Positions 1 to 64,000 of a DNA stretch of 64,000 nucleotides are shown here, one piece after another. Location: assembly GCA_001005265.1 (NCBI GenBank), contig CP011392.1, positions 186,001 to 250,000 of the forward strand, written 5' to 3'. Made by a program: the position numbers and the translations under genes. Position 1 is the stretch's first letter; every line of letters begins with the position of its first letter. The notes under the pieces were generated by a model, which had not been told where the DNA came from, made no database searches, and saw only the letters and a list, made by a program, of their open reading frames with translations. This DNA is from Dehalogenimonas sp. WBC-2. Its GTDB lineage: Bacteria > Chloroflexota > Dehalococcoidia > Dehalococcoidales > Dehalococcoidaceae.

Positions 1-1
1 G

Positions 2-1219
2 AATCTCTCATTAGGGACTAGTGAGGTTTGTTCATTAGATGAATTTTCATCGTTTGCACAGGAACTGGACAATTTGCAGGAAAAATATAGCGTATCTTTC
101 GTAATAAGCGCTGGTAATTTCCAAAGCCCTCCTTTGTTAGATTTTCCGAGGACACCGTCTCAAATGGAGGTAGGGCGAATAACGGTTCCTTCTGACAGCG
201 TATTGGGGATTTCAGTAGGTTCGATTTCACATGTGGATTATAAGGATGACGGGCCAAAAATGAATGAACCATCAGCTTTTTCACGTCATGGTGCTGGACC
301 GAACTATATTATCAAGCCCGATTTAGTGCATTATGGTGGAGCATGTTCCGTTGATGTCTCTCACATAAGTGGGATCCGATCTCTAGGAGAGTCGGGTTCA
401 GTGGAAAACATCGGGACAAGTTTTTCGGCTCCTCTTGTATCGAAGACCTTGGCCCAAATATACCATCAAGTTACGCCAACTCCTCAACCGGTTCTTGCGC
501 GGGCTTTATTGACCCATCATGCGCGTGATCCTCGAACATTGGGAAGAGTTCCCGATGGTGAAGAAAACTATTTTGGATTTGGAATTCCATCGGCTGTGCC
601 AGATTGTTTAGAATGCACCCCATATTCTTCCACGCTTGTTTTTGAAGATGCTCTCAGACCAGGGTTTTTTCTCGAATGGGATGATTTCCCCTACCCAACA
701 GCTCTGAAGCGTGATGGCCGCTATTTCGGTGAAATTTGGATGACAGTGGCTTTTTCACCCGAAAGAGGAGCTAGGTGGGGTAGTGAGTATTGTGAGACCC
801 ATATAGATGCGCATTTTGGAGTTATTCGTGATCATGTCTCTCGCAAAACGGGCGAAATTACAACTTCATTTACTGGACTCGTTCCACCTGAACATAAAAA
901 TCCTGGTGCATTGTATGAATCATATCAAGTGGAAAAACTTAGAAAATGGGCGCCCGTCCGGACTTATTATGGGGATCTTGGGGAAAATGGCGAACGTGGT
1001 GAACGGTGGAGGTTAGCAGTGAAACTCCTAACACGACACGGCATCGAGGACGTTGATTCGTTTAAACCCCAACCGTTTTCTTTAATAATAACTATTTCTG
1101 ATCCACGAAAGATTGCCCCAGTTTATGATGAGATGGCCCGGATAGTCCGCTCCCGCTTTCAAGCCCAGAATCTTACACTTAGAGCAACAGCTAGAATTCA
1201 AAGGAACACTCTCGGATAG
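2..1219 (+). CDS. Subtilisin-like serine protease (S8), 5' end outside window
   Basis: The reading frame is open to the left edge, so this is the C-terminal part of a larger protein. The visible part starts in the subtilase core: an NLSLGT strand, the oxyanion-hole region ISAGN, and the catalytic serine in GTSFSAP (Ser codon 419-421). The Asp and His of the triad must lie upstream of the window. After the core come about 250 residues (for example the ALLTHHARDPR and YFGFG segments) that form a C-terminal domain, unlike short secreted subtilisins. This layout recalls IetS, the S8 partner of an AAA ATPase (IetA) in the IetAS anti-phage system. That is inference and needs the upstream gene. The region is slightly more AT-rich than the housekeeping genes that follow. 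The protease call is firm; the defence role is only a suggestion. Confidence 0.85.
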   Translation, partial: NLSLGTSEVCSLDEFSSFAQELDNLQEKYSVSFVISAGNFQSPPLLDFPRTPSQMEVGRITVPSDSVLGISVGSISHVDYKDDGPKMNEPSAFSRHGAGPNYIIKPDLVHYGGACSVDVSHISGIRSLGESGSVENIGTSFSAPLVSKTLAQIYHQVTPTPQPVLARALLTHHARDPRTLGRVPDGEENYFGFGIPSAVPDCLECTPYSSTLVFEDALRPGFFLEWDDFPYPTALKRDGRYFGEIWMTVAFSPERGARWGSEYCETHIDAHFGVIRDHVSRKTGEITTSFTGLVPPEHKNPGALYESYQVEKLRKWAPVRTYYGDLGENGERGERWRLAVKLLTRHGIEDVDSFKPQPFSLIITISDPRKIAPVYDEMARIVRSRFQAQNLTLRATARIQRNTLG

Positions 1220-1393
1220 CTATTGTTATGAGTATTTCGGTGAGTACTAAAAAAACTGTTCAAAAGAAAGAATGGTTCTTTATTCCTTCCAATGCGGTTA
1301 ATTGTAACGGCAATAATAGCACCTGCTTTTCTTGATGTGAAGCTACTATCTTTTTTGAAGCGGGTCTCATTGTTAATTCAAGTTGGTTAATCC

Positions 1394-1428
1394 CAAAAAC
1401 AGAGAGGGAGCCTGTAGGCTCCCTCTCT
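1394..1428 (-). terminator. Rho-independent terminator of the hspR-hsp20 unit
   Basis: A 12-bp perfect stem (1401-1412 pairing with 1417-1428) with a TGTA loop is followed on the minus strand by GTTTTTG. It lies 22 bases past the hsp20 stop codon. Confidence 0.85.
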
Positions 1429-1449
1429 CCGGGTTGAACTCTGACGGCC

Positions 1450-1905
1450 TTATTTGGATTCTATGGCCTTGTGCTCTTCCTTGACCGTTACCTTGATCTG
1501 CTTCCGCTTCTTTTCCTCTGCCGTGGGTAGGGTTATGGTCAGTACGCCGTTAGCGTACACCGGCTCAATTTTGGCCGTATCAATGGTATCAGGCAGTGAC
1601 AACGCCCGGTAGAAAGTACCGCATGATCGCTCGCGCACCATGTAACCGCCTTCCTCCATTTCTTTTTCTGTGGCGCTTTCGGCCTTAAGAGTCAGGACAT
1701 TGTTCTCAACCGATACTTCAATGTCCTCTGCTTTGACCCCTGGCAGAGACGCCTTCACGATGAACTCATCCCCTTTGCGGGCTACATCAACCGGAATATT
1801 CCACTCCTCAGCCTCTTCCGGCCACCCGTACCCCCGCCATAGACGGTTCATTGCCCTGTCAACCTGCCTCATTTCACGTATAGGATCCCATTTTTGTAGT
1901 AACAT
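1450..1905 (-). CDS. hsp20: Hsp20/alpha-crystallin small heat-shock protein
   Basis: This 151-residue protein is an ATP-independent holdase chaperone that keeps unfolding proteins soluble. The alpha-crystallin domain spans about residues 37-135 and ends with the family signature A-x-x-NGVL-x-I-x-x-P (ANGVLTITLP, 118-127). The short N-terminal arm begins with the KWDPIREM segment typical of bacterial class A Hsp20. The ATG at 1905 is supported by a strong AGGAGGT seven bases upstream. It lies 93 bases downstream of the hspR-like gene on the same strand and ahead of a clear terminator, so the two probably form one heat-induced transcript with the regulator first. The length is normal and nothing is missing. 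Confidence 0.95.
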   Translation of the reverse strand: MLLQKWDPIREMRQVDRAMNRLWRGYGWPEEAEEWNIPVDVARKGDEFIVKASLPGVKAEDIEVSVENNVLTLKAESATEKEMEEGGYMVRERSCGTFYRALSLPDTIDTAKIEPVYANGVLTITLPTAEEKKRKQIKVTVKEEHKAIESK

Positions 1906-1998
1906 AACTGTACCTCCTGTAATTTTTATTGTCGTCTTCCTGAACTTGCCCGGCCGCTATTAGTATTTTTGATGCCTCACCTCCATTATGATTGGACT

Positions 1999-2238
1999 TT
2001 ACACATCCTCGCCGCGTCGCAAGGCCAAAATGTGACGGACACCTTCAAAGTTCACTCCCCGGTTAACCAATACCGTGATCTCCTGAATAACCTCAATGTC
2101 GCTGTCAGAGAACAATCTGTGCTTGCCGTCAGACCTTGACGGGGACAGTAACCCGGCGGCTTCATACCGCCGGATGCGGTGAGCCTCAATGCCTGTCATG
2201 GCTACGGTTACATACATTGTGTACTTTGCGTCCATCAT
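1999..2238 (-). CDS. hspR: MerR-type regulator, HspR-like heat-shock repressor
   Basis: A protein of about 79 residues with a MerR winged-helix DNA-binding domain: IRRYEAAGLLSPSRS followed by HRLFSDSDIEVIQEI. There is no long effector domain, as in HspR, the repressor of actinobacterial and chloroflexal chaperone genes, and the downstream gene is hsp20. The frame extends to a TTG at 2271, but a consensus promoter (2253-2281) overlaps that extension, so ATG 2238 or 2235 is the better start; the transcript would then have a leader of only about 8 bases. No clear HAIR-type inverted repeat (CTTGAGT-N7-ACTCAAG) was found upstream, so its operator is unknown. The C-terminal part (VNFEGVRHILALRRGE) is the usual dimerising helix. 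Confidence 0.85.
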   Translation of the reverse strand: MMDAKYTMYVTVAMTGIEAHRIRRYEAAGLLSPSRSDGKHRLFSDSDIEVIQEITVLVNRGVNFEGVRHILALRRGEDV

Positions 2239-2252
2239 TATTCTCACTGCGT

Positions 2253-2281
2253 ATGGTAGCATAACTAACAATATCTGTCAA
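2253..2281 (-). promoter_or_regulatory. Sigma70-type promoter of hspR-hsp20
   Basis: On the minus strand TTGACA (2281-2276), a 17-base spacer and TACCAT (2258-2253). The predicted transcript starts near 2246, just ahead of the hspR ATG. Confidence 0.65.
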
Positions 2282-2493
2282 GTATATTAACTATAGATGA
2301 GAATTAATCATTGGTACTGGCCCCCCTCATTCCTTCCCGTCGTTCTATAATAGTACGTTCCCCCTGTTTATCCTGCCTGTCCCGCCCAGTCGGGGGAGTT
2401 AGCAATCGGGGTGCTTGCCGAAGGAGCTTTTACTAATACGTTCGCTCTGAGCGAAGTCGAAGAGTCTTCATTTCATTCCGTACCCTTTCCCCC
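2282..2493. other. Intergenic region with a short dispersed repeat
   Basis: No gene is supported here. The 33-bp stretch 2437-2469 (TACGTTCGCTCTGAGC...GAAGAGTCTTC) recurs almost unchanged at 4824-4856. Such GAAGAGTC-containing fragments behave like decayed dispersed repeats on both sides of the terminase-like pair. Confidence 0.5.
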
Positions 2494-2700
2494 AAAAAAT
2501 AAATCCTCAAAAAGTTCCAAAACCCCATTGACACTCACTCAAAGCGGTGTGCTATCATGTGTTCTCTGTTTATCTGGTAATAAAAAAGAGTATTTGATTT
2601 AGAGGTTGTTTTGGGCAAACAACCGGTTGTTTTAGCCACTTCCAATCGTAAAAAAGAGGTTGTTTCCTTAATTTTCATTTTCGGGGAAACAACCCCCTCC
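2494..2700 (+). repeat. Dispersed promoter-bearing repeat, copy A
   Basis: This element of about 207 bp has a conserved lead block (AAATAAATCCTCAAAAAG, then TTCCAAAACCCCA), the -35 TTGACA at 2528-2533, an extended -10 TGCTATCAT (TATCAT 2553-2558, 19-base spacer) and GTGTTCTCTG. Nested inverted repeats follow: AACAACCGGTTGTTTT (perfect AACAACCGGTTGTT core), AGAGGTTGTTTCC and GGGGAAACAACCCC. Copies with the same order occur on the minus strand at 13512-13733, 25181-25253 (short), 48145-48328 and 61296-61578. A small ORF across it (2411-2602) is not conserved in the other copies. Confidence 0.85.
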
Positions 2701-2723
2701 AAGGCCAGTTAACTGCCAGCCAG

Positions 2724-2785
2724 AAAAATAAATCTTCAAAAAGTTCCAAAACCCCATTGACAAATACGGACATAAGACTGATAAT
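2724..2785 (+). promoter_or_regulatory. Repeat copy B end reused as promoter of the TerS-like gene
   Basis: Bases 2724-2762 repeat the lead block and TTGACA (2757-2762) of copy A, and then the similarity stops. A new -10, GATAAT (2780-2785), sits at a 17-base spacing. The predicted transcription start coincides with the ATG at 2792 and there is no Shine-Dalgarno sequence, which suggests a leaderless mRNA. Confidence 0.65.
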
Positions 2786-2791
2786 AAAAGT

Positions 2792-3187
2792 ATGAATAAA
2801 GAAAACACAAATGCGCAAAACAATCCCACTGAACCCCCTGCCCGTAACCTTGGCGGTGCGCCGCTGGGCAATAAGAATGCCCGCAGACACGGTTTCTATT
2901 CCAGGAAAGTCGATGAAGAATTGCAGGCCGCCATAGAGGAAGCTGGGTTAGTTCAAGGTCTTGACGCTGAGATCGCTCTGATTCGGGCCAAGATTCAGAT
3001 GCTGGAGGAGAAAGACCCGGACAACGTCAAACTCTTTCTCCAGGCGGTCAATACTCTTTCCAACGTCATGGCTCGCAGGCGCTATGCCGGTAAGGGTGAC
3101 TGGAGCACACTGACCGATACCCTTCAGCATATCTTTAAGGGAGTTGTCGTCCCCGCCGCCGCTTTCCGGGATGTCATCGGCAAATAA
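2792..3187 (+). CDS. Small terminase-like protein (GNKNARRHGFYS type)
   Basis: A 131-residue basic protein. The N-terminal GGAPLGNKNARRHGFYS segment is a hallmark of small proteins encoded just ahead of terminase large-subunit-like genes in phage-derived modules. The middle (residues 45-75) is predicted helical with a coiled-coil feel (EIALIRAKIQMLEEKD). The stop lies 48 bases before the TerL-like gene on the same strand, so they are likely co-transcribed. Transcription probably starts at or within a base or two of the ATG, from a promoter built on repeat copy B. Assignment as a small terminase subunit is inference from context and the motif. No other phage structural genes are nearby. Confidence 0.6.
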   Translation: MNKENTNAQNNPTEPPARNLGGAPLGNKNARRHGFYSRKVDEELQAAIEEAGLVQGLDAEIALIRAKIQMLEEKDPDNVKLFLQAVNTLSNVMARRRYAGKGDWSTLTDTLQHIFKGVVVPAAAFRDVIGK

Positions 3188-3235
3188 AGACTGCCTTTTC
3201 ATCCTCTGATTGAAATTCTAATTTTTTGGTGATTA

Positions 3236-4588
3236 ATGGAACTATTGTTTGCTCCGGTGGAACTCCGCCCTTATCAATTGGAAATCCTTCAGGCGGTAAC
3301 TGATAGCGTCTACGCCCGCCGCGGCTTAACCTTTTCGGTGGAGATCGCCCGGCAGGGCGGCAAGAATGAGCTTTCGGCCTGGCTGGAGATGCAGTTACTG
3401 CTTTCCCTGCATGACTGCCCCCTGAATATCGTCAAGTGCGCTCCCACCTTCAGACCGCAGGCGGCCATTTCACTGCGGCGGCTGTGTGACCGGCTGAATG
3501 ATTCGGGCATGGCTGGCCGCTATGATGTTGAGGATGGTCACATCGTCCGCCTTAACCGCGCCCGGGTCGTCTTCCTTTCGGCGGAACCCGGTGCCAGCGT
3601 CGTCGGCAATACCGCCCATCTCCTTTTGGAACTCGACGAGGCTCAGGACATTGACATAGACAAGTTCAACCGTGACTTCAAGCCGATGGCCGCTGTAGCC
3701 AATGCCACCACCGTCTTATACGGCACGCCGTGGCATGACAATACCTTGCTGGAGGCGGTTAAACAGTCCAACCTGGCTCTTGAGCGCACAGACGGTATCC
3801 GGCGCCATTTCAGCTATGACTGGCAGCAGGTGGCCGCTTTCAACCCTGACTATCGCACCTATGTAGAAGGTGAGATGTCCCGCCTGGGTGAAGATCATCC
3901 GGTTTTCCGCACCCAGTACGCCTTACTGCCGCTGCGGCGCGGCGGCGGTTTCCTGTCCGATGAACAGCTTCTGCTGATCGAAGGCCGCCATCCCCGGCGA
4001 CGGTCGCCGGAAACCGGCAAGACCTACGTCGGCGGGCTGGATCTGGGCGGCGAGGGCAGCGGTGCGGTGGATCAGACCGTGCTTACCATTGCCGAGGTGT
4101 CCGTGTCTGATGCCGATGACCCGGCCGCCGCCGTCGTCCAGCATTATGCCTGGACCGGGCTGTCATTCACCGCCCTCATCCCCCGTGTTGCCGGTATCGC
4201 CCGAGATTGGGGACTGCGCCGTCTTGCCGTCGATGCCACCGGCATGGGTCAGCCGCTGGCAGCCATGCTGCGTCAATCGCTGGGAAGCAGGGTTGTCTCC
4301 GTTGTTTTCACCTCCGGGAGCAAGAGCGCCGCTGGTTATAACTTTCTGGCCGCGGTCAATACCGGTAAACTCCGCCTTTACCATGACAACTCGGCAGAAT
4401 CCCAGGAGTGCCGCCGCCAGCTGGAAAACGCCTCGGCGGATTACCGCGCCAACCAGCTTCTCAACTTCTATGTTGACCCGGCCCGCGGCCATGATGATTA
4501 TCTGATAAGCCTTGTTCTGACCCGTCACGCCGCCGCCCGTTACCGCCCCCGCGCCGCGGTGGGCTATAGGGACCTTTCGACCGTTTAG
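3236..4588 (+). CDS. Terminase large subunit-like ATPase/nuclease
   Basis: A 450-residue protein with the two-part layout of DNA-packaging motors. The N-terminal ATPase has a Walker A-like RQGGKNE (residues 39-45) and Walker B LLLELDEAQ (130-137). The C-terminal RNase H-like nuclease has an Asp in GGLDLGG (269), an Asp in AVDATGMG (333) and a late Asp pair in GHDDYL (420-421). In phages this enzyme cuts and translocates DNA into the capsid. Here it stands with only a TerS-like partner: no portal, protease, capsid or tail gene is in the window. It is noticeably GC-rich compared with its flanks, so it is either a remnant of a mobile element or a retained two-gene cassette. GGTGATTA precedes the ATG as ribosome binding site. 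Confidence 0.8.
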   Translation: MELLFAPVELRPYQLEILQAVTDSVYARRGLTFSVEIARQGGKNELSAWLEMQLLLSLHDCPLNIVKCAPTFRPQAAISLRRLCDRLNDSGMAGRYDVEDGHIVRLNRARVVFLSAEPGASVVGNTAHLLLELDEAQDIDIDKFNRDFKPMAAVANATTVLYGTPWHDNTLLEAVKQSNLALERTDGIRRHFSYDWQQVAAFNPDYRTYVEGEMSRLGEDHPVFRTQYALLPLRRGGGFLSDEQLLLIEGRHPRRRSPETGKTYVGGLDLGGEGSGAVDQTVLTIAEVSVSDADDPAAAVVQHYAWTGLSFTALIPRVAGIARDWGLRRLAVDATGMGQPLAAMLRQSLGSRVVSVVFTSGSKSAAGYNFLAAVNTGKLRLYHDNSAESQECRRQLENASADYRANQLLNFYVDPARGHDDYLISLVLTRHAAARYRPRAAVGYRDLSTV

Positions 4589-4936
4589 TGATCGCCGGAG
4601 GCCGGACGTTGGGTGTAGAGACACGGCATGCCGTGTCCGCCCCAGCTTTGAAAGAGCAAACAGTCCTGTCCAATGGTCGGCTAGGAGAAAATCTGAATTT
4701 GTTCCGGTAAATCAGGAGCCATTGAAGGTCTATTCCATTAATAATACGTTCGCTTGTTTATCCCGCCTATCCCGAGTGAGTACTCGGGGGTTGAAGCGTG
4801 GACTTCTCGGGGGTTCCTTAATTTACGTTCGCTCTGAGCTTGTCGAAGAGTCTTCCTTATTCCACACGTCATTGCGAGGAACGAAGCAATCTCGGTTCCC
4901 AGCGCAGGGGCTAACCTCGCCCTATCAGGAGAATTG
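4589..4936. other. Intergenic region with decayed dispersed repeats
   Basis: No gene is supported. It holds a near copy (4824-4856) of the 33-bp repeat at 2437-2469, a GAGTGAGTACTCGGGG fragment near 4776, and at 4867-4893 a CGTCATTGCGAGGAACGAAG-type element ending in CAATCTC, a REP-like sequence seen scattered in many bacterial genomes. Confidence 0.5.
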
Positions 4937-4965
4937 TTGTCAAACAGGCCAATGGCGCATATAAT
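4937..4965 (+). promoter_or_regulatory. Promoter of the usp-trkA-trkA operon
   Basis: TTGTCA (4937-4942), a 17-base spacer and a perfect TATAAT (4960-4965). The start of transcription would lie near 4972, leaving a leader of about 20 bases without an obvious Shine-Dalgarno sequence. Confidence 0.75.
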
Positions 4966-4993
4966 AACCTCTGGCGTGTTGCAACGCTGAATT

Positions 4994-5425
4994 ATGACTG
5001 AATATCACACCTTATTAGTCCCGGTAGGCGGGCGACCAGAAGATGAGGACGCTCTGGAGCTGGCTTGTCATCTATCCCGTTATTCCGGCAATGCCCGGAT
5101 AGTGGTGAGCCATATCATTTCGGTTGATCGTTCACTGCCGCTTGATGCAGAGATAGACACTGAGATCGCCAGAGCAGAAGGCGTGTTGTCGCGCTTTGAG
5201 AACCTCGGTAAAAAATTCGGCTGCACTATAGAAACCAACCTGTTGCAGGCACGAGCGGTCGCCCCGGCCATCATCGATGAGGCGGTGGAACAAAAAGCCG
5301 ATGCCATTGTCATTGGTTCAAACTACAAGACCCATTTCGGTGAATTCTGTCTGGGTGAAGTCGTGCCCTATGTTCTTCAGAACGCCCCTTGCCGGGTTAT
5401 CCTGAGCCACCGGCAACAGTCTTAA
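4994..5425 (+). CDS. Universal stress protein, single UspA domain
   Basis: A 143-residue single UspA fold: an N-terminal beta strand (HTLLVPVGG) and the C-terminal nucleotide-binding stretch ADAIVIGSNYK...FCLGEVVPYVLQNAPCRVILSH, a variant of the ATP-binding G-x2-G-x9-G(S/T) signature. The second glycine of that motif is altered, so ATP binding is uncertain. It is the first gene of a compact operon with two TrkA-type regulators (15 bases to the next gene). That suggests the Usp domain is part of potassium or membrane-potential control, a pairing also known from Usp domains fused to transporters. Cytosolic; no signal peptide. Confidence 0.85.
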   Translation: MTEYHTLLVPVGGRPEDEDALELACHLSRYSGNARIVVSHIISVDRSLPLDAEIDTEIARAEGVLSRFENLGKKFGCTIETNLLQARAVAPAIIDEAVEQKADAIVIGSNYKTHFGEFCLGEVVPYVLQNAPCRVILSHRQQS

Positions 5426-5440
5426 TAAGGAGTTTTCTGG

Positions 5441-5839
5441 ATGAAAGTCATTATCATGGGTTGCGGGCGTGTCGGTGCTCAACTGGCTGACCTGCTGGAT
5501 AAAGAAGGTCATACTGTTACCGCCCTTGACACCGACGCCTACTCTTTCCGCCGTCTGCCTGCGGATTATAAAGGCGTTGCTCTTTTGGGCAACGGTCTGG
5601 ATGAGGATGTGCTTAAAAAAGCCGGCATTGAAGACGCCGATGCCTTTGTGGCCGTGACCCAGGGCGATAACCGCAATGTCATGGCTGCCCAGATGGCTAA
5701 AAAAATCTTCAATGTTAACAAGGTGCTGTGCCGCATCTACGACCCGTTGCGGCGTGATCTTTATACTATCCTCGGCCTTGAGGCTTTAAGCCCCACCACT
5801 ATTTTCGCCGAAATGCTGAAAGAAAAGCTGGAGAGCTAG
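5441..5839 (+). CDS. TrkA-N (RCK) NAD-binding protein, short
   Basis: A 132-residue protein consisting only of the RCK/TrkA-N Rossmann domain: the GxGxxG-type loop MGCGRVGAQLA at residues 6-16, an acidic residue ending strand 2 (LDTD), and the conserved VTQGDNRN segment. It lacks the TrkA-C ligand-binding domain. RCK proteins gate potassium transporters in response to NAD(H) or nucleotides. It is followed without any gap by a second TrkA protein that does have a C domain, so the two may form a heteromeric ring. AGGAG precedes the ATG. No membrane subunit is encoded next to them. Confidence 0.85.
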   Translation: MKVIIMGCGRVGAQLADLLDKEGHTVTALDTDAYSFRRLPADYKGVALLGNGLDEDVLKKAGIEDADAFVAVTQGDNRNVMAAQMAKKIFNVNKVLCRIYDPLRRDLYTILGLEALSPTTIFAEMLKEKLES

Positions 5840-6505
5840 ATGTATATCATTATTGTCGGCGCCGGCAAACTGGGTTATTCTCTGACCAAAGCCCTGCTGG
5901 CTGAGGGTCATGAGACACTGCTTATTGAACGTGATGTAGCGGTGTGTGAGAAAATCAATAAAGAACTGGGCAATATCTGCCTGCGTGGCGATGCCTGTGA
6001 GACGGCCATTCAGTCTGAGGCCGGAACCGGCCGCGCCGATATGATGATCGCTGTCACCGGTGACGATGAGGACAACCTGGTGGCCTGCCAGGTGGCTAAA
6101 TACCGCTTTAATGTGCCGCGCACTATCGCCCGTGTCCGTGATCCCCGCAATGAATCTATTTTCAAAAAACTGGGGGTGGATGTCACCGTGAACTCCACCA
6201 ATATCATTTTGGAACGCATAGAGCATGAAGTTCCTTCCCATCCGCTGACACACCTTTTTTGTATCACCGGAGACCATCGTGACCTGGAAATACTGGAGAT
6301 CAGGGTCGGTTCCGGAGCGGCTACGGGTAAAACGTTGAATGATATCAGCCTGCCGGATAAAGCGGTGCTGGGACTGGTCATACGTAACGGGGAGAAGCCC
6401 TTCGTGCCCCGCGGCGACACTGTTTTCATGTCCGGGGATCAGATCATCGCCGTTGCTCCGGCCGCCGCTGAAGAGGGCTTGCGCCAGCTTTTTGGTAGCG
6501 CCTAA
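5840..6505 (+). CDS. TrkA-type potassium uptake regulator (TrkA-N + TrkA-C)
   Basis: A 221-residue KtrA/TrkA-like protein. Residues 1-130 form the NAD-binding RCK domain (VGAGKLGYSLT loop; VTGDDEDNLVACQVAK). Residues 140-220 form the TrkA-C domain (AVLGLVIRNGEKPFVPRGDT...GDQIIAVAP). Its ATG follows the previous stop codon directly, so translation is coupled. No TrkH/KtrB-type channel is adjacent; the only membrane partner in the window is the TrkH at 27.5 kb, which has its own two-domain TrkA. These proteins may therefore serve a second, unlinked transporter. Confidence 0.88.
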   Translation: MYIIIVGAGKLGYSLTKALLAEGHETLLIERDVAVCEKINKELGNICLRGDACETAIQSEAGTGRADMMIAVTGDDEDNLVACQVAKYRFNVPRTIARVRDPRNESIFKKLGVDVTVNSTNIILERIEHEVPSHPLTHLFCITGDHRDLEILEIRVGSGAATGKTLNDISLPDKAVLGLVIRNGEKPFVPRGDTVFMSGDQIIAVAPAAAEEGLRQLFGSA

Positions 6506-6572
6506 GCTGATTCCCCGCTGGTGCTGCTTGTGCTAGCCTGATAGCCATCTTTGTGATAGAGAGAGTCAAAAT

Positions 6573-7559
6573 TTGCACTATCTCCTGGCCGGCCCGGATG
6601 ATTATTCGCTCAAGGTTAAGCTAACCGCTATCAAGCACTCATTGGGTGATTTTGCCATGCTGTCCATGGCGACCAGTTCTTTTGAAGGCGCTAAACTCAG
6701 CCCGTCAGAATTTCGTTTAAACGTGCAGGCAACGCCTTTTTTGGCGCCCGCCAGACTGGTCATTGTGAATGGTCTGTTGGACCGTTTCCAGACCAAGGGC
6801 GAGGATACAGGTGGTAAAAAAAAGCCAAAAACAGAAGATACTGCTGAGTTCGCCAGCATTATCCTGTCTTCGCCGCCTTCTACCACCGTCGTTTTGATTG
6901 AAAAGACGCTAAACCGTGCCAATCCTTTATTCAAATCCATCACCGACGTTGTTGAAACCCACGAATTTCCTCTTTTTGATAAACCCAGATTAAAAGAGTG
7001 GATCGGGCGGCGGGTGATGAATGCCGGAGGACAAATTACTCCGGGTGCCATCAATCTGCTGGTTCAGTATGTGGGTGCTGACCTGTGGTCTGTGGCCACT
7101 GAGATAGATAAATTGACCCTTTACGCCGCTGACCGTCAGATTACAGAGGTTGACATAAAAACGCTGGTTAGCTCTGCCCAGGAGTCCAGTATTTTCAACT
7201 TGGTGGATGCCATCTTTGAACGGCGGCTGAAAGGCGCCACCGAAGCTCTGGAAAGCCTGAAATCCGGGGGTCTTTCGGCTGGTTATGTCCTTTCCATGCT
7301 GGCCCGGCAGTTAAGGCTGATGATCCAACTTAAAGACTTGAAAAGCCTGGGTGAAAAAGATATTGAAATCAGACGGCGGCTTAACCTCTCGGCTGACTTC
7401 GTATGGAGAAAAACACAGGATCAGGCATCGCATTTTTCAATAGAACGATTCAAGGATATTTACAGCAAACTTCTGGAAACTGATATCAGCATCAAAAGCG
7501 GTCAATTGGATGAGTCAACGGCCATTGATTTATTGGTAGCTGAACTTTCGACTCAATAA
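6573..7559 (+). CDS. holA: DNA polymerase III subunit delta
   Basis: A 328-residue protein with the clamp-loader delta layout: an N-terminal segment with the Y-x-L-x-G-x-x motif (HYLLAGPDDYSL), a central AAA-like part (VVLIEKTLNRANPLFK; then a WIGRRVMNAGGQITPGA helix region) and a C-terminal collar domain. It opens the beta clamp in the replicative holoenzyme. The start is TTG at 6573 with a GAGAG ribosome binding site. It lies 67 bases past the trkA operon and ends at a bidirectional terminator. Sequence conservation of delta is low, but length, order and the GG-x-I-x-x-x-A-x-x-L signature fit. Confidence 0.88.
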   Translation: MHYLLAGPDDYSLKVKLTAIKHSLGDFAMLSMATSSFEGAKLSPSEFRLNVQATPFLAPARLVIVNGLLDRFQTKGEDTGGKKKPKTEDTAEFASIILSSPPSTTVVLIEKTLNRANPLFKSITDVVETHEFPLFDKPRLKEWIGRRVMNAGGQITPGAINLLVQYVGADLWSVATEIDKLTLYAADRQITEVDIKTLVSSAQESSIFNLVDAIFERRLKGATEALESLKSGGLSAGYVLSMLARQLRLMIQLKDLKSLGEKDIEIRRRLNLSADFVWRKTQDQASHFSIERFKDIYSKLLETDISIKSGQLDESTAIDLLVAELSTQ

Positions 7560-7599
7560 CTCCAATGTTGTTAGCGTATTTTGGCTGCATAATAAAAAA

Positions 7600-7628
7600 A
7601 GTGGAGCCAATAAGGCTCCACTTTTTTT
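7600..7628. terminator. Bidirectional terminator between holA and rdhB
   Basis: The perfect 9-bp stem AGTGGAGCC/GGCTCCACT has an AATAA loop and is flanked by A7 on the left and T7 on the right. It can terminate both holA (plus) and the rdhB-like gene (minus). Confidence 0.92.
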
Positions 7629-7649
7629 CGATATTAAATTTTCCGGGAA

Positions 7650-7919
7650 TTAGGCGGCCTTGTGGCGGATGACCAGCTGCCAGGTTACGGCCAGCAGGAT
7701 CAAGGCGGGCAGGCCGGTGATCAGAAGGAACATATTGGCGGCGGTGGGTTCAAGCTCAGCCTGAGAGCCGAAGTAATTCTGGATGGTGAAAAGAAGCAGG
7801 GCCAAGCCAATGATACCGATGATCCATTCGTACCATTTCATGCTGATCCCCTTGCCCTTCATGGCACTGACCAGCCAGATGAGCGCCGCGCCGATGATAA
7901 GACCGATTACCAACCACAT
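7650..7919 (-). CDS. rdhB: Reductive dehalogenase membrane anchor (RdhB), orphan
   Basis: An 89-residue hydrophobic protein with three predicted membrane helices (about residues 1-20, 29-47 and 60-84). The central WYEWIIGIIGLALLLFTIQN block, the following EPTAANMF and the GLPALILLAV helix match what I know of RdhB proteins, which anchor the catalytic corrinoid/iron-sulfur subunit RdhA to the outer face of the cytoplasmic membrane. RdhB is normally encoded directly after rdhA. Here the upstream gene is tgt and no rdhA is in the window. The gene has its own near-perfect promoter (7970-7998), an AGGAGG ribosome site and a terminator, so it looks like an expressed stand-alone unit rather than debris. 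Confidence 0.88.
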   Translation of the reverse strand: MWLVIGLIIGAALIWLVSAMKGKGISMKWYEWIIGIIGLALLLFTIQNYFGSQAELEPTAANMFLLITGLPALILLAVTWQLVIRHKAA

Positions 7920-7969
7920 AGTTCTGAGTCCTCCTTACTATTTCCTTATTATTCCCTAACTATTGGCTT

Positions 7970-7998
7970 ATTATAGGGGGCTTTTAGCCTGGTGTCAA
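7970..7998 (-). promoter_or_regulatory. Consensus sigma70 promoter of orphan rdhB
   Basis: Minus strand TTGACA (7998-7993), a 17-base spacer and TATAAT (7975-7970): both hexamers match the consensus exactly. Predicted start near 7963, leader about 44 bases with an AGGAGG site. Confidence 0.85.
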
Positions 7999-8084
7999 TA
8001 CCATGGTCTTAATAATTTATACGTAAAATCGTAATTGGCCTAAGTAATTTTCCTGAATTTATGAAAATAGATTCGTGATTGCCG

Positions 8085-9251
8085 CTAATTTTCAGCATGC
8101 CGTCCTTGCAGCCACTGCCTTTTTTGATTGAGACGCACTGTTTCATCGGTCGTCCGGTATTCCGATAGAAAGTTACGGCTAAAATCATCATACCGTTCGT
8201 TGATAATGGCGCGACGGATATCGGCCATTAAAGTAAACATAAAGCTTAGGTTATGAAGTGTCGCTAATCGATAAGCCAGGAGCTCTTTAGCCCGGAACAG
8301 GTGATGGACGTAACCGGCTGAAAAGCGGGAGCAGGTGTAACAACCGCAACCATCTTCTATCGGGTTTTTATCTCCTTCATAGCGGGCGTTGACGATATCG
8401 ATACGGCCATGACGGGTAAAGAGTGCGCCGTTTCTGGCTACCCGGGTCGGTAGCGCTGAATCGAACATATCAATACCGGCGCCTACACCCCGCACGACAT
8501 CCTCCGGGGAGCCGACGCCCATGAGGTAGCGGGGTTTATCAATGGGCAGTATCGCCGTAGTTTCGGCGGTGATCTCGATGGTCTGATCTTTGCTTTCGCC
8601 AATAGCCAGCCCACCGATGGCGTAACCGGGGAATTCTTCCGCTACCAGCCCCTGTGCTGAACGTCGCCGGAGGTCGGCATGCAACCCTCCCTGGACGATG
8701 GGGAAAAGCGCCTGGTCATCCCGTGTTTTAGCCTTCAGGCATCTAACCGCCCAGGAGTGGGTTCGAGCTACTGCGGCTGCAATGACATCGTGTGAGCCTT
8801 CCACCGGCGGGCATTCATCCAATGCCATGATTATATCCGCCCCAAATGATTCCTGGTATTTGATGGCCAACTCGGGGCTGAAGAAGTGTTCTGAACCGTC
8901 GATGTGAGAACGGAAGGTAACGCCCTCGTCGCTCATTTTTCGCAAGGGCGACAGGGAAAATACCTGATATCCGCCCGAGTCCGTGAGCATAGCCCCATCC
9001 CAATTCATGAACTTATGTAATCCGCCGTAACTCTCGACCACTTTAGTGCCCGGCCGCAGGTAAAGATGATAATTGTTGGCCAGGATGATTTTATAGCCAA
9101 TATCTCTGACTTCATCCGGGGTTAACGTCTTGATCGTAGCTTGGGAGCCTACCGGCATGAAACACGGCGTCTCAATATTCGCATGCGGCGTGTGTAGTAC
9201 TCCGGCTCGTGCAGTTGCGGGTTTTATCAAATCGAAGGAAAATACGGTCAT
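8085..9251 (-). CDS. tgt: tRNA-guanine transglycosylase
   Basis: A 388-residue enzyme that swaps the wobble guanine (G34) of tRNAs with GUN anticodons for preQ1, a step of queuosine synthesis. Catalytic landmarks: DSGGYQVFSL (general base Asp), the nucleophile segment MFDSALPTRVARNG, and the zinc site C-x-C-x2-C...H (CGCYTCSRF, then YVHHLF). The open frame continues 91 residues upstream to 9524, but that extension overlaps the HPP gene antiparallel in frame and reads as low-complexity noise. The ATG at 9251 (MTVFSFDL) gives the normal family length. It lies 8 bases after the HPP gene and closes the alaS-ruvX-HPP-tgt operon. Confidence 0.95.
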   Translation of the reverse strand: MTVFSFDLIKPATARAGVLHTPHANIETPCFMPVGSQATIKTLTPDEVRDIGYKIILANNYHLYLRPGTKVVESYGGLHKFMNWDGAMLTDSGGYQVFSLSPLRKMSDEGVTFRSHIDGSEHFFSPELAIKYQESFGADIIMALDECPPVEGSHDVIAAAVARTHSWAVRCLKAKTRDDQALFPIVQGGLHADLRRRSAQGLVAEEFPGYAIGGLAIGESKDQTIEITAETTAILPIDKPRYLMGVGSPEDVVRGVGAGIDMFDSALPTRVARNGALFTRHGRIDIVNARYEGDKNPIEDGCGCYTCSRFSAGYVHHLFRAKELLAYRLATLHNLSFMFTLMADIRRAIINERYDDFSRNFLSEYRTTDETVRLNQKRQWLQGRHAEN

Positions 9252-9259
9252 AAGACTCC

Positions 9260-9760
9260 CTAAAAAAGGTCTACCAGGTAGCGCCGCAACATGCGGCGTA
9301 CGATGGCCAGTGCTATTGTAAAGATAATGATCGCCGGGACCGCCGATGAGTCTCCGTTGTATATCAATATCCCCAGCGCCGTGGCTGCTGCCGGTGGGTG
9401 TTCGGTGCTGGTTATGGCCATTAAAAACATGGATATAGCTACTGCCAGGGCATATACAAAAACCGTGATGGCCAGAGGGGAGTTTGCAGAGATAAGATTT
9501 GAATTGTATAAAGCCAGATAACACAGGCTACCGACGATAATACCGATCAGGTGTCCGCCGATCAGCCGGCGTGGTTGAGCAGTAACGGAATGGGGCATAG
9601 TAAACACAATGAAGGTGGAGGCTCCCAGGGCAGCAACTATCACTGCCTGAGTCAGACTTTCAATAAAGAACAGGATAATAAATAATGCGACCAGCGCAAG
9701 GAGGCTCTGGACTATGTACGGTCTGGGATTCTTTTTAAAATGAGGATCAATCAGTTCCAT
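9260..9760 (-). CDS. HPP family integral membrane protein
   Basis: A 166-residue protein with about five predicted membrane helices and the defining EHPPAAATAL motif near residue 119. HPP proteins have been linked to nitrite transport in plants and cyanobacteria; their role in anaerobic bacteria is unknown. The N terminus (DPHFKKNPRPYIVQ) is cytosolic. It sits between ruvX (6 bases) and tgt (8 bases) on the minus strand, so it shares their transcript, though no functional link to them is evident. Confidence 0.85.
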   Translation of the reverse strand: MELIDPHFKKNPRPYIVQSLLALVALFIILFFIESLTQAVIVAALGASTFIVFTMPHSVTAQPRRLIGGHLIGIIVGSLCYLALYNSNLISANSPLAITVFVYALAVAISMFLMAITSTEHPPAAATALGILIYNGDSSAVPAIIIFTIALAIVRRMLRRYLVDLF

Positions 9761-9766
9761 AAAAAA

Positions 9767-10207
9767 TTAAATTCTGCCAGGGCGGTTCTCGTCCAACCAA
9801 TCCTGAAGTATCACCGCCGCGGCCACGGCATCATCCCTTTCTGTTGAAAAGAACCCCTTCTTTGCCTTCTTGCGGTTAACCTTCATGATCTCTTTTGCTC
9901 CTGCTGTCGAAAACCGTTCGTCCTGAAAAAGCACGGGGGCATCAGTTAGCGATGCCAGCCGTTGGGCGAATTTTTGGACGCGTTCGGCCTGGGTGCCGAC
10001 AACGCCGGTGAGCAACCTGGGTAATCCGACTACCACTTTGTTAGCCTGATGATCTTTGATTAACCGTACAACTGATTCGGCATCCGTCAGTTCGTCGCAG
10101 CGTTCCAGGATTTTTATCGGCTTGGCAATGATGCCCATCGGGTCAGAAAGAGCCACCCCAACCCATTTATCGCCGACATCCAAACCGATAATACGTTCAA
10201 GCACCAT
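9767..10207 (-). CDS. ruvX: Putative pre-16S rRNA nuclease / Holliday junction resolvase YqgF
   Basis: A 146-residue RNase H-fold protein of the YqgF family. Visible family features are GLDVGDKWVGVALSD (first catalytic Asp), VVGLPRLL, FQDERFST (Glu) and the terminal Asp in DDAVAAAVILQ. In E. coli YqgF is needed for 5' end maturation of 16S rRNA; a resolvase role has also been proposed. It is encoded 3 bases after alaS, an arrangement common in many bacteria (alaS-yqgF), which supports the call. The start is ATG 10207, with GTG 10204 as the alternative. Confidence 0.93.
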   Translation of the reverse strand: MVLERIIGLDVGDKWVGVALSDPMGIIAKPIKILERCDELTDAESVVRLIKDHQANKVVVGLPRLLTGVVGTQAERVQKFAQRLASLTDAPVLFQDERFSTAGAKEIMKVNRKKAKKGFFSTERDDAVAAAVILQDWLDENRPGRI

Positions 10208-10210
10208 TCC

Positions 10211-13200
10211 CTACCTGATGAACTCGCTGACAGCATCCAGGGCTTCCCGTAGTTTATCTTTGTCCCGGCCGCCGCCCTGCGCCATATTCGGTTTGCCACC
10301 GCCGCCGCCGCCGGCTATTTGAGATAACTTTTTGATAATATTGCCGGCGTGGTAACCCTTGTTTACCATATCCGAAGTTACCATAGCTAAAAATATTGGT
10401 TTATCGTTCCAAATCGAACCAAGAGCAATTACAGACGGACCGAGGTCTTCCCTTAAGCTATCAGCTGCAATACGAAGTGTTTCAATATCTGAATTCGGTA
10501 TTTCTGCAGTAAACAGTTTTCCACCTTCGATGATTCTGATGGAGGATTCGCGGGATTCCCATGGCATACTACCTGATACCATAGCTATTTGAACCATATT
10601 ATCTTTGGTCGCAACCACGGTAATCTGACGATCGATACTAAAATTAGGAGACATTTTAATACTGGTCACTGTTGCATCGGGATATAATTCTCCGAAAGAT
10701 GGTTCACCAAGTCTAACTAACCTGATAGTGGCAAGCGACTCGTTTAGGATAAAAACATCCTTCGATGTAGCAGCAACGATTATATATGCTCCACCGACCA
10801 TCGCAACATCTAATGAAACTATTTTTGCCGGTGCGATTCCGATTATTGTAAACGTGTTACCGTTATCAATAGATTTAAGCACGCTTTCATCAATTGAGAT
10901 ATAAATGACATTTGACTCAACAGGGGAAGTGGCTATTGAACTCAATGTGCCCGCGACCGGCAATTCAACCCACTCCAATCCGTTATTAATTGATTTTGTA
11001 AACCTGGATTTACCATGTTCGTCGACGAAAACAGTATAAGTAGTGCCATCAATAGCATCTGCACGCAATGCCCTTTGGGTGGGAATCATGCTCCATTGAG
11101 TGGTTCCTGCCTTTGAAACGAGACGAGAAGCTTTTATTCTTGCTATCTCTTTCTGAAATATATTCAGTTGATTCTTATCATGGTCGATCTCAGTCTGGAG
11201 ATGTTCAATCTTGTCGTTGAACACCTTGGCCTGTTGCCGGATATAGTATTCGGTGCTACGGCCGGTAACGGCTTCGATCCGCCTGAGTCCGGCACCGACG
11301 CTGGATTCACTGACGATTTTGAAAAGCCCGATCTCACCGGTTGCTTTAATATGGGTACCGCCGCATAGTTCGGCGGACACCGGTTTATCTATGCCGATGG
11401 CTAATACTCTGACCGTCTCCCCGTATTTTTCACCGAAAAGTGCGGTGACCCCTGTTTTAAGAGCATCCTGATAACCGGTTTCTGTCGTGTTTACCGGGTG
11501 ATTTTCACGAATACGCTCATTAACGATATCTTCGACTTTGAGAAGCTCTTCCTGAGTTACCGCTTTGAGGTGGGAGAAATCAAACCTTAATCTGTCGGCG
11601 GCGACGACTGAGCCCCGCTGCTGCACATGCTCTCCAAGCACTTCACGCAACGCAGCCTGGAGCAGATGAGTAGCGGTATGGTTTCTGGCAATGTCATAGC
11701 GGCGGGTAACATCGACATTAGCTAACGCCTCATCTCCGATGCGGATGATGCCGCGGCTGACATACCCTTGGTGCAGTGTTACGCCCGGGCTTAACGGCAG
11801 GGCATTGGTCACTACAAAAGTGTTGTCGCCGACGATGATTGCTCCGGTGTCGCCTGCCTGACCGCCCATCTCAGCATAGAAAGCCGTTTTATCCAGGATA
11901 AGACCACCCTGTTCACCCTCGCTAAGAGAATCTGCCTGTGAATTATTCTTGATTATGCCGTCAACGGTACCGTATTGAGACAGAGTGTCGTAACCGGTAA
12001 AACAGGTTGGGCTGAAATCATGGGCGCCATGCGTTTCCTTATTAAGGACGAATTTTGCACCGGCCCGAGCCTTTTCCCGCTGGCGCTCCATTTCAAAATT
12101 GAAACCTTCATTATCTACATCAAACCCATGTTGTGAGGCTATTTCTATAGTAAGATCCAGAGGGAAACCATAGGTATCGTATAACTTGAACGCCTGCTCT
12201 CCGGTTACCTTGCGCTGTAACTGGCTCTCTTCTCCGGCCATCATGTCTTCCAGCAACTGCATGCCGGTGAATAGAGTTTCGGCAAATCTGGATTCCTCCC
12301 TTGATACCAGTTCGACAATGAACTCGCGGCGGGAGGTTAGTTCGGGATAAACCTTGCCCATCTGCGTTATGACTGATTCTACCAGAGGAACCATGAAAGG
12401 CTGTTTAAGGCCTAGCATGCGGCCGAAAAGCGCGGTTCTGCGCAGCAGGCGGCGTAACACATAACCCCGGCCTTCGTTGGAAGGGATGACGCCGTCGGCG
12501 ATGAGGAAGGTGATGCCGCGGGAATGTTCGGCGATGATGCGCATTGCCCGGTCAGTTTCATCGCCTTGCCCATAATTACAACCTGATACATCAGCAACTT
12601 TATCCAGCAGGTAATCAAAACGGTCGGTTTTATAGACGGTGGATTTGCCCTGCATTATTGCCGTCAGCCGTTCAAGACCCATGCCGGTGTCAATGTTGGG
12701 GCGGGGCAGCGGGGTGCGGGTTCCGGCGGTGTCCTGGTTGAACTGCATAAAAACCAGGTTCCAGATCTCGCAGAACCGGCCGCACTTGCAGGCCGGCCCG
12801 CATGTCACTTCGCCGCAACCGGCTTCTTCACCGAAATCGTAGTGAATCTCTGAACAGGGACCGCAAGGACCGGAATCCCCGGCCGGACCCCAGAAGTTAT
12901 CCTTTTCGCCCAGCCGAACGATGCGTTCCGCAGGCACGCCCTTATCCTGCCAGAACCTGATGGCCTCATCGTCGTCAAGATAAACAGTAACCCAAAGGCG
13001 TTCCCTGGGCATTTTGAGCCGCTCGGTGACGAACTCCCAGGCGAAATCGATAGCCTCTTTTTTGAAGTAATCGCCGACTGAAAAATTTCCCAGCATCTCG
13101 AAGAAAGTAAGATGAGAAGAATCACCGACCGAATCGATATCTGTAGTGCGGAAGCATTTCTGGGTTGTAGTCAGACGTTTAGCCGGTGGTTTTTCCTTTC

Positions 13201-13357
13201 CCAGGAAATAAGGTTTGAACTGTACCATCCCAGCTGTCGTCAGTAACAGCGTCGGGTCGCCATGCGGTATTAAAGAAGCCGAGGGCATTATTTTATGCCC
13301 TTTCTCCGCGAAATAATTGAGAAAAAGCTGACGTAACTGGTCACCGGTCATGGGCAT
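10211..13357 (-). CDS. alaS: Alanyl-tRNA synthetase with an inserted Asp-box domain
   Basis: A 1048-residue protein; bacterial AlaRS is usually about 870-880. Residues 1-460 are the class II aminoacylation core (motif 2 around FRTTDIDSVG; motif 3 GMGLERL). Residues 555-700 carry the editing site with the HTATHLL zinc motif and the CGGTH motif (665-669). The coiled coil (705-745) and C-Ala domain (942-1048, including GGGGGGKPNMAQGGG) follow. Between the coiled coil and C-Ala, residues about 751-941 are foreign to the family and described separately. No stop codon or frameshift interrupts either junction, and all catalytic and editing motifs are intact, so the enzyme is probably active. Transcription starts from a strong promoter at 13395-13423, and ruvX, HPP and tgt follow in the same direction. 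Confidence 0.95.
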   Translation of the reverse strand: MPMTGDQLRQLFLNYFAEKGHKIMPSASLIPHGDPTLLLTTAGMVQFKPYFLGKEKPPAKRLTTTQKCFRTTDIDSVGDSSHLTFFEMLGNFSVGDYFKKEAIDFAWEFVTERLKMPRERLWVTVYLDDDEAIRFWQDKGVPAERIVRLGEKDNFWGPAGDSGPCGPCSEIHYDFGEEAGCGEVTCGPACKCGRFCEIWNLVFMQFNQDTAGTRTPLPRPNIDTGMGLERLTAIMQGKSTVYKTDRFDYLLDKVADVSGCNYGQGDETDRAMRIIAEHSRGITFLIADGVIPSNEGRGYVLRRLLRRTALFGRMLGLKQPFMVPLVESVITQMGKVYPELTSRREFIVELVSREESRFAETLFTGMQLLEDMMAGEESQLQRKVTGEQAFKLYDTYGFPLDLTIEIASQHGFDVDNEGFNFEMERQREKARAGAKFVLNKETHGAHDFSPTCFTGYDTLSQYGTVDGIIKNNSQADSLSEGEQGGLILDKTAFYAEMGGQAGDTGAIIVGDNTFVVTNALPLSPGVTLHQGYVSRGIIRIGDEALANVDVTRRYDIARNHTATHLLQAALREVLGEHVQQRGSVVAADRLRFDFSHLKAVTQEELLKVEDIVNERIRENHPVNTTETGYQDALKTGVTALFGEKYGETVRVLAIGIDKPVSAELCGGTHIKATGEIGLFKIVSESSVGAGLRRIEAVTGRSTEYYIRQQAKVFNDKIEHLQTEIDHDKNQLNIFQKEIARIKASRLVSKAGTTQWSMIPTQRALRADAIDGTTYTVFVDEHGKSRFTKSINNGLEWVELPVAGTLSSIATSPVESNVIYISIDESVLKSIDNGNTFTIIGIAPAKIVSLDVAMVGGAYIIVAATSKDVFILNESLATIRLVRLGEPSFGELYPDATVTSIKMSPNFSIDRQITVVATKDNMVQIAMVSGSMPWESRESSIRIIEGGKLFTAEIPNSDIETLRIAADSLREDLGPSVIALGSIWNDKPIFLAMVTSDMVNKGYHAGNIIKKLSQIAGGGGGGKPNMAQGGGRDKDKLREALDAVSEFIR
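10535..11107 (-). other. In-frame insertion inside AlaRS, Asp-box/BNR-like propeller segment
   Basis: Residues about 751-941 of AlaRS lie between SRLVSKA and IIEGGKLF, which are contiguous in normal AlaRS. The segment shows two Asp-box-like repeats, KSINNGLEW and KSIDNGNTF (S-x-D/N-x-G-x-x-W/F), each followed by beta-rich sequence such as SNVIYISIDESVLKS. This pattern is typical of BNR/sialidase-type beta-propellers found in large secreted surface proteins of Dehalococcoidia. The stretch is more AT-rich than the AlaRS sequence on either side. Boundaries are estimated to within a few codons. Confidence 0.75.
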
Positions 13358-13394
13358 AATAGTTCAGCACCTGTCGTAAGATTGATAAGATAAG

Positions 13395-13423
13395 ATTGTA
13401 GGCGAGGGGTATAGGTATGTCAA
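13395..13423 (-). promoter_or_regulatory. Promoter of the alaS-ruvX-HPP-tgt operon
   Basis: Minus strand TTGACA (13423-13418), a 17-base spacer and TACAAT (13400-13395). The leader to the alaS ATG is about 30 bases. Confidence 0.8.
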
Positions 13424-13511
13424 TTTAATGTAGCCGTGAATCACTAATTCCTAATATCCTTCGACTTCGCTCCCCGAGTACTCACTCAGGACACGTTTTT
13501 TACCATGACCC

Positions 13512-13733
13512 TTGATTATTCATAGAAAGATACCCTGTTCACCCACAATTCCGGCCTCCAGCGCCAGAATTTAGCAGTTGAAGGGGGTTGTTTTCAGTTG
13601 AAACAAATAAATCAAAGGAATCAAATACCCTTTTTAAGTACTAGATAATCAGAGAACATATGATATAGCACCAGTGAAGAGATTGTCAATGGGGTTTTGG
13701 TACTTTTTGAGGGTTTATTTTTTTGTCCCTGAA
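13512..13733 (-). repeat. Dispersed promoter-bearing repeat, copy C
   Basis: Minus-strand copy of the element at 2494-2700. On the minus strand it reads: AT-rich lead block, AGTACCAAAACCCCA, TTGACA (13689-13684), an 18-base spacer, TATCAT (13665-13660), TTCTCTG, then GTTGTTTT inverted repeats. The far end (CCGGCCTCCAGCGCCAGAA, TTGATTATTCATAGAAAG) matches the far end of copy F, so the full unit is nearly 300 bp and this copy has lost part of its middle. Confidence 0.75.
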
Positions 13734-13818
13734 AATAACATGTTTCTGACCTTTTGCATTTAAGCTGACTGCTTGCACGGAGAATTGTTTTTTGATTTTT
13801 GCTGATGTATTTTGAGAA

Positions 13819-13871
13819 AACAACCTCACATTGCTACGATTGAAATTTGCCGTCCCAAACGTGAGGTTGTT
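13819..13871. repeat. Inverted repeat, diverged relative of the GGTTGTT element
   Basis: AACAACCTCAC (13819-13829) and GTGAGGTTGTT (13861-13871) are perfect 11-bp inverted arms around a loop containing ACGATTGAAA, which is also found inside copies A, E and F. Together with copy C it fills the gene-free region 13424-14167; I see no gene in the rest of that region. Confidence 0.6.
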
Positions 13872-14167
13872 CTGTTGATTCAAATAGAAACAATTAAAAA
13901 TCCTTAAAAAACTGTTAATGCGGTTGAATGGGCGGCCAGTGGAACAACGGTATGCCCCTGGGAGCAATATGCTGTTAAATGAGCCTTTAAACATAGTGTA
14001 TATTATAGCACACCGTAGCCTCTAAAAAGGGCCAAAAGTGACAGTTTTGGAAAATAATTTTAAGGTACTAAGGGGACAGCGGTAATATAGAGCGAGCACT
14101 TCAGATGGCACCGCGATTTGCAGTCGATAGCGGGCTTATTATTTAATACCACCATCTTTTTGAGTTT

Positions 14168-14995
14168 TCAGCCTTGCTTGCCTTTAGCCGCCCAAGCTAC
14201 ATTGGCCTTCAACCAGCCTTCCGGAGTACCGGTATCGTGTCTGATACCTTCAAATTCACAGGCGAAAACCGGCTGGGTTTCAAGTATGATCCTGATGGCA
14301 TCGGTCAATTGGATTTCTCCGCTCCTTCCGGGTTTTGTGGCAGCAATAGCTTCAAATATCTCAGGCATCAGGATGTAGCGGCCAACAATCCCCAGGTTAG
14401 ACGGCACTTCTTCTGGTTTAGATTTTTCTACCAGACCTTTAACCCGATACACTCCCGGCGATATTGGTTCAGCATCAATGGTCCCATATTTATGTGTATC
14501 CTCGGGACAGCATTTCTCCACCAGGATGATATTGCCCGGATGCTTCTTATAAACTTCCAACATTTGTTTGAGTACCGGCATCTCTGAGTCCATAATATCG
14601 TCCGGCAGTATCACCGCGAACGGCTCATTCCCAACGGCTTCTTTCGCAGTCCCGACAGCGTGTCCCAACCCCAATGGCGCAGACTGATAGACGCTACTGA
14701 AGTGTGCCATTTTGGGCAGGTTACGAATTTTCTTCAGGCTATTTACATCTCCTCTGGCTACCAGGTAAGTTTCAAGCGCAGGTGCAACGCTGAAATAATC
14801 TATGATGGCCTCTTTGCCATGAGCGATGACAAAAACAATATCTTTGATACCCGAAGCGACTATTTCTTCCACGTTGTATTGGATGACCGGTTTAGACATC
14901 AGCGGCAGCATCTCTTTGGGGACGCTCTTGGTAATAGGCAGAAAGCGGGTACCGGCGCCAGCGGCTACGATAACGGCTTTTTTAATCTGGGTCAT
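14168..14995 (-). CDS. galU: UTP-glucose-1-phosphate uridylyltransferase
   Basis: A 275-residue nucleotidyltransferase making UDP-glucose from glucose-1-phosphate and UTP. It has the N-terminal signature AAGAGTRFLPITKSVPKEMLP (first part at residues 11-20), the FVIAHGKEAI strand, the LPDDIMDS metal-binding Asp region and GLVEKSKPEE. Its ATG overlaps the stop codon of the upstream ROK kinase gene (ATGA), so the pair is translationally coupled. Together they would channel glucose to glucose-6-phosphate and onward (via a mutase) to UDP-glucose for glycan or compatible-solute synthesis. The length is normal for the bacterial GalU family. Confidence 0.95.
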   Translation of the reverse strand: MTQIKKAVIVAAGAGTRFLPITKSVPKEMLPLMSKPVIQYNVEEIVASGIKDIVFVIAHGKEAIIDYFSVAPALETYLVARGDVNSLKKIRNLPKMAHFSSVYQSAPLGLGHAVGTAKEAVGNEPFAVILPDDIMDSEMPVLKQMLEVYKKHPGNIILVEKCCPEDTHKYGTIDAEPISPGVYRVKGLVEKSKPEEVPSNLGIVGRYILMPEIFEAIAATKPGRSGEIQLTDAIRIILETQPVFACEFEGIRHDTGTPEGWLKANVAWAAKGKQG

Positions 14996-15954
14996 AACCG
15001 GAGTTCCTCTCTGGCGTACAATCCGGCGCCAATAGCGCCAGCCTCATCGCCTAAAGCCGCCGGAACGATCTTTACCCGTGACGCCGGAAGCCTGAAAGCG
15101 TGTCCGGCCACGAATTGCCGAACGGGTTCAAATAGCATATCCCCGGTCTCACTCACCCCGCCACCAACAACGATCAATTCAGGATTGAACACGTTGACGA
15201 TATTCACGATACCTATTCCAAGCCGCCGCATCGCCTCATTGAAAACTTCAATTGCCAGCATGTCCCCCTGCCTTGCGGCTTCAGCCACATCTTCGGTTGT
15301 GATGATTCCATTATCGGAGAGTATCTTTACCAGGATTGACTGACGGCCTTTCCCAATCAAATTTGTGGCGTTGCGGGCGATGGCGGTACCAGACGCGTTC
15401 TGCTCAAGGCAACCGAATAAGCCGCATGAATCAGCCGGTCCGTTCAGGTCGATGCTGGTATGCCCGAATTCACCGGCACTGCCGTCAGCACCCTGGTAAA
15501 GCTTGCCATCGATAATTATACCCCCGCCCAGGCCGGTTGAGACAGTTAGAAATACCATGTTTTTGGTGCCGATTCCAGCCCCCAAACGGTGTTCAGCCAC
15601 AGCAGCCGAACTGGCGTCATTTATCAAAACCACAGGGAGACTGTATCGGCGGGCAAGAAGATCTTTGATCGGTACGCCGTTGGTTGCCATCAGATTCGGG
15701 GAGTTAGTTATGGTTCCTTGGGCTATATCGATAACACCGGCAGCAGCCAGGGCGATTGCTGCGGGGCGATCAGTGGCCAGATCTAAAACCCTGTCAATGG
15801 CGGCGTATAAATTACGCAGGATACTTTCGAGTCCACCGCCGCCTTCCGATCTGAGTTTTACCCGGTTTTGCAGATAGCCATCACCACCGACTATCCCGGC
15901 TAATACCTTGGTGCCTCCCAGGTCGGCGGCAAGAATGGGTGATAAATATTTCAT
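14992..15954 (-). CDS. ROK family sugar kinase (glucokinase-like)
   Basis: A 320-residue ROK kinase. The ATP phosphate-binding motif is ADLGGTKVLAGIV (residues 10-22), the catalytic Asp lies in LINDASSAAVAEH, and GTGLGGGIIIDG-type glycine loops (STGLGGGIIIDG) follow. The ROK zinc motif, usually C-x-C-G-x2-G-C-x-E after a His, is reduced to SCGLFGCLEQ, so one cysteine is missing. There is no N-terminal helix-turn-helix, so it is an enzyme rather than a NagC/XylR-type repressor. Substrate is most likely glucose, judging from coupling to galU by a 4-base overlap, but N-acetylglucosamine or mannose cannot be excluded from sequence alone. Confidence 0.88.
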   Translation of the reverse strand: MKYLSPILAADLGGTKVLAGIVGGDGYLQNRVKLRSEGGGGLESILRNLYAAIDRVLDLATDRPAAIALAAAGVIDIAQGTITNSPNLMATNGVPIKDLLARRYSLPVVLINDASSAAVAEHRLGAGIGTKNMVFLTVSTGLGGGIIIDGKLYQGADGSAGEFGHTSIDLNGPADSCGLFGCLEQNASGTAIARNATNLIGKGRQSILVKILSDNGIITTEDVAEAARQGDMLAIEVFNEAMRRLGIGIVNIVNVFNPELIVVGGGVSETGDMLFEPVRQFVAGHAFRLPASRVKIVPAALGDEAGAIGAGLYAREELRL

Positions 15955-16001
15955 CCGTTGAAATTATAAGTCCCGGCTTGGAGACGGCGCAAACAGCGCC
16001 G

Positions 16002-16379
16002 TCAGCTCGTGGCCTTGCGTATAATGGCGGAAAGTCTGGCCTCTGTCGCGTCGTCCAGCGCGGTGAAGAACCATGAGGATTCAAGAAGTTGGTGCGTCGC
16101 TCCCTCCTCGCGGGTGAAGTTTGCCTTGTCAGTGAGGCCGAATGTCATGTATTTATCGGCGCGGAAGAAGCAGATGACCGGGCTGTCCTTTGTCTTGGCG
16201 TACCCCGGCATGCCATACCACACCCTCGGCTGGAGCGCTGGTGCGCTGTGCAAGATAAGCGCGTGGAGGCGTTGGCCCATGGCGCGGTAGGGTTCCGGCA
16301 TGGCATCAATCTTTGCGAGCACCGCGGCCTCACCGCCAGTCTTATCCGTTGCTTTCTTAACTGCCTTCTCGTCTTGCAT
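16002..16379 (-). CDS. DUF1801 domain protein
   Basis: A 125-residue cytosolic protein of the DUF1801/YdhG family: MPEPYRAMGQRLHALIL, then RVWYGMPGYAKTKDSPVICFF and YMTFGLTDKANF, which match the family core (Y-G-M-P...FF-x-x-K-x-Y). The fold is related to frataxin-like and YjbR folds; function is not established. The N-terminal 15 residues are lysine-rich. It lies 47 bases upstream of the ROK gene on the same strand and may share its transcript. Confidence 0.8.
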   Translation of the reverse strand: MQDEKAVKKATDKTGGEAAVLAKIDAMPEPYRAMGQRLHALILHSAPALQPRVWYGMPGYAKTKDSPVICFFRADKYMTFGLTDKANFTREEGATHQLLESSWFFTALDDATEARLSAIIRKATS

Positions 16380-16525
16380 AATTTATGCCTCTCTATTGCA
16401 ATCGCCGTTGTTAATGATATTTGGCTTTTATTATTACCAAGTCTTCAGTAGGATTTAAGACAGCGATTTCATTTTACGATATGTAGTATCTCCAGGTACA
16501 TATTAGTACTGTGGTTGTCACGGGA

Positions 16526-16554
16526 TTGACTCATCAGGATATGAGGCATATATT
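16526..16554 (+). promoter_or_regulatory. Promoter of the iron alcohol dehydrogenase gene
   Basis: TTGACT (16526-16531), a 17-base spacer and TATATT (16549-16554). GAGGG lies eight bases ahead of the ATG at 16585. Confidence 0.7.
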
Positions 16555-16584
16555 GATTCTATACCAACGAAAGAGGGACTTGCT

Positions 16585-17724
16585 ATGTTAAGTGAATTCT
16601 ATATGCCAACAAAGGTGATTTTCGGCGAAGGTTCCTTCAGCGGTATCGGCGACGAGGCCACACTTCTGGGAAAGCGGGCGGTGATTGTTTCCGGCCGTAA
16701 TAGCCTCCGGCGCCTTGGAGTACTCGATAAGGCCGCGGACCTGCTGGAAAAAGCCGGAATTCAGACATTCATTTTCGACAAGGCAGAACCCAACCCCCGC
16801 GCCTCAACCGTTGATGAAGGGGCGGCATTGGTTAGAAAAGAGCGGATCGATCTGGTCATCGCCTTAGGCGGCGGTAGTGCCATGGATGCCTCAAAAGGGA
16901 TTGCCCTGGCTTCAGCCGGAGATCAACCGGTTTGGAAATATTTGACAGGCCGCGATAATCCATCCGGCAGAGTGCCTGCCCTGCTAATGGTGCCGACGGT
17001 GGCCGGTTCCGGTTCAGAGGTCAATTCGGGCGCCGTTATAACCAACTGGGCAACCCATGAGAAAAGGGTATTGTCCCGACCATCACTTCAGCCTAAAACA
17101 GCCATAATTGATCCTGAATTAGCATTAAGTCTACCGCTAGCCCCAACCCTTCAGGGAGGGGTGGATATCTTTTGCCATGCCCTTGAACCGTACATTACCG
17201 CAAGTGACCCAGAAGACCTCAATGATGGCTGGCGTGAGGCGATGATGAAAAATGTTGTTAAATTTCTGCCTTTATTAAAGGAAAATCTGCATAACCCGGG
17301 AGCCCGGCGTGCATTGGCATGGGCTTCAACTATGGCTTGTTCCGCTTTCTCCGGCCTCGGCGGCGGAAATGGCTCAATGACCCTTCACGGCATCGAACAC
17401 CCGCTCTCCGGTTTGTATGATATCGCTCATGGAGATGGCCTGGCAGCGCTACTTCCAGCCTGGCTGGCTGACGTTTCCAGGGTGAAGGCCGATCGTGTCC
17501 GGCTCTTGGGAGAACGGGTATTCGGTGCCAGCGACGGTCAAAAAGCTGTCGAAGACTGGTTGAAATCTGTTGGCATGAGACACCGGCTTGAGGGACTTGG
17601 AGTAACCATGGACAGCATTCCGGAATTGGCGCGTCTGGCAGGTATATCATCGCCCTGGATCATCAACAACCCGACACCTCTTGATAAGGGTGATATCGAG
17701 CGTCTTTACCGCATGGCCTGGTAA
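16585..17724 (+). CDS. Iron-containing alcohol dehydrogenase
   Basis: A 379-residue group III (iron-dependent) alcohol dehydrogenase. The NAD(P)-binding domain shows IALGGGSAMDASKGIAL near residues 92-108 and the loop VPTVAGSGSEV. Metal ligands are visible as Asp and His in GGVDIFCHALEPY and two His in LHGIEHPLSGLYDIAHGDGLA. These enzymes interconvert aldehydes or ketones and alcohols; 1,3-propanediol, butanol and lactaldehyde are typical substrates, and the sequence does not decide. It is transcribed alone from its own promoter, with the next gene 61 bases on. In an organism that lives by reductive dehalogenation, it may be for redox balancing or detoxification. Confidence 0.93.
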   Translation: MLSEFYMPTKVIFGEGSFSGIGDEATLLGKRAVIVSGRNSLRRLGVLDKAADLLEKAGIQTFIFDKAEPNPRASTVDEGAALVRKERIDLVIALGGGSAMDASKGIALASAGDQPVWKYLTGRDNPSGRVPALLMVPTVAGSGSEVNSGAVITNWATHEKRVLSRPSLQPKTAIIDPELALSLPLAPTLQGGVDIFCHALEPYITASDPEDLNDGWREAMMKNVVKFLPLLKENLHNPGARRALAWASTMACSAFSGLGGGNGSMTLHGIEHPLSGLYDIAHGDGLAALLPAWLADVSRVKADRVRLLGERVFGASDGQKAVEDWLKSVGMRHRLEGLGVTMDSIPELARLAGISSPWIINNPTPLDKGDIERLYRMAW

Positions 17725-17785
17725 GCCATTTAAGGAGCTTTGGCTACCTTTCACTTCTACGGTAGTGATATAATTTACGGTAATA

Positions 17786-18157
17786 GTGAACGCTGCTACA
17801 AATACCGGTGCGTCTAAAAAAGTGCCAACAAAAGGCGATCTTGAGTCGCTTGTCATCGTTAACGTCCTGGCAAGTCTCGGCTTTGGTGTAATTATCTTCT
17901 TTAGCGGCGAATACAAAGTTGCCGCCTTCTGGGTTGCTGCCGCCTTGGTAGTGGGTGTTGCATACATGGTCAGCCTTGTGCCGGACCGGTTAAAGTTATG
18001 GCGGTATGCCCTCATTGTGGTCGGTTTCTTTGCCCCCGGAGCGATCGGGCCTCTGCTTCAATCAGACCAGGATTACAGTGCGGCAGGTCTCGTCTTCCTC
18101 ATGGCACTATTCTGGCTTCCTCTTATCAGAAGCGCTCGCCGATCTGATACAGCCTGA
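17786..18157 (+). CDS. Small integral membrane protein of unknown function
   Basis: A 123-residue protein starting at GTG. After a charged N terminus (TKGDLES) there are four predicted membrane helices at about residues 22-40, 44-62, 72-90 and 98-114, with a positive C-terminal end (RSARRSDTA). The layout resembles small conserved YrdB- or SPW-like membrane proteins, but no defining motif is visible. A palindromic stretch GATACGATTTCGTATC follows the stop codon. I do not recognise it further. Confidence 0.65.
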   Translation: MNAATNTGASKKVPTKGDLESLVIVNVLASLGFGVIIFFSGEYKVAAFWVAAALVVGVAYMVSLVPDRLKLWRYALIVVGFFAPGAIGPLLQSDQDYSAAGLVFLMALFWLPLIRSARRSDTA

Positions 18158-18281
18158 TTTTTTGATACGATTTCGTATCCTTGTCCGGACTGCAGGCTGA
18201 AGCAGCGGGATTTGTTTTATAATGATAAAGAGTGCGGAATCAATGAAAGTGGAAAACAGATTCAACTTAGAACCACCGACT

Positions 18282-18343
18282 GAATTGTGGCTTTGAATCA
18301 AAACTCCGGTAATCAAAAGCCTATATTTGGGGCAAAACAATTC
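18282..18343 (-). repeat. GAATTGTT-ended palindromic element, copy 1 (inverted)
   Basis: A 62-bp element with GAATTGTKKY...AACAATTC ends, in the opposite orientation to the two copies at 25046-25108 and 61136-61198. It contains the shared core TTGAATCAAAACTCCGGT. The rest of 18158-18555 holds the gyrB promoter and no gene. Confidence 0.75.
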
Positions 18344-18408
18344 GCTATTATTTGGGTCAATTCATCAGACTATTATCAGCCTGATATGTTATGGACTCAT
18401 ACGCTCCT

Positions 18409-18438
18409 TTGCCCCGTCCTAGCTAAAAATGTTATAAT
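18409..18438 (+). promoter_or_regulatory. Candidate gyrB promoter
   Basis: TTGCCC (18409-18414), an 18-base spacer and TATAAT (18433-18438), about 110 bases ahead of the gyrB ATG. Confidence 0.55.
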
Positions 18439-18555
18439 AGTATAGCTAGAAACGCATGATTTACGAACAATTTACTAACCCGTTACCGGCCTCGGCTTTC
18501 TCACCAAGAAGACCGTGGAGCCAAGCCCCATCGATTTTAACAGTAAGGTAGAACT

Positions 18556-20484
18556 ATGGTTGAAGAAATGATTTCAGACGGCGTGTCTAAGTCCGCTAGC
18601 TATACTGCCGCAGACATTCAGGTACTGGGAGGCCGTGAAGCAGTACGCAAGCGCCCGGGTATGTATATCGGTTCCACGGATTCCCGAGGGCTGCACCACC
18701 TGGTTTATGAAATTGTCTATAACTCCGTTGATGAGGCTATGGCCGGCTCTTGCGACAAGATCAATGTTATCATTCATGGTGATGAATCAGTGTCTGTCGA
18801 GGATAATGGCCGCGGCATTCCGGTAGATATTCAGAAAAATACCGGTGTTTCGGCGTTGGAAACGGTGATGACGGTACTGCATGCCGGTGCCAAGTTCGGC
18901 GGCAAAACCTATCAGGTTTCTGGCGGCTTGCATGGTGTCGGTGCTTCGGTGGTTAACGCTCTGTCGGAGTGGGTCTCGGTGGAGGTCCGCCGCGACGGCA
19001 AGCTTTACCGTCAGGAATACAAAGAAGGCATACCGGTGGCGCCCGTGGCTATTGTCGGAGAATCCTGTGGTACCGGCACGACCACGATGTTCAAGTTTGA
19101 TCATAAGATCTTCGGGGAATCATCTTATGATTATAAAATCCTTACCGAACGGATAAGGGAAATAGCCTACCTCAACAAAGGTCTGGAGATATCCATCATT
19201 GACCGTCGCACCGAGACTGAGCAGACCTATTACTTTGAAGGCGGTATTACTGGTTTTGTGCGGCATCTGAACCATAACCGCATTACCATCCATAAACTGC
19301 CGATATCTATACACAAGAAGATAGACTCCTCCATAGTTGAAGTAGCGTTGCAGTACAACGACGGCTATACCGAGACGAATTTCAGCTTTGCCAACTGTAT
19401 TAACACCCAAGACGGCGGTACTCATCTGACCGGTTTCCGCTCTGCCATGACCAGGGTCATCAATGATTACGCGTACAAGAACAAACTGATCAAGGATTCT
19501 GACCCCAACATCATGGGTGATGACGCCCGCGAAGGCCTGGTCAGCATAGTTTCGGTCAAGCTGCCCGAGCCGCAGTTTGAGGGACAGACCAAGGGCAAAT
19601 TGGGCAACGCCGAAATGAAAAGCCTGGTGGAAAGCGCTGTCGTCGATCAGTTGGCATTATATTTTGAAGAACATCCGGAAGAAGCCAGGAAAATCATTGA
19701 GAAGGTGCTGACCTCCGCCCGCGCCCGCGATGCGGCGCGCAAGGCACGTGATCTTATAATTAAAAAGAATTCCCTTGACGGCGGCGCTCTACCGGGCAAG
19801 CTGGCCGAATGCTCAGAGAAAGAGCCGTCGCTGTGTGAGTTATTCCTGGTCGAGGGTGATTCCGCAGGTGGTTCAGCCAAACAGGGCCGTAACCGCCGTT
19901 TCCAGGCCATACTGCCACTACGCGGTAAAATTCTGAATGTGGAGAAGGCGGCACCGGATAAGATGCTGTCCCACGAGGAAATCAGGGCCATTATCACCGC
20001 TCTTGGAGCGGGTATCGGCGAAGATTTTGACTTCGGCAAGCTCCGTTACCACCGCGTGGTTTTAATGACTGATGCTGACGTGGATGGTTCTCACATTCGC
20101 ACATTGCTCCTGACCTTCTTCTTCCGTCACATGAGTAAATTGATCTCAAACGGCGGTCTTTATATCGCCCAGCCGCCGCTTTATCGCATTAAGCAGGGTC
20201 AGAACGAGCGCTGGGTCTATTCAGACGCGGAGAAGGACGAGACGCTCAAGGAATTCAAAGGCAAGAACGTTGACGTGCAGCGCTATAAGGGTCTTGGTGA
20301 AATGTCCGCCGAACAATTATGGAGCACTACTATGAACCCCGCTACTCGAACCCTTTTGAATGTAGAGGTGGAGGATGCCGCCCACGCCGACGGAACATTC
20401 AACCTTCTGATGGGAGATGAGGTGCCGCCGCGCAAAGCATTTATCCAGGCGCATGCGCAGCAGGTCAAGAACCTTGATATCTAA
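18556..20484 (+). CDS. gyrB: DNA gyrase subunit B
   Basis: A 642-residue type IIA topoisomerase ATPase subunit. The GHKL ATPase includes the catalytic Glu and Asn in YEIVYNSVDEAMAG (most GyrB have D where this has Y), the VEDNGRGIPVDI loop and the ATP lid GGLHGVGASVVNALS. A transducer domain follows (the KLPEPQFEGQTKGKLGN region contains the conserved QTK lysine). The TOPRIM domain has LFLVEGDSAGGSAKQGRNR and the DADVDGSHIRTLLLTFF metal site. The C terminus (RYKGLGEMSAEQLW) is the GyrA-contacting tail, without the gammaproteobacterial insertion. No gyrA is adjacent. It ends at a strong terminator. Confidence 0.97.
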   Translation: MVEEMISDGVSKSASYTAADIQVLGGREAVRKRPGMYIGSTDSRGLHHLVYEIVYNSVDEAMAGSCDKINVIIHGDESVSVEDNGRGIPVDIQKNTGVSALETVMTVLHAGAKFGGKTYQVSGGLHGVGASVVNALSEWVSVEVRRDGKLYRQEYKEGIPVAPVAIVGESCGTGTTTMFKFDHKIFGESSYDYKILTERIREIAYLNKGLEISIIDRRTETEQTYYFEGGITGFVRHLNHNRITIHKLPISIHKKIDSSIVEVALQYNDGYTETNFSFANCINTQDGGTHLTGFRSAMTRVINDYAYKNKLIKDSDPNIMGDDAREGLVSIVSVKLPEPQFEGQTKGKLGNAEMKSLVESAVVDQLALYFEEHPEEARKIIEKVLTSARARDAARKARDLIIKKNSLDGGALPGKLAECSEKEPSLCELFLVEGDSAGGSAKQGRNRRFQAILPLRGKILNVEKAAPDKMLSHEEIRAIITALGAGIGEDFDFGKLRYHRVVLMTDADVDGSHIRTLLLTFFFRHMSKLISNGGLYIAQPPLYRIKQGQNERWVYSDAEKDETLKEFKGKNVDVQRYKGLGEMSAEQLWSTTMNPATRTLLNVEVEDAAHADGTFNLLMGDEVPPRKAFIQAHAQQVKNLDI

Positions 20485-20504
20485 AAGTCTTAAATAAAAT
20501 AGCT

Positions 20505-20533
20505 AAAGAGGGATTAAAAAATCCCTCTTTTTG
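20505..20533 (+). terminator. gyrB terminator
   Basis: Stem AAAGAGGGATT/AATCCCTCTTT with an A-rich loop, followed by a T-rich tract, 21 bases after the stop codon. Confidence 0.9.
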
Positions 20534-20602
20534 TTTGTATATTCTTTATCAAATATAGCCACACCTTTTCTTATAATGTGAGTGCTGTGTTAGACTATCA
20601 CT

Positions 20603-21151
20603 ATGATTTCAGATGAAGCCGAAAGCAAAACCGCAGAGGCTGAAAAAGAAGATCAGGATTTACCAAGTTTGGAACTTGTTTATACTGAAGTGAAAGATAA
20701 ACTGGAAATCCAGCTTGGCCAGATTGATGCTCTGGATAATAAATCAGGGACTCTGATGTTTGTCGCCAGCATCGTAATAGGTATGGGGGCGGCCGCACAG
20801 GCCGCCATTCTGGGCACTTTTAAGGAAACCTTGCCTATGATTCTGTTTTCCGTCCCCATAGTTTTCTATGTCCTCACTGTGATACTGGCAATGCGCAGCT
20901 GGGTCCGGCGGCCTTATTTCCGTGACCCGGAGCCCAGGCCTCTGCGGGATTATTACCTCGCCCAGCCATACCAGTTCACCAAAAGAAGGCTTATCACTCA
21001 TTTTATTTCTTCTTATGAGTGGAATGAAGTTGTAATGAAGAAGAAGGTAAGTGAACTCAGGTACGCCGTATGGTTCTTTTTACTTCAAGTAATAGCGTTA
21101 ACGGTTGTCTTGGCGAGTCGGCCATGGTTAAGTCTAATCTTCGGAGAATAA
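20603..21151 (+). CDS. Membrane protein resembling Pycsar/SLATT-type effectors
   Basis: A 182-residue protein. After an acidic N-terminal tail comes an amphipathic helix with LEIQLGQIDALDNKSGTLMF, then two membrane helices (about 50-68 and 76-95), a charged loop (RRPYFRDPEPRPLRDYY) and a third membrane helix near the C terminus (151-172). A Q-x-x-x-IDALD-x-K-x-G segment just before paired membrane helices is seen in several small membrane families, including the PycTM effectors of cyclic-nucleotide defence systems. No nucleotide cyclase is adjacent, so the resemblance may be only structural. The next gene starts one base after its stop codon. Confidence 0.6.
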   Translation: MISDEAESKTAEAEKEDQDLPSLELVYTEVKDKLEIQLGQIDALDNKSGTLMFVASIVIGMGAAAQAAILGTFKETLPMILFSVPIVFYVLTVILAMRSWVRRPYFRDPEPRPLRDYYLAQPYQFTKRRLITHFISSYEWNEVVMKKKVSELRYAVWFFLLQVIALTVVLASRPWLSLIFGE

Positions 21152-21152
21152 G

Positions 21153-21419
21153 ATGATAAATGAAAATGAAGCCTCAGAAAAGTCCGCTGATGAAGATAAG
21201 GTTGCTTCCCCCGATATCGAATCTAATAAGCAGGAAAATATCGACGGGGTGACTGAAGAACAGAAAAAGGAACACCCGGAAGAAACTAATCCGGATATTT
21301 GTGACCCGCGGCTTTTCAGTCCGCTTCAAGAAGCGGATTCGGCACCTCCTGCGGAACGTTTGGCGGAAACCTTGTCTGCGGAAGAAATAGAAAACGAAAC
21401 CCCTCCGAGTGAAAATTAG
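21153..21419 (+). CDS. Small acidic protein, unknown function
   Basis: An 88-residue, very acidic, low-complexity protein (rich in Glu, Asp, Ser, Asn and Pro) with no hydrophobic segment; it is probably disordered. The ATG follows the upstream stop after one base, and GGAG of the preceding codons provides the ribosome site, so it is likely translated together with the membrane protein. This tight coupling is the main reason to accept it as real. It could be a soluble partner or regulator of that membrane protein; this is inference. The following 300 bases to rel hold no gene that I can support. Confidence 0.6.
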   Translation: MINENEASEKSADEDKVASPDIESNKQENIDGVTEEQKKEHPEETNPDICDPRLFSPLQEADSAPPAERLAETLSAEEIENETPPSEN

Positions 21420-21718
21420 ATTCATTAAGCGATTCGTCATAATCAAGCTTGTTGATCATCAGGACAAGGTGTCATTTTAGGTCTCATCTAGTGTCATTCA
21501 CCTTCTGATCCTTCCTGTATCCAACTGAAATCTACGTGATACCGTAACAGTTCCAAACTGACGTATTTGCTCAAAAGATTCGGCACTATTCAGTCACCGT
21601 CAGTGTTAACCCCAAAGTATGACTTAAACCTAAGTTGCATCTACATAAACTGCTAATCCTTTTGCCCGGCCGCACGTGTATGAGCTATACTAGCGGGGAA
21701 CAACTTTATGGTAAACCA

Positions 21719-23926
21719 ATGGAATTAGCTGTTCTGCTGGAAACCTGCGCCAGATATTTACCGCCCGAAAAGATTAAACTGATTGAGGCGGCGTACCGGT
21801 TTGCAGAGGAGGCTCACCAGGGTCAAAGCCGCAAAAGTGGCGAACCATTTATTGAGCATCCACTGTCGGTAGCCCTGGTACTGGCTGAACTTCAACTGGA
21901 CACCACAACCATTGAAGCTGCTTTGCTGCATGATGTACCAGAAGATTCAAGCGTACCTTTAGCAAAAATTGAAGAGCAGTTTGGCAAAGATGTGGCCAAG
22001 CTGGTCGACGGAGTTACCAAGCTAGCTAAACTCTCGCTGGCTGCTCCCGGCGAGACCCGCTTCTCTGGCAATACCACCTATGAACGCCAGGCAGAGAACC
22101 TGCGCAAGATGCTGGTGGCAATGGCCGAGGACCTGCGTGTTGTCTTCATCAAGTTGGCAGACCGGTTACATAATATGCGTACCCTGGAAGCTATGTCGCC
22201 GGATAAACAGAAGGATATCGCCCGTGAAACACTGGAGATATATGCCCCCCTGGCCCATCGTTTGGGTATCTGGGAGATCAAATGGCAGCTTGAGGATCTG
22301 GCCTTCCGGTTCCTGGAGCCCCAACATTACAAATCACTGGCCAGGCTTATAGCCGGCAAGCGCACCCAGCGCGAGGAGTTCATTAATAAGGTTATTGATA
22401 TTCTCCGGTCTGAATTTGAGGCTGCGGGTATAAGGCCCGAAATTACCGGACGTGCCAAGCATATCTATTCTTTACACCAAAAGGCAGAAAAATACGCCTC
22501 CCAAGGCCGTCACTTTGACGAGATTTATGACCTGCTGGCTATTCGGGTTCTGGTCAATAGTGTCCATGAATGTTACACAGCCCTCGGTACGGTTCACAAT
22601 CTGTGGCATCCTATCCCGGGTTCTTTTGATGATTATATAGCCAACCCCAAACCAAACGGTTACCAGTCGCTGCATACTGCGGTGCTGTCTCTTTCCGGGA
22701 CACCTCTGGAAATACAGATACGCACCTATGAGATGCATAGTCTGGCGGAGTATGGTGTTGCCGCTCACTGGCGTTATAAAGAAGGTGAACGTGTTACCAA
22801 TAAGTCTGAAGACCGTATTTCCTGGTTGCGCCAATTGGTTGACTGGCATAGGGACCTCTCCGGCGCCGAAGAATTTCTGGAATCGGTCAAAACTGACATC
22901 TTTAACGATCAGGTATTTGTTTTCACTCCGGGCGGGGAGATTAAAGACTTGCCCAAAGGAGCCACTCCTCTGGACTTTGCGTACCGCGTCCATACGGAAC
23001 TTGGTCACCGCTGCGTCGGCTCTAAAATTAACGGTAAGCTGGTAAGTCTGGACTACCAGTTGAAGAACGGTGATGTAGTTGAGATCGTTACCACCAAGAA
23101 GGATAAAGGACCGTCGCGGGATTGGCTGAATCCCAATCTTGGTTACGTCAAGACTTCTCATGCCATTACCAAAATCCGCCAGTGGTTTAAAAAGCAGGAA
23201 CGGGCGGAAAATATTGAAAAAGGCCGGGAGTACCTGGAAAAAGAGTTTCGCCATCTTAGTATTAAAATGCCGGAACGTGAGGCTTTGGCCAAGCAACACG
23301 GCTATGACAATAGTGATGAATTTCTAGCGGCCATCGGTTACGGCGGTCTATCGGCGCACACCGTCGCTTTGACACAGGCTGCCCAGACTGAAGGCCCGCG
23401 GCCGACAACACCTGAAACGGCTTTTGTGCCTGCTACCACTGCCCCAACTAAAGTTGACGGCGATGGCGTGTCGGTCATGGGGCTGGGAGACATTCTGACC
23501 AAAATGGCCGGCTGCTGCCAGCCGTTGCCAGGTGATGACATCGTTGGCTATGTCACCCGCTCTCAAGGCGTGACCATTCATCGCGCAGATTGTCACAATG
23601 TTTCCAGAGAGGATGAACCGGAGCGTCTTATCAGGGTAGCTTGGGGGCACCAAGACCGGCTTTATCCTGCCAAGCTTCAGGTGTCCGCCTGGGACAGGGT
23701 TGGTTTGGTGCGTGATATTTCCACCCTCATTGCTGATGAAAAGGTCAACATCACAAACATGACTGTATCCGAAAGTCCTGAGCGGGTAACGACACTTGTC
23801 CTATCCATCGAGACCAAGGGGTTATCCCAACTAGCCCGTCTCATTTCCAAGATGGAAGGTGTCAAAGGGGTGACTAATGTCAACCGTATCGGAGAGGAAG
23901 TAAAGTCACGGTCCGGCTCCATGTAG
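21719..23926 (+). CDS. rel: Bifunctional (p)ppGpp synthetase/hydrolase Rel
   Basis: A 735-residue RelA/SpoT-type enzyme controlling the stringent response. The N-terminal HD hydrolase keeps its metal motif (ALLHDVPEDS, near residue 70), so hydrolase activity is expected. The synthetase domain follows (YDLLAIRVLV; the substrate loop PNGYQSLHTAV; EIQIRT). Then come the TGS domain (DQVFVFTPGGEIKDLPKGAT), the conserved-cysteine/zinc region (AGCCQPLPGDDIVGYV) and a C-terminal ACT domain. The frame is open to TTG 21635 and ATG 21680 lies between. I prefer ATG 21719 because family proteins begin close to this point, though none of these starts has a good Shine-Dalgarno sequence. The start is therefore uncertain by up to 28 codons. 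Confidence 0.93.
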   Translation: MELAVLLETCARYLPPEKIKLIEAAYRFAEEAHQGQSRKSGEPFIEHPLSVALVLAELQLDTTTIEAALLHDVPEDSSVPLAKIEEQFGKDVAKLVDGVTKLAKLSLAAPGETRFSGNTTYERQAENLRKMLVAMAEDLRVVFIKLADRLHNMRTLEAMSPDKQKDIARETLEIYAPLAHRLGIWEIKWQLEDLAFRFLEPQHYKSLARLIAGKRTQREEFINKVIDILRSEFEAAGIRPEITGRAKHIYSLHQKAEKYASQGRHFDEIYDLLAIRVLVNSVHECYTALGTVHNLWHPIPGSFDDYIANPKPNGYQSLHTAVLSLSGTPLEIQIRTYEMHSLAEYGVAAHWRYKEGERVTNKSEDRISWLRQLVDWHRDLSGAEEFLESVKTDIFNDQVFVFTPGGEIKDLPKGATPLDFAYRVHTELGHRCVGSKINGKLVSLDYQLKNGDVVEIVTTKKDKGPSRDWLNPNLGYVKTSHAITKIRQWFKKQERAENIEKGREYLEKEFRHLSIKMPEREALAKQHGYDNSDEFLAAIGYGGLSAHTVALTQAAQTEGPRPTTPETAFVPATTAPTKVDGDGVSVMGLGDILTKMAGCCQPLPGDDIVGYVTRSQGVTIHRADCHNVSREDEPERLIRVAWGHQDRLYPAKLQVSAWDRVGLVRDISTLIADEKVNITNMTVSESPERVTTLVLSIETKGLSQLARLISKMEGVKGVTNVNRIGEEVKSRSGSM

Positions 23927-24022
23927 GCCCATTTTAACGCGTCAACCGGCTGTATTTCTATTGGTCTGAACGCCGATGCTATAATGGTAGCCATAATTTT
24001 AAAAAGAATCAGGTGGGGATAA

Positions 24023-24976
24023 ATGGACTGGAGTGGTTTTTGGGATATCTTTGCAGAGTGGGCTGGCGATCATGGCCTGCGGATTTTGTTTATCATCGTA
24101 GTGTCTTTTCTTTTCTATAAAGGCGTCAATACCTTTGCCACCCGCATAGTTCAGCGCTTAATCGATTTCCGCAAGCACCAGCACACCGACAGTGATGAAG
24201 CTGCACGCAGGGCCAAGACCATCACTGGCATGGTGGTTGGGGCTACTGGCGTCGCTGTCGTCACGGTGGCTGGTTTCATGATACTGGCTGAGTTCAACAT
24301 CGATATCGGGCCGCTTATCGCCAGCGCCGGTGTTGTCGGTGTCGCCATCGGTTTTGGTGCCCAGAGTCTGATTAAGGACACCTTAAACGGTCTTTTCATC
24401 ATATTGGAGGATCAGTTTAAGAATGGCGACGTGGTAAAAGTAGCCGGTTTCTCCGGCGTGGTTGAAGATCTCAACATGCGGCGAACTGTGCTGCGGGACC
24501 TTGACGGTATTGTCCATATTATTCCCAACGGCCAGATATTGACTGTTTCCAACTACACCCGGGAATGGGCCAGGGTTAATCTAAATGTCCCGGTGGCTTA
24601 TTCAACTGATTTAGCCAAAGCAACCGAGGTTATCAACCGCGTTGGCCGTGAGATTGCGGCCGACCCGGCATTCAGCAGCATGATCATTAGTTCACCTCAA
24701 GTACTGAGGGTGGATAAGTTCGGGGATTCCGGTATTGAGCTTAAGATACTGGGAGACACTAAACCGAATAAGCAGTGGGCCGTCACCGGGGAACTCCGCC
24801 GCCGCCTTAAAAATGCTTTTGATGAGACGGGTATCGAGATTCCTTTCCCTCACACCAAGTTATTTTTTGACAGTGCCCAACTGGAACAATACGCTGAGTT
24901 GCGGCAGTTGGCGGATATGGCTGCTGTCAAGGTAAAAAATACGCAACTGCCTGAAAACCCATTAATTCAGCCTTAG
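24023..24976 (+). CDS. mscS: Small-conductance mechanosensitive channel, MscS family
   Basis: A 317-residue channel that opens under membrane tension during hypo-osmotic shock. There are three N-terminal membrane helices; the pore helix TM3 carries the Gly/Ala pattern GVVGVAIGFGAQSLIKDTLNG. The MscS beta domain follows (QFKNGDVVKVAGFSGVVEDLNMRRTVLRD, then IPNGQI and VSNYTREWARV), and the C-terminal alpha/beta vestibule domain ends with IPFPHTKLFF. A TGCTATAAT extended -10 lies just upstream (23979-23987) and GGTGGGG serves as ribosome site. Monocistronic. It fits the osmotic-stress theme of the neighbouring potassium and Usp genes. Confidence 0.95.
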   Translation: MDWSGFWDIFAEWAGDHGLRILFIIVVSFLFYKGVNTFATRIVQRLIDFRKHQHTDSDEAARRAKTITGMVVGATGVAVVTVAGFMILAEFNIDIGPLIASAGVVGVAIGFGAQSLIKDTLNGLFIILEDQFKNGDVVKVAGFSGVVEDLNMRRTVLRDLDGIVHIIPNGQILTVSNYTREWARVNLNVPVAYSTDLAKATEVINRVGREIAADPAFSSMIISSPQVLRVDKFGDSGIELKILGDTKPNKQWAVTGELRRRLKNAFDETGIEIPFPHTKLFFDSAQLEQYAELRQLADMAAVKVKNTQLPENPLIQP

Positions 24977-25045
24977 GGCAATTCCAAATATCCAAGCTAA
25001 AAATGTTAAAAAATTTCAAATCCTAAATCCCAAAAGTCGAGTAGT

Positions 25046-25108
25046 GAATTGTTTTGACACAAATAGCCGTTTTTTGCTAACCGGAGTTTTGATTCAAAGC
25101 AACAATTC
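25046..25108 (+). repeat. GAATTGTT-ended palindromic element, copy 2
   Basis: A 63-bp element with inverted ends GAATTGTTTTGA/TCAAAGCAACAATTC and core ACAAATAGCCGTTTTTTG plus GGAGTTTTGATTCAAAG. It is nearly identical to 61136-61198. Similarity continues about 65 bp to the left (AAAAAATTTCAA...CCCAAAA) in both copies. The gene-free region 24977-25487 holds this element and repeat copy D. Confidence 0.85.
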
Positions 25109-25180
25109 GGCAATTATAAGTCAGTAGTGGGGACAAATAGGGATAAACCATATGCTGCTTTCATCGTAATCATGATATAT

Positions 25181-25253
25181 AGAGAACGTATGTTAGCACA
25201 AGAGTGGTGAAGTGGTCAATGGGTATTTGGAACTTTTTGAAGGTTTATTTTTT
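25181..25253 (-). repeat. Dispersed promoter-bearing repeat, copy D (short)
   Basis: Only the promoter half of the element is present. On the minus strand: AAATAAACCTTCAAAAAG, TTCCAAATACCCA, TTGACC (25219-25214), an 18-base spacer, TAACAT (25195-25190) and a GTTCTCT tail. The AACAACCGGTTGTT inverted repeats are missing. Confidence 0.75.
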
Positions 25254-25487
25254 CCGGTAATCCATCGACAGTTGACGGTGAGATTGAACCCTCGGCAGAT
25301 ACTCGGGTGTGACCGGGTATCTGCGCTACCCGCAATTGGTAAACCGGCGTCGGGATCTTTTTGCTCTGCCAGATTAAGACGAGCGAGACATCCTACGATT
25401 TACCGGAACAGGCTGGACAGGTACCGTACCCTACCAGCCTGTCAGTGATGTTTGACATAAGATAATATGCAATCAGCTAAAGCCGTA

Positions 25488-26312
25488 TTATTGACGATGC
25501 ATAACCAGAAGTGAGGTGGCCCCCTTGTTCAAGAGTTTGCGGGCGATGCTGCTTTCTGCCCATTCGGTGACTCGCGAATTGGTAACCATGGTCACCATAT
25601 CGACGTTCTGCTGGCAGGCAGCTTCATCTATGGCAACAGCGAAATCACTGGTTTCAGCTACTTTGATAGATACTTTGAGGCCTTCAAGCGAATTTGCTAT
25701 GCCCTCGAGATAGCTGACCAGGCTTTTCTTTTGCTTTTCAAGCGCTTCGGCAGGCTCACCCATAGGCTTGACCGCAGAGAATAGGACTATCTCCGCACCC
25801 AGTAGTTCGGCTATCTGCCTGGAGATGGGTAGGATTTGTTGGCTATAGGGCGTACCGTCCAGGGGTACCAGCAATTTACGAATCAGATCGCTACTTTCCT
25901 GGGACTGGCTGTCGCGGCGTACCAACAGAGTCGGGCATTTTGCCAGGCGAACTACATCGTCGACGATACTATCCATTGAAGGACTGGTGAATCCATGGGC
26001 CACCATGATAATCAAATCTATACTGTTATCGTTAATATAATCGCAAAGAGACGGAATAAAATCACCAAAGCGGTGTTCTGTTGTTACATGGAAATCCTGG
26101 GCAGCCCCTTCATGGCTCAAACTTTGACGAACCAGCTCTGCCCGTTTTTCCAGGTAGAGCCGGTGCATGCCATGAGATTTCCGGTGAGAGTCATCGCAGC
26201 TATGGAATAGAACAAGTTCAGAGCCCATTTTGCGCGCTAATTCCTCACCATAGGGTATTACGGCTTCCGCCATGTCGGAACCATCAAGAGGGAGCAGAAT
26301 GCGCTTGAACAT
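25488..26312 (-). CDS. Tandem-domain universal stress protein
   Basis: A 274-residue protein with two UspA domains. The first begins FKRILLPLDGSDMAEAVIPYG and ends around residue 140 (CPTLLVRRD). The second begins LIRKLLVPLDGTPYSQQIL and ends GATSLLVMHRQ. Domain 1 keeps DGS and an MVAHG loop; domain 2 has TNSRVTEWAESSIARKLL, close to the nucleotide-binding G-x9-G(S/T) region. Tandem Usp proteins often bind ATP in one half only. The start is ATG 26312, eight bases after GGAGG; an upstream in-frame TTG lies inside that ribosome site. No operon partner. Confidence 0.92.
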   Translation of the reverse strand: MFKRILLPLDGSDMAEAVIPYGEELARKMGSELVLFHSCDDSHRKSHGMHRLYLEKRAELVRQSLSHEGAAQDFHVTTEHRFGDFIPSLCDYINDNSIDLIIMVAHGFTSPSMDSIVDDVVRLAKCPTLLVRRDSQSQESSDLIRKLLVPLDGTPYSQQILPISRQIAELLGAEIVLFSAVKPMGEPAEALEKQKKSLVSYLEGIANSLEGLKVSIKVAETSDFAVAIDEAACQQNVDMVTMVTNSRVTEWAESSIARKLLNKGATSLLVMHRQ

Positions 26313-26569
26313 TTTAGCCTCCAATTCAAGAAATAAAAACCTTAGTTACCCATTTAATATACCATATCCGACAAGCTTCCTACGCGACTATCTTATTCTT
26401 TTTAGATCCTGTACTCATGAAATCATATATATTAACCGAGAATATTAAGTAGTTTTAAAATGCAAAACAAGTACTGATGTCTATAAAAACAAGTAGAAAT
26501 ACTAATATTCTAGCAGTGATTAATGTTGCGATAATAAGGTTTAGTTTGGGCGGATGAAATTGTTATCAG

Positions 26570-26791
26570 ATGCATCAACAAACACTTAAGCGAAAAAAGC
26601 AGCCCATGCTGCTGGTGTGCGCGAATTGCAACAAGATTAAAGATAGCTGGGGCAGGTGGTCTGATCCCGTTTTTAAGGCCAGTCTGCCGCTTGGTAGCGA
26701 CCAGTCTCATACTTACTGTCCGGATTGTCTGACAGAACTTTTTCCGAATTATGCCGCCGCTATTCTGAACAGGCAAAGACTGGTGCGCTGA
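26570..26791 (+). CDS. Small zinc-ribbon-like protein (two CxxC knuckles)
   Basis: A 73-residue protein with CANCNKIKDSWGRW and YCPDCLTELFP. The same pattern (C-x-x-C-K-K-I-R-D-x2-G-x-W ... I-C-P-x-C-x-x-x-L-Y-P) is widespread as a small appendix in two-component and PAS-containing signalling proteins, presumably a zinc site. Here it stands alone without a kinase or receiver domain. The start may be ATG 26570 or the internal ATG 12 codons later. The gene is isolated from its neighbours. Confidence 0.65.
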   Translation: MHQQTLKRKKQPMLLVCANCNKIKDSWGRWSDPVFKASLPLGSDQSHTYCPDCLTELFPNYAAAILNRQRLVR

Positions 26792-26900
26792 AAGCAAAGA
26801 CGGGATGGGGACAAAATAATTATCGGCATCAATTTAAGAATTTAAGTGCTCACAAGATGAATCCCCAATTATAAAGCAGTTTGTCTACCGCTTACTTAAA

Positions 26901-27284
26901 TTAGTTGTGACCGTGCTGGTGTTGATCCGAATGATCACAAACGCTGTCACCGTGGTCGCAAACGTTCTGACCAGTCGCCAGTGTATTGTTGAAGTGCGCA
27001 AGTACAGCTTTGGCAGGGTCTGACTCAACAACTCCCAAGACCACCTGGATATTCTGTCGCTCAAAGGCCAGACGCGGTCCCATGCCCATGCCCCCGGCTA
27101 AGACGATCTTCACACCTTTAGCCGCCAGCAGTTTGGGATTTCCACCGCAGTCGTGAGGTGTGACCGACATGGTTTCCTTATTAATGATACTACCTTTTTC
27201 GTCAATATCGACTAACATAAATTCGCTTGACTGTCCAAAATGTGCGGAAAGGCGTTCATCGATGACAGGTATAGCGTATTTCAT
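26901..27284 (-). CDS. NifX/NafY-type Fe-Mo cofactor-binding-like protein with His-rich tail
   Basis: A 127-residue protein of the dinitrogenase iron-molybdenum cofactor-binding family (RNase H-like fold): MKYAIPVIDERLSAHFGQS at the start and VKIVLAGGMGMGPRLAFER in the middle. Homologues outside nitrogen fixers probably bind metal clusters such as Fe-S or Mo species. The last 20 residues (CDHGDSVCDHSDQHQHGHN) are rich in His, Asp and Cys and look like a nickel, zinc or other metal store. No nif gene is nearby. GGAGAAAG precedes the ATG. Function is unknown; metal-cluster handling is the best inference. Confidence 0.85.
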   Translation of the reverse strand: MKYAIPVIDERLSAHFGQSSEFMLVDIDEKGSIINKETMSVTPHDCGGNPKLLAAKGVKIVLAGGMGMGPRLAFERQNIQVVLGVVESDPAKAVLAHFNNTLATGQNVCDHGDSVCDHSDQHQHGHN

Positions 27285-27522
27285 AATTCTTTCTCCGTTT
27301 GCTCATATATTATGGGCATACATTCATTACCATAAATGATAACAACTATTTCCAAGAGTGTCAAATAGCGGTATTATGTGAATGTGAATCTACTATACGT
27401 ATACGCATAAATGAAAAGAGTTAAGGACGACCATCGACAGACTTCCCGTTTTATCGGTATGGGCATGGTGAACGTATTACCGTATTCTGTCCACAGAGAA
27501 TTACATGAGACCAATGATAGTT

Positions 27523-28974
27523 CTAATAGCGGCGCCAGAATGACGGTACGAAGATGACCATGAGGGTGAAAAGTTCAAGGCGTCCCGCCAGCATCAGAAC
27601 TATTAATACGCCTTTACCCAGACTAGGGATCCAGGCAAAATTCTCGTAAGGTCCGACGCCGCCCAGGCCAGGGCCGATGTTGCTGAGTGCGGAAACGACG
27701 GAAGACAGCGCCGTTTCAATGTCCAACCCCAAAGCGCTCATGATCAAGAAGCCGCCCCAGAGTATAGCAAAGTAAATCACTGTAAGGCTGATGGTACGGG
27801 ATACCGTGGTTTCCTGGAGCACCATGTCACCGACCTTAAGCGGGATAACGGCGCTAGGGTTGAAAGCCTGGATGACGCGACGGTAAGAGTATTTGAAAAG
27901 CACCAGCACCCGGATGACCTTGAGGCCGCCGGCAGTAGAGCCAGCGGAACCGCCGACGACCATTAACATGAGCAACAGGGCCCGGCTAAAAGTCGGCCAA
28001 TCATTGAAGTTAGCCCCGGTGTAACCGGTGGTAGTCATGATGGTGGTGGCTGAGAATGTACCTTCCCGTAGGGCGTCAGCGAATGGAAGTACGTTGTTGG
28101 TCACCAGGTTCAGGGTGATTACCAATGACGCTACGGCCATGAGTCCGGCATAAAGCTGGAATTCAGGGTTCTTAAATAGTTTGCCGGGACGACGCTTCAT
28201 GACAAGGTAATAGAACAGAGCGTAGTTGATACCGGACAAAAACATGAAAAAATTAACGATAAGCTGGGCTGGAATATGGCCGTATTCTTCAATACTGAAG
28301 TCAACCGGGGCGAAGCCACCGGTAGGCACCGTGGTTAGGGAGATGTTAATGCTGTCAAAAATCGGCAGACCAGCCAGCACCAGTGAGACGAAACATAACA
28401 AGGTGAAAATAACGTATATTAGCCATAAGACCTTGGCGGTTTCACGGATGCGCGAGGTCATCCGTTCGCCCTTATCCCCTGTCATTTCGGCGTCCGCCAT
28501 CTGAGCGGCACCGATGCCTAACAGTGGAAACAGAGCGACGAAAAGCATGATGATACCCATACCGCCCAGCCATTGGGTCAAGGAGCGCCATAATAAAATA
28601 CCGTGATCCTGAGCGCCGATATTGTTCATAACGGTGGCGCCGGTGGTGGTGAAACCGCTCATGGTCTCAAAAAGGGCATCAAGGTAGGTCGGCAGCGCGC
28701 CGGAGAAGTAGTAAGGCAGGGCACCGAAGATGGTGACGCTGAACCAGGCACCGATGACGATGACGAAAACTTCCCGCTGAGAAGGCGCTTTACGGCCGTT
28801 GCGGGTCAGCAGGAACATGACAGCACCGCAAACAACAGTGATAACGGCGGCGGCGGCCAGCGCACCAGCGGCGGGTTCGCCTCCAATTATACTAAGTAAA
28901 GACGGCACGGCCATGGCGGCGCCAACAAGGCCTGTAACAAGTCCGACATAATGGGCGATGGCGATCAAATTCAT
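27523..28974 (-). CDS. trkH: Potassium uptake protein TrkH
   Basis: A 483-residue integral membrane protein of the TrkH/KtrB superfamily, with four M1-P-M2 repeats and selectivity-filter segments such as SGFTTTGATVM, TVPTGGFAP, TTTGYTG and SNIGPGLGG (each with the conserved filter Gly). About ten or more membrane helices. It transports potassium and is gated by a TrkA ring; the trkA gene ends 6 bases upstream of its start. The ATG at 28974 has little Shine-Dalgarno support, suggesting translational coupling. Confidence 0.94.
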   Translation of the reverse strand: MNLIAIAHYVGLVTGLVGAAMAVPSLLSIIGGEPAAGALAAAAVITVVCGAVMFLLTRNGRKAPSQREVFVIVIGAWFSVTIFGALPYYFSGALPTYLDALFETMSGFTTTGATVMNNIGAQDHGILLWRSLTQWLGGMGIIMLFVALFPLLGIGAAQMADAEMTGDKGERMTSRIRETAKVLWLIYVIFTLLCFVSLVLAGLPIFDSINISLTTVPTGGFAPVDFSIEEYGHIPAQLIVNFFMFLSGINYALFYYLVMKRRPGKLFKNPEFQLYAGLMAVASLVITLNLVTNNVLPFADALREGTFSATTIMTTTGYTGANFNDWPTFSRALLLMLMVVGGSAGSTAGGLKVIRVLVLFKYSYRRVIQAFNPSAVIPLKVGDMVLQETTVSRTISLTVIYFAILWGGFLIMSALGLDIETALSSVVSALSNIGPGLGGVGPYENFAWIPSLGKGVLIVLMLAGRLELFTLMVIFVPSFWRRY

Positions 28975-28980
28975 GACAGC

Positions 28981-30345
28981 CTACTTGAAAAACTTTTCCA
29001 CGGCAGGAATGGCAGCCAGTGTGGAAACAATGACGATATGATCCCCCGATTCAATGATACCATCATCAGGCGGCACAACGGCACGGCCGTTACGGATAAA
29101 AGCGGCGATTATGGCATCAGCAGGTAACTGGATGTCAGCGGCGGTCTTGCCGTTTACCTGGGCGGTGGGTGAAACGACGAATTCAATGGCTTCCAGGGTT
29201 GATTGCTCCAGTAGTGCGACGGCGATAGCACCGCCCCTGAGAACATAATGGGCGATCTTACGGGCGGCAATGATGGCCGGAGAGCCAGCCACATCAATAC
29301 CGGCAGCTTCGGCCAGCGGAATAAAGTCCGGCTTGTTGATAACGGCAAGAGTGCGGCTAACGCCAAGATTTTTAGCCAACAGGCTGGCCAGGATGTTAAG
29401 TTCATCGTTTTCGGTGACAGCAACGACGGCATCTGCGTTACCTATACCTTGTTCTACCAGAAAATCCCGGTCGGTGGCTTCACCCTGAAGAACAGTAGCG
29501 TGTTCCAGTTTGCCGGCAATCTCCTCAGCGCGCAGTTGGTCACGTTCCAGGATTTTTACCCGGACACCCCGGCGCAGTAATCCCTCAGCTACCAGACAGC
29601 CGATACGGCCGCCGCCGATGACGGCCACACTTTTGGCGGTGCGCTTGGTTATGGAAAAAAGACGCCCCAGACGTTCCAGTTGGTCGCCAGAAGCGGATAT
29701 ATAGATGGAATCTCCTTCTACAATAACTTCTTCCGGCCGGGCGATAACACCGCCGTCGGCGTGACCGATAGCCACGATGTGGAAAGGAATATCCGAGGTG
29801 ATTTCTGATAGTTTTTTATTGAACAGCTTCGGATCTTCCAATTTGAATTCCCTAAGCTGAACTACGCCGTCGCCAAATTGTTCTGCGGGAGTGGAGTAAA
29901 AACCAGCCAGGATTGATAATATTTCGGCCGCCATTTCAGCTTCAGGATTGATGAAAATATCAATACCCAGGCTTTTGGGACGAACGATGCGGCGGGTGGC
30001 GCTGGGGCCTTTGGCTGGCAACTGAAAATAACCGGTATAGTCAGGGTTACGGATACGCGCGGCGGTGCGTACTGCGCCCATTTCCTTGGCGATGAAACAG
30101 ATGACCATGTTTGTTTCGTCAGAATCGGTGACGGCCAGCACCAAGTCGGCGCGTTGAGCTTCTGCCTCACGAAGGATACGGGGAGTAGCGGCGTTTCCTT
30201 TGATGGCACGGACGTCAAGGTGACGCCGAATTTCTTCTATTGAGGCGACAGATTCCTCAATAACAACGACGTCATGGTTCTCCACCGATAGAAGCGAGGC
30301 GATGTTAGAGCCGACAACTCCGCCACCGGCAATGATGATATACAT
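28981..30345 (-). CDS. trkA: Trk system potassium transport regulator TrkA (two RCK units)
   Basis: A 454-residue peripheral membrane protein with duplicated architecture: TrkA-N (1-130; AGGGVVGSNIASLL), TrkA-C (about 140-225), second TrkA-N (230-365; VIGGGRIGCLVAEGL) and second TrkA-C (370-454). The ring binds NAD(H) and nucleotides to gate TrkH, the next gene. The ATG follows directly on the stop codon of a possible 53-residue upstream ORF. The operon is driven by a good promoter about 210 bases upstream. Confidence 0.95.
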   Translation of the reverse strand: MYIIIAGGGVVGSNIASLLSVENHDVVVIEESVASIEEIRRHLDVRAIKGNAATPRILREAEAQRADLVLAVTDSDETNMVICFIAKEMGAVRTAARIRNPDYTGYFQLPAKGPSATRRIVRPKSLGIDIFINPEAEMAAEILSILAGFYSTPAEQFGDGVVQLREFKLEDPKLFNKKLSEITSDIPFHIVAIGHADGGVIARPEEVIVEGDSIYISASGDQLERLGRLFSITKRTAKSVAVIGGGRIGCLVAEGLLRRGVRVKILERDQLRAEEIAGKLEHATVLQGEATDRDFLVEQGIGNADAVVAVTENDELNILASLLAKNLGVSRTLAVINKPDFIPLAEAAGIDVAGSPAIIAARKIAHYVLRGGAIAVALLEQSTLEAIEFVVSPTAQVNGKTAADIQLPADAIIAAFIRNGRAVVPPDDGIIESGDHIVIVSTLAAIPAVEKFFK

Positions 30346-30507
30346 CTACCTTGTTCCTGGCGATCTCCCTAGATGGAACCGGGACGCGAGTGCGTTCATG
30401 AGTCCGGATAATTTACCGTGATGACGCCGAGAAACCCGGATGACTCTATCACCGGGGCGGCTATGAGTGGGGGATTGAGATTGCGGACTGGTTAATTCTG
30501 CTTTCAT
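30346..30507 (-). CDS. Possible 53-residue basic protein abutting trkA
   Basis: An ORF beginning MKAELTSPQSQSPTHSRPGD and ending HLGRSPGTR, whose TAG is immediately followed by the trkA ATG. An AAGAGGG lies just ahead of its ATG, a rather tight spacing. It starts about 45 bases after the predicted transcription start, so it would be the first thing translated from the trkAH mRNA. The product is rich in Arg, Ser, His and Pro, with no membrane segment. It may be a small regulatory protein, a translation-coupling leader, or a chance ORF inside an untranslated leader. I recognise no family. Confidence 0.4.
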   Translation of the reverse strand: MKAELTSPQSQSPTHSRPGDRVIRVSRRHHGKLSGLMNALASRFHLGRSPGTR

Positions 30508-30556
30508 GACCCTCTTAATTTATGGTGCCAAGCACCATTCAATCAACTGAAGGCGC

Positions 30557-30585
30557 ATTTTAGGCTTAAACTTGGGCGCTGTCAA
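30557..30585 (-). promoter_or_regulatory. Promoter of the trkA-trkH operon
   Basis: Minus strand TTGACA (30585-30580), a 17-base spacer and TAAAAT (30562-30557). A small hairpin GGTGC-TTG-GCACC lies in the early leader. Confidence 0.75.
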
Positions 30586-30674
30586 TTCTTTTTTGCTTCA
30601 AGAGCTGTAGAACCAATAAGTCTGAATCTAATGTAACACAAGTTGACTTCAATATAAAATAATGCAACCGTAAT

Positions 30675-31673
30675 TCATCTCCCGTTCTTATGCTCATCGG
30701 ACTTGCGGTGAGGCGAAAGAGGACAGGCACCGGGTTCAAGAGTGCACGGCAGGCCACCGGGAGCGCAAGAGCGGCATTCTATCTGCAACGTGGTATGGGA
30801 GATGCTATAGCGCTCTGTCAGCATTTTTTCAACGGAGGACCGGATATGGGCTGTTTCCGATGTCAGCCGGTCGGCAATGACGATATGGCTGGACAGAGCG
30901 TGAAGTTGGGGCGTCAGACTCCAGACATGCAGATCATGGATTTCTTCAACACCGGGGATGGAACGCAAGGTTGCGGTCAGCTCTTCCAGGCGGATATGGG
31001 AGGGTGTAGCCTCAAGGAGCACGGCAACAGCCTCTGAGAGGATTCCCCAGGCCGAAATGGCGATTATGAGGGCGATGATAACGCTGACTATGGCATCGGC
31101 GGCGGCGAAGCCGGTGAACATGATGATCAGCGCTCCGATAATGACGCCAACGGAGGCCAGGGCGTCACCGAGGACGTGCCAGAAGGCACTTTTAATGTTC
31201 AGATTGTCTTTCTGCGCTTCCCGCAGCCAGAAAGCAACAACCAGATTGGCGATAAGACCTGCGGCGGCTACCAGCAGCATGACGGGGCTGTCTACTTCAA
31301 GAGGTGTCTGTAAGCGCTTAACCGCCTCATAGATGATGAATCCAGCGATGCCGAAGATGGCTACGGCATTGACCATGGCGACTACCACCCCTAACCTGTG
31401 GTAGCCGAAAGTCATGCGATGATTGGCGGGGCGTTGTGCCTGCCGCAAGGCGTAAGCTGAAAGTGACAGGGCTACAATATCGGCAAAAACATGACCCGCG
31501 TCAGATAAAAGGGCCAGACTGTTAGAAACCAGACCGCCAGTGACTTCAGCGGCAAGGATGAAGCATGAGATAATGATGCCCAGTTTCAGGCGGCTGCCGG
31601 TGCTGGGATGGGTGTGCTGGTGCATATTGGCGCTCACTTGTATTATGGACGGTTGTTTTTTTGACTCCGCCAT
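30675..31673 (-). CDS. Cation diffusion facilitator (zinc/cobalt/cadmium exporter)
   Basis: A 332-residue CDF transporter with six membrane helices. Metal-site residues are in LLSDAGHVFADIVALS (TM2) and WHVLGDALASVGV (TM5). A His-containing N terminus (MHQHTHP) precedes TM1, and the cytosolic C-terminal domain follows (EIHDLHVWSLTPQLHALSSHI). Beyond the usual end there is a cysteine- and histidine-bearing tail (CRSCAPGG...CTLEPGACPLSPH), an extra potential metal site. It would export divalent metals by proton antiport. Transcribed divergently from the DUF47-pit pair. Confidence 0.94.
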   Translation of the reverse strand: MAESKKQPSIIQVSANMHQHTHPSTGSRLKLGIIISCFILAAEVTGGLVSNSLALLSDAGHVFADIVALSLSAYALRQAQRPANHRMTFGYHRLGVVVAMVNAVAIFGIAGFIIYEAVKRLQTPLEVDSPVMLLVAAAGLIANLVVAFWLREAQKDNLNIKSAFWHVLGDALASVGVIIGALIIMFTGFAAADAIVSVIIALIIAISAWGILSEAVAVLLEATPSHIRLEELTATLRSIPGVEEIHDLHVWSLTPQLHALSSHIVIADRLTSETAHIRSSVEKMLTERYSISHTTLQIECRSCAPGGLPCTLEPGACPLSPHRKSDEHKNGR

Positions 31674-31724
31674 ACTATCATAACAATAATTCTGGATTTG
31701 TCTAATCTACAACTGGAGATATAC

Positions 31725-32351
31725 GTGGTTAAACTTTCCTTTATGCCCCGGGAAGAAAAATTCTTTGACCTTATTGAGGCCGGTGCGGCAAACGCGGTGC
31801 GTATCGCTGAGGCACTTAAAGATCTGGTTGAGGATTGGCGGGATGTCTCTGAAAAAGTGTCCAGGATAGCAGAACTGGAACATGCCGGAGATTCTGTTAC
31901 CCATCAGATTATCGCCATGCTGCACCGCAGCTTTGTCACGCCGTTTGACCGGGAGGATATTGCCTTACTGGCTCACTCAATGGATGATGTGACCGATTTT
32001 ATCCATTCTGCCGCGGACTATATGTTGCTTTATAAAGTGGGCGAACCGGGGCCCAGGGTGCGGGTTTTGGCAGATGTCATCGTGGCGGCCACCAAGGAAA
32101 TCGCTGCCGCGGCGCCAAAGCTGCGCAAAACAGCTACCATGAAAAATCTTCTGGAGCATTGCATCGAGATCAACCGCTTGGAAAATCAGGCGGACCAAAT
32201 ATTCCGGGCGGCGCTGGTGGATCTTTTTGAAGAACATGACATGGCCAATGTTATTAAGTGGCGTGAAATCTATGAAGCCATGGAAAGCGCCACTGACCGC
32301 TGTGAGGATGTGGCCAATGTCTTTGAGGGAGTAGCGCTCAAGAATGCCTGA
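31725..32351 (+). CDS. DUF47 family (PhoU-like) phosphate transport accessory protein
   Basis: A 208-residue helical PhoU-fold protein: MPREEKFFDLIEAGAANAV at the N terminus, a central segment with FDREDIALLAHSMDDVTDFIH (metal-binding E/D-x3-D pattern), and IKWREIYEAMESATDRCEDVANV near the end. All three are classic for the DUF47 partner of PiT transporters. I prefer GTG 31725, which has GGAG six bases upstream, over TTG 31698. The gene overlaps pit by 8 bases. The protein probably regulates the transporter in the cytosol, as PhoU does for Pst. Confidence 0.92.
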   Translation: MVKLSFMPREEKFFDLIEAGAANAVRIAEALKDLVEDWRDVSEKVSRIAELEHAGDSVTHQIIAMLHRSFVTPFDREDIALLAHSMDDVTDFIHSAADYMLLYKVGEPGPRVRVLADVIVAATKEIAAAAPKLRKTATMKNLLEHCIEINRLENQADQIFRAALVDLFEEHDMANVIKWREIYEAMESATDRCEDVANVFEGVALKNA

Positions 32352-33342
32352 TGCCTCGTTGGGCCTTTTAATACTGGTTATCGTGCTGGCTATCGGGCTT
32401 GGTTTTGTTAACGGTATGAATGATGCCGCCAATGCCATTGCTACCGTTGTTGGCAGCAGGGTATTGTCTCCCCGGGTTGCTGTTGTAGTTGCGGCTTTTG
32501 CCAACCTGGCCGGGGCGGCCACGGGAACGGCAGTGGCGGCAACTATCGGTAAAGGTATTCTTCATCCTGAATTTGTGACCTTTAATGTGATAATTGCGGC
32601 GCTGGCGGCTATTGTAATCTGGGGCGGTGCCGCGACATATTTCGGATTGCCTATCAGCCTGACGCACGGACTGGTGTCCGGTTTGGCGTTCGCCGGGTTG
32701 GCAGTGGCCGGGTTTGACGGTGTCAACTGGGCAATCCTGGGGCGTATCGTTACGGCGGTGGTGTCAGCACCGGTGCTGGGTTTCATCGGGGCCTTTTTCT
32801 TGATGCTGGTAGTATACTGGTTATTCAAAGACAGTTTGCCGGCACGGCTGCGTAACATCTTTTCCAACGGGCAGGTGCTCTCCTCCGCGTTTATGGCTTA
32901 TACTCACGGCAAGAATGACGGCCAGATGCCGATAGGTATTATTACCATGGCATTGGTCATTTATACTGGCAACACCGGCCTGTGGGACGGCATTCCGTGG
33001 TGGGTTATTATCGTATCGGCGGCGGCCATCAGTTCCGGTACTGCCATTGGCGGCTGGCGGGTGATGAAAACCCTGGGGTTCCGGGTAACCAACCTGAAAC
33101 CGGCTCAGGGTTTTGTGGCCCAAACAGCAGCAGCCAGTGTCATAGAACTGGCTTCAAATTTAGGTATCCCGGTCAGTACAACGCATGCCATGAGCGCCTC
33201 TATCATGGGCGTGGGGGCCACCCGGCGGTTCTCAGCGGTGCGCTGGAGTGTGGCAGGTAATATCCTGACGGCCTGGCTGGTGACATTTCCTATTTGCGGT
33301 GCCATTGCCTTTGCCATGGCTTCTTTGTTGAAACTGTTTTAG
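32344..33342 (+). CDS. pit: Low-affinity inorganic phosphate transporter (PiT family)
   Basis: A 332-residue membrane protein with about ten helices and the two PiT signatures: GMNDAANAIATVVGSRVLSP near residue 22 and its C-terminal counterpart HGKNDGQMPIGII, plus GIPVSTTHAMSASIMGVGA. It imports phosphate as a metal-phosphate complex or with protons. Its ATG lies inside the end of the DUF47 gene, so expression is coupled. Confidence 0.95.
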   Translation: MPDASLGLLILVIVLAIGLGFVNGMNDAANAIATVVGSRVLSPRVAVVVAAFANLAGAATGTAVAATIGKGILHPEFVTFNVIIAALAAIVIWGGAATYFGLPISLTHGLVSGLAFAGLAVAGFDGVNWAILGRIVTAVVSAPVLGFIGAFFLMLVVYWLFKDSLPARLRNIFSNGQVLSSAFMAYTHGKNDGQMPIGIITMALVIYTGNTGLWDGIPWWVIIVSAAAISSGTAIGGWRVMKTLGFRVTNLKPAQGFVAQTAAASVIELASNLGIPVSTTHAMSASIMGVGATRRFSAVRWSVAGNILTAWLVTFPICGAIAFAMASLLKLF

Positions 33343-33374
33343 CGACAGTATGATCTGTGGGCTTTCGGGGAGTG

Positions 33375-33986
33375 TTAAAGAATAATACACCTGGGAATGG
33401 TCCGCGACTTTTCAGCAGTGATAACGGCCGAAATCTCACTTACCGCCTGGTCTATCTTGTCTTCATGATTAACTACGAAGTAATCAAACATCTTTAATTG
33501 GCCGAGTTCCTTTGGTGCGGTATCCAGCCGGCGTTTCAATGTTTCCGGCGATTCGGTGAGCCGTCTCGAAAGACGCCTGGTAAGTTCCTCAAGTGATGGC
33601 GGCAGAAGGAAAATGAAAACTGCCTCAGGGGTGATCTTTTTAATAGTGGCAGCACCCTGGACATCAACCTTGACCACAACATCTTGGCCCTTGTTTAAAG
33701 CACTCCGCACCGGTGCTTTGGGGACACCGTAGTAATTGCCGTAGACTTCTGCCCATTCTAACAGTTCATCCTGGTCAATCAGCTTTTTGAAGTCTTCCGG
33801 GCTGGAGAAGTGGTAGTCTAACCCGTCCTGTTCGCCGGGACGCTGAGCCCGGGTGGTGACGGTGGTGACATATCTTAAAGGTAAACGGCTTGATTTCATC
33901 CGTCCCAGTACCGCGTCTTTACCTACGCCGGAAGGGCCGGATAATACCACCAGCAAAGGAGAAGGTACCGGTGGACTAAAGCTCAA
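33375..33986 (-). CDS. gmk: Guanylate kinase
   Basis: A protein of about 203 residues converting GMP and ATP to GDP and ADP. The P-loop reads [13 protein letters not shown]: the usual Ser/Thr after GK is Asp, a change that I believe also occurs in relatives. GMP-binding residues are visible ([22 protein letters not shown]) and the lid includes [18 protein letters not shown]. The open frame runs to TTG 34028. TTG 33986, preceded by GAGG and overlapping the remA stop by 11 bases, is the best start; ATG 34004 is possible. RemA-gmk adjacency is common in Firmicutes and Chloroflexota. Confidence 0.93.
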
Positions 33987-34263
33987 GCGGAACCTCGGCG
34001 ACATCAGTTCTAACCGCGCCGCGACCAATGGATACCCGGCCGGTGATGGTCTCCGGCGCCAGAGCTGCCAGCACTACATGACCAGAATCTATGAAAATAA
34101 CCGCCTTGGTCTTGCGGCCGTTGGTCATGTCAATCAGGACACCTTTGTTGCGGCTTTCCTGAATAATACGTTTGATGGGGGCGGAACCGGGAGGGGCGAT
34201 GGCAATCAACCGGTTCATCGCCAGAATATTACTGAAACCAATGTGGACGAGTTCAATTGCCAT
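33976..34263 (-). CDS. remA: DUF370/RemA-like DNA-binding regulator
   Basis: A 95-residue protein closely matching the RemA/DUF370 family: [39 protein letters not shown] and [20 protein letters not shown]. In Bacillus RemA is a DNA-binding activator of matrix and osmoprotection genes. The start is ATG 34263 (a 6-codon upstream extension to 34281 is unlikely). The 3' end overlaps gmk by 11 bases. In lineages without a biofilm matrix operon its target is unknown. Confidence 0.9.
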
Positions 34264-34413
34264 ATTCTGCCTCTTCGACACTTAGGAATGTTGGGATATT
34301 CTATACCTGAAACCTGATCTGTGGCAACCTTGCAATAAGCATCGCTCCGGTTAATTTATGAATTTGCATATCGCGGTGCTAGAATTATTCTAGCTAATAA
34401 ATGGAGGTAGCCG

Positions 34414-34674
34414 ATGTCAACTGAAAAATTCACCGTATCGGGAGATAAAGTACTCTCCAGGATCAAAGAAATTATCCGTGAGGGTAATATCCGGCGGGTA
34501 CGCCTGGTGCATGACGGACGGTCAATAATTGATATCCCGCTTTCTGTGGGCGCTCCGGTAGCTGCCGTGGGTATTTTAGCAGCACCACTTTTAGCGGCCG
34601 TGGGAGCTTTTGCGGCGCTGGTTACTGAATGCACAATAGAGGTTGAGAAAACAGACGATACACCACCTGTATAG
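34414..34674 (+). CDS. DUF4342 domain protein
   Basis: An 86-residue protein: EKFTVSGDKVLSRIKEIIREGNIRRVRLVHDGRSIIDIPLSVG, then a hydrophobic helix (APVAAVGILAAPLLAAVGAFAALV) and a short acidic tail. This is the DUF4342 layout (HDG-x-x-I-x-D-I-P followed by one membrane-like helix). Function is unknown. GGAGG lies six bases ahead of the ATG. Monocistronic and divergent from remA-gmk. Confidence 0.85.
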   Translation: MSTEKFTVSGDKVLSRIKEIIREGNIRRVRLVHDGRSIIDIPLSVGAPVAAVGILAAPLLAAVGAFAALVTECTIEVEKTDDTPPV

Positions 34675-34777
34675 ATAGTTGTATGCTATTTAATATTACA
34701 TCACAGAGTTAAAGTAGGGAATATAATCTTGATTTTAACAACCTTCGGTGCTACCATGAATGCACTGGAGTAAAAGA

Positions 34778-35341
34778 TTGCGCCTGCAACAATACGACCC
34801 TCCGAAGTCCGTTTCGTACCTTGAACTCATTGATACCGTGTTGCATCACTACGGTGATTTGCGGTGTCCTGATGATATTGTTAAAGCCTTGGGTGAAGAG
34901 CGCCTGGCTGATGTAACGCATATTCCGGAAACTGAATTGGATGCTACTGTTCGTTTGTACGACGGCGGTGACCAGCGGATATATCAGTTCAAAGAAACGG
35001 CCAGCAGGGGCGGTACTATTGATGTTCTTTTTAACCACGGGCATCTGGAAAATTTTCAAGCCAAACTGTACTTTTTTGGGGTGTGGGGCAAAGCTGGAGT
35101 TGTTGCGTATTCCGCGCTTCGCTTTTCACGTTTGATGACCCGTGCCGCAGGCCGCGGTAACATTAAATTTGACACCGCGACTCACCAATTCTTTTATTAT
35201 TACGGTAATCTGGTGATTGCTTATACCCACCAACTGGAATTAGGATTGCCATCATTGTCCACTTCAATATTGGTGTGGCAGGGCTGTCCTCAAAATATAA
35301 TTCCGGTGGTAAACCAGCCGTTGCGGGTATCCCCGGTTTAG
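34778..35341 (+). CDS. Hypothetical protein
   Basis: A 187-residue soluble protein that I do not recognise. The open frame begins at ATG 34760, but GGAG at 34769 sits well ahead of a TTG at 34778 (MRLQQYDPPKSVSY), which is the better start. Visible features: an N-terminal helical part (LELIDTVLHHYGD) with HYGDLRCPDDIVKALGEERL, a beta-rich middle (LDATVRLYDGGDQRIYQF) and a Tyr/Phe-rich patch (FFYYYGNLVIAYTH). No signal peptide or membrane helix. Coding character is reasonable, with few rare codons, and it stands alone ahead of polA. Confidence 0.55.
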   Translation: MRLQQYDPPKSVSYLELIDTVLHHYGDLRCPDDIVKALGEERLADVTHIPETELDATVRLYDGGDQRIYQFKETASRGGTIDVLFNHGHLENFQAKLYFFGVWGKAGVVAYSALRFSRLMTRAAGRGNIKFDTATHQFFYYYGNLVIAYTHQLELGLPSLSTSILVWQGCPQNIIPVVNQPLRVSPV

Positions 35342-35441
35342 CTTTCGGGTTTGGCATAGAGTTCTGCTGTTACTGGTCTCTGATTGACAAGGTCGGGGAC
35401 ATTAATATCAAAGCCTCTTAAACCATTGGGGACGCCTTTTC

Positions 35442-35450
35442 TGATATAAT
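35442..35450 (+). promoter_or_regulatory. Extended -10 of polA, apparently leaderless
   Basis: TGATATAAT (TATAAT 35445-35450) ends 6 bases before the polA ATG, placing the transcription start at the start codon itself. There is no Shine-Dalgarno sequence and no good -35. Confidence 0.55.
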
Positions 35451-35456
35451 TCAGAC

Positions 35457-38195
35457 ATGAACAAGCCCAGTCTAGTCCTTTTTGATGCCAGTGCATTGGT
35501 TCACCGGGCCTACCATGCTTTTAAGTACAGCCAGCAACTTTCAATAAGCAAGACCGGTGAGGTGACCAGCGCCGTTTTTGGGTTTACCAATATACTTCTC
35601 AAGGTGCTTAACGATGTAAAACCCGATTGCTATGCCATTGCTTTTGACCGCAAAGGTCCGACATTCAGGCACGAACTTTCGACAGCATATAAAGCCCATC
35701 GGCCCGAAACGCCTCCTGAACTCATTGCCCAGATGAGCAGGGTCAGGCAGATGGTGGAAGCTTTTGGCATACCGGTCTTTGAGCAGCAAGGTTATGAAGC
35801 CGATGATCTATTGGGCACACTTGCCTGCCGGGCTAAAGACGCCGGAGCAGAGGTAATCATTGTTACTGGTGACGCCGACGCTATGCAACTGGTAAATGAG
35901 TCGGTCAAGGTGCTATACCCCAAGCCCGGTGGTACTTTTTCCGATACTATGGTCTATGATGCGGAAGCGGTGATGGGCAAATTCGGGGTGCCGCCGCACC
36001 GGGTGGCTGATTATAAAGCACTCGTCGGCGATGCCTCCGACAATATTTCCGGTGTCCCCGGCGTCGGACAGAAAACAGCGGTTAAGCTGCTCTCCGAGTT
36101 TGACGGCATTGATGCCATCTATGAAAACATAGAATTGATCAAACCGGAAAAACTGCGCGAACTGCTCCGGCGTGAAGAGGCGGCGGCGCGGCAAAGCCTG
36201 ATACTGGCAACCATAGTTACTGATCTTCCGATACAATTTGTCCTTGATGAGTGCCGTATCAGCCTTTTTGAACGTGACAAAGTTATTCCGCTACTGCGGG
36301 AATTGGAATTCACATCTCTGATCAACCGTCTGCCGCAATCCGGCGGAGTTAAAGAAACAAAGGCTTCCATGGCCCCTGTTATCCAGGAACATCCTGTCGT
36401 TGAGTGCCGCTATACGCTCGTAGATACCGTTGAAAAGCTGGCCGTACTTGCGAAAAAACTATCTAATATCGAAAAACTGGCTATTGATACAGAGACCACC
36501 GGTCTTGACACCCTTTCGGCAGATCTGGTTGGATTGTCATTGGCCCCGGCCGCGGGAGAAGGTTATTATCTGCCGGTAGGTCATGTTGGTGTCGCCGGCG
36601 CCCAATTAGAACTTAGCCAGGTTATTAAAATGCTGGGCGGCATTATAGCTGATAAAAATATCCCCAAAATCGCTCATAATGCCAAATTTGATCTTCAGAT
36701 ACTTAGCCGGGCTGGTTTTACGGTAAAGGGTCTCAGTTTTGATACCATGCTGGCGGCCCATCTGCTGGGTGAAAAAACGCTATCGCTTAAGGGATTGGCT
36801 TTCAGCCGCCTGGGTGTAGAGATGACTCCTATTACTATGCTTATCGGTGAAGGTAAAAATCAGAAATGTATCTCCGGATGTGAACTTCAGGAAACCGCGG
36901 ATTATGCCTGTGCCGATGCGGATATGACCTTCCGTCTGGCGGAACTTTTGGCTCCGGAACTGGACCGGGAAAATCAGCGGAAGCTGTTTACTGAGGTGGA
37001 AATGCCGCTGGTGCCGATTATCGGGGATATGGAAAGCGCCGGTATCGCTATTGACGCCGATATGCTGGCAAAAATGTCATTGCGCCTGGGCGACCAGTTG
37101 GCAGCGCTTGAAAAAGAAATCCACGAGCATGCCGGTCATCCATTTAATATAGCCTCACCCAAACAGTTGGGTGAAGTGCTCTTTGGTGAGTTACATTTGC
37201 CTTCGGGTCGTAAGACCCAAACCGGGTTTTGTACTGACGCAGCGGTGCTGGATGAACTCAAAGACCAGCACGCAATTGTCCGGCTGATACTGGAATACCG
37301 CACCTTATCCAAGTTGAAATCAACTTATGTTGATACTTTACCGCAGATGGTGAATATGTGCGACAGGCGGCTGCATACCAGTTTCAATCAGGCGCGCACC
37401 GCCACCGGCCGGTTGTCATCCAGCGAACCTAATTTGCAGAATATTCCTGTGCGCGGTGAACTGGGAAGGGAGATCAGAAAAGCCTTTGTGGCTCCGCCGG
37501 GTTACCTGCTGCTGGCTGCTGATTATTCTCAGATTGATCTGCGGGCGCTGGCGCATTTATCAGGCGATGCTGATTTGGTTAAAGCTTTTGAGAATGATGA
37601 AGACATTCACATGACGACGGCTACCAGGCTGTATAATGTGTCTCCCGGTCAGGTAACTCCGGATATGAGACGTTTTGCCAAGACTATCAATTTCGGGGTA
37701 ATTTATGGCATGAGCGGCTACGGTCTGGAACAAGCCACCGAACTTTCCCGTGAGGAATCTTCCAGGTTCATCAAGACCTATTTTGAGCGTTATCCCGGCG
37801 TTACAGCCTATCTTGAAGCTACCAAAGAGCAGGCTCGCTCACACGGTTACGTTGAGACGATACTAGGCCGACGGCGTTATATTCCAGACATCAATGCTTC
37901 TAACCGTCAGGTTCGTGAAGCGGCGGAACGCATGGCGATCAATATGCCGGTGCAGGGAACATCGGCGGATATCATCAAGGTGGCCATGCTGCATGTCAGA
38001 CGGGAGATGGACGAGCGCAAGCTCAAAAGCCGGCTGTTACTACAGGTGCATGATGAACTTATCTTTGAAGTGCCTCAGTCTGAACTCATCTTCATGTCAG
38101 AATTAGCGCCGAGGCTGATGTCAGGCGCGGTCAAGCTGAAGGTGCCGTTAAAAGTAGATCTGAAATACGGCGCCAATTGGGGAGAAATGGAATAA
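35457..38195 (+). CDS. polA: DNA polymerase I
   Basis: A 912-residue family A polymerase with all three domains. The 5'-3' nuclease (1-290) has LFDASALVHRAYHAF and GDASDNISGVPGVGQKTA. The 3'-5' exonuclease (about 320-500) has an intact DEDD set (IDTETTGLD, HNAKFDLQIL, YACADADMTF), so proofreading is expected. The polymerase (about 510-912) has motif A LLAADYSQIDLRALAHLS, motif B RRFAKTINFGVIYGMSGYG and motif C QVHDELIFE. It works in Okazaki fragment maturation and repair. The PAP2 gene starts one base after its stop codon. Confidence 0.97.
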   Translation: MNKPSLVLFDASALVHRAYHAFKYSQQLSISKTGEVTSAVFGFTNILLKVLNDVKPDCYAIAFDRKGPTFRHELSTAYKAHRPETPPELIAQMSRVRQMVEAFGIPVFEQQGYEADDLLGTLACRAKDAGAEVIIVTGDADAMQLVNESVKVLYPKPGGTFSDTMVYDAEAVMGKFGVPPHRVADYKALVGDASDNISGVPGVGQKTAVKLLSEFDGIDAIYENIELIKPEKLRELLRREEAAARQSLILATIVTDLPIQFVLDECRISLFERDKVIPLLRELEFTSLINRLPQSGGVKETKASMAPVIQEHPVVECRYTLVDTVEKLAVLAKKLSNIEKLAIDTETTGLDTLSADLVGLSLAPAAGEGYYLPVGHVGVAGAQLELSQVIKMLGGIIADKNIPKIAHNAKFDLQILSRAGFTVKGLSFDTMLAAHLLGEKTLSLKGLAFSRLGVEMTPITMLIGEGKNQKCISGCELQETADYACADADMTFRLAELLAPELDRENQRKLFTEVEMPLVPIIGDMESAGIAIDADMLAKMSLRLGDQLAALEKEIHEHAGHPFNIASPKQLGEVLFGELHLPSGRKTQTGFCTDAAVLDELKDQHAIVRLILEYRTLSKLKSTYVDTLPQMVNMCDRRLHTSFNQARTATGRLSSSEPNLQNIPVRGELGREIRKAFVAPPGYLLLAADYSQIDLRALAHLSGDADLVKAFENDEDIHMTTATRLYNVSPGQVTPDMRRFAKTINFGVIYGMSGYGLEQATELSREESSRFIKTYFERYPGVTAYLEATKEQARSHGYVETILGRRRYIPDINASNRQVREAAERMAINMPVQGTSADIIKVAMLHVRREMDERKLKSRLLLQVHDELIFEVPQSELIFMSELAPRLMSGAVKLKVPLKVDLKYGANWGEME

Positions 38196-38196
38196 T

Positions 38197-38805
38197 TTGC
38201 GCCATTTTCCGATTGCTACTTATCTGTTGATACTATTTTTCTTCACATTGCTTGCCGCTTATGCTCATGGCGTTAGCCCTCAGGGCTTTGATATTACTTT
38301 ATTGAATATCGTCCAGGGCTGGCAGACATCATTGCTTGACCAACTGATGGATGGTGTAGCTTTTATCGGTGAAACCTGGCCGTCAATTATTTTGGCTGGA
38401 TTTTTTGTGCTCTGGTTCTGGCTCAAGGGATACCGCCGCGAGGCTTTGGGGTTGGTGGCGGCGCTAGTGGCAATTTCACTAATTGGGAGCATGGGCAAGG
38501 TCATTATTGACCGTACCCGTCCGGATGGGGACCAATTCAGTTTTGTCTCCGGTCACACGGCCTATTTTACAGTTTTAACCGGATATCTCTATTATTATAT
38601 CAGTAAAGTTTTGAGGGATAGCCGATGGCTTGGGGTTTGGCGTGCCGGGCTGGTTCTATTGCTGGTACTGACCGCGATTTCACGTTTGTATCTTAATGCA
38701 CACTGGCCGACTGACGTGCTGGGAGGGTTCCTGCTGGGAATCCTGATTCTGATACCGGTTATGTGGCGGCTGGAAAACACCAGTGTTTCCCAAAATCTGA
38801 TCTGA
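38197..38805 (+). CDS. PAP2 family membrane phosphatase
   Basis: A 202-residue integral membrane protein with the three PAP2 motifs: K-x6-R-P (KVIIDRTRP), SGH (FVSGHTAYF) and S-R-x5-H-x3-D (SRLYLNAHWPTD). About six helices. Such enzymes dephosphorylate lipid phosphates, typically undecaprenyl pyrophosphate or phosphatidic acid. As Dehalococcoidia are thought to lack a peptidoglycan wall, the substrate is open. It starts at TTG one base after polA and uses GGAGAAATGGA within polA as ribosome site. Confidence 0.92.
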   Translation: MRHFPIATYLLILFFFTLLAAYAHGVSPQGFDITLLNIVQGWQTSLLDQLMDGVAFIGETWPSIILAGFFVLWFWLKGYRREALGLVAALVAISLIGSMGKVIIDRTRPDGDQFSFVSGHTAYFTVLTGYLYYYISKVLRDSRWLGVWRAGLVLLLVLTAISRLYLNAHWPTDVLGGFLLGILILIPVMWRLENTSVSQNLI

Positions 38806-38905
38806 CACAGTGGTTATAAGTGTAGGTGAACCGTTGTTCTTGCACGAATTATTGGTTGCGGCACAGTATATCGAATATAAAGAATGAATAATATCGAGGT
38901 TAATC

Positions 38906-39718
38906 ATGCCTGAATTGCCCGAAGTTGAAACGGTAACCAATGAAATCCGTCCTTATGTCTTAGGCCGAATGATAGAAAACGTCGAAGTTTTCTGGCCCGG
39001 AACTGTCCGCGGACACTCTGCGGATGATTTTATTGCCAGACTCAAGGGGCAATGTGTAGCGGGTGTTTTTCGACGGGGTAAATACATTGTGTGGCAGCTT
39101 TCCAGCGGGGAAAAGTTGCTAACTCATCTCAAGATGACAGGTGCGCTCATCGCAGCCAGGCCGGATTCCGAAGCTCCTCCTTACAACCGGGTGCAGATAA
39201 CTCTCGATGATGGAACAAGGATTTATTTCCGCGATCCGAGGAAATTTGGCCGGATGAAATTGATCAGTGATAATGCGGTTTTGGAAGGAATCGGGCCGGA
39301 ACCTCTTGAACCGGAGTTCACCGTTGAAGTATTTAAATCAATCCTAAGAAAACGTAAAAGCCCGATTAAGCCGACCCTTCTTGATCAGACACTCATTGCC
39401 GGTATAGGCAACATGTACGCTGATGAGGCATTATTTGAAGCAAAAATTCACCCACTCCGCCCGGCGGACAGCCTCACGCCGCCGGAATATGAAAGTCTTC
39501 ATCACGCCATCAGGCGCATATTAACCAGCGCCATCGCAAGCAAAGGCGCCAGTATCTCAAATTATGTCCGTCCCGGTGGTGAACTGGGACAGGCACATTT
39601 TTCTTTCAAAGTGGCCCATAAACGCGGTGAGAATTGTACCCGCTGCGGGACACCATTGGATAGAATAGTTGTCAGAGGCAGGGGAACATATCTTTGCCAT
39701 GAATGTCAGCGGATCTAA
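38906..39718 (+). CDS. mutM: Formamidopyrimidine-DNA glycosylase
   Basis: A 270-residue Fpg/MutM that removes 8-oxoguanine and formamidopyrimidines and cuts the abasic site. The mature N terminus PELPEVETV supplies catalytic Pro2 and Glu3. The beta-hairpin lysine lies in HLKMTG, the helix-two-turn-helix in LLDQTLIAGIGNMYADEALF, and the C-terminal zinc finger is CTRCGTPL...YLCHECQ. Family length is normal. It lies downstream of polA-PAP2 with its own GAGG ribosome site; polA and mutM would both act in base-excision repair. Confidence 0.96.
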   Translation: MPELPEVETVTNEIRPYVLGRMIENVEVFWPGTVRGHSADDFIARLKGQCVAGVFRRGKYIVWQLSSGEKLLTHLKMTGALIAARPDSEAPPYNRVQITLDDGTRIYFRDPRKFGRMKLISDNAVLEGIGPEPLEPEFTVEVFKSILRKRKSPIKPTLLDQTLIAGIGNMYADEALFEAKIHPLRPADSLTPPEYESLHHAIRRILTSAIASKGASISNYVRPGGELGQAHFSFKVAHKRGENCTRCGTPLDRIVVRGRGTYLCHECQRI

Positions 39719-39785
39719 TACAGCCGCCGTTGTCGAAATGCCTGGCGTCGGTGCTGATGCGTCCGGTTCATGATGGTGGATACCG

Positions 39786-40694
39786 ATGACTGATTGGGTA
39801 ATGGTTGCGGTGCTGGGGACAGTGGCTGTGGCAGGCGTGAACATCATGGACAGCCATTTCATCGGTAAGCGCATGCCTTCGTTGAGGGCTTTTCTTTTAC
39901 CGGTGAGTGTCATCGTAACCTTTTTTGCCCTGATTATAATGGTAATGCACCCCTTGCCGGAGAACGTCGGGGTTGGGATGCTAGCGGCAGCAGTCGGGGC
40001 AGGAGTCCTCAGGGCGGTGGGCGTCGGACTGCTGCTTAATATTTTCCGGACTGAAGACGTATCCTGGGCGATACCGGTCTATCATACTTATCCGGTATTT
40101 GTAGCGCTGATGGCGGTGCCATTTTTAGGTGAAACACTGGCATGGCTCCAGTGGCTGGCCATTGCTGTCATCGTCGGCGGCACCATATTACTATCGGCGC
40201 AAAGAGGCAATGGCGGCGGCATCAAATGGCGAGGCCGACCACTTTTACTGTTGATACTGGCTGCTGTTTTGAGCGCGTCGGCTGACGTGATGAGTAAATA
40301 CGCCTTGAGTGAAATCAGTTTTTGGAATATGTATTGGATCGGTTCTTTGTGCCTGGTGACCATGTATTTCGCATTCTCACTCCGTATCCCCGTAATACGT
40401 CAGTTGAAAGAGATTCCTGATCGGGGGCGCACTGCGTTGTTGTTGATAGCCAACGAAGCGCTGGCGATGATTGGGATTCTCCTGGTTTTCAATGCCATGG
40501 CTTCCGGCAAAGTATCTCTGGTTTCGGCGATAACTGGCAGTCGCCCGATTTTTGTGTTTTTTCTGGCGCTGGCATTGAATAAACTGTTGCCGGGATTTTT
40601 GCTCAGAGTTGATGCAAGCCGCCTAACCATTCTAGTGAGGCTGGGCGCTACGGTATTGATAGCTGCCGGTATCGCCATGATTTATGTGGCTTGA
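39786..40694 (+). CDS. EamA/DMT superfamily permease
   Basis: A 302-residue protein with ten predicted membrane helices in two five-helix repeats (second repeat begins near residue 145, PLLLLILAAVLSASADVMSKYAL). Family traits are PVYHTYPVFVALMAVPFLGETL and the matching SLVSAITGSRPIFVFFLAL. DMT permeases export or import small metabolites, amino acids or drugs; the substrate cannot be told. The start overlaps nothing; GGTGGAT precedes the ATG. The racemase gene follows after 20 bases and may share the transcript. Confidence 0.88.
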   Translation: MTDWVMVAVLGTVAVAGVNIMDSHFIGKRMPSLRAFLLPVSVIVTFFALIIMVMHPLPENVGVGMLAAAVGAGVLRAVGVGLLLNIFRTEDVSWAIPVYHTYPVFVALMAVPFLGETLAWLQWLAIAVIVGGTILLSAQRGNGGGIKWRGRPLLLLILAAVLSASADVMSKYALSEISFWNMYWIGSLCLVTMYFAFSLRIPVIRQLKEIPDRGRTALLLIANEALAMIGILLVFNAMASGKVSLVSAITGSRPIFVFFLALALNKLLPGFLLRVDASRLTILVRLGATVLIAAGIAMIYVA

Positions 40695-40714
40695 TCAGAA
40701 GGAGTCAATGAAAG

Positions 40715-41407
40715 ATGAAAACTATAGGTATACTGGGCGGAATGAGTTGGAACTCAACGGCGGACTACTACCGTCTGATTAATGAAGGAGTCGCACGACG
40801 TCTGGGTGGACTCCATTCTGCGAAAATTGTCCTGCACAGCTTTGATTTTGCCGAAATTGAAGAACTACAAAGTACCGGACGGTGGTCTGAGGCCATGAGG
40901 ATATTGGCTGATGCAGCGGTCAGCCTTAAGAATGCAGGTGCCGACTTTTTGATCATTGCCACCAATACGATGCACAAAGTGGCGGACGACATAGAGTCAG
41001 TTAGCGGCCTACCGATGATACATATTGCCGATGCCGCCGGAGAAGAAATCAAAAAACGAGGGTTGGGGAGGGTTGGACTGCTGGGTACCCGGTTTACCAT
41101 GAGCGAGCCTTTTTACCGGAATCGGATTATTGACCATTTTGCGGTTGATGTTCTAGTTCCAAATCATGACGAACAGGAAATGATCAACGGTGTGATCTAT
41201 GAAGAGCTTTGCCGTGGGAAGCTAGCGGCAACTTCACGTGGGTTATGCCTGAAAATAATCGAAGGACTGATTGACAGGGGAGCCGAAGGAATCGTCCTGG
41301 GCTGTACTGAATTACCACTCCTGATAAGCCAGTCCGACGTAGCTGTGCCAGTTTTTGATACCACAAGATTACACGCCGATGCGGCGGTACAGTTGGCGCT
41401 TTCCTGA
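40715..41407 (+). CDS. Aspartate/glutamate racemase family, YgeA-like broad-specificity racemase
   Basis: A 230-residue protein: GILGGMSWNSTADYYRLINE at the start, ATNTMHKVA around residue 83 and GCTELPLL around residue 197. Classical Asp/Glu racemases have two catalytic cysteines; here the first is Thr83 and the second Cys197. The same Thr83/Cys197 pair is described for E. coli YgeA, a broad-specificity amino acid racemase acting on homoserine and others. That supports YgeA-like activity rather than MurI, fitting an organism thought to lack peptidoglycan. A promoter for rpsU begins right after its stop. Confidence 0.9.
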   Translation: MKTIGILGGMSWNSTADYYRLINEGVARRLGGLHSAKIVLHSFDFAEIEELQSTGRWSEAMRILADAAVSLKNAGADFLIIATNTMHKVADDIESVSGLPMIHIADAAGEEIKKRGLGRVGLLGTRFTMSEPFYRNRIIDHFAVDVLVPNHDEQEMINGVIYEELCRGKLAATSRGLCLKIIEGLIDRGAEGIVLGCTELPLLISQSDVAVPVFDTTRLHADAAVQLALS

Positions 41408-41408
41408 C

Positions 41409-41437
41409 TTGACATACTATTCATGAAAGCCCAGAAT
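41409..41437 (+). promoter_or_regulatory. Candidate rpsU promoter
   Basis: TTGACA (41409-41414), a 17-base spacer and CAGAAT (41432-41437), about 55 bases ahead of the rpsU start. Confidence 0.6.
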
Positions 41438-41495
41438 AAGCTATTGTCTTTTTGAGACAAGCTTTTATTTGCGTATGGGAAGTAGGTGATTCTTT

Positions 41496-41699
41496 TTGAC
41501 CGAAGTTAGACCGGAATATAACGAGAGCTTCGAGGGAATGCTTAAGCGTTTCAACCGCAAGGTGCAGCTGGATGGCATCATTCGTGAAACACGGCGCCGC
41601 AGCCGTTTTGAAAAACCTCTTACCCGCCGCAAGCGCAAGGAAACGGCTACCCGCCGGGCAGCCATCAAAGCCGCCCGAAAATCAGTAGGTAGGAAATAA
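41496..41699 (+). CDS. rpsU: 30S ribosomal protein S21
   Basis: A 67-residue very basic protein typical of bS21: FEGMLKRFNRKVQLDGIIRETRRRSRFEKP followed (in separate runs) by TRRKRKETATRRAAIKAARK. It aids mRNA binding at the 30S platform near the anti-Shine-Dalgarno helix. The start is TTG 41496 with AGGTGA upstream. It is followed by a strong terminator and is therefore a single-gene unit. Confidence 0.93.
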   Translation: MTEVRPEYNESFEGMLKRFNRKVQLDGIIRETRRRSRFEKPLTRRKRKETATRRAAIKAARKSVGRK

Positions 41700-41730
41700 C
41701 CTCCAGCTTTTTTAAAGGCTAAGCAAGGTT

Positions 41731-41763
41731 AGAGACTCCGCTTTTGGCGGAGTCTCTTTTTTG
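41731..41763 (+). terminator. rpsU terminator
   Basis: 11-bp perfect stem AGAGACTCCGC/GCGGAGTCTCT with a TTTTG loop and a T6-7 tail. Confidence 0.93.
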
Positions 41764-41797
41764 CGCTAGTTTCCATTATTTATTTTTGGGAACCTCC

Positions 41798-41827
41798 TTG
41801 GCTTTGGCAGCGGTATCATGCTATAAT
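41798..41827 (+). promoter_or_regulatory. Promoter of the 44-residue ORF
   Basis: TTGGCT (41798-41803), an 18-base spacer and TATAAT (41822-41827) with an extended TG (TGCTATAAT). Confidence 0.7.
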
Positions 41828-41862
41828 GCCAGTTCAGTTTGTAAATACGGAGATATTGATAC

Positions 41863-41997
41863 ATGGCCAAGAAAGCCGTTGCCGCTAAGAAACCTGTTGA
41901 ACTAAAGACGTTTATTGAGAACGTAAACAAAAAAGACGAGGTCAGCGGGCTTAAGATACACTTTGCTTTTTGTAACCGTAAACGCAAAGGCGGATAG
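41863..41997 (+). CDS. Small basic protein, 44 residues, unknown
   Basis: A short ORF MAKKAVAAKKPVELKTF... ending CNRKRKGG. It has its own good promoter 36 bases upstream, a GGAG ribosome site at proper spacing, and a strong terminator 27 bases after the stop, the complete signature of a real one-gene unit. The product is lysine-rich, with one cysteine and no hydrophobic helix; it may bind nucleic acid or the ribosome, given its size and position next to rpsU. I recognise no family. Confidence 0.75.
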   Translation: MAKKAVAAKKPVELKTFIENVNKKDEVSGLKIHFAFCNRKRKGG

Positions 41998-42023
41998 TTC
42001 CGGCTCGCGGTTGTAATGCAATC

Positions 42024-42055
42024 AAAATGCGCCAGTCTTATGACTGGCGCATTTT
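42024..42055. terminator. Bidirectional terminator
   Basis: 14-bp perfect stem AAAATGCGCCAGTC/GACTGGCGCATTTT with a TTAT loop. It serves the 44-residue ORF on the plus strand and abuts the stop codon of the radical SAM gene on the minus strand. Confidence 0.92.
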
Positions 42056-43045
42056 TTAGCCTCTCTCGAACGGATGCTCTTCGTGGCTGAAATCAGGCAG
42101 ATAATATTCCTGAGAACTGTCATCCTGCAGCCAGCCATTTTCTATCCCCAACACATCTAGTAGATTTACCACACGGCGGTATTCGGCGGCAGTGATGTTA
42201 CGCGCCAGCATAGGCATTTCCGGGGCGTGATGCCGCGGAGAGTATTGTGCCATGATGCTGACTGGAACTGATAGTGAAAGTTCGTTGGCGACCCATTTCA
42301 TTGAAGCCTCGCTGCCGGCCAGATCATTGGGCAGGATCAGATGACGGATAATAAGGCCTTTGACGGCAATATCGTCATCATCCAATTCCATTTCCCCTAC
42401 CTGACGGTACATTTCTTTTATTGCGGCGCGGGCGGTTGGCACATAGTGCGGTACATCGGATAACCTGGCGGCAACAGTGTTGTCAGCATATTTGAGGTCC
42501 GGCAGGTAGACACTAACTATACCCTCAAGTTCCTGCAGCGTCTCCACTTCATCGTAGGCATTGGTGTTGTAGACGATGGGCAGAGTAAGACCTTTGGGTA
42601 TTGCCTCATAGATGGCACGCATGATCTGCGGCACATAGTGCGACGGCGATACTAAATTAATGTTGTGGCAGTTGAGTTCGTTCTGGACATAGAGCATGCG
42701 ATTGGCCAGACGCGACGGCGTAACCTGATTGGGACGTTGGCGCTCAGGGTCCTGTGATATCTGGGAATTCTGGCAATAAACGCATCTTAAATTGCAGTTG
42801 CCGAAGAATATGGTGCCGGAACCTCGTGTTCCCGACAGTGCAGGCTCCTCGCCCTGGTGGGCGCAGACAGATGCTACGGCTACCAGCTTGCCAGCGTTGC
42901 AGGAACCCACTTCGTTAGCCAGGCGGTTGGCACCACAGAGCCGAGGACAGATATCGCAGCTTTCCAGCCTGGCTTCCAATCGTTCAACACGACGCTCAAG
43001 TTCACCAGATTCATACAGTTCAATATATGGTGGCAGTTCAGCCAA
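42056..43045 (-). CDS. Radical SAM protein, PflA-like (COG1313 type)
   Basis: A 329-residue radical SAM enzyme. The cluster motif CNLRCVYC (C-x3-C-x2-C) follows FFGNCNLRC near residue 83. An additional N-terminal cysteine cluster CDICPRLCG (residues 30-38) and SCNAGKLVAVASVC resemble the set seen in COG1313 proteins annotated as pyruvate formate-lyase activating enzyme homologues. There is no pyruvate formate-lyase in the window, so the substrate is unknown. The start is TTG 43045 with GAGGG upstream. The stop codon overlaps the edge of a bidirectional terminator. Confidence 0.87.
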   Translation of the reverse strand: MAELPPYIELYESGELERRVERLEARLESCDICPRLCGANRLANEVGSCNAGKLVAVASVCAHQGEEPALSGTRGSGTIFFGNCNLRCVYCQNSQISQDPERQRPNQVTPSRLANRMLYVQNELNCHNINLVSPSHYVPQIMRAIYEAIPKGLTLPIVYNTNAYDEVETLQELEGIVSVYLPDLKYADNTVAARLSDVPHYVPTARAAIKEMYRQVGEMELDDDDIAVKGLIIRHLILPNDLAGSEASMKWVANELSLSVPVSIMAQYSPRHHAPEMPMLARNITAAEYRRVVNLLDVLGIENGWLQDDSSQEYYLPDFSHEEHPFERG

Positions 43046-43113
43046 AAATAAATCCCTCAGCCTTGCTTAATCAGTAGTATTAAATATTGAGGCATTGCCC
43101 CGATTGAGAGCTG

Positions 43114-43377
43114 TTAAATTAATTTTCGCTGCTCCCGCAGCAGGTGTTCCACGTTTTTTCGCACCGTAGCGCAATCTGCCTCAGTGCGGATCTCCAGGAG
43201 TTTGATAATGCCCGGCCAGACCTGTTCCTCGGATTCACGGCTGATAAATGGCAAAGAACCTTTGTGGACATCGGCCTTGCGGAAAAGCGGCTTATTATCG
43301 ATGGAGTCCCAATAGGGAATAACACCGTACTTGACCAGCCAGTTCATAGCATCTTGACGGGTGAGAGTTACGCTCAT
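43114..43377 (-). CDS. Hypothetical protein, 87 residues
   Basis: A small soluble protein (VTLTRQDAMNWLVKYGVIPYW at the start, RKNVEHLLREQRKL at the end), one base after the DUF3795 gene on the same strand, so probably translated with it. The LTRQDAMNWLVKYG part could be a short helix-turn-helix-like segment, but no family is recognised. The operon position next to a Cys-rich DUF3795 protein is the main clue. Confidence 0.65.
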   Translation of the reverse strand: MSVTLTRQDAMNWLVKYGVIPYWDSIDNKPLFRKADVHKGSLPFISRESEEQVWPGIIKLLEIRTEADCATVRKNVEHLLREQRKLI

Positions 43378-43378
43378 T

Positions 43379-43972
43379 TTACAGCACCTTCTCCTTTTTT
43401 GGCCGTCTTAACTTTAACTGTAAACCCTTTCGGGACGCAAGTTCATCGAAAGCTTCACGCAGCATGGCCGCCCGGGGCTTAGCATCCGGTATCCGTGCAA
43501 GATCAGCAGACAACACATTCACCGCCGCCTGCAGTTCAGCAAGCGGTAATAGCTGGACAGCCAGACAGTAAAAACCTTTGCTGCGGCCGTCATTATGGGT
43601 GTTCAAAAGACCTTCCAGAAAAGTTACCCGTGCGTCCTGGCGCCGGGCTGCCTCCACAATTCCCAGGTCGCGGATAAGTTGGAGGTTGGCAGGCACAGGC
43701 AGGTAAGATATAAAGGAATCACCTTTGATTGATTGATCCATTACCCGTTCCAGTGAACGGCAGCCATCTGATTCCAGGCACTGGGCACAGCACTCCAGAC
43801 GGTGTTCCTGGACGCAACATCTCTGCAAGGTACCGCAGTTCCATTCACCGGCGCCTTTGGCGGCGCAACCAGGACAACGTGAAACGCCGTCAGTGTGGTG
43901 ACGGGGACAAAGTCCGCAGTCCAACCCGCAGGCGCCAATGATAGGGAATCGTTTGACTGTGTTTTCCGTCAT
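43379..43972 (-). CDS. DUF3795-type cysteine-rich protein
   Basis: A 197-residue protein whose first 75 residues hold CGLDCGLCPRHHTDGVSRCPGC and further cysteines (NCGTLQRCC, LECCAQC, GCRS), the pattern of DUF3795 proteins thought to bind metal or an iron-sulfur cluster. The rest is helical and ends in a very basic tail (KLRRPKKEKVL). Function unknown. It lies 2 bases after gltX and 1 base before an 87-residue gene, so it is part of the gltX transcript. Confidence 0.8.
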   Translation of the reverse strand: MTENTVKRFPIIGACGLDCGLCPRHHTDGVSRCPGCAAKGAGEWNCGTLQRCCVQEHRLECCAQCLESDGCRSLERVMDQSIKGDSFISYLPVPANLQLIRDLGIVEAARRQDARVTFLEGLLNTHNDGRSKGFYCLAVQLLPLAELQAAVNVLSADLARIPDAKPRAAMLREAFDELASRKGLQLKLRRPKKEKVL

Positions 43973-43974
43973 AT

Positions 43975-45438
43975 TTAATCCGGTAACTGGTGAGATTTTG
44001 TGACAGCTTCACGCAATCGTTTAAGGCTGCGCTCTCGCCCGAGCACAGTCATCGTCTGGAATAAAGGCGGAGACACACATTGACCGGTTATAGCCACTCT
44101 CAGGCAGCCGAAAAGCTGCCCCGGCTTGAGTTCCAATTCATCGGCCAGAGCGCGCAGGCCAATCTCCATTGTCTCAACGGTAAAATCATTGAGGGCGGTA
44201 AGACGATTAAGGGAGGATTCCAGCGCCTGTTGAGTGGAAGCGGCGGTCATTTTTTTACCGACGAGATCGACGGGAGCATATTCCAGTCTTTGGGTGAAAA
44301 AGAACGATGTGAGTTCCGGTTGATCCTGCAGTTCACTCAGTTTTTTCACCCTCTCCTGCAGGAGGGCTAGTGCACTTTTGACATAATCACGGTCAAAGGC
44401 CAGTGACTCGGGTACGCCGGCTTCGAGGAACGGCTTGGCGCGGTCTGTAAAGTCATCGAGCGATAGGGCTCTGATGTATATGCCGTTCATCCAGTCCAGT
44501 TTTTCAATGTTGAAAATGGCGCCAGTCTTGGAAATACGCTCGATAGAGAAGTTATCAATGATCTGCTTTACATCCATGATTTCGGTTTTATCATCCAAAG
44601 ACCAGCCTAAGAGCGACAGGAAGTTTACCATCACTTCCGGCAGATATCCCTGTGTTTTATAATCAATGATGGACACTGCCCCATGGCGCTTTGACAGTTT
44701 TGAGCGGTCGGTGCCCAGTATCATTGGCAGGTGAGCATACTGCGGTGGTTTCCATCCCAGGGCGTGGTACAACATAACATGCCGCGGCGCGCTGGACACC
44801 CATTCTTCTCCCCGAATGACATGACTGATGAGCATGTCATGATCGTCGACGATATTGGCCAGATGATAGGTGGGGAAACTATCGCTCTTAAGCAATACAA
44901 AGTCATCCAGCAGTGAGTTATCAAAACTGACTTCACCGCGGATAAGGTCGGTAAACACTGTCCGGCCATCAAGAGGCACTTTGAACCGGACTACCGGGGT
45001 AATACCATCTGGTGCTCCTTGGAGGTTGTCGCGGCAGTGGCGGTCATACCCCGGCGGCTGTTTAGCGGCGGTCTGTACCGCCCGCATTTCCTCCAGGCGC
45101 TCAGGTGAGCAGTAACAACGGTATGCATGGCCGCTGGCGATAAGTCTTTCTGCCGCGGCCTGATAGCGCTCCAGGCGCTGTGACTGGAAGTAAGGCCCAT
45201 AGTCTCCACCCTTTTGAGGCCCCTCATCCCAATCCATGCCTAACCAGCGAAGACCGTCCAGGATAGCCTCAACCGCCCCTTCAACGTACCTGGCCTGATC
45301 AGTGTCCTCAATGCGCACCAGGAATTTGCCGCCGTGGTGGCGGGCGAAAAGCCAGTTGAAGAGAGCAGTACGGATATTACCCACGTGGGGGAAACCGGTG
45401 GGGGAGGGAGCATAACGCACCCGGACAGTATTGTTCAT
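43975..45438 (-). CDS. gltX: Glutamyl-tRNA synthetase
   Basis: A 487-residue class I synthetase. The HIGH motif appears as SPTGFPHVGNIRTALFNW and KMSKS as DRSKLSKRHGAVS. GRTVFTDLIRGEVSFDN and the anticodon-binding C-terminal helices are present. It has a C-x-C (CYC) type sequence near residue 108 but no full zinc-binding set, so it is of the zinc-poor type. The start is ATG 45438, preceded by GAGG; a TTG one codon earlier is less likely. Confidence 0.96.
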   Translation of the reverse strand: MNNTVRVRYAPSPTGFPHVGNIRTALFNWLFARHHGGKFLVRIEDTDQARYVEGAVEAILDGLRWLGMDWDEGPQKGGDYGPYFQSQRLERYQAAAERLIASGHAYRCYCSPERLEEMRAVQTAAKQPPGYDRHCRDNLQGAPDGITPVVRFKVPLDGRTVFTDLIRGEVSFDNSLLDDFVLLKSDSFPTYHLANIVDDHDMLISHVIRGEEWVSSAPRHVMLYHALGWKPPQYAHLPMILGTDRSKLSKRHGAVSIIDYKTQGYLPEVMVNFLSLLGWSLDDKTEIMDVKQIIDNFSIERISKTGAIFNIEKLDWMNGIYIRALSLDDFTDRAKPFLEAGVPESLAFDRDYVKSALALLQERVKKLSELQDQPELTSFFFTQRLEYAPVDLVGKKMTAASTQQALESSLNRLTALNDFTVETMEIGLRALADELELKPGQLFGCLRVAITGQCVSPPLFQTMTVLGRERSLKRLREAVTKSHQLPD

Positions 45439-45453
45439 CAATTCCTCGTTAAA

Positions 45454-45966
45454 TTAGGCGCCAGCTGTCGGGGCGCTGACATTGACCTCGGGCATTCGGG
45501 GTATTTTGACGACGTAGGTTTGAGCAATTTTATCATGCCAGCCCTGATTTCGTTCGTCAAAGGCGATCCAGACCAGACCTAGAAATAGTGGCAGTGCGCT
45601 GATAATTAAACCCAGCAAACGGGTGATACTGTGGCCGGTATCTACATCAGTGCCGTCAGTGCGGATGAGTTTGATGCCGGCGGCGATCATGCCCAGCGTT
45701 TGTCCGCGCCAGGCCCAGAGGGCAACAAAGTAAACACTGCTTAGCATTGCGGATACCGGATTAGCGATGGCGATGAAGGGAATGGATAGGACTGGAACAC
45801 TGATGAAGCTGCTAAGATCAAAAAAGTTGCCGAATCCGAACCAATGGAACGGGGTCAGAAAGGAAGCGGTGGCGCCCAGCACGGTAAGGTCAATCACAAA
45901 GGCACCCAATCTTCGCCAGAAACCGGCGAATTCCAGAGCGATGGGTACTTTGGGTTGCACCTTCAT
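45454..45966 (-). CDS. RDD family membrane protein
   Basis: A 170-residue protein with three or four membrane helices and the RDD signature: FAGFWRRLGAFVIDLTVLG (Arg-Asp near the start of helix 1), GQTLGMIAAGIKLIRTDG, and the last element DERNQGWHDKIAQTYVVK (Arg-His-Asp region). RDD proteins are poorly characterised; some are linked to ion transport or stress. The frame opens at GTG 45978, four codons earlier. It lies 15 bases upstream of gltX on the same strand. Confidence 0.88.
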   Translation of the reverse strand: MKVQPKVPIALEFAGFWRRLGAFVIDLTVLGATASFLTPFHWFGFGNFFDLSSFISVPVLSIPFIAIANPVSAMLSSVYFVALWAWRGQTLGMIAAGIKLIRTDGTDVDTGHSITRLLGLIISALPLFLGLVWIAFDERNQGWHDKIAQTYVVKIPRMPEVNVSAPTAGA

Positions 45967-46034
45967 GAAAAAGGACACTCCTTAAGGCGTGATGGATAAC
46001 TGCTGACCATTATACAACGGGCGTTGTCTAGTGG

Positions 46035-46928
46035 CTAGACTAAACGGGATAGAGGAACGGCGAGGTCGGGGGGAAGTTCAGAAGTGAAACTGAGTGTTTC
46101 TCCGGTGGTTGGCTGTGTGAAGCTCAAGCGGTGAGCGTGAACGAACTGTCGAGGGAAGTATTCTGACTTTACCCCATAAGTCTGGTCACCGGCAACCGGA
46201 TAGCCGATGGCCGCGAGGTGTACTCTGATCTGGTGGGTGCGGCCGGTGAAGATACGAACCTCCAAAAGGGTGTAGTTCTTGAAATATTCGACGACGTGGA
46301 ACTGGCTTTTAGCCTCACGTCCGTTTTCTGTGACCGCCATCTTCTTGCGGTTGACCTGATGGCGGCCGATAGACGCCTCAATAATACCGTTTGACGGCTC
46401 CACTCTGCCCTTGACCAAGACCAAATATACCTTGGTCACCTGCCGGTGCTTGAACTGGTCTGAAAGCGCTGCTTGGGAACGGCGCGAGCGGGCCACAACC
46501 ATCAAACCGGATGTGTCCTTGTCCAACCGGTGAACGATTCCCGGACGATCACCTTCTTCTCCTGCCAGTTCAGGGAAATAGGCTAAGAGCGCGTTTAGGA
46601 GCGTGCCAGCAGAATGCCCCGGCGCCGGATGGGTGGTCAGTCCGGCGGGTTTGTCAATAACGGCCAGGTCTGCGTCCTGGTAGATGATGTTAAGGGGGAT
46701 GTTCTCAGCGATGATCTCACTTGTGGCCGGTGGCGGGATGGCCACAGTCACTGCGTCCCCGGTTTTAAGTAACTGGGATGGCTTGACCTGTTGTTTATTG
46801 ACCGTAACCAGCCCCTGGTCAATCAGTTCCCGTACGCGGACGCGTGAGAGCTCAGGTATTTGACTGGCAATGAATTTGTCCAAGCGAACTCCGGGACTAT
46901 CGGTGGTCAGGTCAACTATTCTGGTCAA
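46035..46928 (-). CDS. rluD: Ribosomal large subunit pseudouridine synthase D family (RluD)
   Basis: A 297-residue RluA-family enzyme. N-terminal S4 domain (RLDKFIASQIPELSRVRV...QGLVTVNKQQVKPS) followed by the catalytic domain with HRLDKDTSGLMVVAR (catalytic Asp), DKPAGLTTHPAPGH and FTGRTHQIRVHL. It modifies uridines in 23S rRNA helix 69 or elsewhere. The frame opens further upstream inside lspA, but TTG 46928, one base past the lspA stop and preceded by AAGGGG, is the better start. Confidence 0.93.
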   Translation of the reverse strand: MTRIVDLTTDSPGVRLDKFIASQIPELSRVRVRELIDQGLVTVNKQQVKPSQLLKTGDAVTVAIPPPATSEIIAENIPLNIIYQDADLAVIDKPAGLTTHPAPGHSAGTLLNALLAYFPELAGEEGDRPGIVHRLDKDTSGLMVVARSRRSQAALSDQFKHRQVTKVYLVLVKGRVEPSNGIIEASIGRHQVNRKKMAVTENGREAKSQFHVVEYFKNYTLLEVRIFTGRTHQIRVHLAAIGYPVAGDQTYGVKSEYFPRQFVHAHRLSFTQPTTGETLSFTSELPPDLAVPLSRLV

Positions 46929-46929
46929 G

Positions 46930-47388
46930 TTAATGACCCCTTGAGTATTCTGACCGCAGGTAGAGGAAAACAAGGATAGTCATACCTATTACCATAGAAG
47001 AATCAGCGATATTAAAGGTCGGGAAGGAACCGGCATTAAGGAAATCAGTGACATAGCCGTAATAAGCCCGGTCTATCAGATTGCCCAGCGTGCCCCCGGC
47101 AATGAGACCGAGTGTCAGCCGTCCCAGCGTGTTGTCCAGAAATCCCAGATGTTTGGAAAGAACCAGCCAGGTGATGACAATAAGGGCTATAACTCCTGCA
47201 ATTATAAGCAGCAGGCGGGCATCTTCCAGAATGCCGAAGGCGGCGCCGGTGTTCTGAACACGAACCAACTGAAAAAAGCCTTCTGCAGGAATAGACTCAC
47301 CAAGCATCATCCAACTGCGCACCATGTGTTTGGTGAGCTGGTCAAACACTACGACTAAAAAGGCTGCCAGCGGGATTATGGGAACCAC
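46930..47388 (-). CDS. lspA: Signal peptidase II (lipoprotein)
   Basis: A 152-residue protein with four membrane helices and the LspA catalytic pair: GNLIDRAYYGYVTDF and FNIADSSMVIG. The NTGAAFG motif (residues 46-52) is present. It removes signal peptides from diacylated prolipoproteins. The GTG start overlaps the stop of the upstream DksA-like gene (TAGTG), and rluD follows after 1 base, a classic dksA/lspA/rluD arrangement. Confidence 0.96.
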   Translation of the reverse strand: MVPIIPLAAFLVVVFDQLTKHMVRSWMMLGESIPAEGFFQLVRVQNTGAAFGILEDARLLLIIAGVIALIVITWLVLSKHLGFLDNTLGRLTLGLIAGGTLGNLIDRAYYGYVTDFLNAGSFPTFNIADSSMVIGMTILVFLYLRSEYSRGH

Positions 47389-47759
47389 TATGATGGCTTA
47401 CTGTGCTTGGCTTTGCAGGCGACGCACAATTTAGCGTAGGGCAGTATTGCCAGACGGGCCGGGTCCAGAGTCTGCCCGCACATCTCGCACTTGCCGAAGG
47501 TGCCCTTTTCCAGCTTGACCAGGGCATCATCTACTTCGGCAATCTGATCAAGTATGCGTTTTTCCAAGGCCAAGCGGTTTTCAAGATCAGCGGTTTCCGT
47601 TGCTTCCTCCTCACGTTTCCCGAAAGGAGAACCCTCCCGGCGGTCTTCCTGCGGCGCCGAGGCTTTTGAGGTCTCTAGTTGTTCAACCAGTCTCTGATGG
47701 TCATCCTTTAGCCGAGCTTTGAGCTCCTGGTAAAAGACCGTCTCTTTTTTAGTTGCCAT
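47388..47759 (-). CDS. DksA/TraR-type zinc finger protein
   Basis: A 123-residue protein: an N-terminal coiled coil (FYQELKARLKDDHQRLVEQLE; second helix ALEKRILDQIAEVDDAL) and a C4 zinc finger, KCEMCGQTLDP...CVACKAKH. Members of this family bind RNA polymerase secondary channel; in many Gram-positive and Chloroflexota genomes they sit ahead of lspA, as here. The DxxDxA coiled-coil tip of true DksA is not evident, so ppGpp synergy is uncertain. ATG 47759 has GAGG upstream. Confidence 0.88.
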   Translation of the reverse strand: MATKKETVFYQELKARLKDDHQRLVEQLETSKASAPQEDRREGSPFGKREEEATETADLENRLALEKRILDQIAEVDDALVKLEKGTFGKCEMCGQTLDPARLAILPYAKLCVACKAKHSKPS

Positions 47760-48144
47760 GTTCAATCCTCTCGGCTTAAAAATACTGGGTTTTGTTTATA
47801 TATGCGGCTATAACTACTCTTATTGTCTTTGGATAGCATTGATAGATAGTGGCGGATCCGGTCTGTGACTACGATCTGGAAGAGCGGTACCGAACCAGCG
47901 GAATTATTGCATAGCCCGCCGAAACGTTCCCATTCAAGGTGGCGCAACAAAAAACCCGTCGGCTTATAGTCAACATTGTAGTACTAGTTTAAACGATAAA
48001 TATAGTTATGGCAATAATCGGTAAGAGATCATATATGTTAAACAGCATGTTTCAAATCTCAAAGATCCAAGGGGGCAAGGCATGCCCCCCTACAACAAAC
48101 ACCGACGTCTGGCCAAAAGCAGCGGAGATTTGTTTTTTAAAAAA

Positions 48145-48328
48145 GTGAAAAATGCAAAAACAACCTCCTTTTTACGATTAAAACTGGCAAAAACAACCGG
48201 TTGTTTTCCGGAGAAACAAATAATTCAAATACTTACTCTTTTTAACAATCTAAATATCATAGAACACATGTTAGCATAGAACAATGGGAGTGTCAATGGG
48301 GTTTTGGTACTTCTTGCAGGTATATTTT
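48145..48328 (-). repeat. Dispersed promoter-bearing repeat, copy E
   Basis: Minus-strand copy: lead block with TACCAAAACCCCA, TTGACA (48296-48291), a 17-base spacer, TAACAT (48273-48268), GTGTTCTATG, then AACAACCGGTTGTTTT and AGGAGGTTGTTTT. Order and spacing match copies A and F. The surrounding gene-free interval 47760-48535 shows nothing else that I can support. Confidence 0.85.
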
Positions 48329-48498
48329 CATGATGATCAAGTATAGGATACCAACTAGTTGAAGACCCTGCGACAGATTCCCTGAGTGCAAACTCCCCGA
48401 CCCGTCGACAGGCGGGACAAGAGGACGCATGCCGGAGTGGATAAATTGGCCCGATAAAACGGTAGCTGACAGAAAAGCGGATGTTGGGTGGCGGCATA

Positions 48499-48507
48499 TG
48501 ATATACT
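48499..48507 (+). promoter_or_regulatory. Extended -10 ahead of argF
   Basis: TGATATACT (TATACT 48502-48507) gives a start near 48514 and a leader of about 22 bases carrying GGTGAG. No convincing -35. Confidence 0.45.
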
Positions 48508-48535
48508 ATGGCATCTTTTTGTATCGGTGAGTCAT

Positions 48536-49471
48536 ATGAGATCCAAAGACCTTCTTTCTATTACAGACCTTGAAAGCCATGAGATTCGGTTGCTGCTGGC
48601 TGATGCCGCAAATATGAAGGCTGAAGGCTGGCAGACGACACTCTCAGGTAAAACACTGGCGCTGCTTTTTGAAAAACCATCCTTACGAACCCGTGTAAGT
48701 TTTGAGTTGGCTATGAAGCAGCTTGGTGGTGAAGCCATTTATCTGTCGCCTGCTGAAGTAGGCCTGGGTAAGCGCGAAAGCATTGCCGACGTAGCCCGGG
48801 TGTTATCCCGTTATGTGGATGCTCTGGCGGTACGCACCTATGCACAAAGCGGGCTTGAGGAATTGGCGCGCCGGTCAAAAATACCGGTTATTAACGCCTT
48901 GTCTGATGATGAGCATCCCTGTCAGGCGCTGGCTGATCTGCTGACAATTTATGAGCATAAAGGCGATTATCCCGGTTTAAAACTGGCCTATATAGGTGAT
49001 GGCAATAATGTGGCGGTGAGTCTGGCGCTGGCGGCAGCATCGGTGGGTTTGAGCATTACCATCGCTTCTCCCAAAGGCTATGAGATACCATCCGGGGTTA
49101 TGAAACAGGTTTTAAAAACAGCTTCTGATAATGATAGTAGTGTTGAAATGACAACCAGCCCGGAAGTAGCTGCCCGCGGCGCGGACATCATTTATACCGA
49201 TGTCTGGATCAGTATGGGCCAAGAGGATGAAGCAGAAAAGCGCCTTAATGATTTCAACGGTTACCAGGTTAATGAGCGTATACTGGCTTTGGCAAAATCA
49301 GATGCGATAATCATGCATCCGCTTCCGGCGCACTACGGCCAGGAAGTGGCGCAGGGGTTACTTGATAGCCAGCAATCTGTTGTTTTTGACCAGGCAGAGA
49401 ATCGGCTCCACGTTCAGAAGGCTCTTCTTGCCGATATGCTGGGTGGTTTATTGCTGCCCTGGCCAGCTTAA
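48536..49471 (+). CDS. argF: Ornithine carbamoyltransferase
   Basis: A 311-residue enzyme forming citrulline from ornithine and carbamoyl phosphate. Carbamoyl phosphate-binding SLRTRVSFE (residues 49-57; Thr of the usual STRTR replaced by Leu) and HPCQALADLLT are present, and the ornithine-specific DVWISMGQE (SMG) loop supports OTCase rather than ATCase. The ornithine-binding HCLP motif reads HPLP (261-264), as in ATCase. This makes substrate preference a fair question, but overall similarity is to argF. The open frame starts 16 codons earlier; ATG 48536 is the family start. Confidence 0.88.
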   Translation: MRSKDLLSITDLESHEIRLLLADAANMKAEGWQTTLSGKTLALLFEKPSLRTRVSFELAMKQLGGEAIYLSPAEVGLGKRESIADVARVLSRYVDALAVRTYAQSGLEELARRSKIPVINALSDDEHPCQALADLLTIYEHKGDYPGLKLAYIGDGNNVAVSLALAAASVGLSITIASPKGYEIPSGVMKQVLKTASDNDSSVEMTTSPEVAARGADIIYTDVWISMGQEDEAEKRLNDFNGYQVNERILALAKSDAIIMHPLPAHYGQEVAQGLLDSQQSVVFDQAENRLHVQKALLADMLGGLLLPWPA

Positions 49472-49655
49472 TTTGCCCCGCAGTTTGGCTGCAATTCATA
49501 AATTAGATCAGGTCCGACGTCGCAGTCCGGCGGCATGGTATAATGATTCAGTAGAGATTGAGCTGGTTTTTGCGTAGTAACAATCGATTCCTATTAACTC
49601 TAAAAGAAGGAAATCAGGTGTCAGGCGTATAAGCCGGGACTCTGAGATAATATAG

Positions 49656-50972
49656 ATGACAAACACTCCAGTGGTGGCTATTGTTGGCCGCCAGAATGTA
49701 GGCAAGTCTACACTTCTTAACAGATTGACCGGGAAGCGGCAGGCCATTACTGAAGATCTGCCCGGAACCACCCGCGATCGGCTTTATATTCCTTTGAGCT
49801 ACGGCGGGCGTGATTTCGTTCTTGTTGATACCGGGGGGCTGGCTGGCGCTCCTGAAGACGCTATTGCCAAGGCTGTAAATGATCAGGTACGTGCAGCTAT
49901 GAAGGAAGCCGCGGTTGTCATCTTCCTTACCGACGCCAGGACAGGGTTAACCCCCCAGGATGAGGATATTGCTGAAGAGGTGCGCCGCACTGGCAAACCC
50001 GTTATTGTAGCGGTGAACAAGGCGGACAACTCTAGTATGGCATTGAATGCCGCTGGTTTCCACTCAATTGCCCTGGGTGAACCAATGCCGGTTTCGGCCT
50101 ATCATGGCCGCGGAGTTGAGGATCTGTTGGATCGGCTGGTGGAATTGTTGCCGCCATCAGAAGCTGCCGTTACTGAACCGCAGCGCCTGCGTATTGCCAT
50201 TGCCGGCCGCGCCAATGTTGGTAAATCATCGCTTTTGAATACGCTCACGGGAGAAGACCGGGTTATCGTTTCGGCAATTCCCGGTACTACCCGGGATGCT
50301 ATTGATACACCTATTGACTTTAGTACTGGTGGTGTGGTACTTATTGATACCGCTGGTATCAGACGCCGGGGTAAGGTGGAGCGTGGGATTGAGGAGTACA
50401 GTGTAATCCGGTCTCTAAATGCCATTGACCGCGCTGATGTCGTGCTTATTGTACTTGATGCCGGTGAATCGGCGACCGCCCAGGACACCCATATAGCCGG
50501 TTATGCCAAGGACAGTTGCCGCGGGCTGATTCTGGTGATCAACAAATCAGACCTTTTGGAAAATGTGGACATGACTGAATACGATAAGAACATGGCCGCT
50601 CGTTTCAAGTTCATTCCTTATGCACAGCGGCTATATGTATCTGCCCGCACCGGTGATGGGGTTGACCGCATCATTCCGGCGGCTTTTGAGGTACAAGCGG
50701 AACGCAGCAAAAGAGTATCCACCCCTGAGTTGAACAGCCTGATTCGTCACGCAATGGCGCATCACGCCCCACCGAGCGTCGGCGGCAGGACGCTTAAGGT
50801 TCTTTATGCCACTCAGGTAGGTGTTTGTCCGCCGGAGATCGTGTTCTTTGTTAACAACCCCGACCTGGTGCACTTCTCGTTCCAGCGTTTTCTTGAAAAT
50901 CGTCTGCGTGAGGTCTTTGGTTTTGAAGGTACGCCCATTAAGATAACCTTCAGAGGCAGGGGTGAAAAGTAG
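49656..50972 (+). CDS. der: Ribosome assembly GTPase Der (EngA)
   Basis: A 438-residue protein with two consecutive GTPase domains. First: GRQNVGKSTLLN, DTGGLAG, NKADN. Second: GRANVGKSSLLN, DTAGIRRRGKVERG, NKSDL. A C-terminal KH-like domain follows (TLKVLYATQVGVCPPEIVFFVNN). Der is essential for 50S assembly. Its stop codon is directly followed by the plsY ATG, giving a der-plsY-gpsA operon. A GATAAT box ends 6 bases before the ATG, so a leaderless transcript is possible. Confidence 0.97.
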   Translation: MTNTPVVAIVGRQNVGKSTLLNRLTGKRQAITEDLPGTTRDRLYIPLSYGGRDFVLVDTGGLAGAPEDAIAKAVNDQVRAAMKEAAVVIFLTDARTGLTPQDEDIAEEVRRTGKPVIVAVNKADNSSMALNAAGFHSIALGEPMPVSAYHGRGVEDLLDRLVELLPPSEAAVTEPQRLRIAIAGRANVGKSSLLNTLTGEDRVIVSAIPGTTRDAIDTPIDFSTGGVVLIDTAGIRRRGKVERGIEEYSVIRSLNAIDRADVVLIVLDAGESATAQDTHIAGYAKDSCRGLILVINKSDLLENVDMTEYDKNMAARFKFIPYAQRLYVSARTGDGVDRIIPAAFEVQAERSKRVSTPELNSLIRHAMAHHAPPSVGGRTLKVLYATQVGVCPPEIVFFVNNPDLVHFSFQRFLENRLREVFGFEGTPIKITFRGRGEK

Positions 50973-51623
50973 ATGTTGCTGACCGAACTTTTACTGGTAA
51001 CCGTACTCGGCTATCTCATTGGTAGTATCCCGTTCGGTTATTTTATTGCCCGCCGCCGGGCTAAAATTGATCTTACAGCCCATGGCAGCGGCCGTACTGG
51101 CGCTACAAATGTATTACGCACCCTTGGCCGGAAAATGGCGGCTTTGGTAGCCTTTCTGGATATGCTTAAGGGCGTTGTGGCGGTGCTTCTGGCGGGGGCA
51201 ATCGTCGGTCACCAGTTTATGATGGTCGGAGACTATCACATGGGTATACTGATGGCTCAGGTCATAGCAGCCCTAGCTGCGGTAATCGGCCATATTTACC
51301 CTGTGTTTAACCATTTTAGGGGCGGGCGCGGCGTGGCCACTTTTTTCGGCGGCTTTATTGCGCTGTACCCTCTCGCCGCTATCTTTGGCGGAGAGGTTTT
51401 TGTTATCGGTGTCGGATTGACTGGTTTTGCCTCGCTGGGGAGTATCGCCGGAGTAGCCGGAGCTTACGCCATCATGATACCGTTGTCTCTGTCCAGCGGA
51501 CTGCCTATGGAATACCTGGTTTATAGTCTTTTAGGTTCGACGATTATAATTATTATGCATCGGGATAATATCCAGCGTCTGATTGCCGGCAAAGAACGCA
51601 AGATCAGCGAAAAAGCCTGTTAG
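50973..51623 (+). CDS. plsY: Glycerol-3-phosphate acyltransferase PlsY
   Basis: A 216-residue membrane protein with seven-odd helices and the three PlsY motifs: GSIPFGYFIARRR, GSGRTGATNVLRTLG and HFRGGRGVATFFGG. It acylates glycerol-3-phosphate from acyl-phosphate, the first step of phospholipid synthesis, and the next gene makes its substrate. Normal length. Confidence 0.95.
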   Translation: MLLTELLLVTVLGYLIGSIPFGYFIARRRAKIDLTAHGSGRTGATNVLRTLGRKMAALVAFLDMLKGVVAVLLAGAIVGHQFMMVGDYHMGILMAQVIAALAAVIGHIYPVFNHFRGGRGVATFFGGFIALYPLAAIFGGEVFVIGVGLTGFASLGSIAGVAGAYAIMIPLSLSSGLPMEYLVYSLLGSTIIIIMHRDNIQRLIAGKERKISEKAC

Positions 51624-51667
51624 ATGATGGCGTCGAGCCATTTAGAATTTCAAAGGCAGTTATTTTA

Positions 51668-52735
51668 ATGCCTAAAATTGCCATTATTGGGGCGACCACC
51701 TGGGGTATCACTTTAGCGGCGGTGCTGGCTCGTAAGGAAGGTGTTATCCGTGTTTTAGCCCGTACCGAAGAGGAAGCCTTTCTTATCCGGCAGGGTGTGT
51801 TTAGAACCCCAAAACTGCCGGATAAATTTATTTTGCCGCACAGTATTCTGGTTACGGCTGATGTTATGGAAGCGATGCGAGATACTGATGCGGTCATAAT
51901 GGCAGTGCCATCGCAAATGATGCGGCATAATATACAATTGGTGGCTCCCTACATCAACAGGCGTACTCTTATTATTTCTGCTGCCAAAGGCTTGGAGATA
52001 GCTACCGGCAAACGCATGAGCCAGGTCATTGCCGACGAGATAAGAAAAGAGTACCACGATAATATTTGCGTGTTATCCGGTCCTAATCTGGCTTGGGAGA
52101 TCCTGGCCGGCAGGCCAGCGGTTACCGTTATCGCCGCAGAAAAAGAATCAAGAGCACGGCGTGGGGTGAGGTTGGTAACGGTGCCTAATTTCTGCGCTTT
52201 TACCAATACTGATGTAGTGGGGGTGGAATTGGGTGGTGCTCTGAAGAACATAATCGCGCTAGGCGCAGGGATCGTTGATGGTCTGGGCTATGGAGATAAC
52301 ACTAAGGCCGCACTGATGACCCGTGGTTTAACTGAAATAACAGCCTTGGGGACGGCGTTGGGGGCCAATCCACTGACTCTTTCCGGCCTGGCAGGTCAAG
52401 GCGACCTCATCGCTACATGTTCCAGCAATTTATCTCGCAATCATCAAGTTGGTGAGCGCCTGACACGGGGGGAAGCACTTAATGATATCCAGGCAACGAT
52501 GAGCGGCGTGGCTGAGGGTGTTGCCACAACCCTGGTGGCCTGGAATTTGGCGCAGAAGCTGGGTATTGAGATGCCGATTACGGAGCGTCTCTATAGAGTG
52601 TTATATCATGGGGATGATGTGCGAACTGCGGTCAAAGAACTGATGGCAATTACTGCAGGTCATGAGTTGGCGGGCCGCAAATGGGGACTTTTCAGCCTGT
52701 TCCGGCGGCGAAAAAAGCCCGAAATCACTTTTTGA
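51668..52735 (+). CDS. gpsA: Glycerol-3-phosphate dehydrogenase (NAD(P)+)
   Basis: A 355-residue enzyme reducing dihydroxyacetone phosphate to sn-glycerol-3-phosphate. The Rossmann loop reads IGATTWGITLA in place of the usual GAGSWGTALA. The family core is clear: SAAKGLE, LSGPNLAWEI, the catalytic Lys in GGALKNIIALGAGI and LSGLAGQGDLIATC. The C terminus has a short basic tail (FRRRKKPEITF). It is translated from a unit with plsY and gives the substrate used by it. Confidence 0.94.
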   Translation: MPKIAIIGATTWGITLAAVLARKEGVIRVLARTEEEAFLIRQGVFRTPKLPDKFILPHSILVTADVMEAMRDTDAVIMAVPSQMMRHNIQLVAPYINRRTLIISAAKGLEIATGKRMSQVIADEIRKEYHDNICVLSGPNLAWEILAGRPAVTVIAAEKESRARRGVRLVTVPNFCAFTNTDVVGVELGGALKNIIALGAGIVDGLGYGDNTKAALMTRGLTEITALGTALGANPLTLSGLAGQGDLIATCSSNLSRNHQVGERLTRGEALNDIQATMSGVAEGVATTLVAWNLAQKLGIEMPITERLYRVLYHGDDVRTAVKELMAITAGHELAGRKWGLFSLFRRRKKPEITF

Positions 52736-52794
52736 GACTCTACATCCCAGCGGCATGTTATCAAGCTGTGACGATTGATGTTGGATGTTTTCAT

Positions 52795-52823
52795 TTGACA
52801 TAGCGGGCAATCAATCCTATTAT
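52795..52823 (+). promoter_or_regulatory. Promoter of the methyltransferase-cyclase-prenyltransferase operon
   Basis: TTGACA (52795-52800), a 17-base spacer and TATTAT (52818-52823). The leader to the first ATG is about 107 bases. Confidence 0.8.
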
Positions 52824-52937
52824 TTAGTACTATTTATAACGCTGACGCAACTTTAATTTTAATATAAGCGCGGTTTTATATTTCTAAAAGCTGTGGTATT
52901 TCCAAGTTGCTGATTTTGGGATAATTAAGGAGTGTTC

Positions 52938-53702
52938 ATGGAGACAATAGCGCCGGTGAAAGATCCGGGTTTCGATTCAGAAGAAGCCAATAAACGCAAG
53001 AAATACATGGTTGACTTGTTTGTGGTACAGGCCAAAAATTATGACTTTCATGATGATATTTATGGTTTGTACGCTCACCGGCTATGGGTACGTACCATGG
53101 TCAAGATTATTGAGCGTTTCATGAAAGGTAAAAAGCACGCCGATATGTTGGATATGGGCTGTGGCACTGGTTTTGTGACCTACAACGTTGCCAAGAAACT
53201 GCCCAATATCGATATTGAATCCTTTGACCTGTCGCCGGATATGATCAATGTGGCCAAACAACGTTATGAAAAAGGTTTTAAAGGCCGCAAGATAAAGTTC
53301 TGGGTGGCCGATGCTGAAGTTCCTTTTGGCAATGCCAAGTATGATATTGTAACCACCTCCTTTGCCTATCGTAACTTTGCCAATAAGCATCTGGCGACCA
53401 GGAATGTGTTTAACGCCCTTAAGCCGGGCGGTATATTCATCATACAGGATTTGACCAAACCTGAACGGCAGCCGATGAAAGGGCTGTACGCTTTTTATAT
53501 GAAATTTATACTCCCGATTTTTGCCGGGATCCTCGGCACTGAAAAAACAGCTGCTGGATGGCTTAAGAAGAGCACAGATATGATGCCGACTAACTCACAA
53601 CTGCAGAAGATTCTTGAAGACAGCGGCATGACAAATTGTTATTACAAGAGCCTTTCGGGCGGAATCGCCTGCATTATAGTCGGATTCAAACCGGAGGTTT
53701 AG
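52938..53702 (+). CDS. UbiE/MenG-like methyltransferase 1
   Basis: A 254-residue class I SAM-dependent methyltransferase. Motif I is LDMGCGTGFVTYN; post-I SFDLSP; the UbiE-type signature is AYRNFANKHLATRNVFNALKPGG followed (separately) by LTKPERQPMKGLYAFYMKFILP. The last element, GIACIIVGFK, matches the C terminus of quinone C-methyltransferases. The first 45 residues (DPGFDSEEANKRKKYMVDLF) are shared with the next gene. The start is ATG 52938 with AAGGAG. First gene of the five-gene operon; 2 bases to its paralogue. Confidence 0.88.
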   Translation: METIAPVKDPGFDSEEANKRKKYMVDLFVVQAKNYDFHDDIYGLYAHRLWVRTMVKIIERFMKGKKHADMLDMGCGTGFVTYNVAKKLPNIDIESFDLSPDMINVAKQRYEKGFKGRKIKFWVADAEVPFGNAKYDIVTTSFAYRNFANKHLATRNVFNALKPGGIFIIQDLTKPERQPMKGLYAFYMKFILPIFAGILGTEKTAAGWLKKSTDMMPTNSQLQKILEDSGMTNCYYKSLSGGIACIIVGFKPEV

Positions 53703-53704
53703 GG

Positions 53705-54472
53705 ATGGCAGCGCAAACAGCGGAGAAACACCTGGTGGATCCGGGTTTTGAATCTGAGGCGGCTAAAAAACGCAAGGCATACATGCTTGAGCTTTTTGGT
53801 TACCAGGCACCAAAATACGATCTCCACGATGATATCATTGGTATGGGCATCCATCGCCGGTGGGTTAAAGACGTGCTTAAGATCATTGGTCATTATAAAA
53901 AAGACAAAGATAAACTGAAGATGCTGGATCTGGCCTGCGGCACCGGCTTTGTCACCTTTAATACGGCGCGTAACTTTAACGATATTGAGATAGATGCTTT
54001 TGACCTGGTACCAGAGATGGTGGGGGTTGCAAAAAAACGCCACGCCAAGAGTTTCAAGGAGCGAAAAATCAATTTTTGGGTGGGTGATTCCGAGGTGCCT
54101 TACGGCGAGAACAAGTATGATATCATCACCACCTGTTTTGCTTTCCGCAATTTCGCCAATAAAAATCTGGCGGCACAGAATGTTTACCAGGCGCTCAAAC
54201 CTGGCGGCATATTCATCATTCAGGATATGACCAAGCCGGAAAGACAACCGCTGCGCGGATTATACCTTTTTGCGTTAAAATACCTGCTGCCTGTCGCCGG
54301 AACTATTCTGGGTACGGCTAAGGGGTCACCGCGTTATCTCTATAACTCAGTGATGCTTTTACCCAAGAACACTGATATCGCACGCATTATGACCGACAAC
54401 GGATTGGTTGATGTGTGGCATCGCTACCAGAGCGGCGGTATGGGCACCGTAGTTGTAGGTTACAAAAGATGA
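53705..54472 (+). CDS. UbiE/MenG-like methyltransferase 2
   Basis: A 255-residue paralogue of the preceding protein, with the same N-terminal DPGFESEAAKKRKAYMLELF, motif I LDLACGTGFVTFN, FRNFANKNLAAQNVYQALKPGG and TKPERQPLRGLYLFALKY. The two are clearly tandem duplicates that have diverged, which suggests two successive methylations or a heterodimer. The ATG at 53705 follows GGAGG in the end of the previous gene; its own stop overlaps the cyclase ATG (ATGA). Confidence 0.88.
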   Translation: MAAQTAEKHLVDPGFESEAAKKRKAYMLELFGYQAPKYDLHDDIIGMGIHRRWVKDVLKIIGHYKKDKDKLKMLDLACGTGFVTFNTARNFNDIEIDAFDLVPEMVGVAKKRHAKSFKERKINFWVGDSEVPYGENKYDIITTCFAFRNFANKNLAAQNVYQALKPGGIFIIQDMTKPERQPLRGLYLFALKYLLPVAGTILGTAKGSPRYLYNSVMLLPKNTDIARIMTDNGLVDVWHRYQSGGMGTVVVGYKR

Positions 54473-55575
54473 AGAGTGAGACAGCTGAATTGAGGACTCT
54501 GAAGTATGATATTGGAGGCGGGCGTTTTCGCCCCATCTATATCGGCCGGGATATTATTGGCCAATTATCTGAATGCGCAAGAACGCTGGAAGCGGACAAG
54601 TTTTTCATTATTACCGACGATAATGTCGCCGGTGTGTTTCTGGATGAGATCGAAGCCGAACTGTCAAAAGTTGCCGAGACTCATGCCTTTATCTTTCCTG
54701 CCGGAGAACAGTCAAAAACGCTTTCAACGTTAGAGTCGCTAGGTGCCAAAGTGCTGGATGCGCGGGCTACCAAATCCAGTGTTGTGGTCTGTCTGGGGGG
54801 TGGCGTCGTCGGCAATCTAGGTGGGCTTTTAGCCGCCCTGCTTTTCCGTGGCATACGCTTTTTCCACGTGCCGACAACAATGGTGGCGCAGATAGATTCG
54901 GCTATCGGTCAAAAACAGGCGGTTAACTATAAACGCGGTAAAAACCTCTTTGGTCAATACTACCCGCCAGAGTTTGTTTTTATTGACTTTGCTTTTTTAA
55001 GAAAGTTACCTCAGCGCCAGATCAAGGCTGGTCTGGCCGAATCGGTTAAACACGGCCTTTGCCAGGAAGAAAGTTTCTTTGAGTTTATCAACCAGCATGC
55101 CCCCGATTTTTCCTGGGAAGATATTGAATATATCTCACAACATACGATTGAACTTAAGCTGGAACTGCTGGTCATTGACCCGTATGAAGGCAAGCTGGAC
55201 CCACAACTGGAATTGGGTCACACCATCGGTCACGCCTTGGAAATCCGCAAGAACGGGCAATTATTACATGGTGAAGCTATTGCCATCGGTATGACCGTTG
55301 AAGCCAAGATATCGGTGGCTCTGGGTTTTATGTCTCCTGAACTGGCAGCCCGGATTGAAGCTATATTTAAGAAGATTGGTCTACCGACCCGTATTCCATC
55401 CGATATCTCAATAAATGAAATACTTGAAACCCTTACTTTCGACAACAAACGGCGCACTGCCATTAATGATTTTTTCCTGCTGGAATCGTTCGGCTGTTTC
55501 CACAAAGAAAATGGCAGAATAGCGTGCAAGGTGGTTGAACCACGGTTGAGGGAAGTTCTTGAGAGCGCTTACTAG
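54469..55575 (+). CDS. Sugar-phosphate cyclase, DHQS/2-deoxy-scyllo-inosose synthase-like
   Basis: A 368-residue NAD-dependent cyclase of the dehydroquinate synthase superfamily. Zinc ligands are in place (E191 in AGLAESVKHG, H251 in LGHTIGHALE, H267 in LLHGEA), as is the lysine K194. Diagnostic loops differ from AroB: GGGVVGNLGG has Asn where AroB has Asp, and DSAIGQKQAVN replaces DSSVGGKTGVN. KQAVN and GGGV-x-GN are as I know them from 2-deoxy-scyllo-inosose synthases, which cyclise glucose-6-phosphate. The ATG overlaps the methyltransferase stop; the prenyltransferase starts inside its last codons. Substrate is inferred, not shown. Confidence 0.82.
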   Translation: MKSETAELRTLKYDIGGGRFRPIYIGRDIIGQLSECARTLEADKFFIITDDNVAGVFLDEIEAELSKVAETHAFIFPAGEQSKTLSTLESLGAKVLDARATKSSVVVCLGGGVVGNLGGLLAALLFRGIRFFHVPTTMVAQIDSAIGQKQAVNYKRGKNLFGQYYPPEFVFIDFAFLRKLPQRQIKAGLAESVKHGLCQEESFFEFINQHAPDFSWEDIEYISQHTIELKLELLVIDPYEGKLDPQLELGHTIGHALEIRKNGQLLHGEAIAIGMTVEAKISVALGFMSPELAARIEAIFKKIGLPTRIPSDISINEILETLTFDNKRRTAINDFFLLESFGCFHKENGRIACKVVEPRLREVLESAY

Positions 55576-56485
55576 TCCGGCACCGGTGCCTTTCACCTAT
55601 TGGTCACAAGCGGCACGTCTGAAATTTTTACCCCAGGGTGTTCTGCCGGTGATTATTGGCGGGGTGGCGGCTTATACAGTTGGTTTTTTCAACCCAATCC
55701 ATTTCATTATTGCCTTTATGGCTGCGGCGGCAGTCCAGATTGGGCTAACCATGTTTAACGATACCCTGGATTTTAAGTACGGCACCGACCGATGTACTGA
55801 TAGGTTGAAGAACCCTTTTTCCGGTGGTTCCGGTGTACTCGCCTCTGGCTGCATCAAACCAAGGCAAGCGATGACGGTCATTATCGGCCTGTATCTTGTG
55901 GCATTTATTGCCGCGGTTTATTTTGCCTTTGCTGTCGGGCTATGGAGTCTGGGGCTTGCCGTAATCGGTGCCGCCATCTCAATCGCTTATTCTGCCAAAC
56001 CGTTCCGGTTGGCTTATCGCGGCTTGGGAGAAGTGGCTATGATGCTCGGTTACGGACCGATAGTGACCGGCTGGAGTTATTATATCCATACCGGTAATCT
56101 TACACCGGAAGTACTGTTAATCGGTCTCATCCCGGGCCTTTCGATGTGGACGATGATCATCATTAATGAGATACCTGATTACGCGGAGGATCGTGAAGCA
56201 GGTAAACGCAATCTGACCTACCGTCTGGGACAGCGGAAGGCTAAGAATCTGTTTGTGGTCTCGCTTGGCGCACTATATGGTTATGTTGCAGTGCTTATAA
56301 TCACCGGGGTACTGCCGGTAGCGGCGATGCTGGTCTTTCTGGGATTGCCTTTAGCCATTGCTGCGGCGCGTGCGGCGCAGTCTTATTATCTTGATCCCAT
56401 TAAAGTGGCTGTTTCCAATAAATATATGGTCATGGTCTATTCAGTCACCAATCTTTCGGTGGCACTGGGTTTATTACTGAAGTGA
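55559..56485 (+). CDS. UbiA/MenA-like membrane prenyltransferase
   Basis: A 308-residue integral membrane protein with eight to nine helices and both prenyl-diphosphate motifs: MFNDTLDFKYGTD (N67-D68-x-x-D71) and NEIPDYAEDREAGKRNL (D207, D211). NPFSGGSGVL between them is MenA-like. It should transfer a polyprenyl chain to a polar ring acceptor. The start is TTG 55559 with GAGGG, overlapping the cyclase stop by 17 bases, so the two are made together and the cyclase product may lead to its acceptor. It is followed by a third methyltransferase. Confidence 0.9.
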   Translation: MRALTSPAPVPFTYWSQAARLKFLPQGVLPVIIGGVAAYTVGFFNPIHFIIAFMAAAAVQIGLTMFNDTLDFKYGTDRCTDRLKNPFSGGSGVLASGCIKPRQAMTVIIGLYLVAFIAAVYFAFAVGLWSLGLAVIGAAISIAYSAKPFRLAYRGLGEVAMMLGYGPIVTGWSYYIHTGNLTPEVLLIGLIPGLSMWTMIIINEIPDYAEDREAGKRNLTYRLGQRKAKNLFVVSLGALYGYVAVLIITGVLPVAAMLVFLGLPLAIAAARAAQSYYLDPIKVAVSNKYMVMVYSVTNLSVALGLLLK

Positions 56486-56494
56486 AGGACTAGT

Positions 56495-57112
56495 ATGGTA
56501 GAGCCAAAATTTTTTGAGACTATTGCTCCGGTTTATGACTTCCTGACCAAGTTGTTTATGGGTGGAACCTACGAAAGTATTCGCAGGCGTATGCTTAATG
56601 AGGATACTTCTGAGATGACGATCCTTGACCTATGTTGCGGTACCGGCTATATCTGTAATTCTATCGAAGCCAAGAGAATAGTCGGATTGGACCAGTCAGA
56701 TGCCATGCTCAAGCGTAATGCCAAAGTAAAACGGGACAATAAGACTCTTGTTAAGGGTAATGCTTATCAAATGCCGTTTCAGGCCGACGAATTTGACCGG
56801 ATCTATAATTCCAGCGCCTCTCATGAATTCAAGCTTTTCCCGCGTCTACTTAAAAAGAGCTTTGAGATACTTAAACCGGGTGGCAAGATAGTCATCTTTG
56901 ACATTTATCAGCCTAAGAACCCGGTGCTATCCTTTGTAATGAATACCTTTGTCCGCTATGTTGTGGAGCGGGGTATCATGTTTGTTCATACAAAAGACGG
57001 CTGGAGACAGATGTTGGAAGAGGCGGGGTTTGAGGTGCAGGAATTGGACGTGGTACGCGGTATGTATATTTTTGCCCGTGCGGTTAAGCCGCTTGGAGTT
57101 GCCGCCGGCTAG
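56495..57112 (+). CDS. Class I methyltransferase 3 of the operon
   Basis: A 205-residue SAM methyltransferase: LDLCCGTGYICNS (motif I), VGLDQSDAML (acidic post-I), GNAYQMPFQADEFDRIYN and FEILKPGGKIVIFDIY. It is shorter than and not closely related to the two paralogues at the start of the operon but begins with the UbiE-like ETIAPVYDFLTKLF. AAGGA precedes the ATG, 9 bases after the prenyltransferase stop. Likely a late step in the same pathway. Confidence 0.88.
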   Translation: MVEPKFFETIAPVYDFLTKLFMGGTYESIRRRMLNEDTSEMTILDLCCGTGYICNSIEAKRIVGLDQSDAMLKRNAKVKRDNKTLVKGNAYQMPFQADEFDRIYNSSASHEFKLFPRLLKKSFEILKPGGKIVIFDIYQPKNPVLSFVMNTFVRYVVERGIMFVHTKDGWRQMLEEAGFEVQELDVVRGMYIFARAVKPLGVAAG

Positions 57113-57165
57113 TTGCATTTGCTCCAAGGACTCGCAGGGACTGTTTTTTACCCTGTGGGTGATGG

Positions 57166-57171
57166 TATAAT
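57166..57171 (+). promoter_or_regulatory. Candidate -10 of the 107-residue gene
   Basis: A perfect TATAAT at 57166-57171 lies 34 bases ahead of the ATG at 57206. The -35 is weak. Confidence 0.4.
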
Positions 57172-57205
57172 ACTTGAACAGACAAAGGAGGAAACTATCA
57201 GTAAG

Positions 57206-57529
57206 ATGGGATTGACATTGGGTGAAGCGATACGTCATATAGTCAACAAAAACTACGCGATAGTGGCCGCAGACCTTTTTGATGAATGTCTTGGCAAAAA
57301 ATACGGAGAAGTTGCAAAGGTGCCGGCTAAAGACAAGACCACCTGGCCGATTAAGATTGAAGACAAGCTTAAGGAAGTGCACCAGGCTAAATTGACTGAA
57401 GGTGAGTTTAAGTGGACGCGGCAAGATGTTGCCTCCGACACCTACATTGAGGTCAAACTCTGGCTGGAAGATGAACTAGGTGTGCCGCACAAAGAAGTTG
57501 ACCGCAGTTTCAAACTGGGCGTAAATTAA
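57206..57529 (+). CDS. Hypothetical protein, 107 residues
   Basis: A small soluble, charged protein (GLTLGEAIRHIVNKNYAIVA at the start, EVDRSFKLGVN at the end). No family recognised. The perfect AAAGGAGG at 57185-57192 lies 13 bases ahead of ATG 57206 and about five bases ahead of an in-frame ATC (57197), so the start may be the ATG with long spacing or a rare ATC. A terminator-like hairpin follows. It may form the end of the preceding operon or a unit of its own. Confidence 0.65.
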   Translation: MGLTLGEAIRHIVNKNYAIVAADLFDECLGKKYGEVAKVPAKDKTTWPIKIEDKLKEVHQAKLTEGEFKWTRQDVASDTYIEVKLWLEDELGVPHKEVDRSFKLGVN

Positions 57530-57552
57530 AAAAATCTGGTTTTCATTGCTTG

Positions 57553-57581
57553 CAGCCGCCATCAGGCGGCTGTCGGTTTTT
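57553..57581 (+). terminator. Probable terminator after the 107-residue gene
   Basis: Stem CAGCCGCC/GGCGGCTG with an ATCA loop; a TCGG gap precedes T5, so it is not ideal. Confidence 0.6.
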
Positions 57582-57691
57582 CAGGCGACTGACAGATGAT
57601 TTGACACCCCTGAAGTTGCCGCCTAGAATTTGTCTGAGAATGAAATCAGTTACTGTACAACTTAGTATTTAATAATTAAGAAGGTGCCATT

Positions 57692-58138
57692 TTGAGTTTG
57701 AAAGATACTCTGCCGGTTGAATTGAAAGATGCGCTGCGTGCCGGAGACAAGGTGAGATTGTCTACACTCCGGTTGATCCTTTCAGCGGTCAATTATGCAG
57801 AGATAGAACAACAGAAGACATTAGACGATCAGGGTATACATGCCGTCATTGCCAAAATGGCCAAGCAGCGGCGTGAGAGTATCGAGGCTTTTCAGGCGGG
57901 CAATCGCTCTGATTTGGTGGCTATCGAACAGGCTGAGCTTGAAATTCTGGAAAGCTATCTGCCTCGCCAGCTTTCCAGAGATGAGATTATTGCTGAAGCA
58001 AAGAAGGTCATTTTAGAAGTGAGTGCTAATAAACCGCAGGATATGGGCAAGGTTATGGGTAAACTGACGCCGCTGCTCCGCGGCAAAGCTGATGGCAAAG
58101 ACATTGCGGCAGTGGTGACAGAGTTGCTGAAGCAATAA
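57692..58138 (+). CDS. yqeY: GatB/YqeY domain protein
   Basis: A 148-residue YqeY protein: LKDALRAGDKVRLSTLRLIL near the start and the family end DMGKVMGKLTPLLRGKADGKD. This helical domain is the tRNA-binding tail of GatB; stand-alone copies may act in amidotransferase-dependent charging of Asn/Gln-tRNA. The start is TTG 57692 with AAGG upstream. Usually encoded near rpsU; here rpsU is 16 kb away. Confidence 0.93.
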   Translation: MSLKDTLPVELKDALRAGDKVRLSTLRLILSAVNYAEIEQQKTLDDQGIHAVIAKMAKQRRESIEAFQAGNRSDLVAIEQAELEILESYLPRQLSRDEIIAEAKKVILEVSANKPQDMGKVMGKLTPLLRGKADGKDIAAVVTELLKQ

Positions 58139-58183
58139 TCCGGGTGTAGTATTGGTTAACCGGATTAAGCAGGAGGCCATCCG

Positions 58184-58540
58184 ATGAGAAAAAATTATAT
58201 CATGGCGGCGACCATCTGGCTGACTGCGCTGGCGTCGGCGGGTGCCATAGGCTATATGATTTATGGTCTCGGGCATAATTTCCGAAACATCACTGAATCC
58301 TTTATTGACCTGATACCACTTTTCGCGGTCACTCTTACCTTTGTGGTTTCAATGGTGCTGGCACTGAAAATTATGACAAGGCATGGCAATTCGGCTAAGA
58401 CAATAGTTCAAATCTGGTTCTCTATTTTATTAATTGTGTCCCTCACTGCGTTTGTCAGTTTTTTCGGTTTACTCATTGCACCGGCGGCGTATTTTCTATA
58501 CCTGGGTATGGCTCGAAATGGCTCTGCAAAACCGGCCTGA
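58184..58540 (+). CDS. Small membrane protein, unknown
   Basis: A 118-residue protein with three predicted helices (about 7-27, 41-62 and 75-107, the last possibly two). An AGGAGG site precedes the ATG. No family recognised. Follows yqeY by 45 bases and converges on the radical SAM gene. Confidence 0.65.
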   Translation: MRKNYIMAATIWLTALASAGAIGYMIYGLGHNFRNITESFIDLIPLFAVTLTFVVSMVLALKIMTRHGNSAKTIVQIWFSILLIVSLTAFVSFFGLLIAPAAYFLYLGMARNGSAKPA

Positions 58541-58553
58541 TCCAATCCTTTAC

Positions 58554-60083
58554 TCACATATTCACCATATGCCAGGGTAGAATATCCTTTTCGGTGAAGT
58601 GATGCCGGGCGTAATCATCGGTTGACAGACCACTTGATTTCATGGCCCGCCGCCAACCGGCCAGGGATATTTTGTCCAGTTTCTCGATGGCCTGCGCTAA
58701 ACTCCCATCACCGCGAGACAGGGTTGCCTGAACCTGTCCCCAATCAGCATTGTCAGCCTTGACCTTGACACCGCGGGGCGGCAGCGTCCGCTCCAGCATG
58801 TCGAATCGTTGTTCGATGACTGTTCCGTCTGCCATAGGCTGCCGCTCGAATTGGGTCTGCGCCTTGGGGATGAAAGCCGAGACATTTAGAGATAACAGCA
58901 TCCGATGCCGGTCGGCTTCAACTTTACATCGGAGAGCCAGATCCGCGAGGGATGACACGTCCTGGTCGGTTTCATTTGGAAGGCCGACCATTGAATAGAG
59001 GGTCAGCTGCTTGATGCCCGCCTGGCCGATTTTGTCCACTGCCGTGATAACATCATCATTTGAAAAATTCTTGCCGATGGACCGTCTGAGTTGGTCAGTG
59101 CCGGCCTCCGGAGCGATGGTCAGGCTCTTGACGCCTCCTTTGACCAATTCATTGAGGACATCCACCGAAATAGGTTTTACCCTCATTGAACCGATGGACA
59201 GACCATAACCCAGTTCTCTCAAACCCCGAAGCAGTTCTACAATCTGGGGATGCTCGCTGACAACGGGACCGACTAGGGCAACGCGGTCGCGATGCTGCCG
59301 GTTGGCTGCCGCCTGCTCCAACAAGGAGGCGACGGAACGATACCGGAAAGGGCAGAAAGTACCGGCCACCAGGCAAAAGCGGCAGGAAAAACGGCAGCCC
59401 CGCTGCACTTCCAGCAGGTACATATCGCCGAATTCAGTGTCATCAGTAAAGATAGTACTGCCGACGGGGAAATCGTCCAGTTGGGCGGTGTACTGCCTTT
59501 TAACCGGATTGACGCTGTGCCCCGGCACATAGATACCGGGCAGCAATGCCAGCTTTGCCAATAACTCATGGCGGGGCGTGCCGTCGTTAGCTTTCAGCAA
59601 CTCAATCAGACCCGGCAGAATAGCCTCGGCCTCACCGATGCAGACAACATCAAAAAAGGCGGCCACCGGCGCCGGGTTGGCGGTAAGGATTGCCCCACCG
59701 CCAATGACCAGCGGATGAGTCTCATCGCGGCCAGCCGAATAGACCGGGATGCCGGCGGCGCGCAACAGCGGCGGTATGTTCAAATAGTCCAGTTCCCAGG
59801 ATAATGAGAAGGCCAGAACATTGAAATCGGTCAGCGGGCGGCGGCTTTCGATAGACAGCGCGCCACTGGTCGACAACTCTTTTTCATCCCAGAAGACCCG
59901 TTCGGCCAGAATATCGGCCTGTGAGTTCAGCCATTTGTAAAGGGCATGCACGCCCAGGTTGGACATGCCGATATGGTAGCTGTTGGGAAAGACGATAGCC
60001 ACCGGCAGATGTCCACCCCAATCCTTGACCACGGCACCGGACTCCGCGTTGAACCGGTCTTTAAGGACTCTATTCCAGACCAT
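58554..60083 (-). CDS. B12-binding-domain radical SAM protein
   Basis: A protein of about 509 residues. The N-terminal 180 residues are cobalamin-binding-like (VAIVFPNSYHIGMSNLGVHALY; VLAFSLSWELDYLNIPPLL), followed by the radical SAM core with RGCRFSCRFCLVAGTFCPFR (C-x3-C-x2-C). It resembles the first half of TIGR03960-type proteins, whose second half (DUF2344) acts in tRNA or ribosomal modification and is absent here. The His for axial cobalamin binding is not evident. ATG 60083 (MVWNRVLKDRF) is chosen over TTG 60107. Substrate unknown. Confidence 0.85.
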   Translation of the reverse strand: MVWNRVLKDRFNAESGAVVKDWGGHLPVAIVFPNSYHIGMSNLGVHALYKWLNSQADILAERVFWDEKELSTSGALSIESRRPLTDFNVLAFSLSWELDYLNIPPLLRAAGIPVYSAGRDETHPLVIGGGAILTANPAPVAAFFDVVCIGEAEAILPGLIELLKANDGTPRHELLAKLALLPGIYVPGHSVNPVKRQYTAQLDDFPVGSTIFTDDTEFGDMYLLEVQRGCRFSCRFCLVAGTFCPFRYRSVASLLEQAAANRQHRDRVALVGPVVSEHPQIVELLRGLRELGYGLSIGSMRVKPISVDVLNELVKGGVKSLTIAPEAGTDQLRRSIGKNFSNDDVITAVDKIGQAGIKQLTLYSMVGLPNETDQDVSSLADLALRCKVEADRHRMLLSLNVSAFIPKAQTQFERQPMADGTVIEQRFDMLERTLPPRGVKVKADNADWGQVQATLSRGDGSLAQAIEKLDKISLAGWRRAMKSSGLSTDDYARHHFTEKDILPWHMVNM

Positions 60084-60167
60084 CGGGCCTCGGGGGAGGA
60101 GCACCAAATCTTAAGCGCCAAATTTTAAAAAAATTACAAGTTCTAAATACCAAAGGACTCCCGCGCA

Positions 60168-60998
60168 TTAAGCCTGATCAAAATCTCTTGGTGGTTGCGG
60201 CGGCTGTTGTTTCCAGGGCTGCCATGGTTGCAGGGTGGGGGGTTGCAATGGCGGCAGAGGCTGGGGAACCGAGGGTTGCGGCTGCATGACCAGTTGCTGG
60301 CTCTGCGGCTGCTGTTGCTGTTGTTGCCCGGATGATGGCGTTGGTGCAGGTGTGGATTGTGGTTGCGGTGCCGATTGCTGCGGGGCTTGCGGCTGGTTCT
60401 TAGGCTGAGGACGCCGACGCGGCGGCCGCTGCGTGCGCTGGGCCGGCGGAGTCTTCCAGGTACCACGGAGCAGGTTACCGTCTATGACATGGATCACGTC
60501 GGCGACCTTGCGCAGGATTACCGAGGTGCGCTCCTCACCGAAGAGGGCTACTTCCACATGCTTGCCGTTGTCTTTGACCGCCTGAAGCGCGCCGACGAAG
60601 TCAGAATCACCGGCCACCAGTATGGCGGTGTCGTAGTTATTCTTGTAGCAGTGGGTCAGCATGTCGGTGGCCAGCATGACATCCACACCCTTTTCATAGG
60701 GAGGGGTGTTCGGCCAGGCGCTGGTATAGACCAGCCGTCCCAGGCGCAACTCGGTGTAGGGGATAGCCTCCACGCTGTCGAAGAAGGAGTGCTGATCCTT
60801 GAAACGCTCCGGTTCTTCACGCTGACCGACTTCAACATTGTAATAGTAGATACGCACCAGACGGCGCTTGTCCACCAGTTTATCGCAGAACTTGCCAATC
60901 TCCAGGTCGGAGCGGTGAAAATGGGCTTTAAGGGAATGATACATATTAGAACCATCAATGAAGACCATGACGCGGTCGTCTCGTTCTCTGTCAACCAA
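60168..60998 (-). CDS. NYN domain (LabA/DUF88) nuclease with Pro/Gln-rich tail
   Basis: A 276-residue protein. Residues 10-165 are a PIN-like NYN domain with the acidic site residues in MVFIDGSNMYHSL, GVDVMLATDMLTH and LVAGDSDFVGAL, so a metal-dependent RNase activity is likely. After residue 185 the chain is about 90 residues of Pro, Gln and Arg (RRRPQPKNQPQ, QQQQQPQSQQ), disordered and perhaps RNA-binding. The start is TTG 60998 with a perfect AGGAGGT seven bases upstream; the frame extends 30 codons further but the site argues against it. Confidence 0.88.
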   Translation of the reverse strand: MVDRERDDRVMVFIDGSNMYHSLKAHFHRSDLEIGKFCDKLVDKRRLVRIYYYNVEVGQREEPERFKDQHSFFDSVEAIPYTELRLGRLVYTSAWPNTPPYEKGVDVMLATDMLTHCYKNNYDTAILVAGDSDFVGALQAVKDNGKHVEVALFGEERTSVILRKVADVIHVIDGNLLRGTWKTPPAQRTQRPPRRRPQPKNQPQAPQQSAPQPQSTPAPTPSSGQQQQQQPQSQQLVMQPQPSVPQPLPPLQPPTLQPWQPWKQQPPQPPRDFDQA

Positions 60999-61135
60999 GG
61001 GAGGTACCTCCTGTGTGTATATTCCAATTATAGGATGTTGAACGGCTAAATGCGAACAAAGCCAGTATATTGGGAAAATCCAAGGCAAAAATTAGCAAAA
61101 AATTTCAATTCCCAAAACCCAACGGTGCAGCGGGC

Positions 61136-61198
61136 GAATTGTTTTGACACAAATAGCCGTTTTTTGGCACCTGGAGTTTTGATTCAAAGCAACAATTC
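61136..61198 (+). repeat. GAATTGTT-ended palindromic element, copy 3
   Basis: A 63-bp element almost identical to 25046-25108 with the same inverted ends. The left-flanking AAAAAATTTCAATTCCCAAAA is also shared. The gene-free region 60999-61828 holds this element and repeat copy F. Confidence 0.85.
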
Positions 61199-61295
61199 AG
61201 GGGCGAATAATACCAATAATCCAATAATACCAAATCCAATTTCCAATAAGAGGGGTGGATTCTCCACGCGTTACCCTTTCAGTTGATGCAGAACA

Positions 61296-61578
61296 TTGAT
61301 TATTTATAGAACGATACCTTCCAATATCCGGCCTCCGGCGCCGGAAAGAAGCCCTGCGGAGGTTGTTTCCCCGAAAGTGAAAATTACGGAAACAACCTCT
61401 TTTTTACGATTGAAAGCGGCTAAAACAACCGGTTGTTTGCCGTAAACAACCTCAATAAACCCGAAAACAACCGATGACAAACACTCTTTATAAATGCCAG
61501 AAATACTGAGAACACATGTTAGCACACAGGTTGGTGGGGTGTCAATGGGGTTTTGGAACTTTTTGGGGGTTTATTTTG
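61296..61578 (-). repeat. Dispersed promoter-bearing repeat, copy F (longest)
   Basis: About 283 bp, the fullest copy. On the minus strand: AAATAAACCCCCAAAAAG, TTCCAAAACCCCA, TTGACA (61545-61540), an 18-base spacer, extended -10 TGCTAACAT (TAACAT 61521-61516), GTGTTCTCAG, then about 190 bases with nested pairs: GAGGTTGTTTACGG/CAAACAACC, AACAACCGGTTGTT, GAGGTTGTTTCC/GGGGAAACAACCTC, and the palindrome CCGGCGCCGG. Strongest match to copy A. Confidence 0.88.
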
Positions 61579-61904
61579 GGTGGTGGTGGGGCCGCTGCAC
61601 ATACATCGGGATGTTTGTTCAGTGATGCATAGCTTCGGATTTAGCCAGTAATGCCTGTAGAGAATATATCACTCCTTTACCGGTTGATGGATGACCATGG
61701 CAAATTCCAGTAGATGACATCCAGCCATCTGCACAGGGATGGAAGAAAGGTCAATGGCAGTGGACCCCCAATTCTCGGAAGGTGTCTCTACCGAGCTTAA
61801 GCGGAGTTTATGGTTTCATTAGAGATTATGACCCTCCCCCCGTAATTAGTATCGCCGAGATGTAGAGTCCTCCGCTAAAATAAAAGCGTTCAAGGAGGGC
61901 TCAA

Positions 61905-62171
61905 TTGATCAGGAAAGGGTTTACAGAAGAACAAATCATCACGGTGCTCAAGGAAGCCGAAGCCGGGGCTAAAATCGGCGAGCTGTGCCGTAAGCACGGA
62001 GTCAGTGACGCTACCTACTACAAGTGGAAGGCCAAATATGCAGGGCTTTCGGTCAGCGAGCCCAAACGGCTTAAAACCCTGGAAGAAGAAAATCACCGTT
62101 TGAAGCAGATCGTGGCCGACCAGGCGCTTGATAATTGGGCGCTTAAAGAGCTGCTCGCAAAAAACTTCTAG
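61905..62171 (+). CDS. IS3-family transposase OrfA
   Basis: An 88-residue DNA-binding protein: helix-turn-helix ([27 protein letters not shown] in part, then [15 protein letters not shown]) and a leucine-zipper end ([15 protein letters not shown]). The start is TTG 61905 with GGAGGG. A run of six adenines (62159-62164) just before the stop (GCAAAAAACTTCTAG) would allow -1 slippage into orfB, giving the OrfAB transposase. Confidence 0.92.
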
Positions 62172-62194
62172 AGCCCAAGGTCAGGCGGGAGGCG

Positions 62195-63019
62195 GTGGAG
62201 TTTGCCAGGGAGAATCTTGGGCTCAGTGAGAGAAGAGCTTATCTGCTTGTTGGTATTTCACCATCGGCCTATCGCTACAAGCCAAAACCAGACGATGATC
62301 TAGCCTTGCGCCAACGTTTACGGGATCTGGCTGGACAGCGAAAGCGCTTCGGCAGTCCGCGACTCCACATCATGCTTAAAAGAGAAGGACTGGTGGTTAA
62401 TCACAAACGAACCGAGCGTATCTACAAAGAAGAGGGATTGGCTTTAAGGAGAAAGCGCAAGCGCAAAGGCACTGCCGTTAATCGCATCATTTTGCCGCTG
62501 CCCGATAGACCTAACCAGAGATGGAGCATGGACTTCGTTTCTGATTCCATCGTTACTGGAAGGCGCTTTAGGACACTGACTATCGTCGATGACTACTCCA
62601 GAGAATGCCCGGCGATCGAAGTGGATACCTCTCTCGGCGGCGCCAGGGTGGTGAGCGTCCTGGAAAGATTGTCTGAGATTCGAGGCCTGCCCGAGGTCAT
62701 CACCATCGATAATGGACCTGAGTTCGCTGGCCGGGCGCTTGATGAATGGGCTTACCAGCGAGGCGTAAAACTCAATTTCATAAGGCCGGGCAAACCGATA
62801 GAAAATGCATTCGCTGAGAGCTTTAATGGCAGGTTCAGGGACGAATGTCTTAATGAGAATTGGTTCATGAACTTAAAACAAGCCCGCGAAATCATCGAGG
62901 ATTGGAGGATTGATTATAACGAGGTCAGGCCACACACTTCATTGAAAGGTCAAACACCGCAGGAGTATGCTAAGGCAGGTTCTGGATTCTACTCCGGAAT
63001 GCTACTAAAGGTGGGGTAA
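62195..63019 (+). CDS. IS3-family transposase OrfB (DDE integrase)
   Basis: A 274-residue integrase-core protein with the DDE triad: [18 protein letters not shown] and [17 protein letters not shown]. Preceded by an HTH_21-type segment ([24 protein letters not shown]). GTG 62195 is the first in-frame start, but production as an OrfAB fusion through -1 frameshifting at 62159-62164 is likely, since the -1 frame reads continuously from there ([16 protein letters not shown]). Full length and no stop codons. Confidence 0.92.
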
Positions 63020-63052
63020 GGTCATTACGCTGCCTATCAAGGTCACTTTACT

Positions 63053-63196
63053 TTATCTTGTCGACAAATAGTTTGACCATAGAATTGCAAAACTAATTAT
63101 CGCCGCTACAAAGACTATAATCACAACAATGATGTCTTGGCTTTGACTAATTGGTTTCTTTTCAAGTTTTGAGGAAATATTTTTCGGGTTAGCCAT
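63053..63196 (-). CDS. Possible 47-residue single-helix membrane protein
   Basis: An ORF starting MANPKNISSKLEKKPIS, with one membrane helix (DIIVVIIVFVAAIISFAIL) and a short external end. GGAG lies eight bases ahead of the ATG. It overlaps the last 76 bases of the RdhC-like gene in another frame. Small single-helix proteins near membrane iron-sulfur proteins are plausible partners, but the long overlap tempers confidence. Confidence 0.5.
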   Translation of the reverse strand: MANPKNISSKLEKKPISQSQDIIVVIIVFVAAIISFAILWSNYLSTR

Positions 63197-64000
63197 CTTC
63201 GTGTCTCCAATATTATATCCATGACTGCACCAATCGGACAAAGGTAATAACACCATACATTCTTGATGACTAATGCCGCAAGGAGAATAACACCTACCAA
63301 AATCCATTGTAATCCAACTCCATGCAATGTAAAAAGCGTACCCCACGGCTCAAAGGTAGACACGCTCGCATTTTTCTCGAGCAGAGCTAACGATAAAGCG
63401 AACCACAATAGGAAGTATCTTGCTTGAACAAGTACGTGAAGTAGTTTTGGGTTTGGTCGTATAGAAAACTTGCCCATGAAATGCATGATTTCTTGAACAG
63501 CGGCGAACGGACACAACCAAAAACAATAAAAATTTTTTTTAAAAATTATTGCCAATCCTATTGTTCCAATGACGAGGATAAATATATATAGTTGGTTATG
63601 AATATTTGGAACATACCCAATTAACCAAACAATTATGTCTGAAAGATTAAGTGGGATAGTCAACCAAATTCCAATAATCGAAAGAGAAAAAGCCAAACAG
63701 ACATACCGCACCCAACGATACTTTGGAATAGATTTGTGCAATCTAAGTAATGCCACAATAACCAAACCCAGCGTAACGGCTAATTCCTTTACTCCGAAAT
63801 TAAAGGCTTCTTGCTCCTTAGGGAATGGGTTCCCCAACGCTTGGGCGACCAAAAACCGTGATTCTTTGACAGCTGTGGCAACTCCGTTACTCGAGAAGGT
63901 AGCTCCAGTTACTGTGTCTATATCCTTGCCAACAATAAACGGCTCGGTGTATTCTCGAGATATATATTGATCAAAATAATTATTGGTGACCAACATTTGC
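63121..64000 (-). CDS. RdhC/NosR-type FMN-binding, iron-sulfur membrane protein, 5' end outside window
   Basis: A minus-strand frame that continues past the right edge; the first visible ATG (63996) is internal. The visible part begins with the end of an FMN-binding domain (DTVTGATFSSNGVATAV, with the Thr/Ser flavinylation-type motif S/T-G-A-T), then about five membrane helices and two cysteine motifs CFWLCPFAAVQE and CYYLCPIGAVMD, as in the 4Fe-4S-binding region of NosR/NirI and RdhC. In organohalide respirers RdhC is proposed to pass electrons across the membrane to RdhA or aid its maturation. The gene is markedly more AT-rich than the rest of the window, and the IS3 element lies just downstream, consistent with a transferred rdh region. 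Confidence 0.85.
   Translation of the reverse strand, partial: QMLVTNNYFDQYISREYTEPFIVGKDIDTVTGATFSSNGVATAVKESRFLVAQALGNPFPKEQEAFNFGVKELAVTLGLVIVALLRLHKSIPKYRWVRYVCLAFSLSIIGIWLTIPLNLSDIIVWLIGYVPNIHNQLYIFILVIGTIGLAIIFKKNFYCFWLCPFAAVQEIMHFMGKFSIRPNPKLLHVLVQARYFLLWFALSLALLEKNASVSTFEPWGTLFTLHGVGLQWILVGVILLAALVIKNVWCYYLCPIGAVMDIILETRRWLTRKIFPQNLKRNQLVKAKTSLL

Follow-up and report, generated by a model that had tools for sequence, protein, structure and literature searches.

A conserved five-gene operon of Dehalogenimonas sp. WBC-2 that may direct the synthesis of a prenylated ring lipid from a sugar phosphate

From which precursor would a ring be drawn that is prenylated and methylated by the products of an operon in which a sugar-phosphate cyclase, a MenA-like prenyltransferase and three UbiE-like methyltransferases are encoded side by side? 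This question is raised by a locus in the genome of Dehalogenimonas sp. WBC-2, and it was approached here from the whole stretch of 64,000 nucleotides surrounding it (contig CP011392.1, positions 186,001 to 250,000 of the forward strand; hereafter the window) and from the remainder of the genome and related genomes.

The five genes were found, as originally predicted, on one strand at 52795-57112 on the basis of ORF positions and Pfam matches, and the operon itself spans 52938-57112 on the plus strand. MT1 (52938-53702, 254 aa), a UbiE/MenG-like class I SAM methyltransferase, is followed by its tandem paralogue MT2 (53705-54472, 255 aa), by a DOIS-like sugar-phosphate cyclase (54469-55575, 368 aa), by a MenA-like prenyltransferase of the UbiA superfamily (55559-56485, 308 aa, TTG start; hereafter UbiA) and by MT3 (56495-57112, 205 aa), a UbiE-like SAM methyltransferase. 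The gene junctions measure +2, -4, -17 and +9 bases in this order; the predicted overlaps or gaps of 2-9 bases thus apply to three junctions but not to the 17-base overlap between the cyclase, the third gene, and UbiA. All motifs named beforehand were recovered: the cyclase carries GGGVVGN and KQAVN, the prenyltransferase has NDTLD and DYAED, and MT2 contains FRNFAN, for which MT1 carries YRNFAN. Position 52795 is the -35 box of a sigma-70-like site upstream of the operon (TTGACA-N17-TATTAT, 52795..52823, plus strand, 11/12 matches in a consensus scan); chance matches are expected in this region, and the site alone is weak evidence for a promoter. Located 3' of the operon on the same strand are a small ORF without known family (57206..57529, 107 aa) and, after it, an intrinsic-terminator-like hairpin with a T tail (57552..57573; 9 pairs, 7 of them G-C), which is a consensus match only. 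The small ORF stands beside the operon in the genus Dehalogenimonas and was not found beside it at the three examined loci of a second genus of the same family and at one locus of a second family, and therefore probably lies outside the operon core.

The order of the five genes is conserved beyond the genus and in three families: it was kept in all 10 genomes of the family that were checked for order, while a second family contributed one genome with this order and a third family two, the latter read across contig breaks. Since the flanks of the operon differ between the two genera, the five genes were regarded as the unit. In a codon comparison with G124, from which MT1 was left out, synonymous changes outnumbered replacements; for the cyclase the counts were 183 and 40 codons, respectively. 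The conserved order and the synonymous excess are far beyond what a chance run of ORFs would give. A search of viral contigs yielded no relative.

The cyclase matches the Pfam family DHQ_synthase, and its affiliation within this family was determined by phylogeny. The cyclase, four 2-deoxy-scyllo-inosose synthases (DOIS) and G266 formed one clade with a support of 100/99.5, which stood at 90/92.8 after the removal of 45 active-site and neighbouring columns, and a topology uniting these cyclases with the AroB proteins of the genome itself and of E. coli was rejected (p-AU 0.024). Within this grouping the cyclase clade is sister to DOIS and not nested inside it, and the stems of both are long, each with about 1.0 changes per site. 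A position among EboD proteins was ruled out by the same tree, in which EboD sequences and S7P cyclases are united in a clade of their own (96/85). Moreover, the genome carries a separate aroB within an aroF-aroB-aroD locus, so that the operon cyclase is not its only dehydroquinate synthase homologue; tree, residues and this second gene together ruled out that the cyclase is AroB. The substrate of DOIS is given as glucose-6-phosphate in PMC6170601.

The active-site residues agree with the tree. Asn116, Gln150, Glu248 and Asn326 are present in 11/11 cyclase orthologues and 4/4 DOIS and in none of the 19 AroB-type sequences. Glu248, which aligns with E243 of BtrC, is invariant in the orthologues at the position two before GHTxGHA, where all 19 AroB-type sequences have Asn. 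In all 11 orthologues, the AroB-type Asp116 is replaced by Asn, the DKK motif by DNK, and the Arg that is invariant in the AroB-type sequences (19/19) by Asp244; conservation is seen at columns E191, H251 and H267 of the alignment. The cyclase thus resembles DOIS (BtrC, PDB 2d2x/2gru) in its tree position, in the Asn of GGGxxGN, in KQAVN, in the Glu243 equivalent and in DNKR, but differs from it by Gly147 (Ser in DOIS), by His195 (Asn in DOIS), by a KLDPQ segment at the Arg position that is peculiar to its clade, by the lack of a 5-residue insert after DNKR, by the long stem between the two clades and by the lack of aminoglycoside genes near the operon; G147 and the pair L305-P306 side with AroB. 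Because of the long stems and the clade-own segment, substrate or product may differ from those of DOIS. Among the NCBIfam models, TIGR01357 (aroB) was the best for the cyclase, below its cut-off (288.6 versus 305 bits). An AlphaFold2 model (pLDDT 93) resembled DHQS structures as closely as those of DOIS, with Z between 50 and 42, and the predicted fold has no power to discriminate between the two. The phylogeny and the residues of the cyclase thus support the suggestion in the original prediction that a sugar phosphate could be the source of the ring.

The prenyltransferase matches Pfam UbiA (7.4e-31), and its best NCBIfam models are those for MenA, both below cut-off (TIGR00751, 87.6 versus 102.15 bits; NF004751, 136.6 versus 264 bits). 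As a query it matched no other gene in the whole genome, so that it is the sole UbiA-family prenyltransferase found there; its PDB matches are chlorophyll synthase and UBIAD1, and in the tree it sits on long branches with a deep placement that lacks resolution. All three methyltransferases match Pfam Ubie_methyltran, MT1 with 1.3e-41 and Coq5 (4obw) as best PDB match, MT2 with 6.8e-36 and MT3 with 2.2e-16. By identity (52%) and in the tree MT2 is a paralogue of MT1, and MT3 falls into a separate clade. The subfamily cut-off of TIGR01934 (158.35 bits) was reached by none of them, with MT1 just under it (154.5), MT2 at 141.4 and MT3 at 73.1 bits. The model for the methyl-plastoquinone methyltransferase MpqE (NF052510) likewise matched MT1 and MT2 (114.5 and 109.7 bits), but its cut-off lies at 335 bits and both proteins score higher with the general UbiE model. 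Since MT3 and UbiA are below all curated NCBIfam cut-offs, their acceptors cannot be assigned from family models.

Genes for the usual ring pathways were screened in the whole genome with models for MenD, MqnA/D and UbiD. There was no match to MqnA/D (PF02621), none above the cut-off for UbiD and for MenD only a best score of 71.3 versus 244.2 bits, and a complete menaquinone or futalosine pathway was rejected on this basis. A single PF00348 polyprenyl synthase is encoded, which resembles long-chain enzymes of this kind, with heptaprenyl and solanesyl synthases as best matches under their cut-offs. A supply of glucose-6-phosphate is plausible from the sequence because a bact-PGI_C homologue is present.

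Building on the observed gene content and order, the phylogeny, the active-site residues and the missing usual ring pathways at the applied cut-offs, we tentatively propose, with somewhat less than even confidence, that the operon directs the synthesis of a ring lipid that is polyprenylated and methylated and for which a hexose phosphate, instead of chorismate, supplies the ring, the product being a ubiquinone-like benzoquinol. Substrate, aromatisation, order of steps, product and redox role are inferred as follows. The cyclase would convert glucose-6-phosphate into 2-deoxy-scyllo-inosose (DOI) or into a dehydration product of DOI, and the ring would be aromatised to a tri- or tetrahydroxybenzene spontaneously, by the cyclase or by the product of a gene outside the operon. 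No dehydratase or oxidase for the aromatisation of DOI is among the five operon genes. On paper such chemistry is consistent: beta-elimination of the 3-OH of DOI would leave four contiguous ring oxygens (C4, C5, C6, C1) beside two adjacent CH, which is the oxygen pattern of the ubiquinone ring, and a further two-electron oxidation would be required to reach the benzoquinol level; double dehydration would give 1,2,4-trihydroxybenzene instead. The single polyprenyl diphosphate synthase would make the chain that the MenA-like UbiA attaches, and one methyl each would be added by MT1, MT2 and MT3; ubiquinone bears three SAM-derived methyls. The operon thus shares a MenA-like prenyltransferase and UbiE-like methyltransferases with menaquinone/ubiquinone biosynthesis (MenA, UbiE/MenG, Coq5), but a sugar-phosphate cyclase takes the place of the chorismate-derived ring pathway and all of its proteins fall under the curated equivalog cut-offs.

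The main rival to this proposal, itself somewhat unlikely, is that the sugar-derived ring is never aromatised and ends as a non-redox cyclitol lipid, prenylated and O-methylated, that would serve for structure or protection, comparable to the ebo proposal. MT1 and MT2 are UbiE/MenG/Coq5-like, of a family that C-methylates aromatic quinols, and UbiA is MenA-like, MenA-type enzymes being those that prenylate aromatic rings, both of which speak against such a lipid. Its appeal lies in the operon being without an aromatising enzyme, in the reported quinone-independent respiration of Dehalococcoides (PMC10772276) and in the existence of pairs of a sugar-phosphate cyclase and UbiA without known quinone role (ebo and BE-40644; PMC5133447). 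The ebo operon, with a proposed isoprenoid-cyclitol product, likewise unites a cyclase (EboD) and a UbiA prenyltransferase (EboC) (PMC5133447), but the cyclase studied here is outside the EboD clade, and three methyltransferases stand in place of EboA, EboB, EboE and EboF, which are not alongside it in the operon or the window's flanking ORFs. In the BE-40644 cluster (EEVS and UbiA-type prenyltransferase; PMC5133447), compared by description, a cyclase-made cyclitol is also prenylated by a UbiA-superfamily enzyme, but its cyclase uses sedoheptulose 7-phosphate and the present one groups with glucose-6-phosphate cyclases.

It is improbable that the cyclase product is unrelated to the prenyl acceptor, with UbiA and the UbiE-like enzymes acting on an aromatic ring that is imported or obtained by salvage and the cyclase making another compound. 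Salvage would fit a genome in which no chorismate-derived ring pathway was found, and genomic linkage alone joins the cyclase to the other genes; this linkage, however, consists of overlaps on both sides of the cyclase gene and an order kept in three families, and such tightness despite a changed neighbourhood favours one pathway. Least probable is a second, divergent dehydroquinate synthase serving a conventional chorismate-derived quinone with the missing genes elsewhere. The TIGR01357 score and a fold equally near to DHQS and DOIS structures are in line with it, but all 11 orthologues have lost the AroB-invariant Arg and carry the changes Asn248 to Glu, Asp116 to Asn and DKK to DNK, a separate aroB sits in the aro locus, and in the genome MenD is not above cut-off and MqnA/D and UbiD were not found.

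For the favoured ubiquinone-like product, the respiratory context points in two directions. The title of a 2005 paper reportedly names ubiquinone-8 in Dehalococcoides, which points opposite to a quinone-free physiology. Dehalococcoides respiration was described as quinone-independent and HQNO-insensitive with no quinones detected (PMC10772276), the respiratory chain of these bacteria as unique and working without quinones (PMC6005880, PMC10772276). According to PMC2930330, the potentials of quinones do not suit them as direct donors to the dehalogenase. This published physiology argues against a classical respiratory quinone as the operon product (PMC10772276, PMC2930330). These bacteria may nevertheless make a quinone-like membrane molecule by bypassing the usual chorismate pathway. 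The wider reading, that Dehalococcoides and Dehalogenimonas produce a ubiquinone-like benzoquinone from glucose-6-phosphate independently of oxygen and chorismate, with a DOIS-type cyclase replacing the aromatic branch, is unlikely. If a benzoquinone were made, the quinone pocket predicted in the OmeB subunit and the 11-subunit Nuo complex would be candidate sites of its interaction, and the ubiquinone-8 of the 2005 title could be explained by it. If an operon conserved throughout the family makes a prenylated ring from sugar, it would provide either a missing lipid carrier or a new class of membrane lipid, and DOIS, a known enzyme type of antibiotic pathways, would gain a role outside aminoglycoside biosynthesis.

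Dehalococcoides-type bacteria detoxify chlorinated pollutants, and the operon genomes were mostly rich in reductive dehalogenase matches, G171 being an operon genome without such a match. An NrfD match was present in 9/9 operon genomes tested. Both co-occurrences follow phylogeny and were not used as proof. Additionally, a sequence scan of the genome contigs with generic AroB peptides returned at least one true orthologue (L040) among the matches listed.

All five genes of the original prediction were found, co-directional and at the positions claimed for them: MT1 (52938-53702) and MT2 (53705-54472), the sugar-phosphate cyclase (54469-55575), the UbiA prenyltransferase (55559-56485) and MT3 (56495-57112). 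Pfam assigned the three methyltransferases to UbiE, the cyclase to DHQ synthase and the prenyltransferase to UbiA, and the successive junctions measured +2, -4, -17 and +9 bases. Upstream, a near-consensus promoter-like site starts at 52795, and downstream there is a terminator-like hairpin (57552); both are consensus matches only. In comparison with curated NCBIfam models all five proteins scored below the cut-offs, and these models therefore do not license names like MenA or AroB. A 107-aa ORF without Pfam match (57206-57529) lies downstream of the operon in the genus; it was not found adjoining the operon at three same-family loci of a second genus and one locus of a second family.

The cyclase had been likened to 2-deoxy-scyllo-inosose synthase (DOIS), and its phylogeny bears this out. 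In a maximum likelihood tree of 42 sequences, the 11 operon orthologues included formed a clade with four DOIS and the cyclase of G266, a member of the Chloroflexota outside the class (100/99.5), and the DOIS grouping persisted at 90/92.8 after 45 active-site and neighbouring columns had been dropped. With these columns removed, a clade of the operon cyclases with the genome's own and the E. coli 3-dehydroquinate synthase (AroB) was rejected (p-AU 0.024). The columns of N116, Q150, E248 and N326 are common to all DOIS and present in no AroB-type sequence, E248 being aligned opposite Glu243 of the structurally solved DOIS BtrC. An Arg found in 19/19 AroB-type sequences is Asp in the operon cyclases; in AroB this Arg would contact the substrate carboxylate, which glucose-6-phosphate lacks. 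The AlphaFold2 model of the cyclase was confident (mean pLDDT 93) and near DHQS and DOIS structures alike. A second DHQ-synthase homologue is encoded apart from the operon at contig positions 446616-447563, flanked by ORFs reading as DAHP synthase and dehydroquinase. The G266 cyclase (L172, 1456-2622) is lone and divergent, with a KQALN motif and Gln at the Glu248 position, and nothing resembling the operon was seen in the 4 kb read around it.

The screen for the usual quinone-ring pathways covered MqnA/D, UbiD and MenD. Genome searches with the MqnA/D and UbiD models gave no matches, and the best MenD match reached only 71 bits (cut-off 244 bits). The MenA-like operon protein was the sole match to the UbiA query in the genome. 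MT1 and its tandem paralogue MT2 share 52% identity, and among solved structures Coq5 is the best relative of MT1. A single PF00348 polyprenyl synthase is encoded, nearest to heptaprenyl and solanesyl synthases and below cut-offs, as is a bact-PGI_C isomerase, which could serve as a glucose-6-phosphate source. In other families of the order, UbiA proteins occur at L152 (6907-9630, genome G149), L153, L155 and L154 (5629-7290), some fused to an N-terminal domain reading like the pyridoxamine-oxidase type; in L152 and L154 they adjoin a UbiE-like gene, with a gene reading like SAM hydrolase near. MenD or MqnA/D above cut-off was absent from most of these genomes.

In the proposed route, the cyclase would convert glucose-6-phosphate into 2-deoxy-scyllo-inosose (DOI) or a dehydrated form, a putative aromatisation would follow, and the ring would then be prenylated and methylated three times. 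Published work gives glucose-6-phosphate as the DOIS substrate and DOI as starting material for catechol (PMC6170601). On paper, as chemistry and not as a result, a single beta-elimination of DOI would leave the oxygen pattern of ubiquinone, and the three methyltransferases would match its three SAM-derived methyls. A chorismate-independent quinone would be the novel case for this operon, of which no description turned up in the literature searched. Conceptually, the ebo operon comes closest: it likewise pairs a cyclase with a UbiA enzyme, and its proposed product is an isoprenoid-cyclitol (PMC5133447). The window cyclase falls outside EboD, the ebo cyclase, and the remaining genes differ.

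The five-gene order was intact in seven more same-family genomes inspected directly, in two others of that family (G254 and G247), and in G158 of a second family, whose contig appears to be that of locus L040 (Chloroflexi MAG), each measuring 22,762 bases. In a third family (G171, G194) the operon was broken across contigs, the pieces being consistent with the same order. These two outlying families came from the order sample. In a 400-genome phylum sample, cyclase orthologues above 720 bits were confined to the same family and the next match scored 261 bits. By gene names read from translations, der-plsY-gpsA precede the operon in one genus, and in the other (three same-family genomes) it is flanked by thiL/tsaE/tsaB-type genes and a phosphoesterase-ksgA-ispE run. 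In G194 (L145, 2572-4090) MT1 and MT2 are 78% identical, compared with 52% for the window pair, which suggests recent duplication or gene conversion.

A quinone has to be weighed against what is described for Dehalococcoides. A 2005 paper, cited in PMC2930330, names ubiquinone-8 in this genus in its title; no conclusion here rests on its content. Dehalococcoides is described as having no quinones, with HQNO-insensitive respiration and membranes without detected quinone, and the predicted quinone pocket of its OmeB subunit is considered a possible artefact by the authors (PMC10772276). An 11-subunit Nuo is encoded, yet absent from complexome data (PMC6005880), and the potentials of quinones were considered incompatible with reducing the dehalogenase (PMC2930330). 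The genome holding the window (1.73 Mb, one contig) has many reductive dehalogenase matches, one of them at contig position 250852, just past the window end. Shortly before it, a minus-strand ORF (window 63121-63996) carries what looks like the TGAT motif that typifies FMN-binding membrane proteins, and two ORFs lying side by side at 61905-63019 read like an IS3-type transposase pair.
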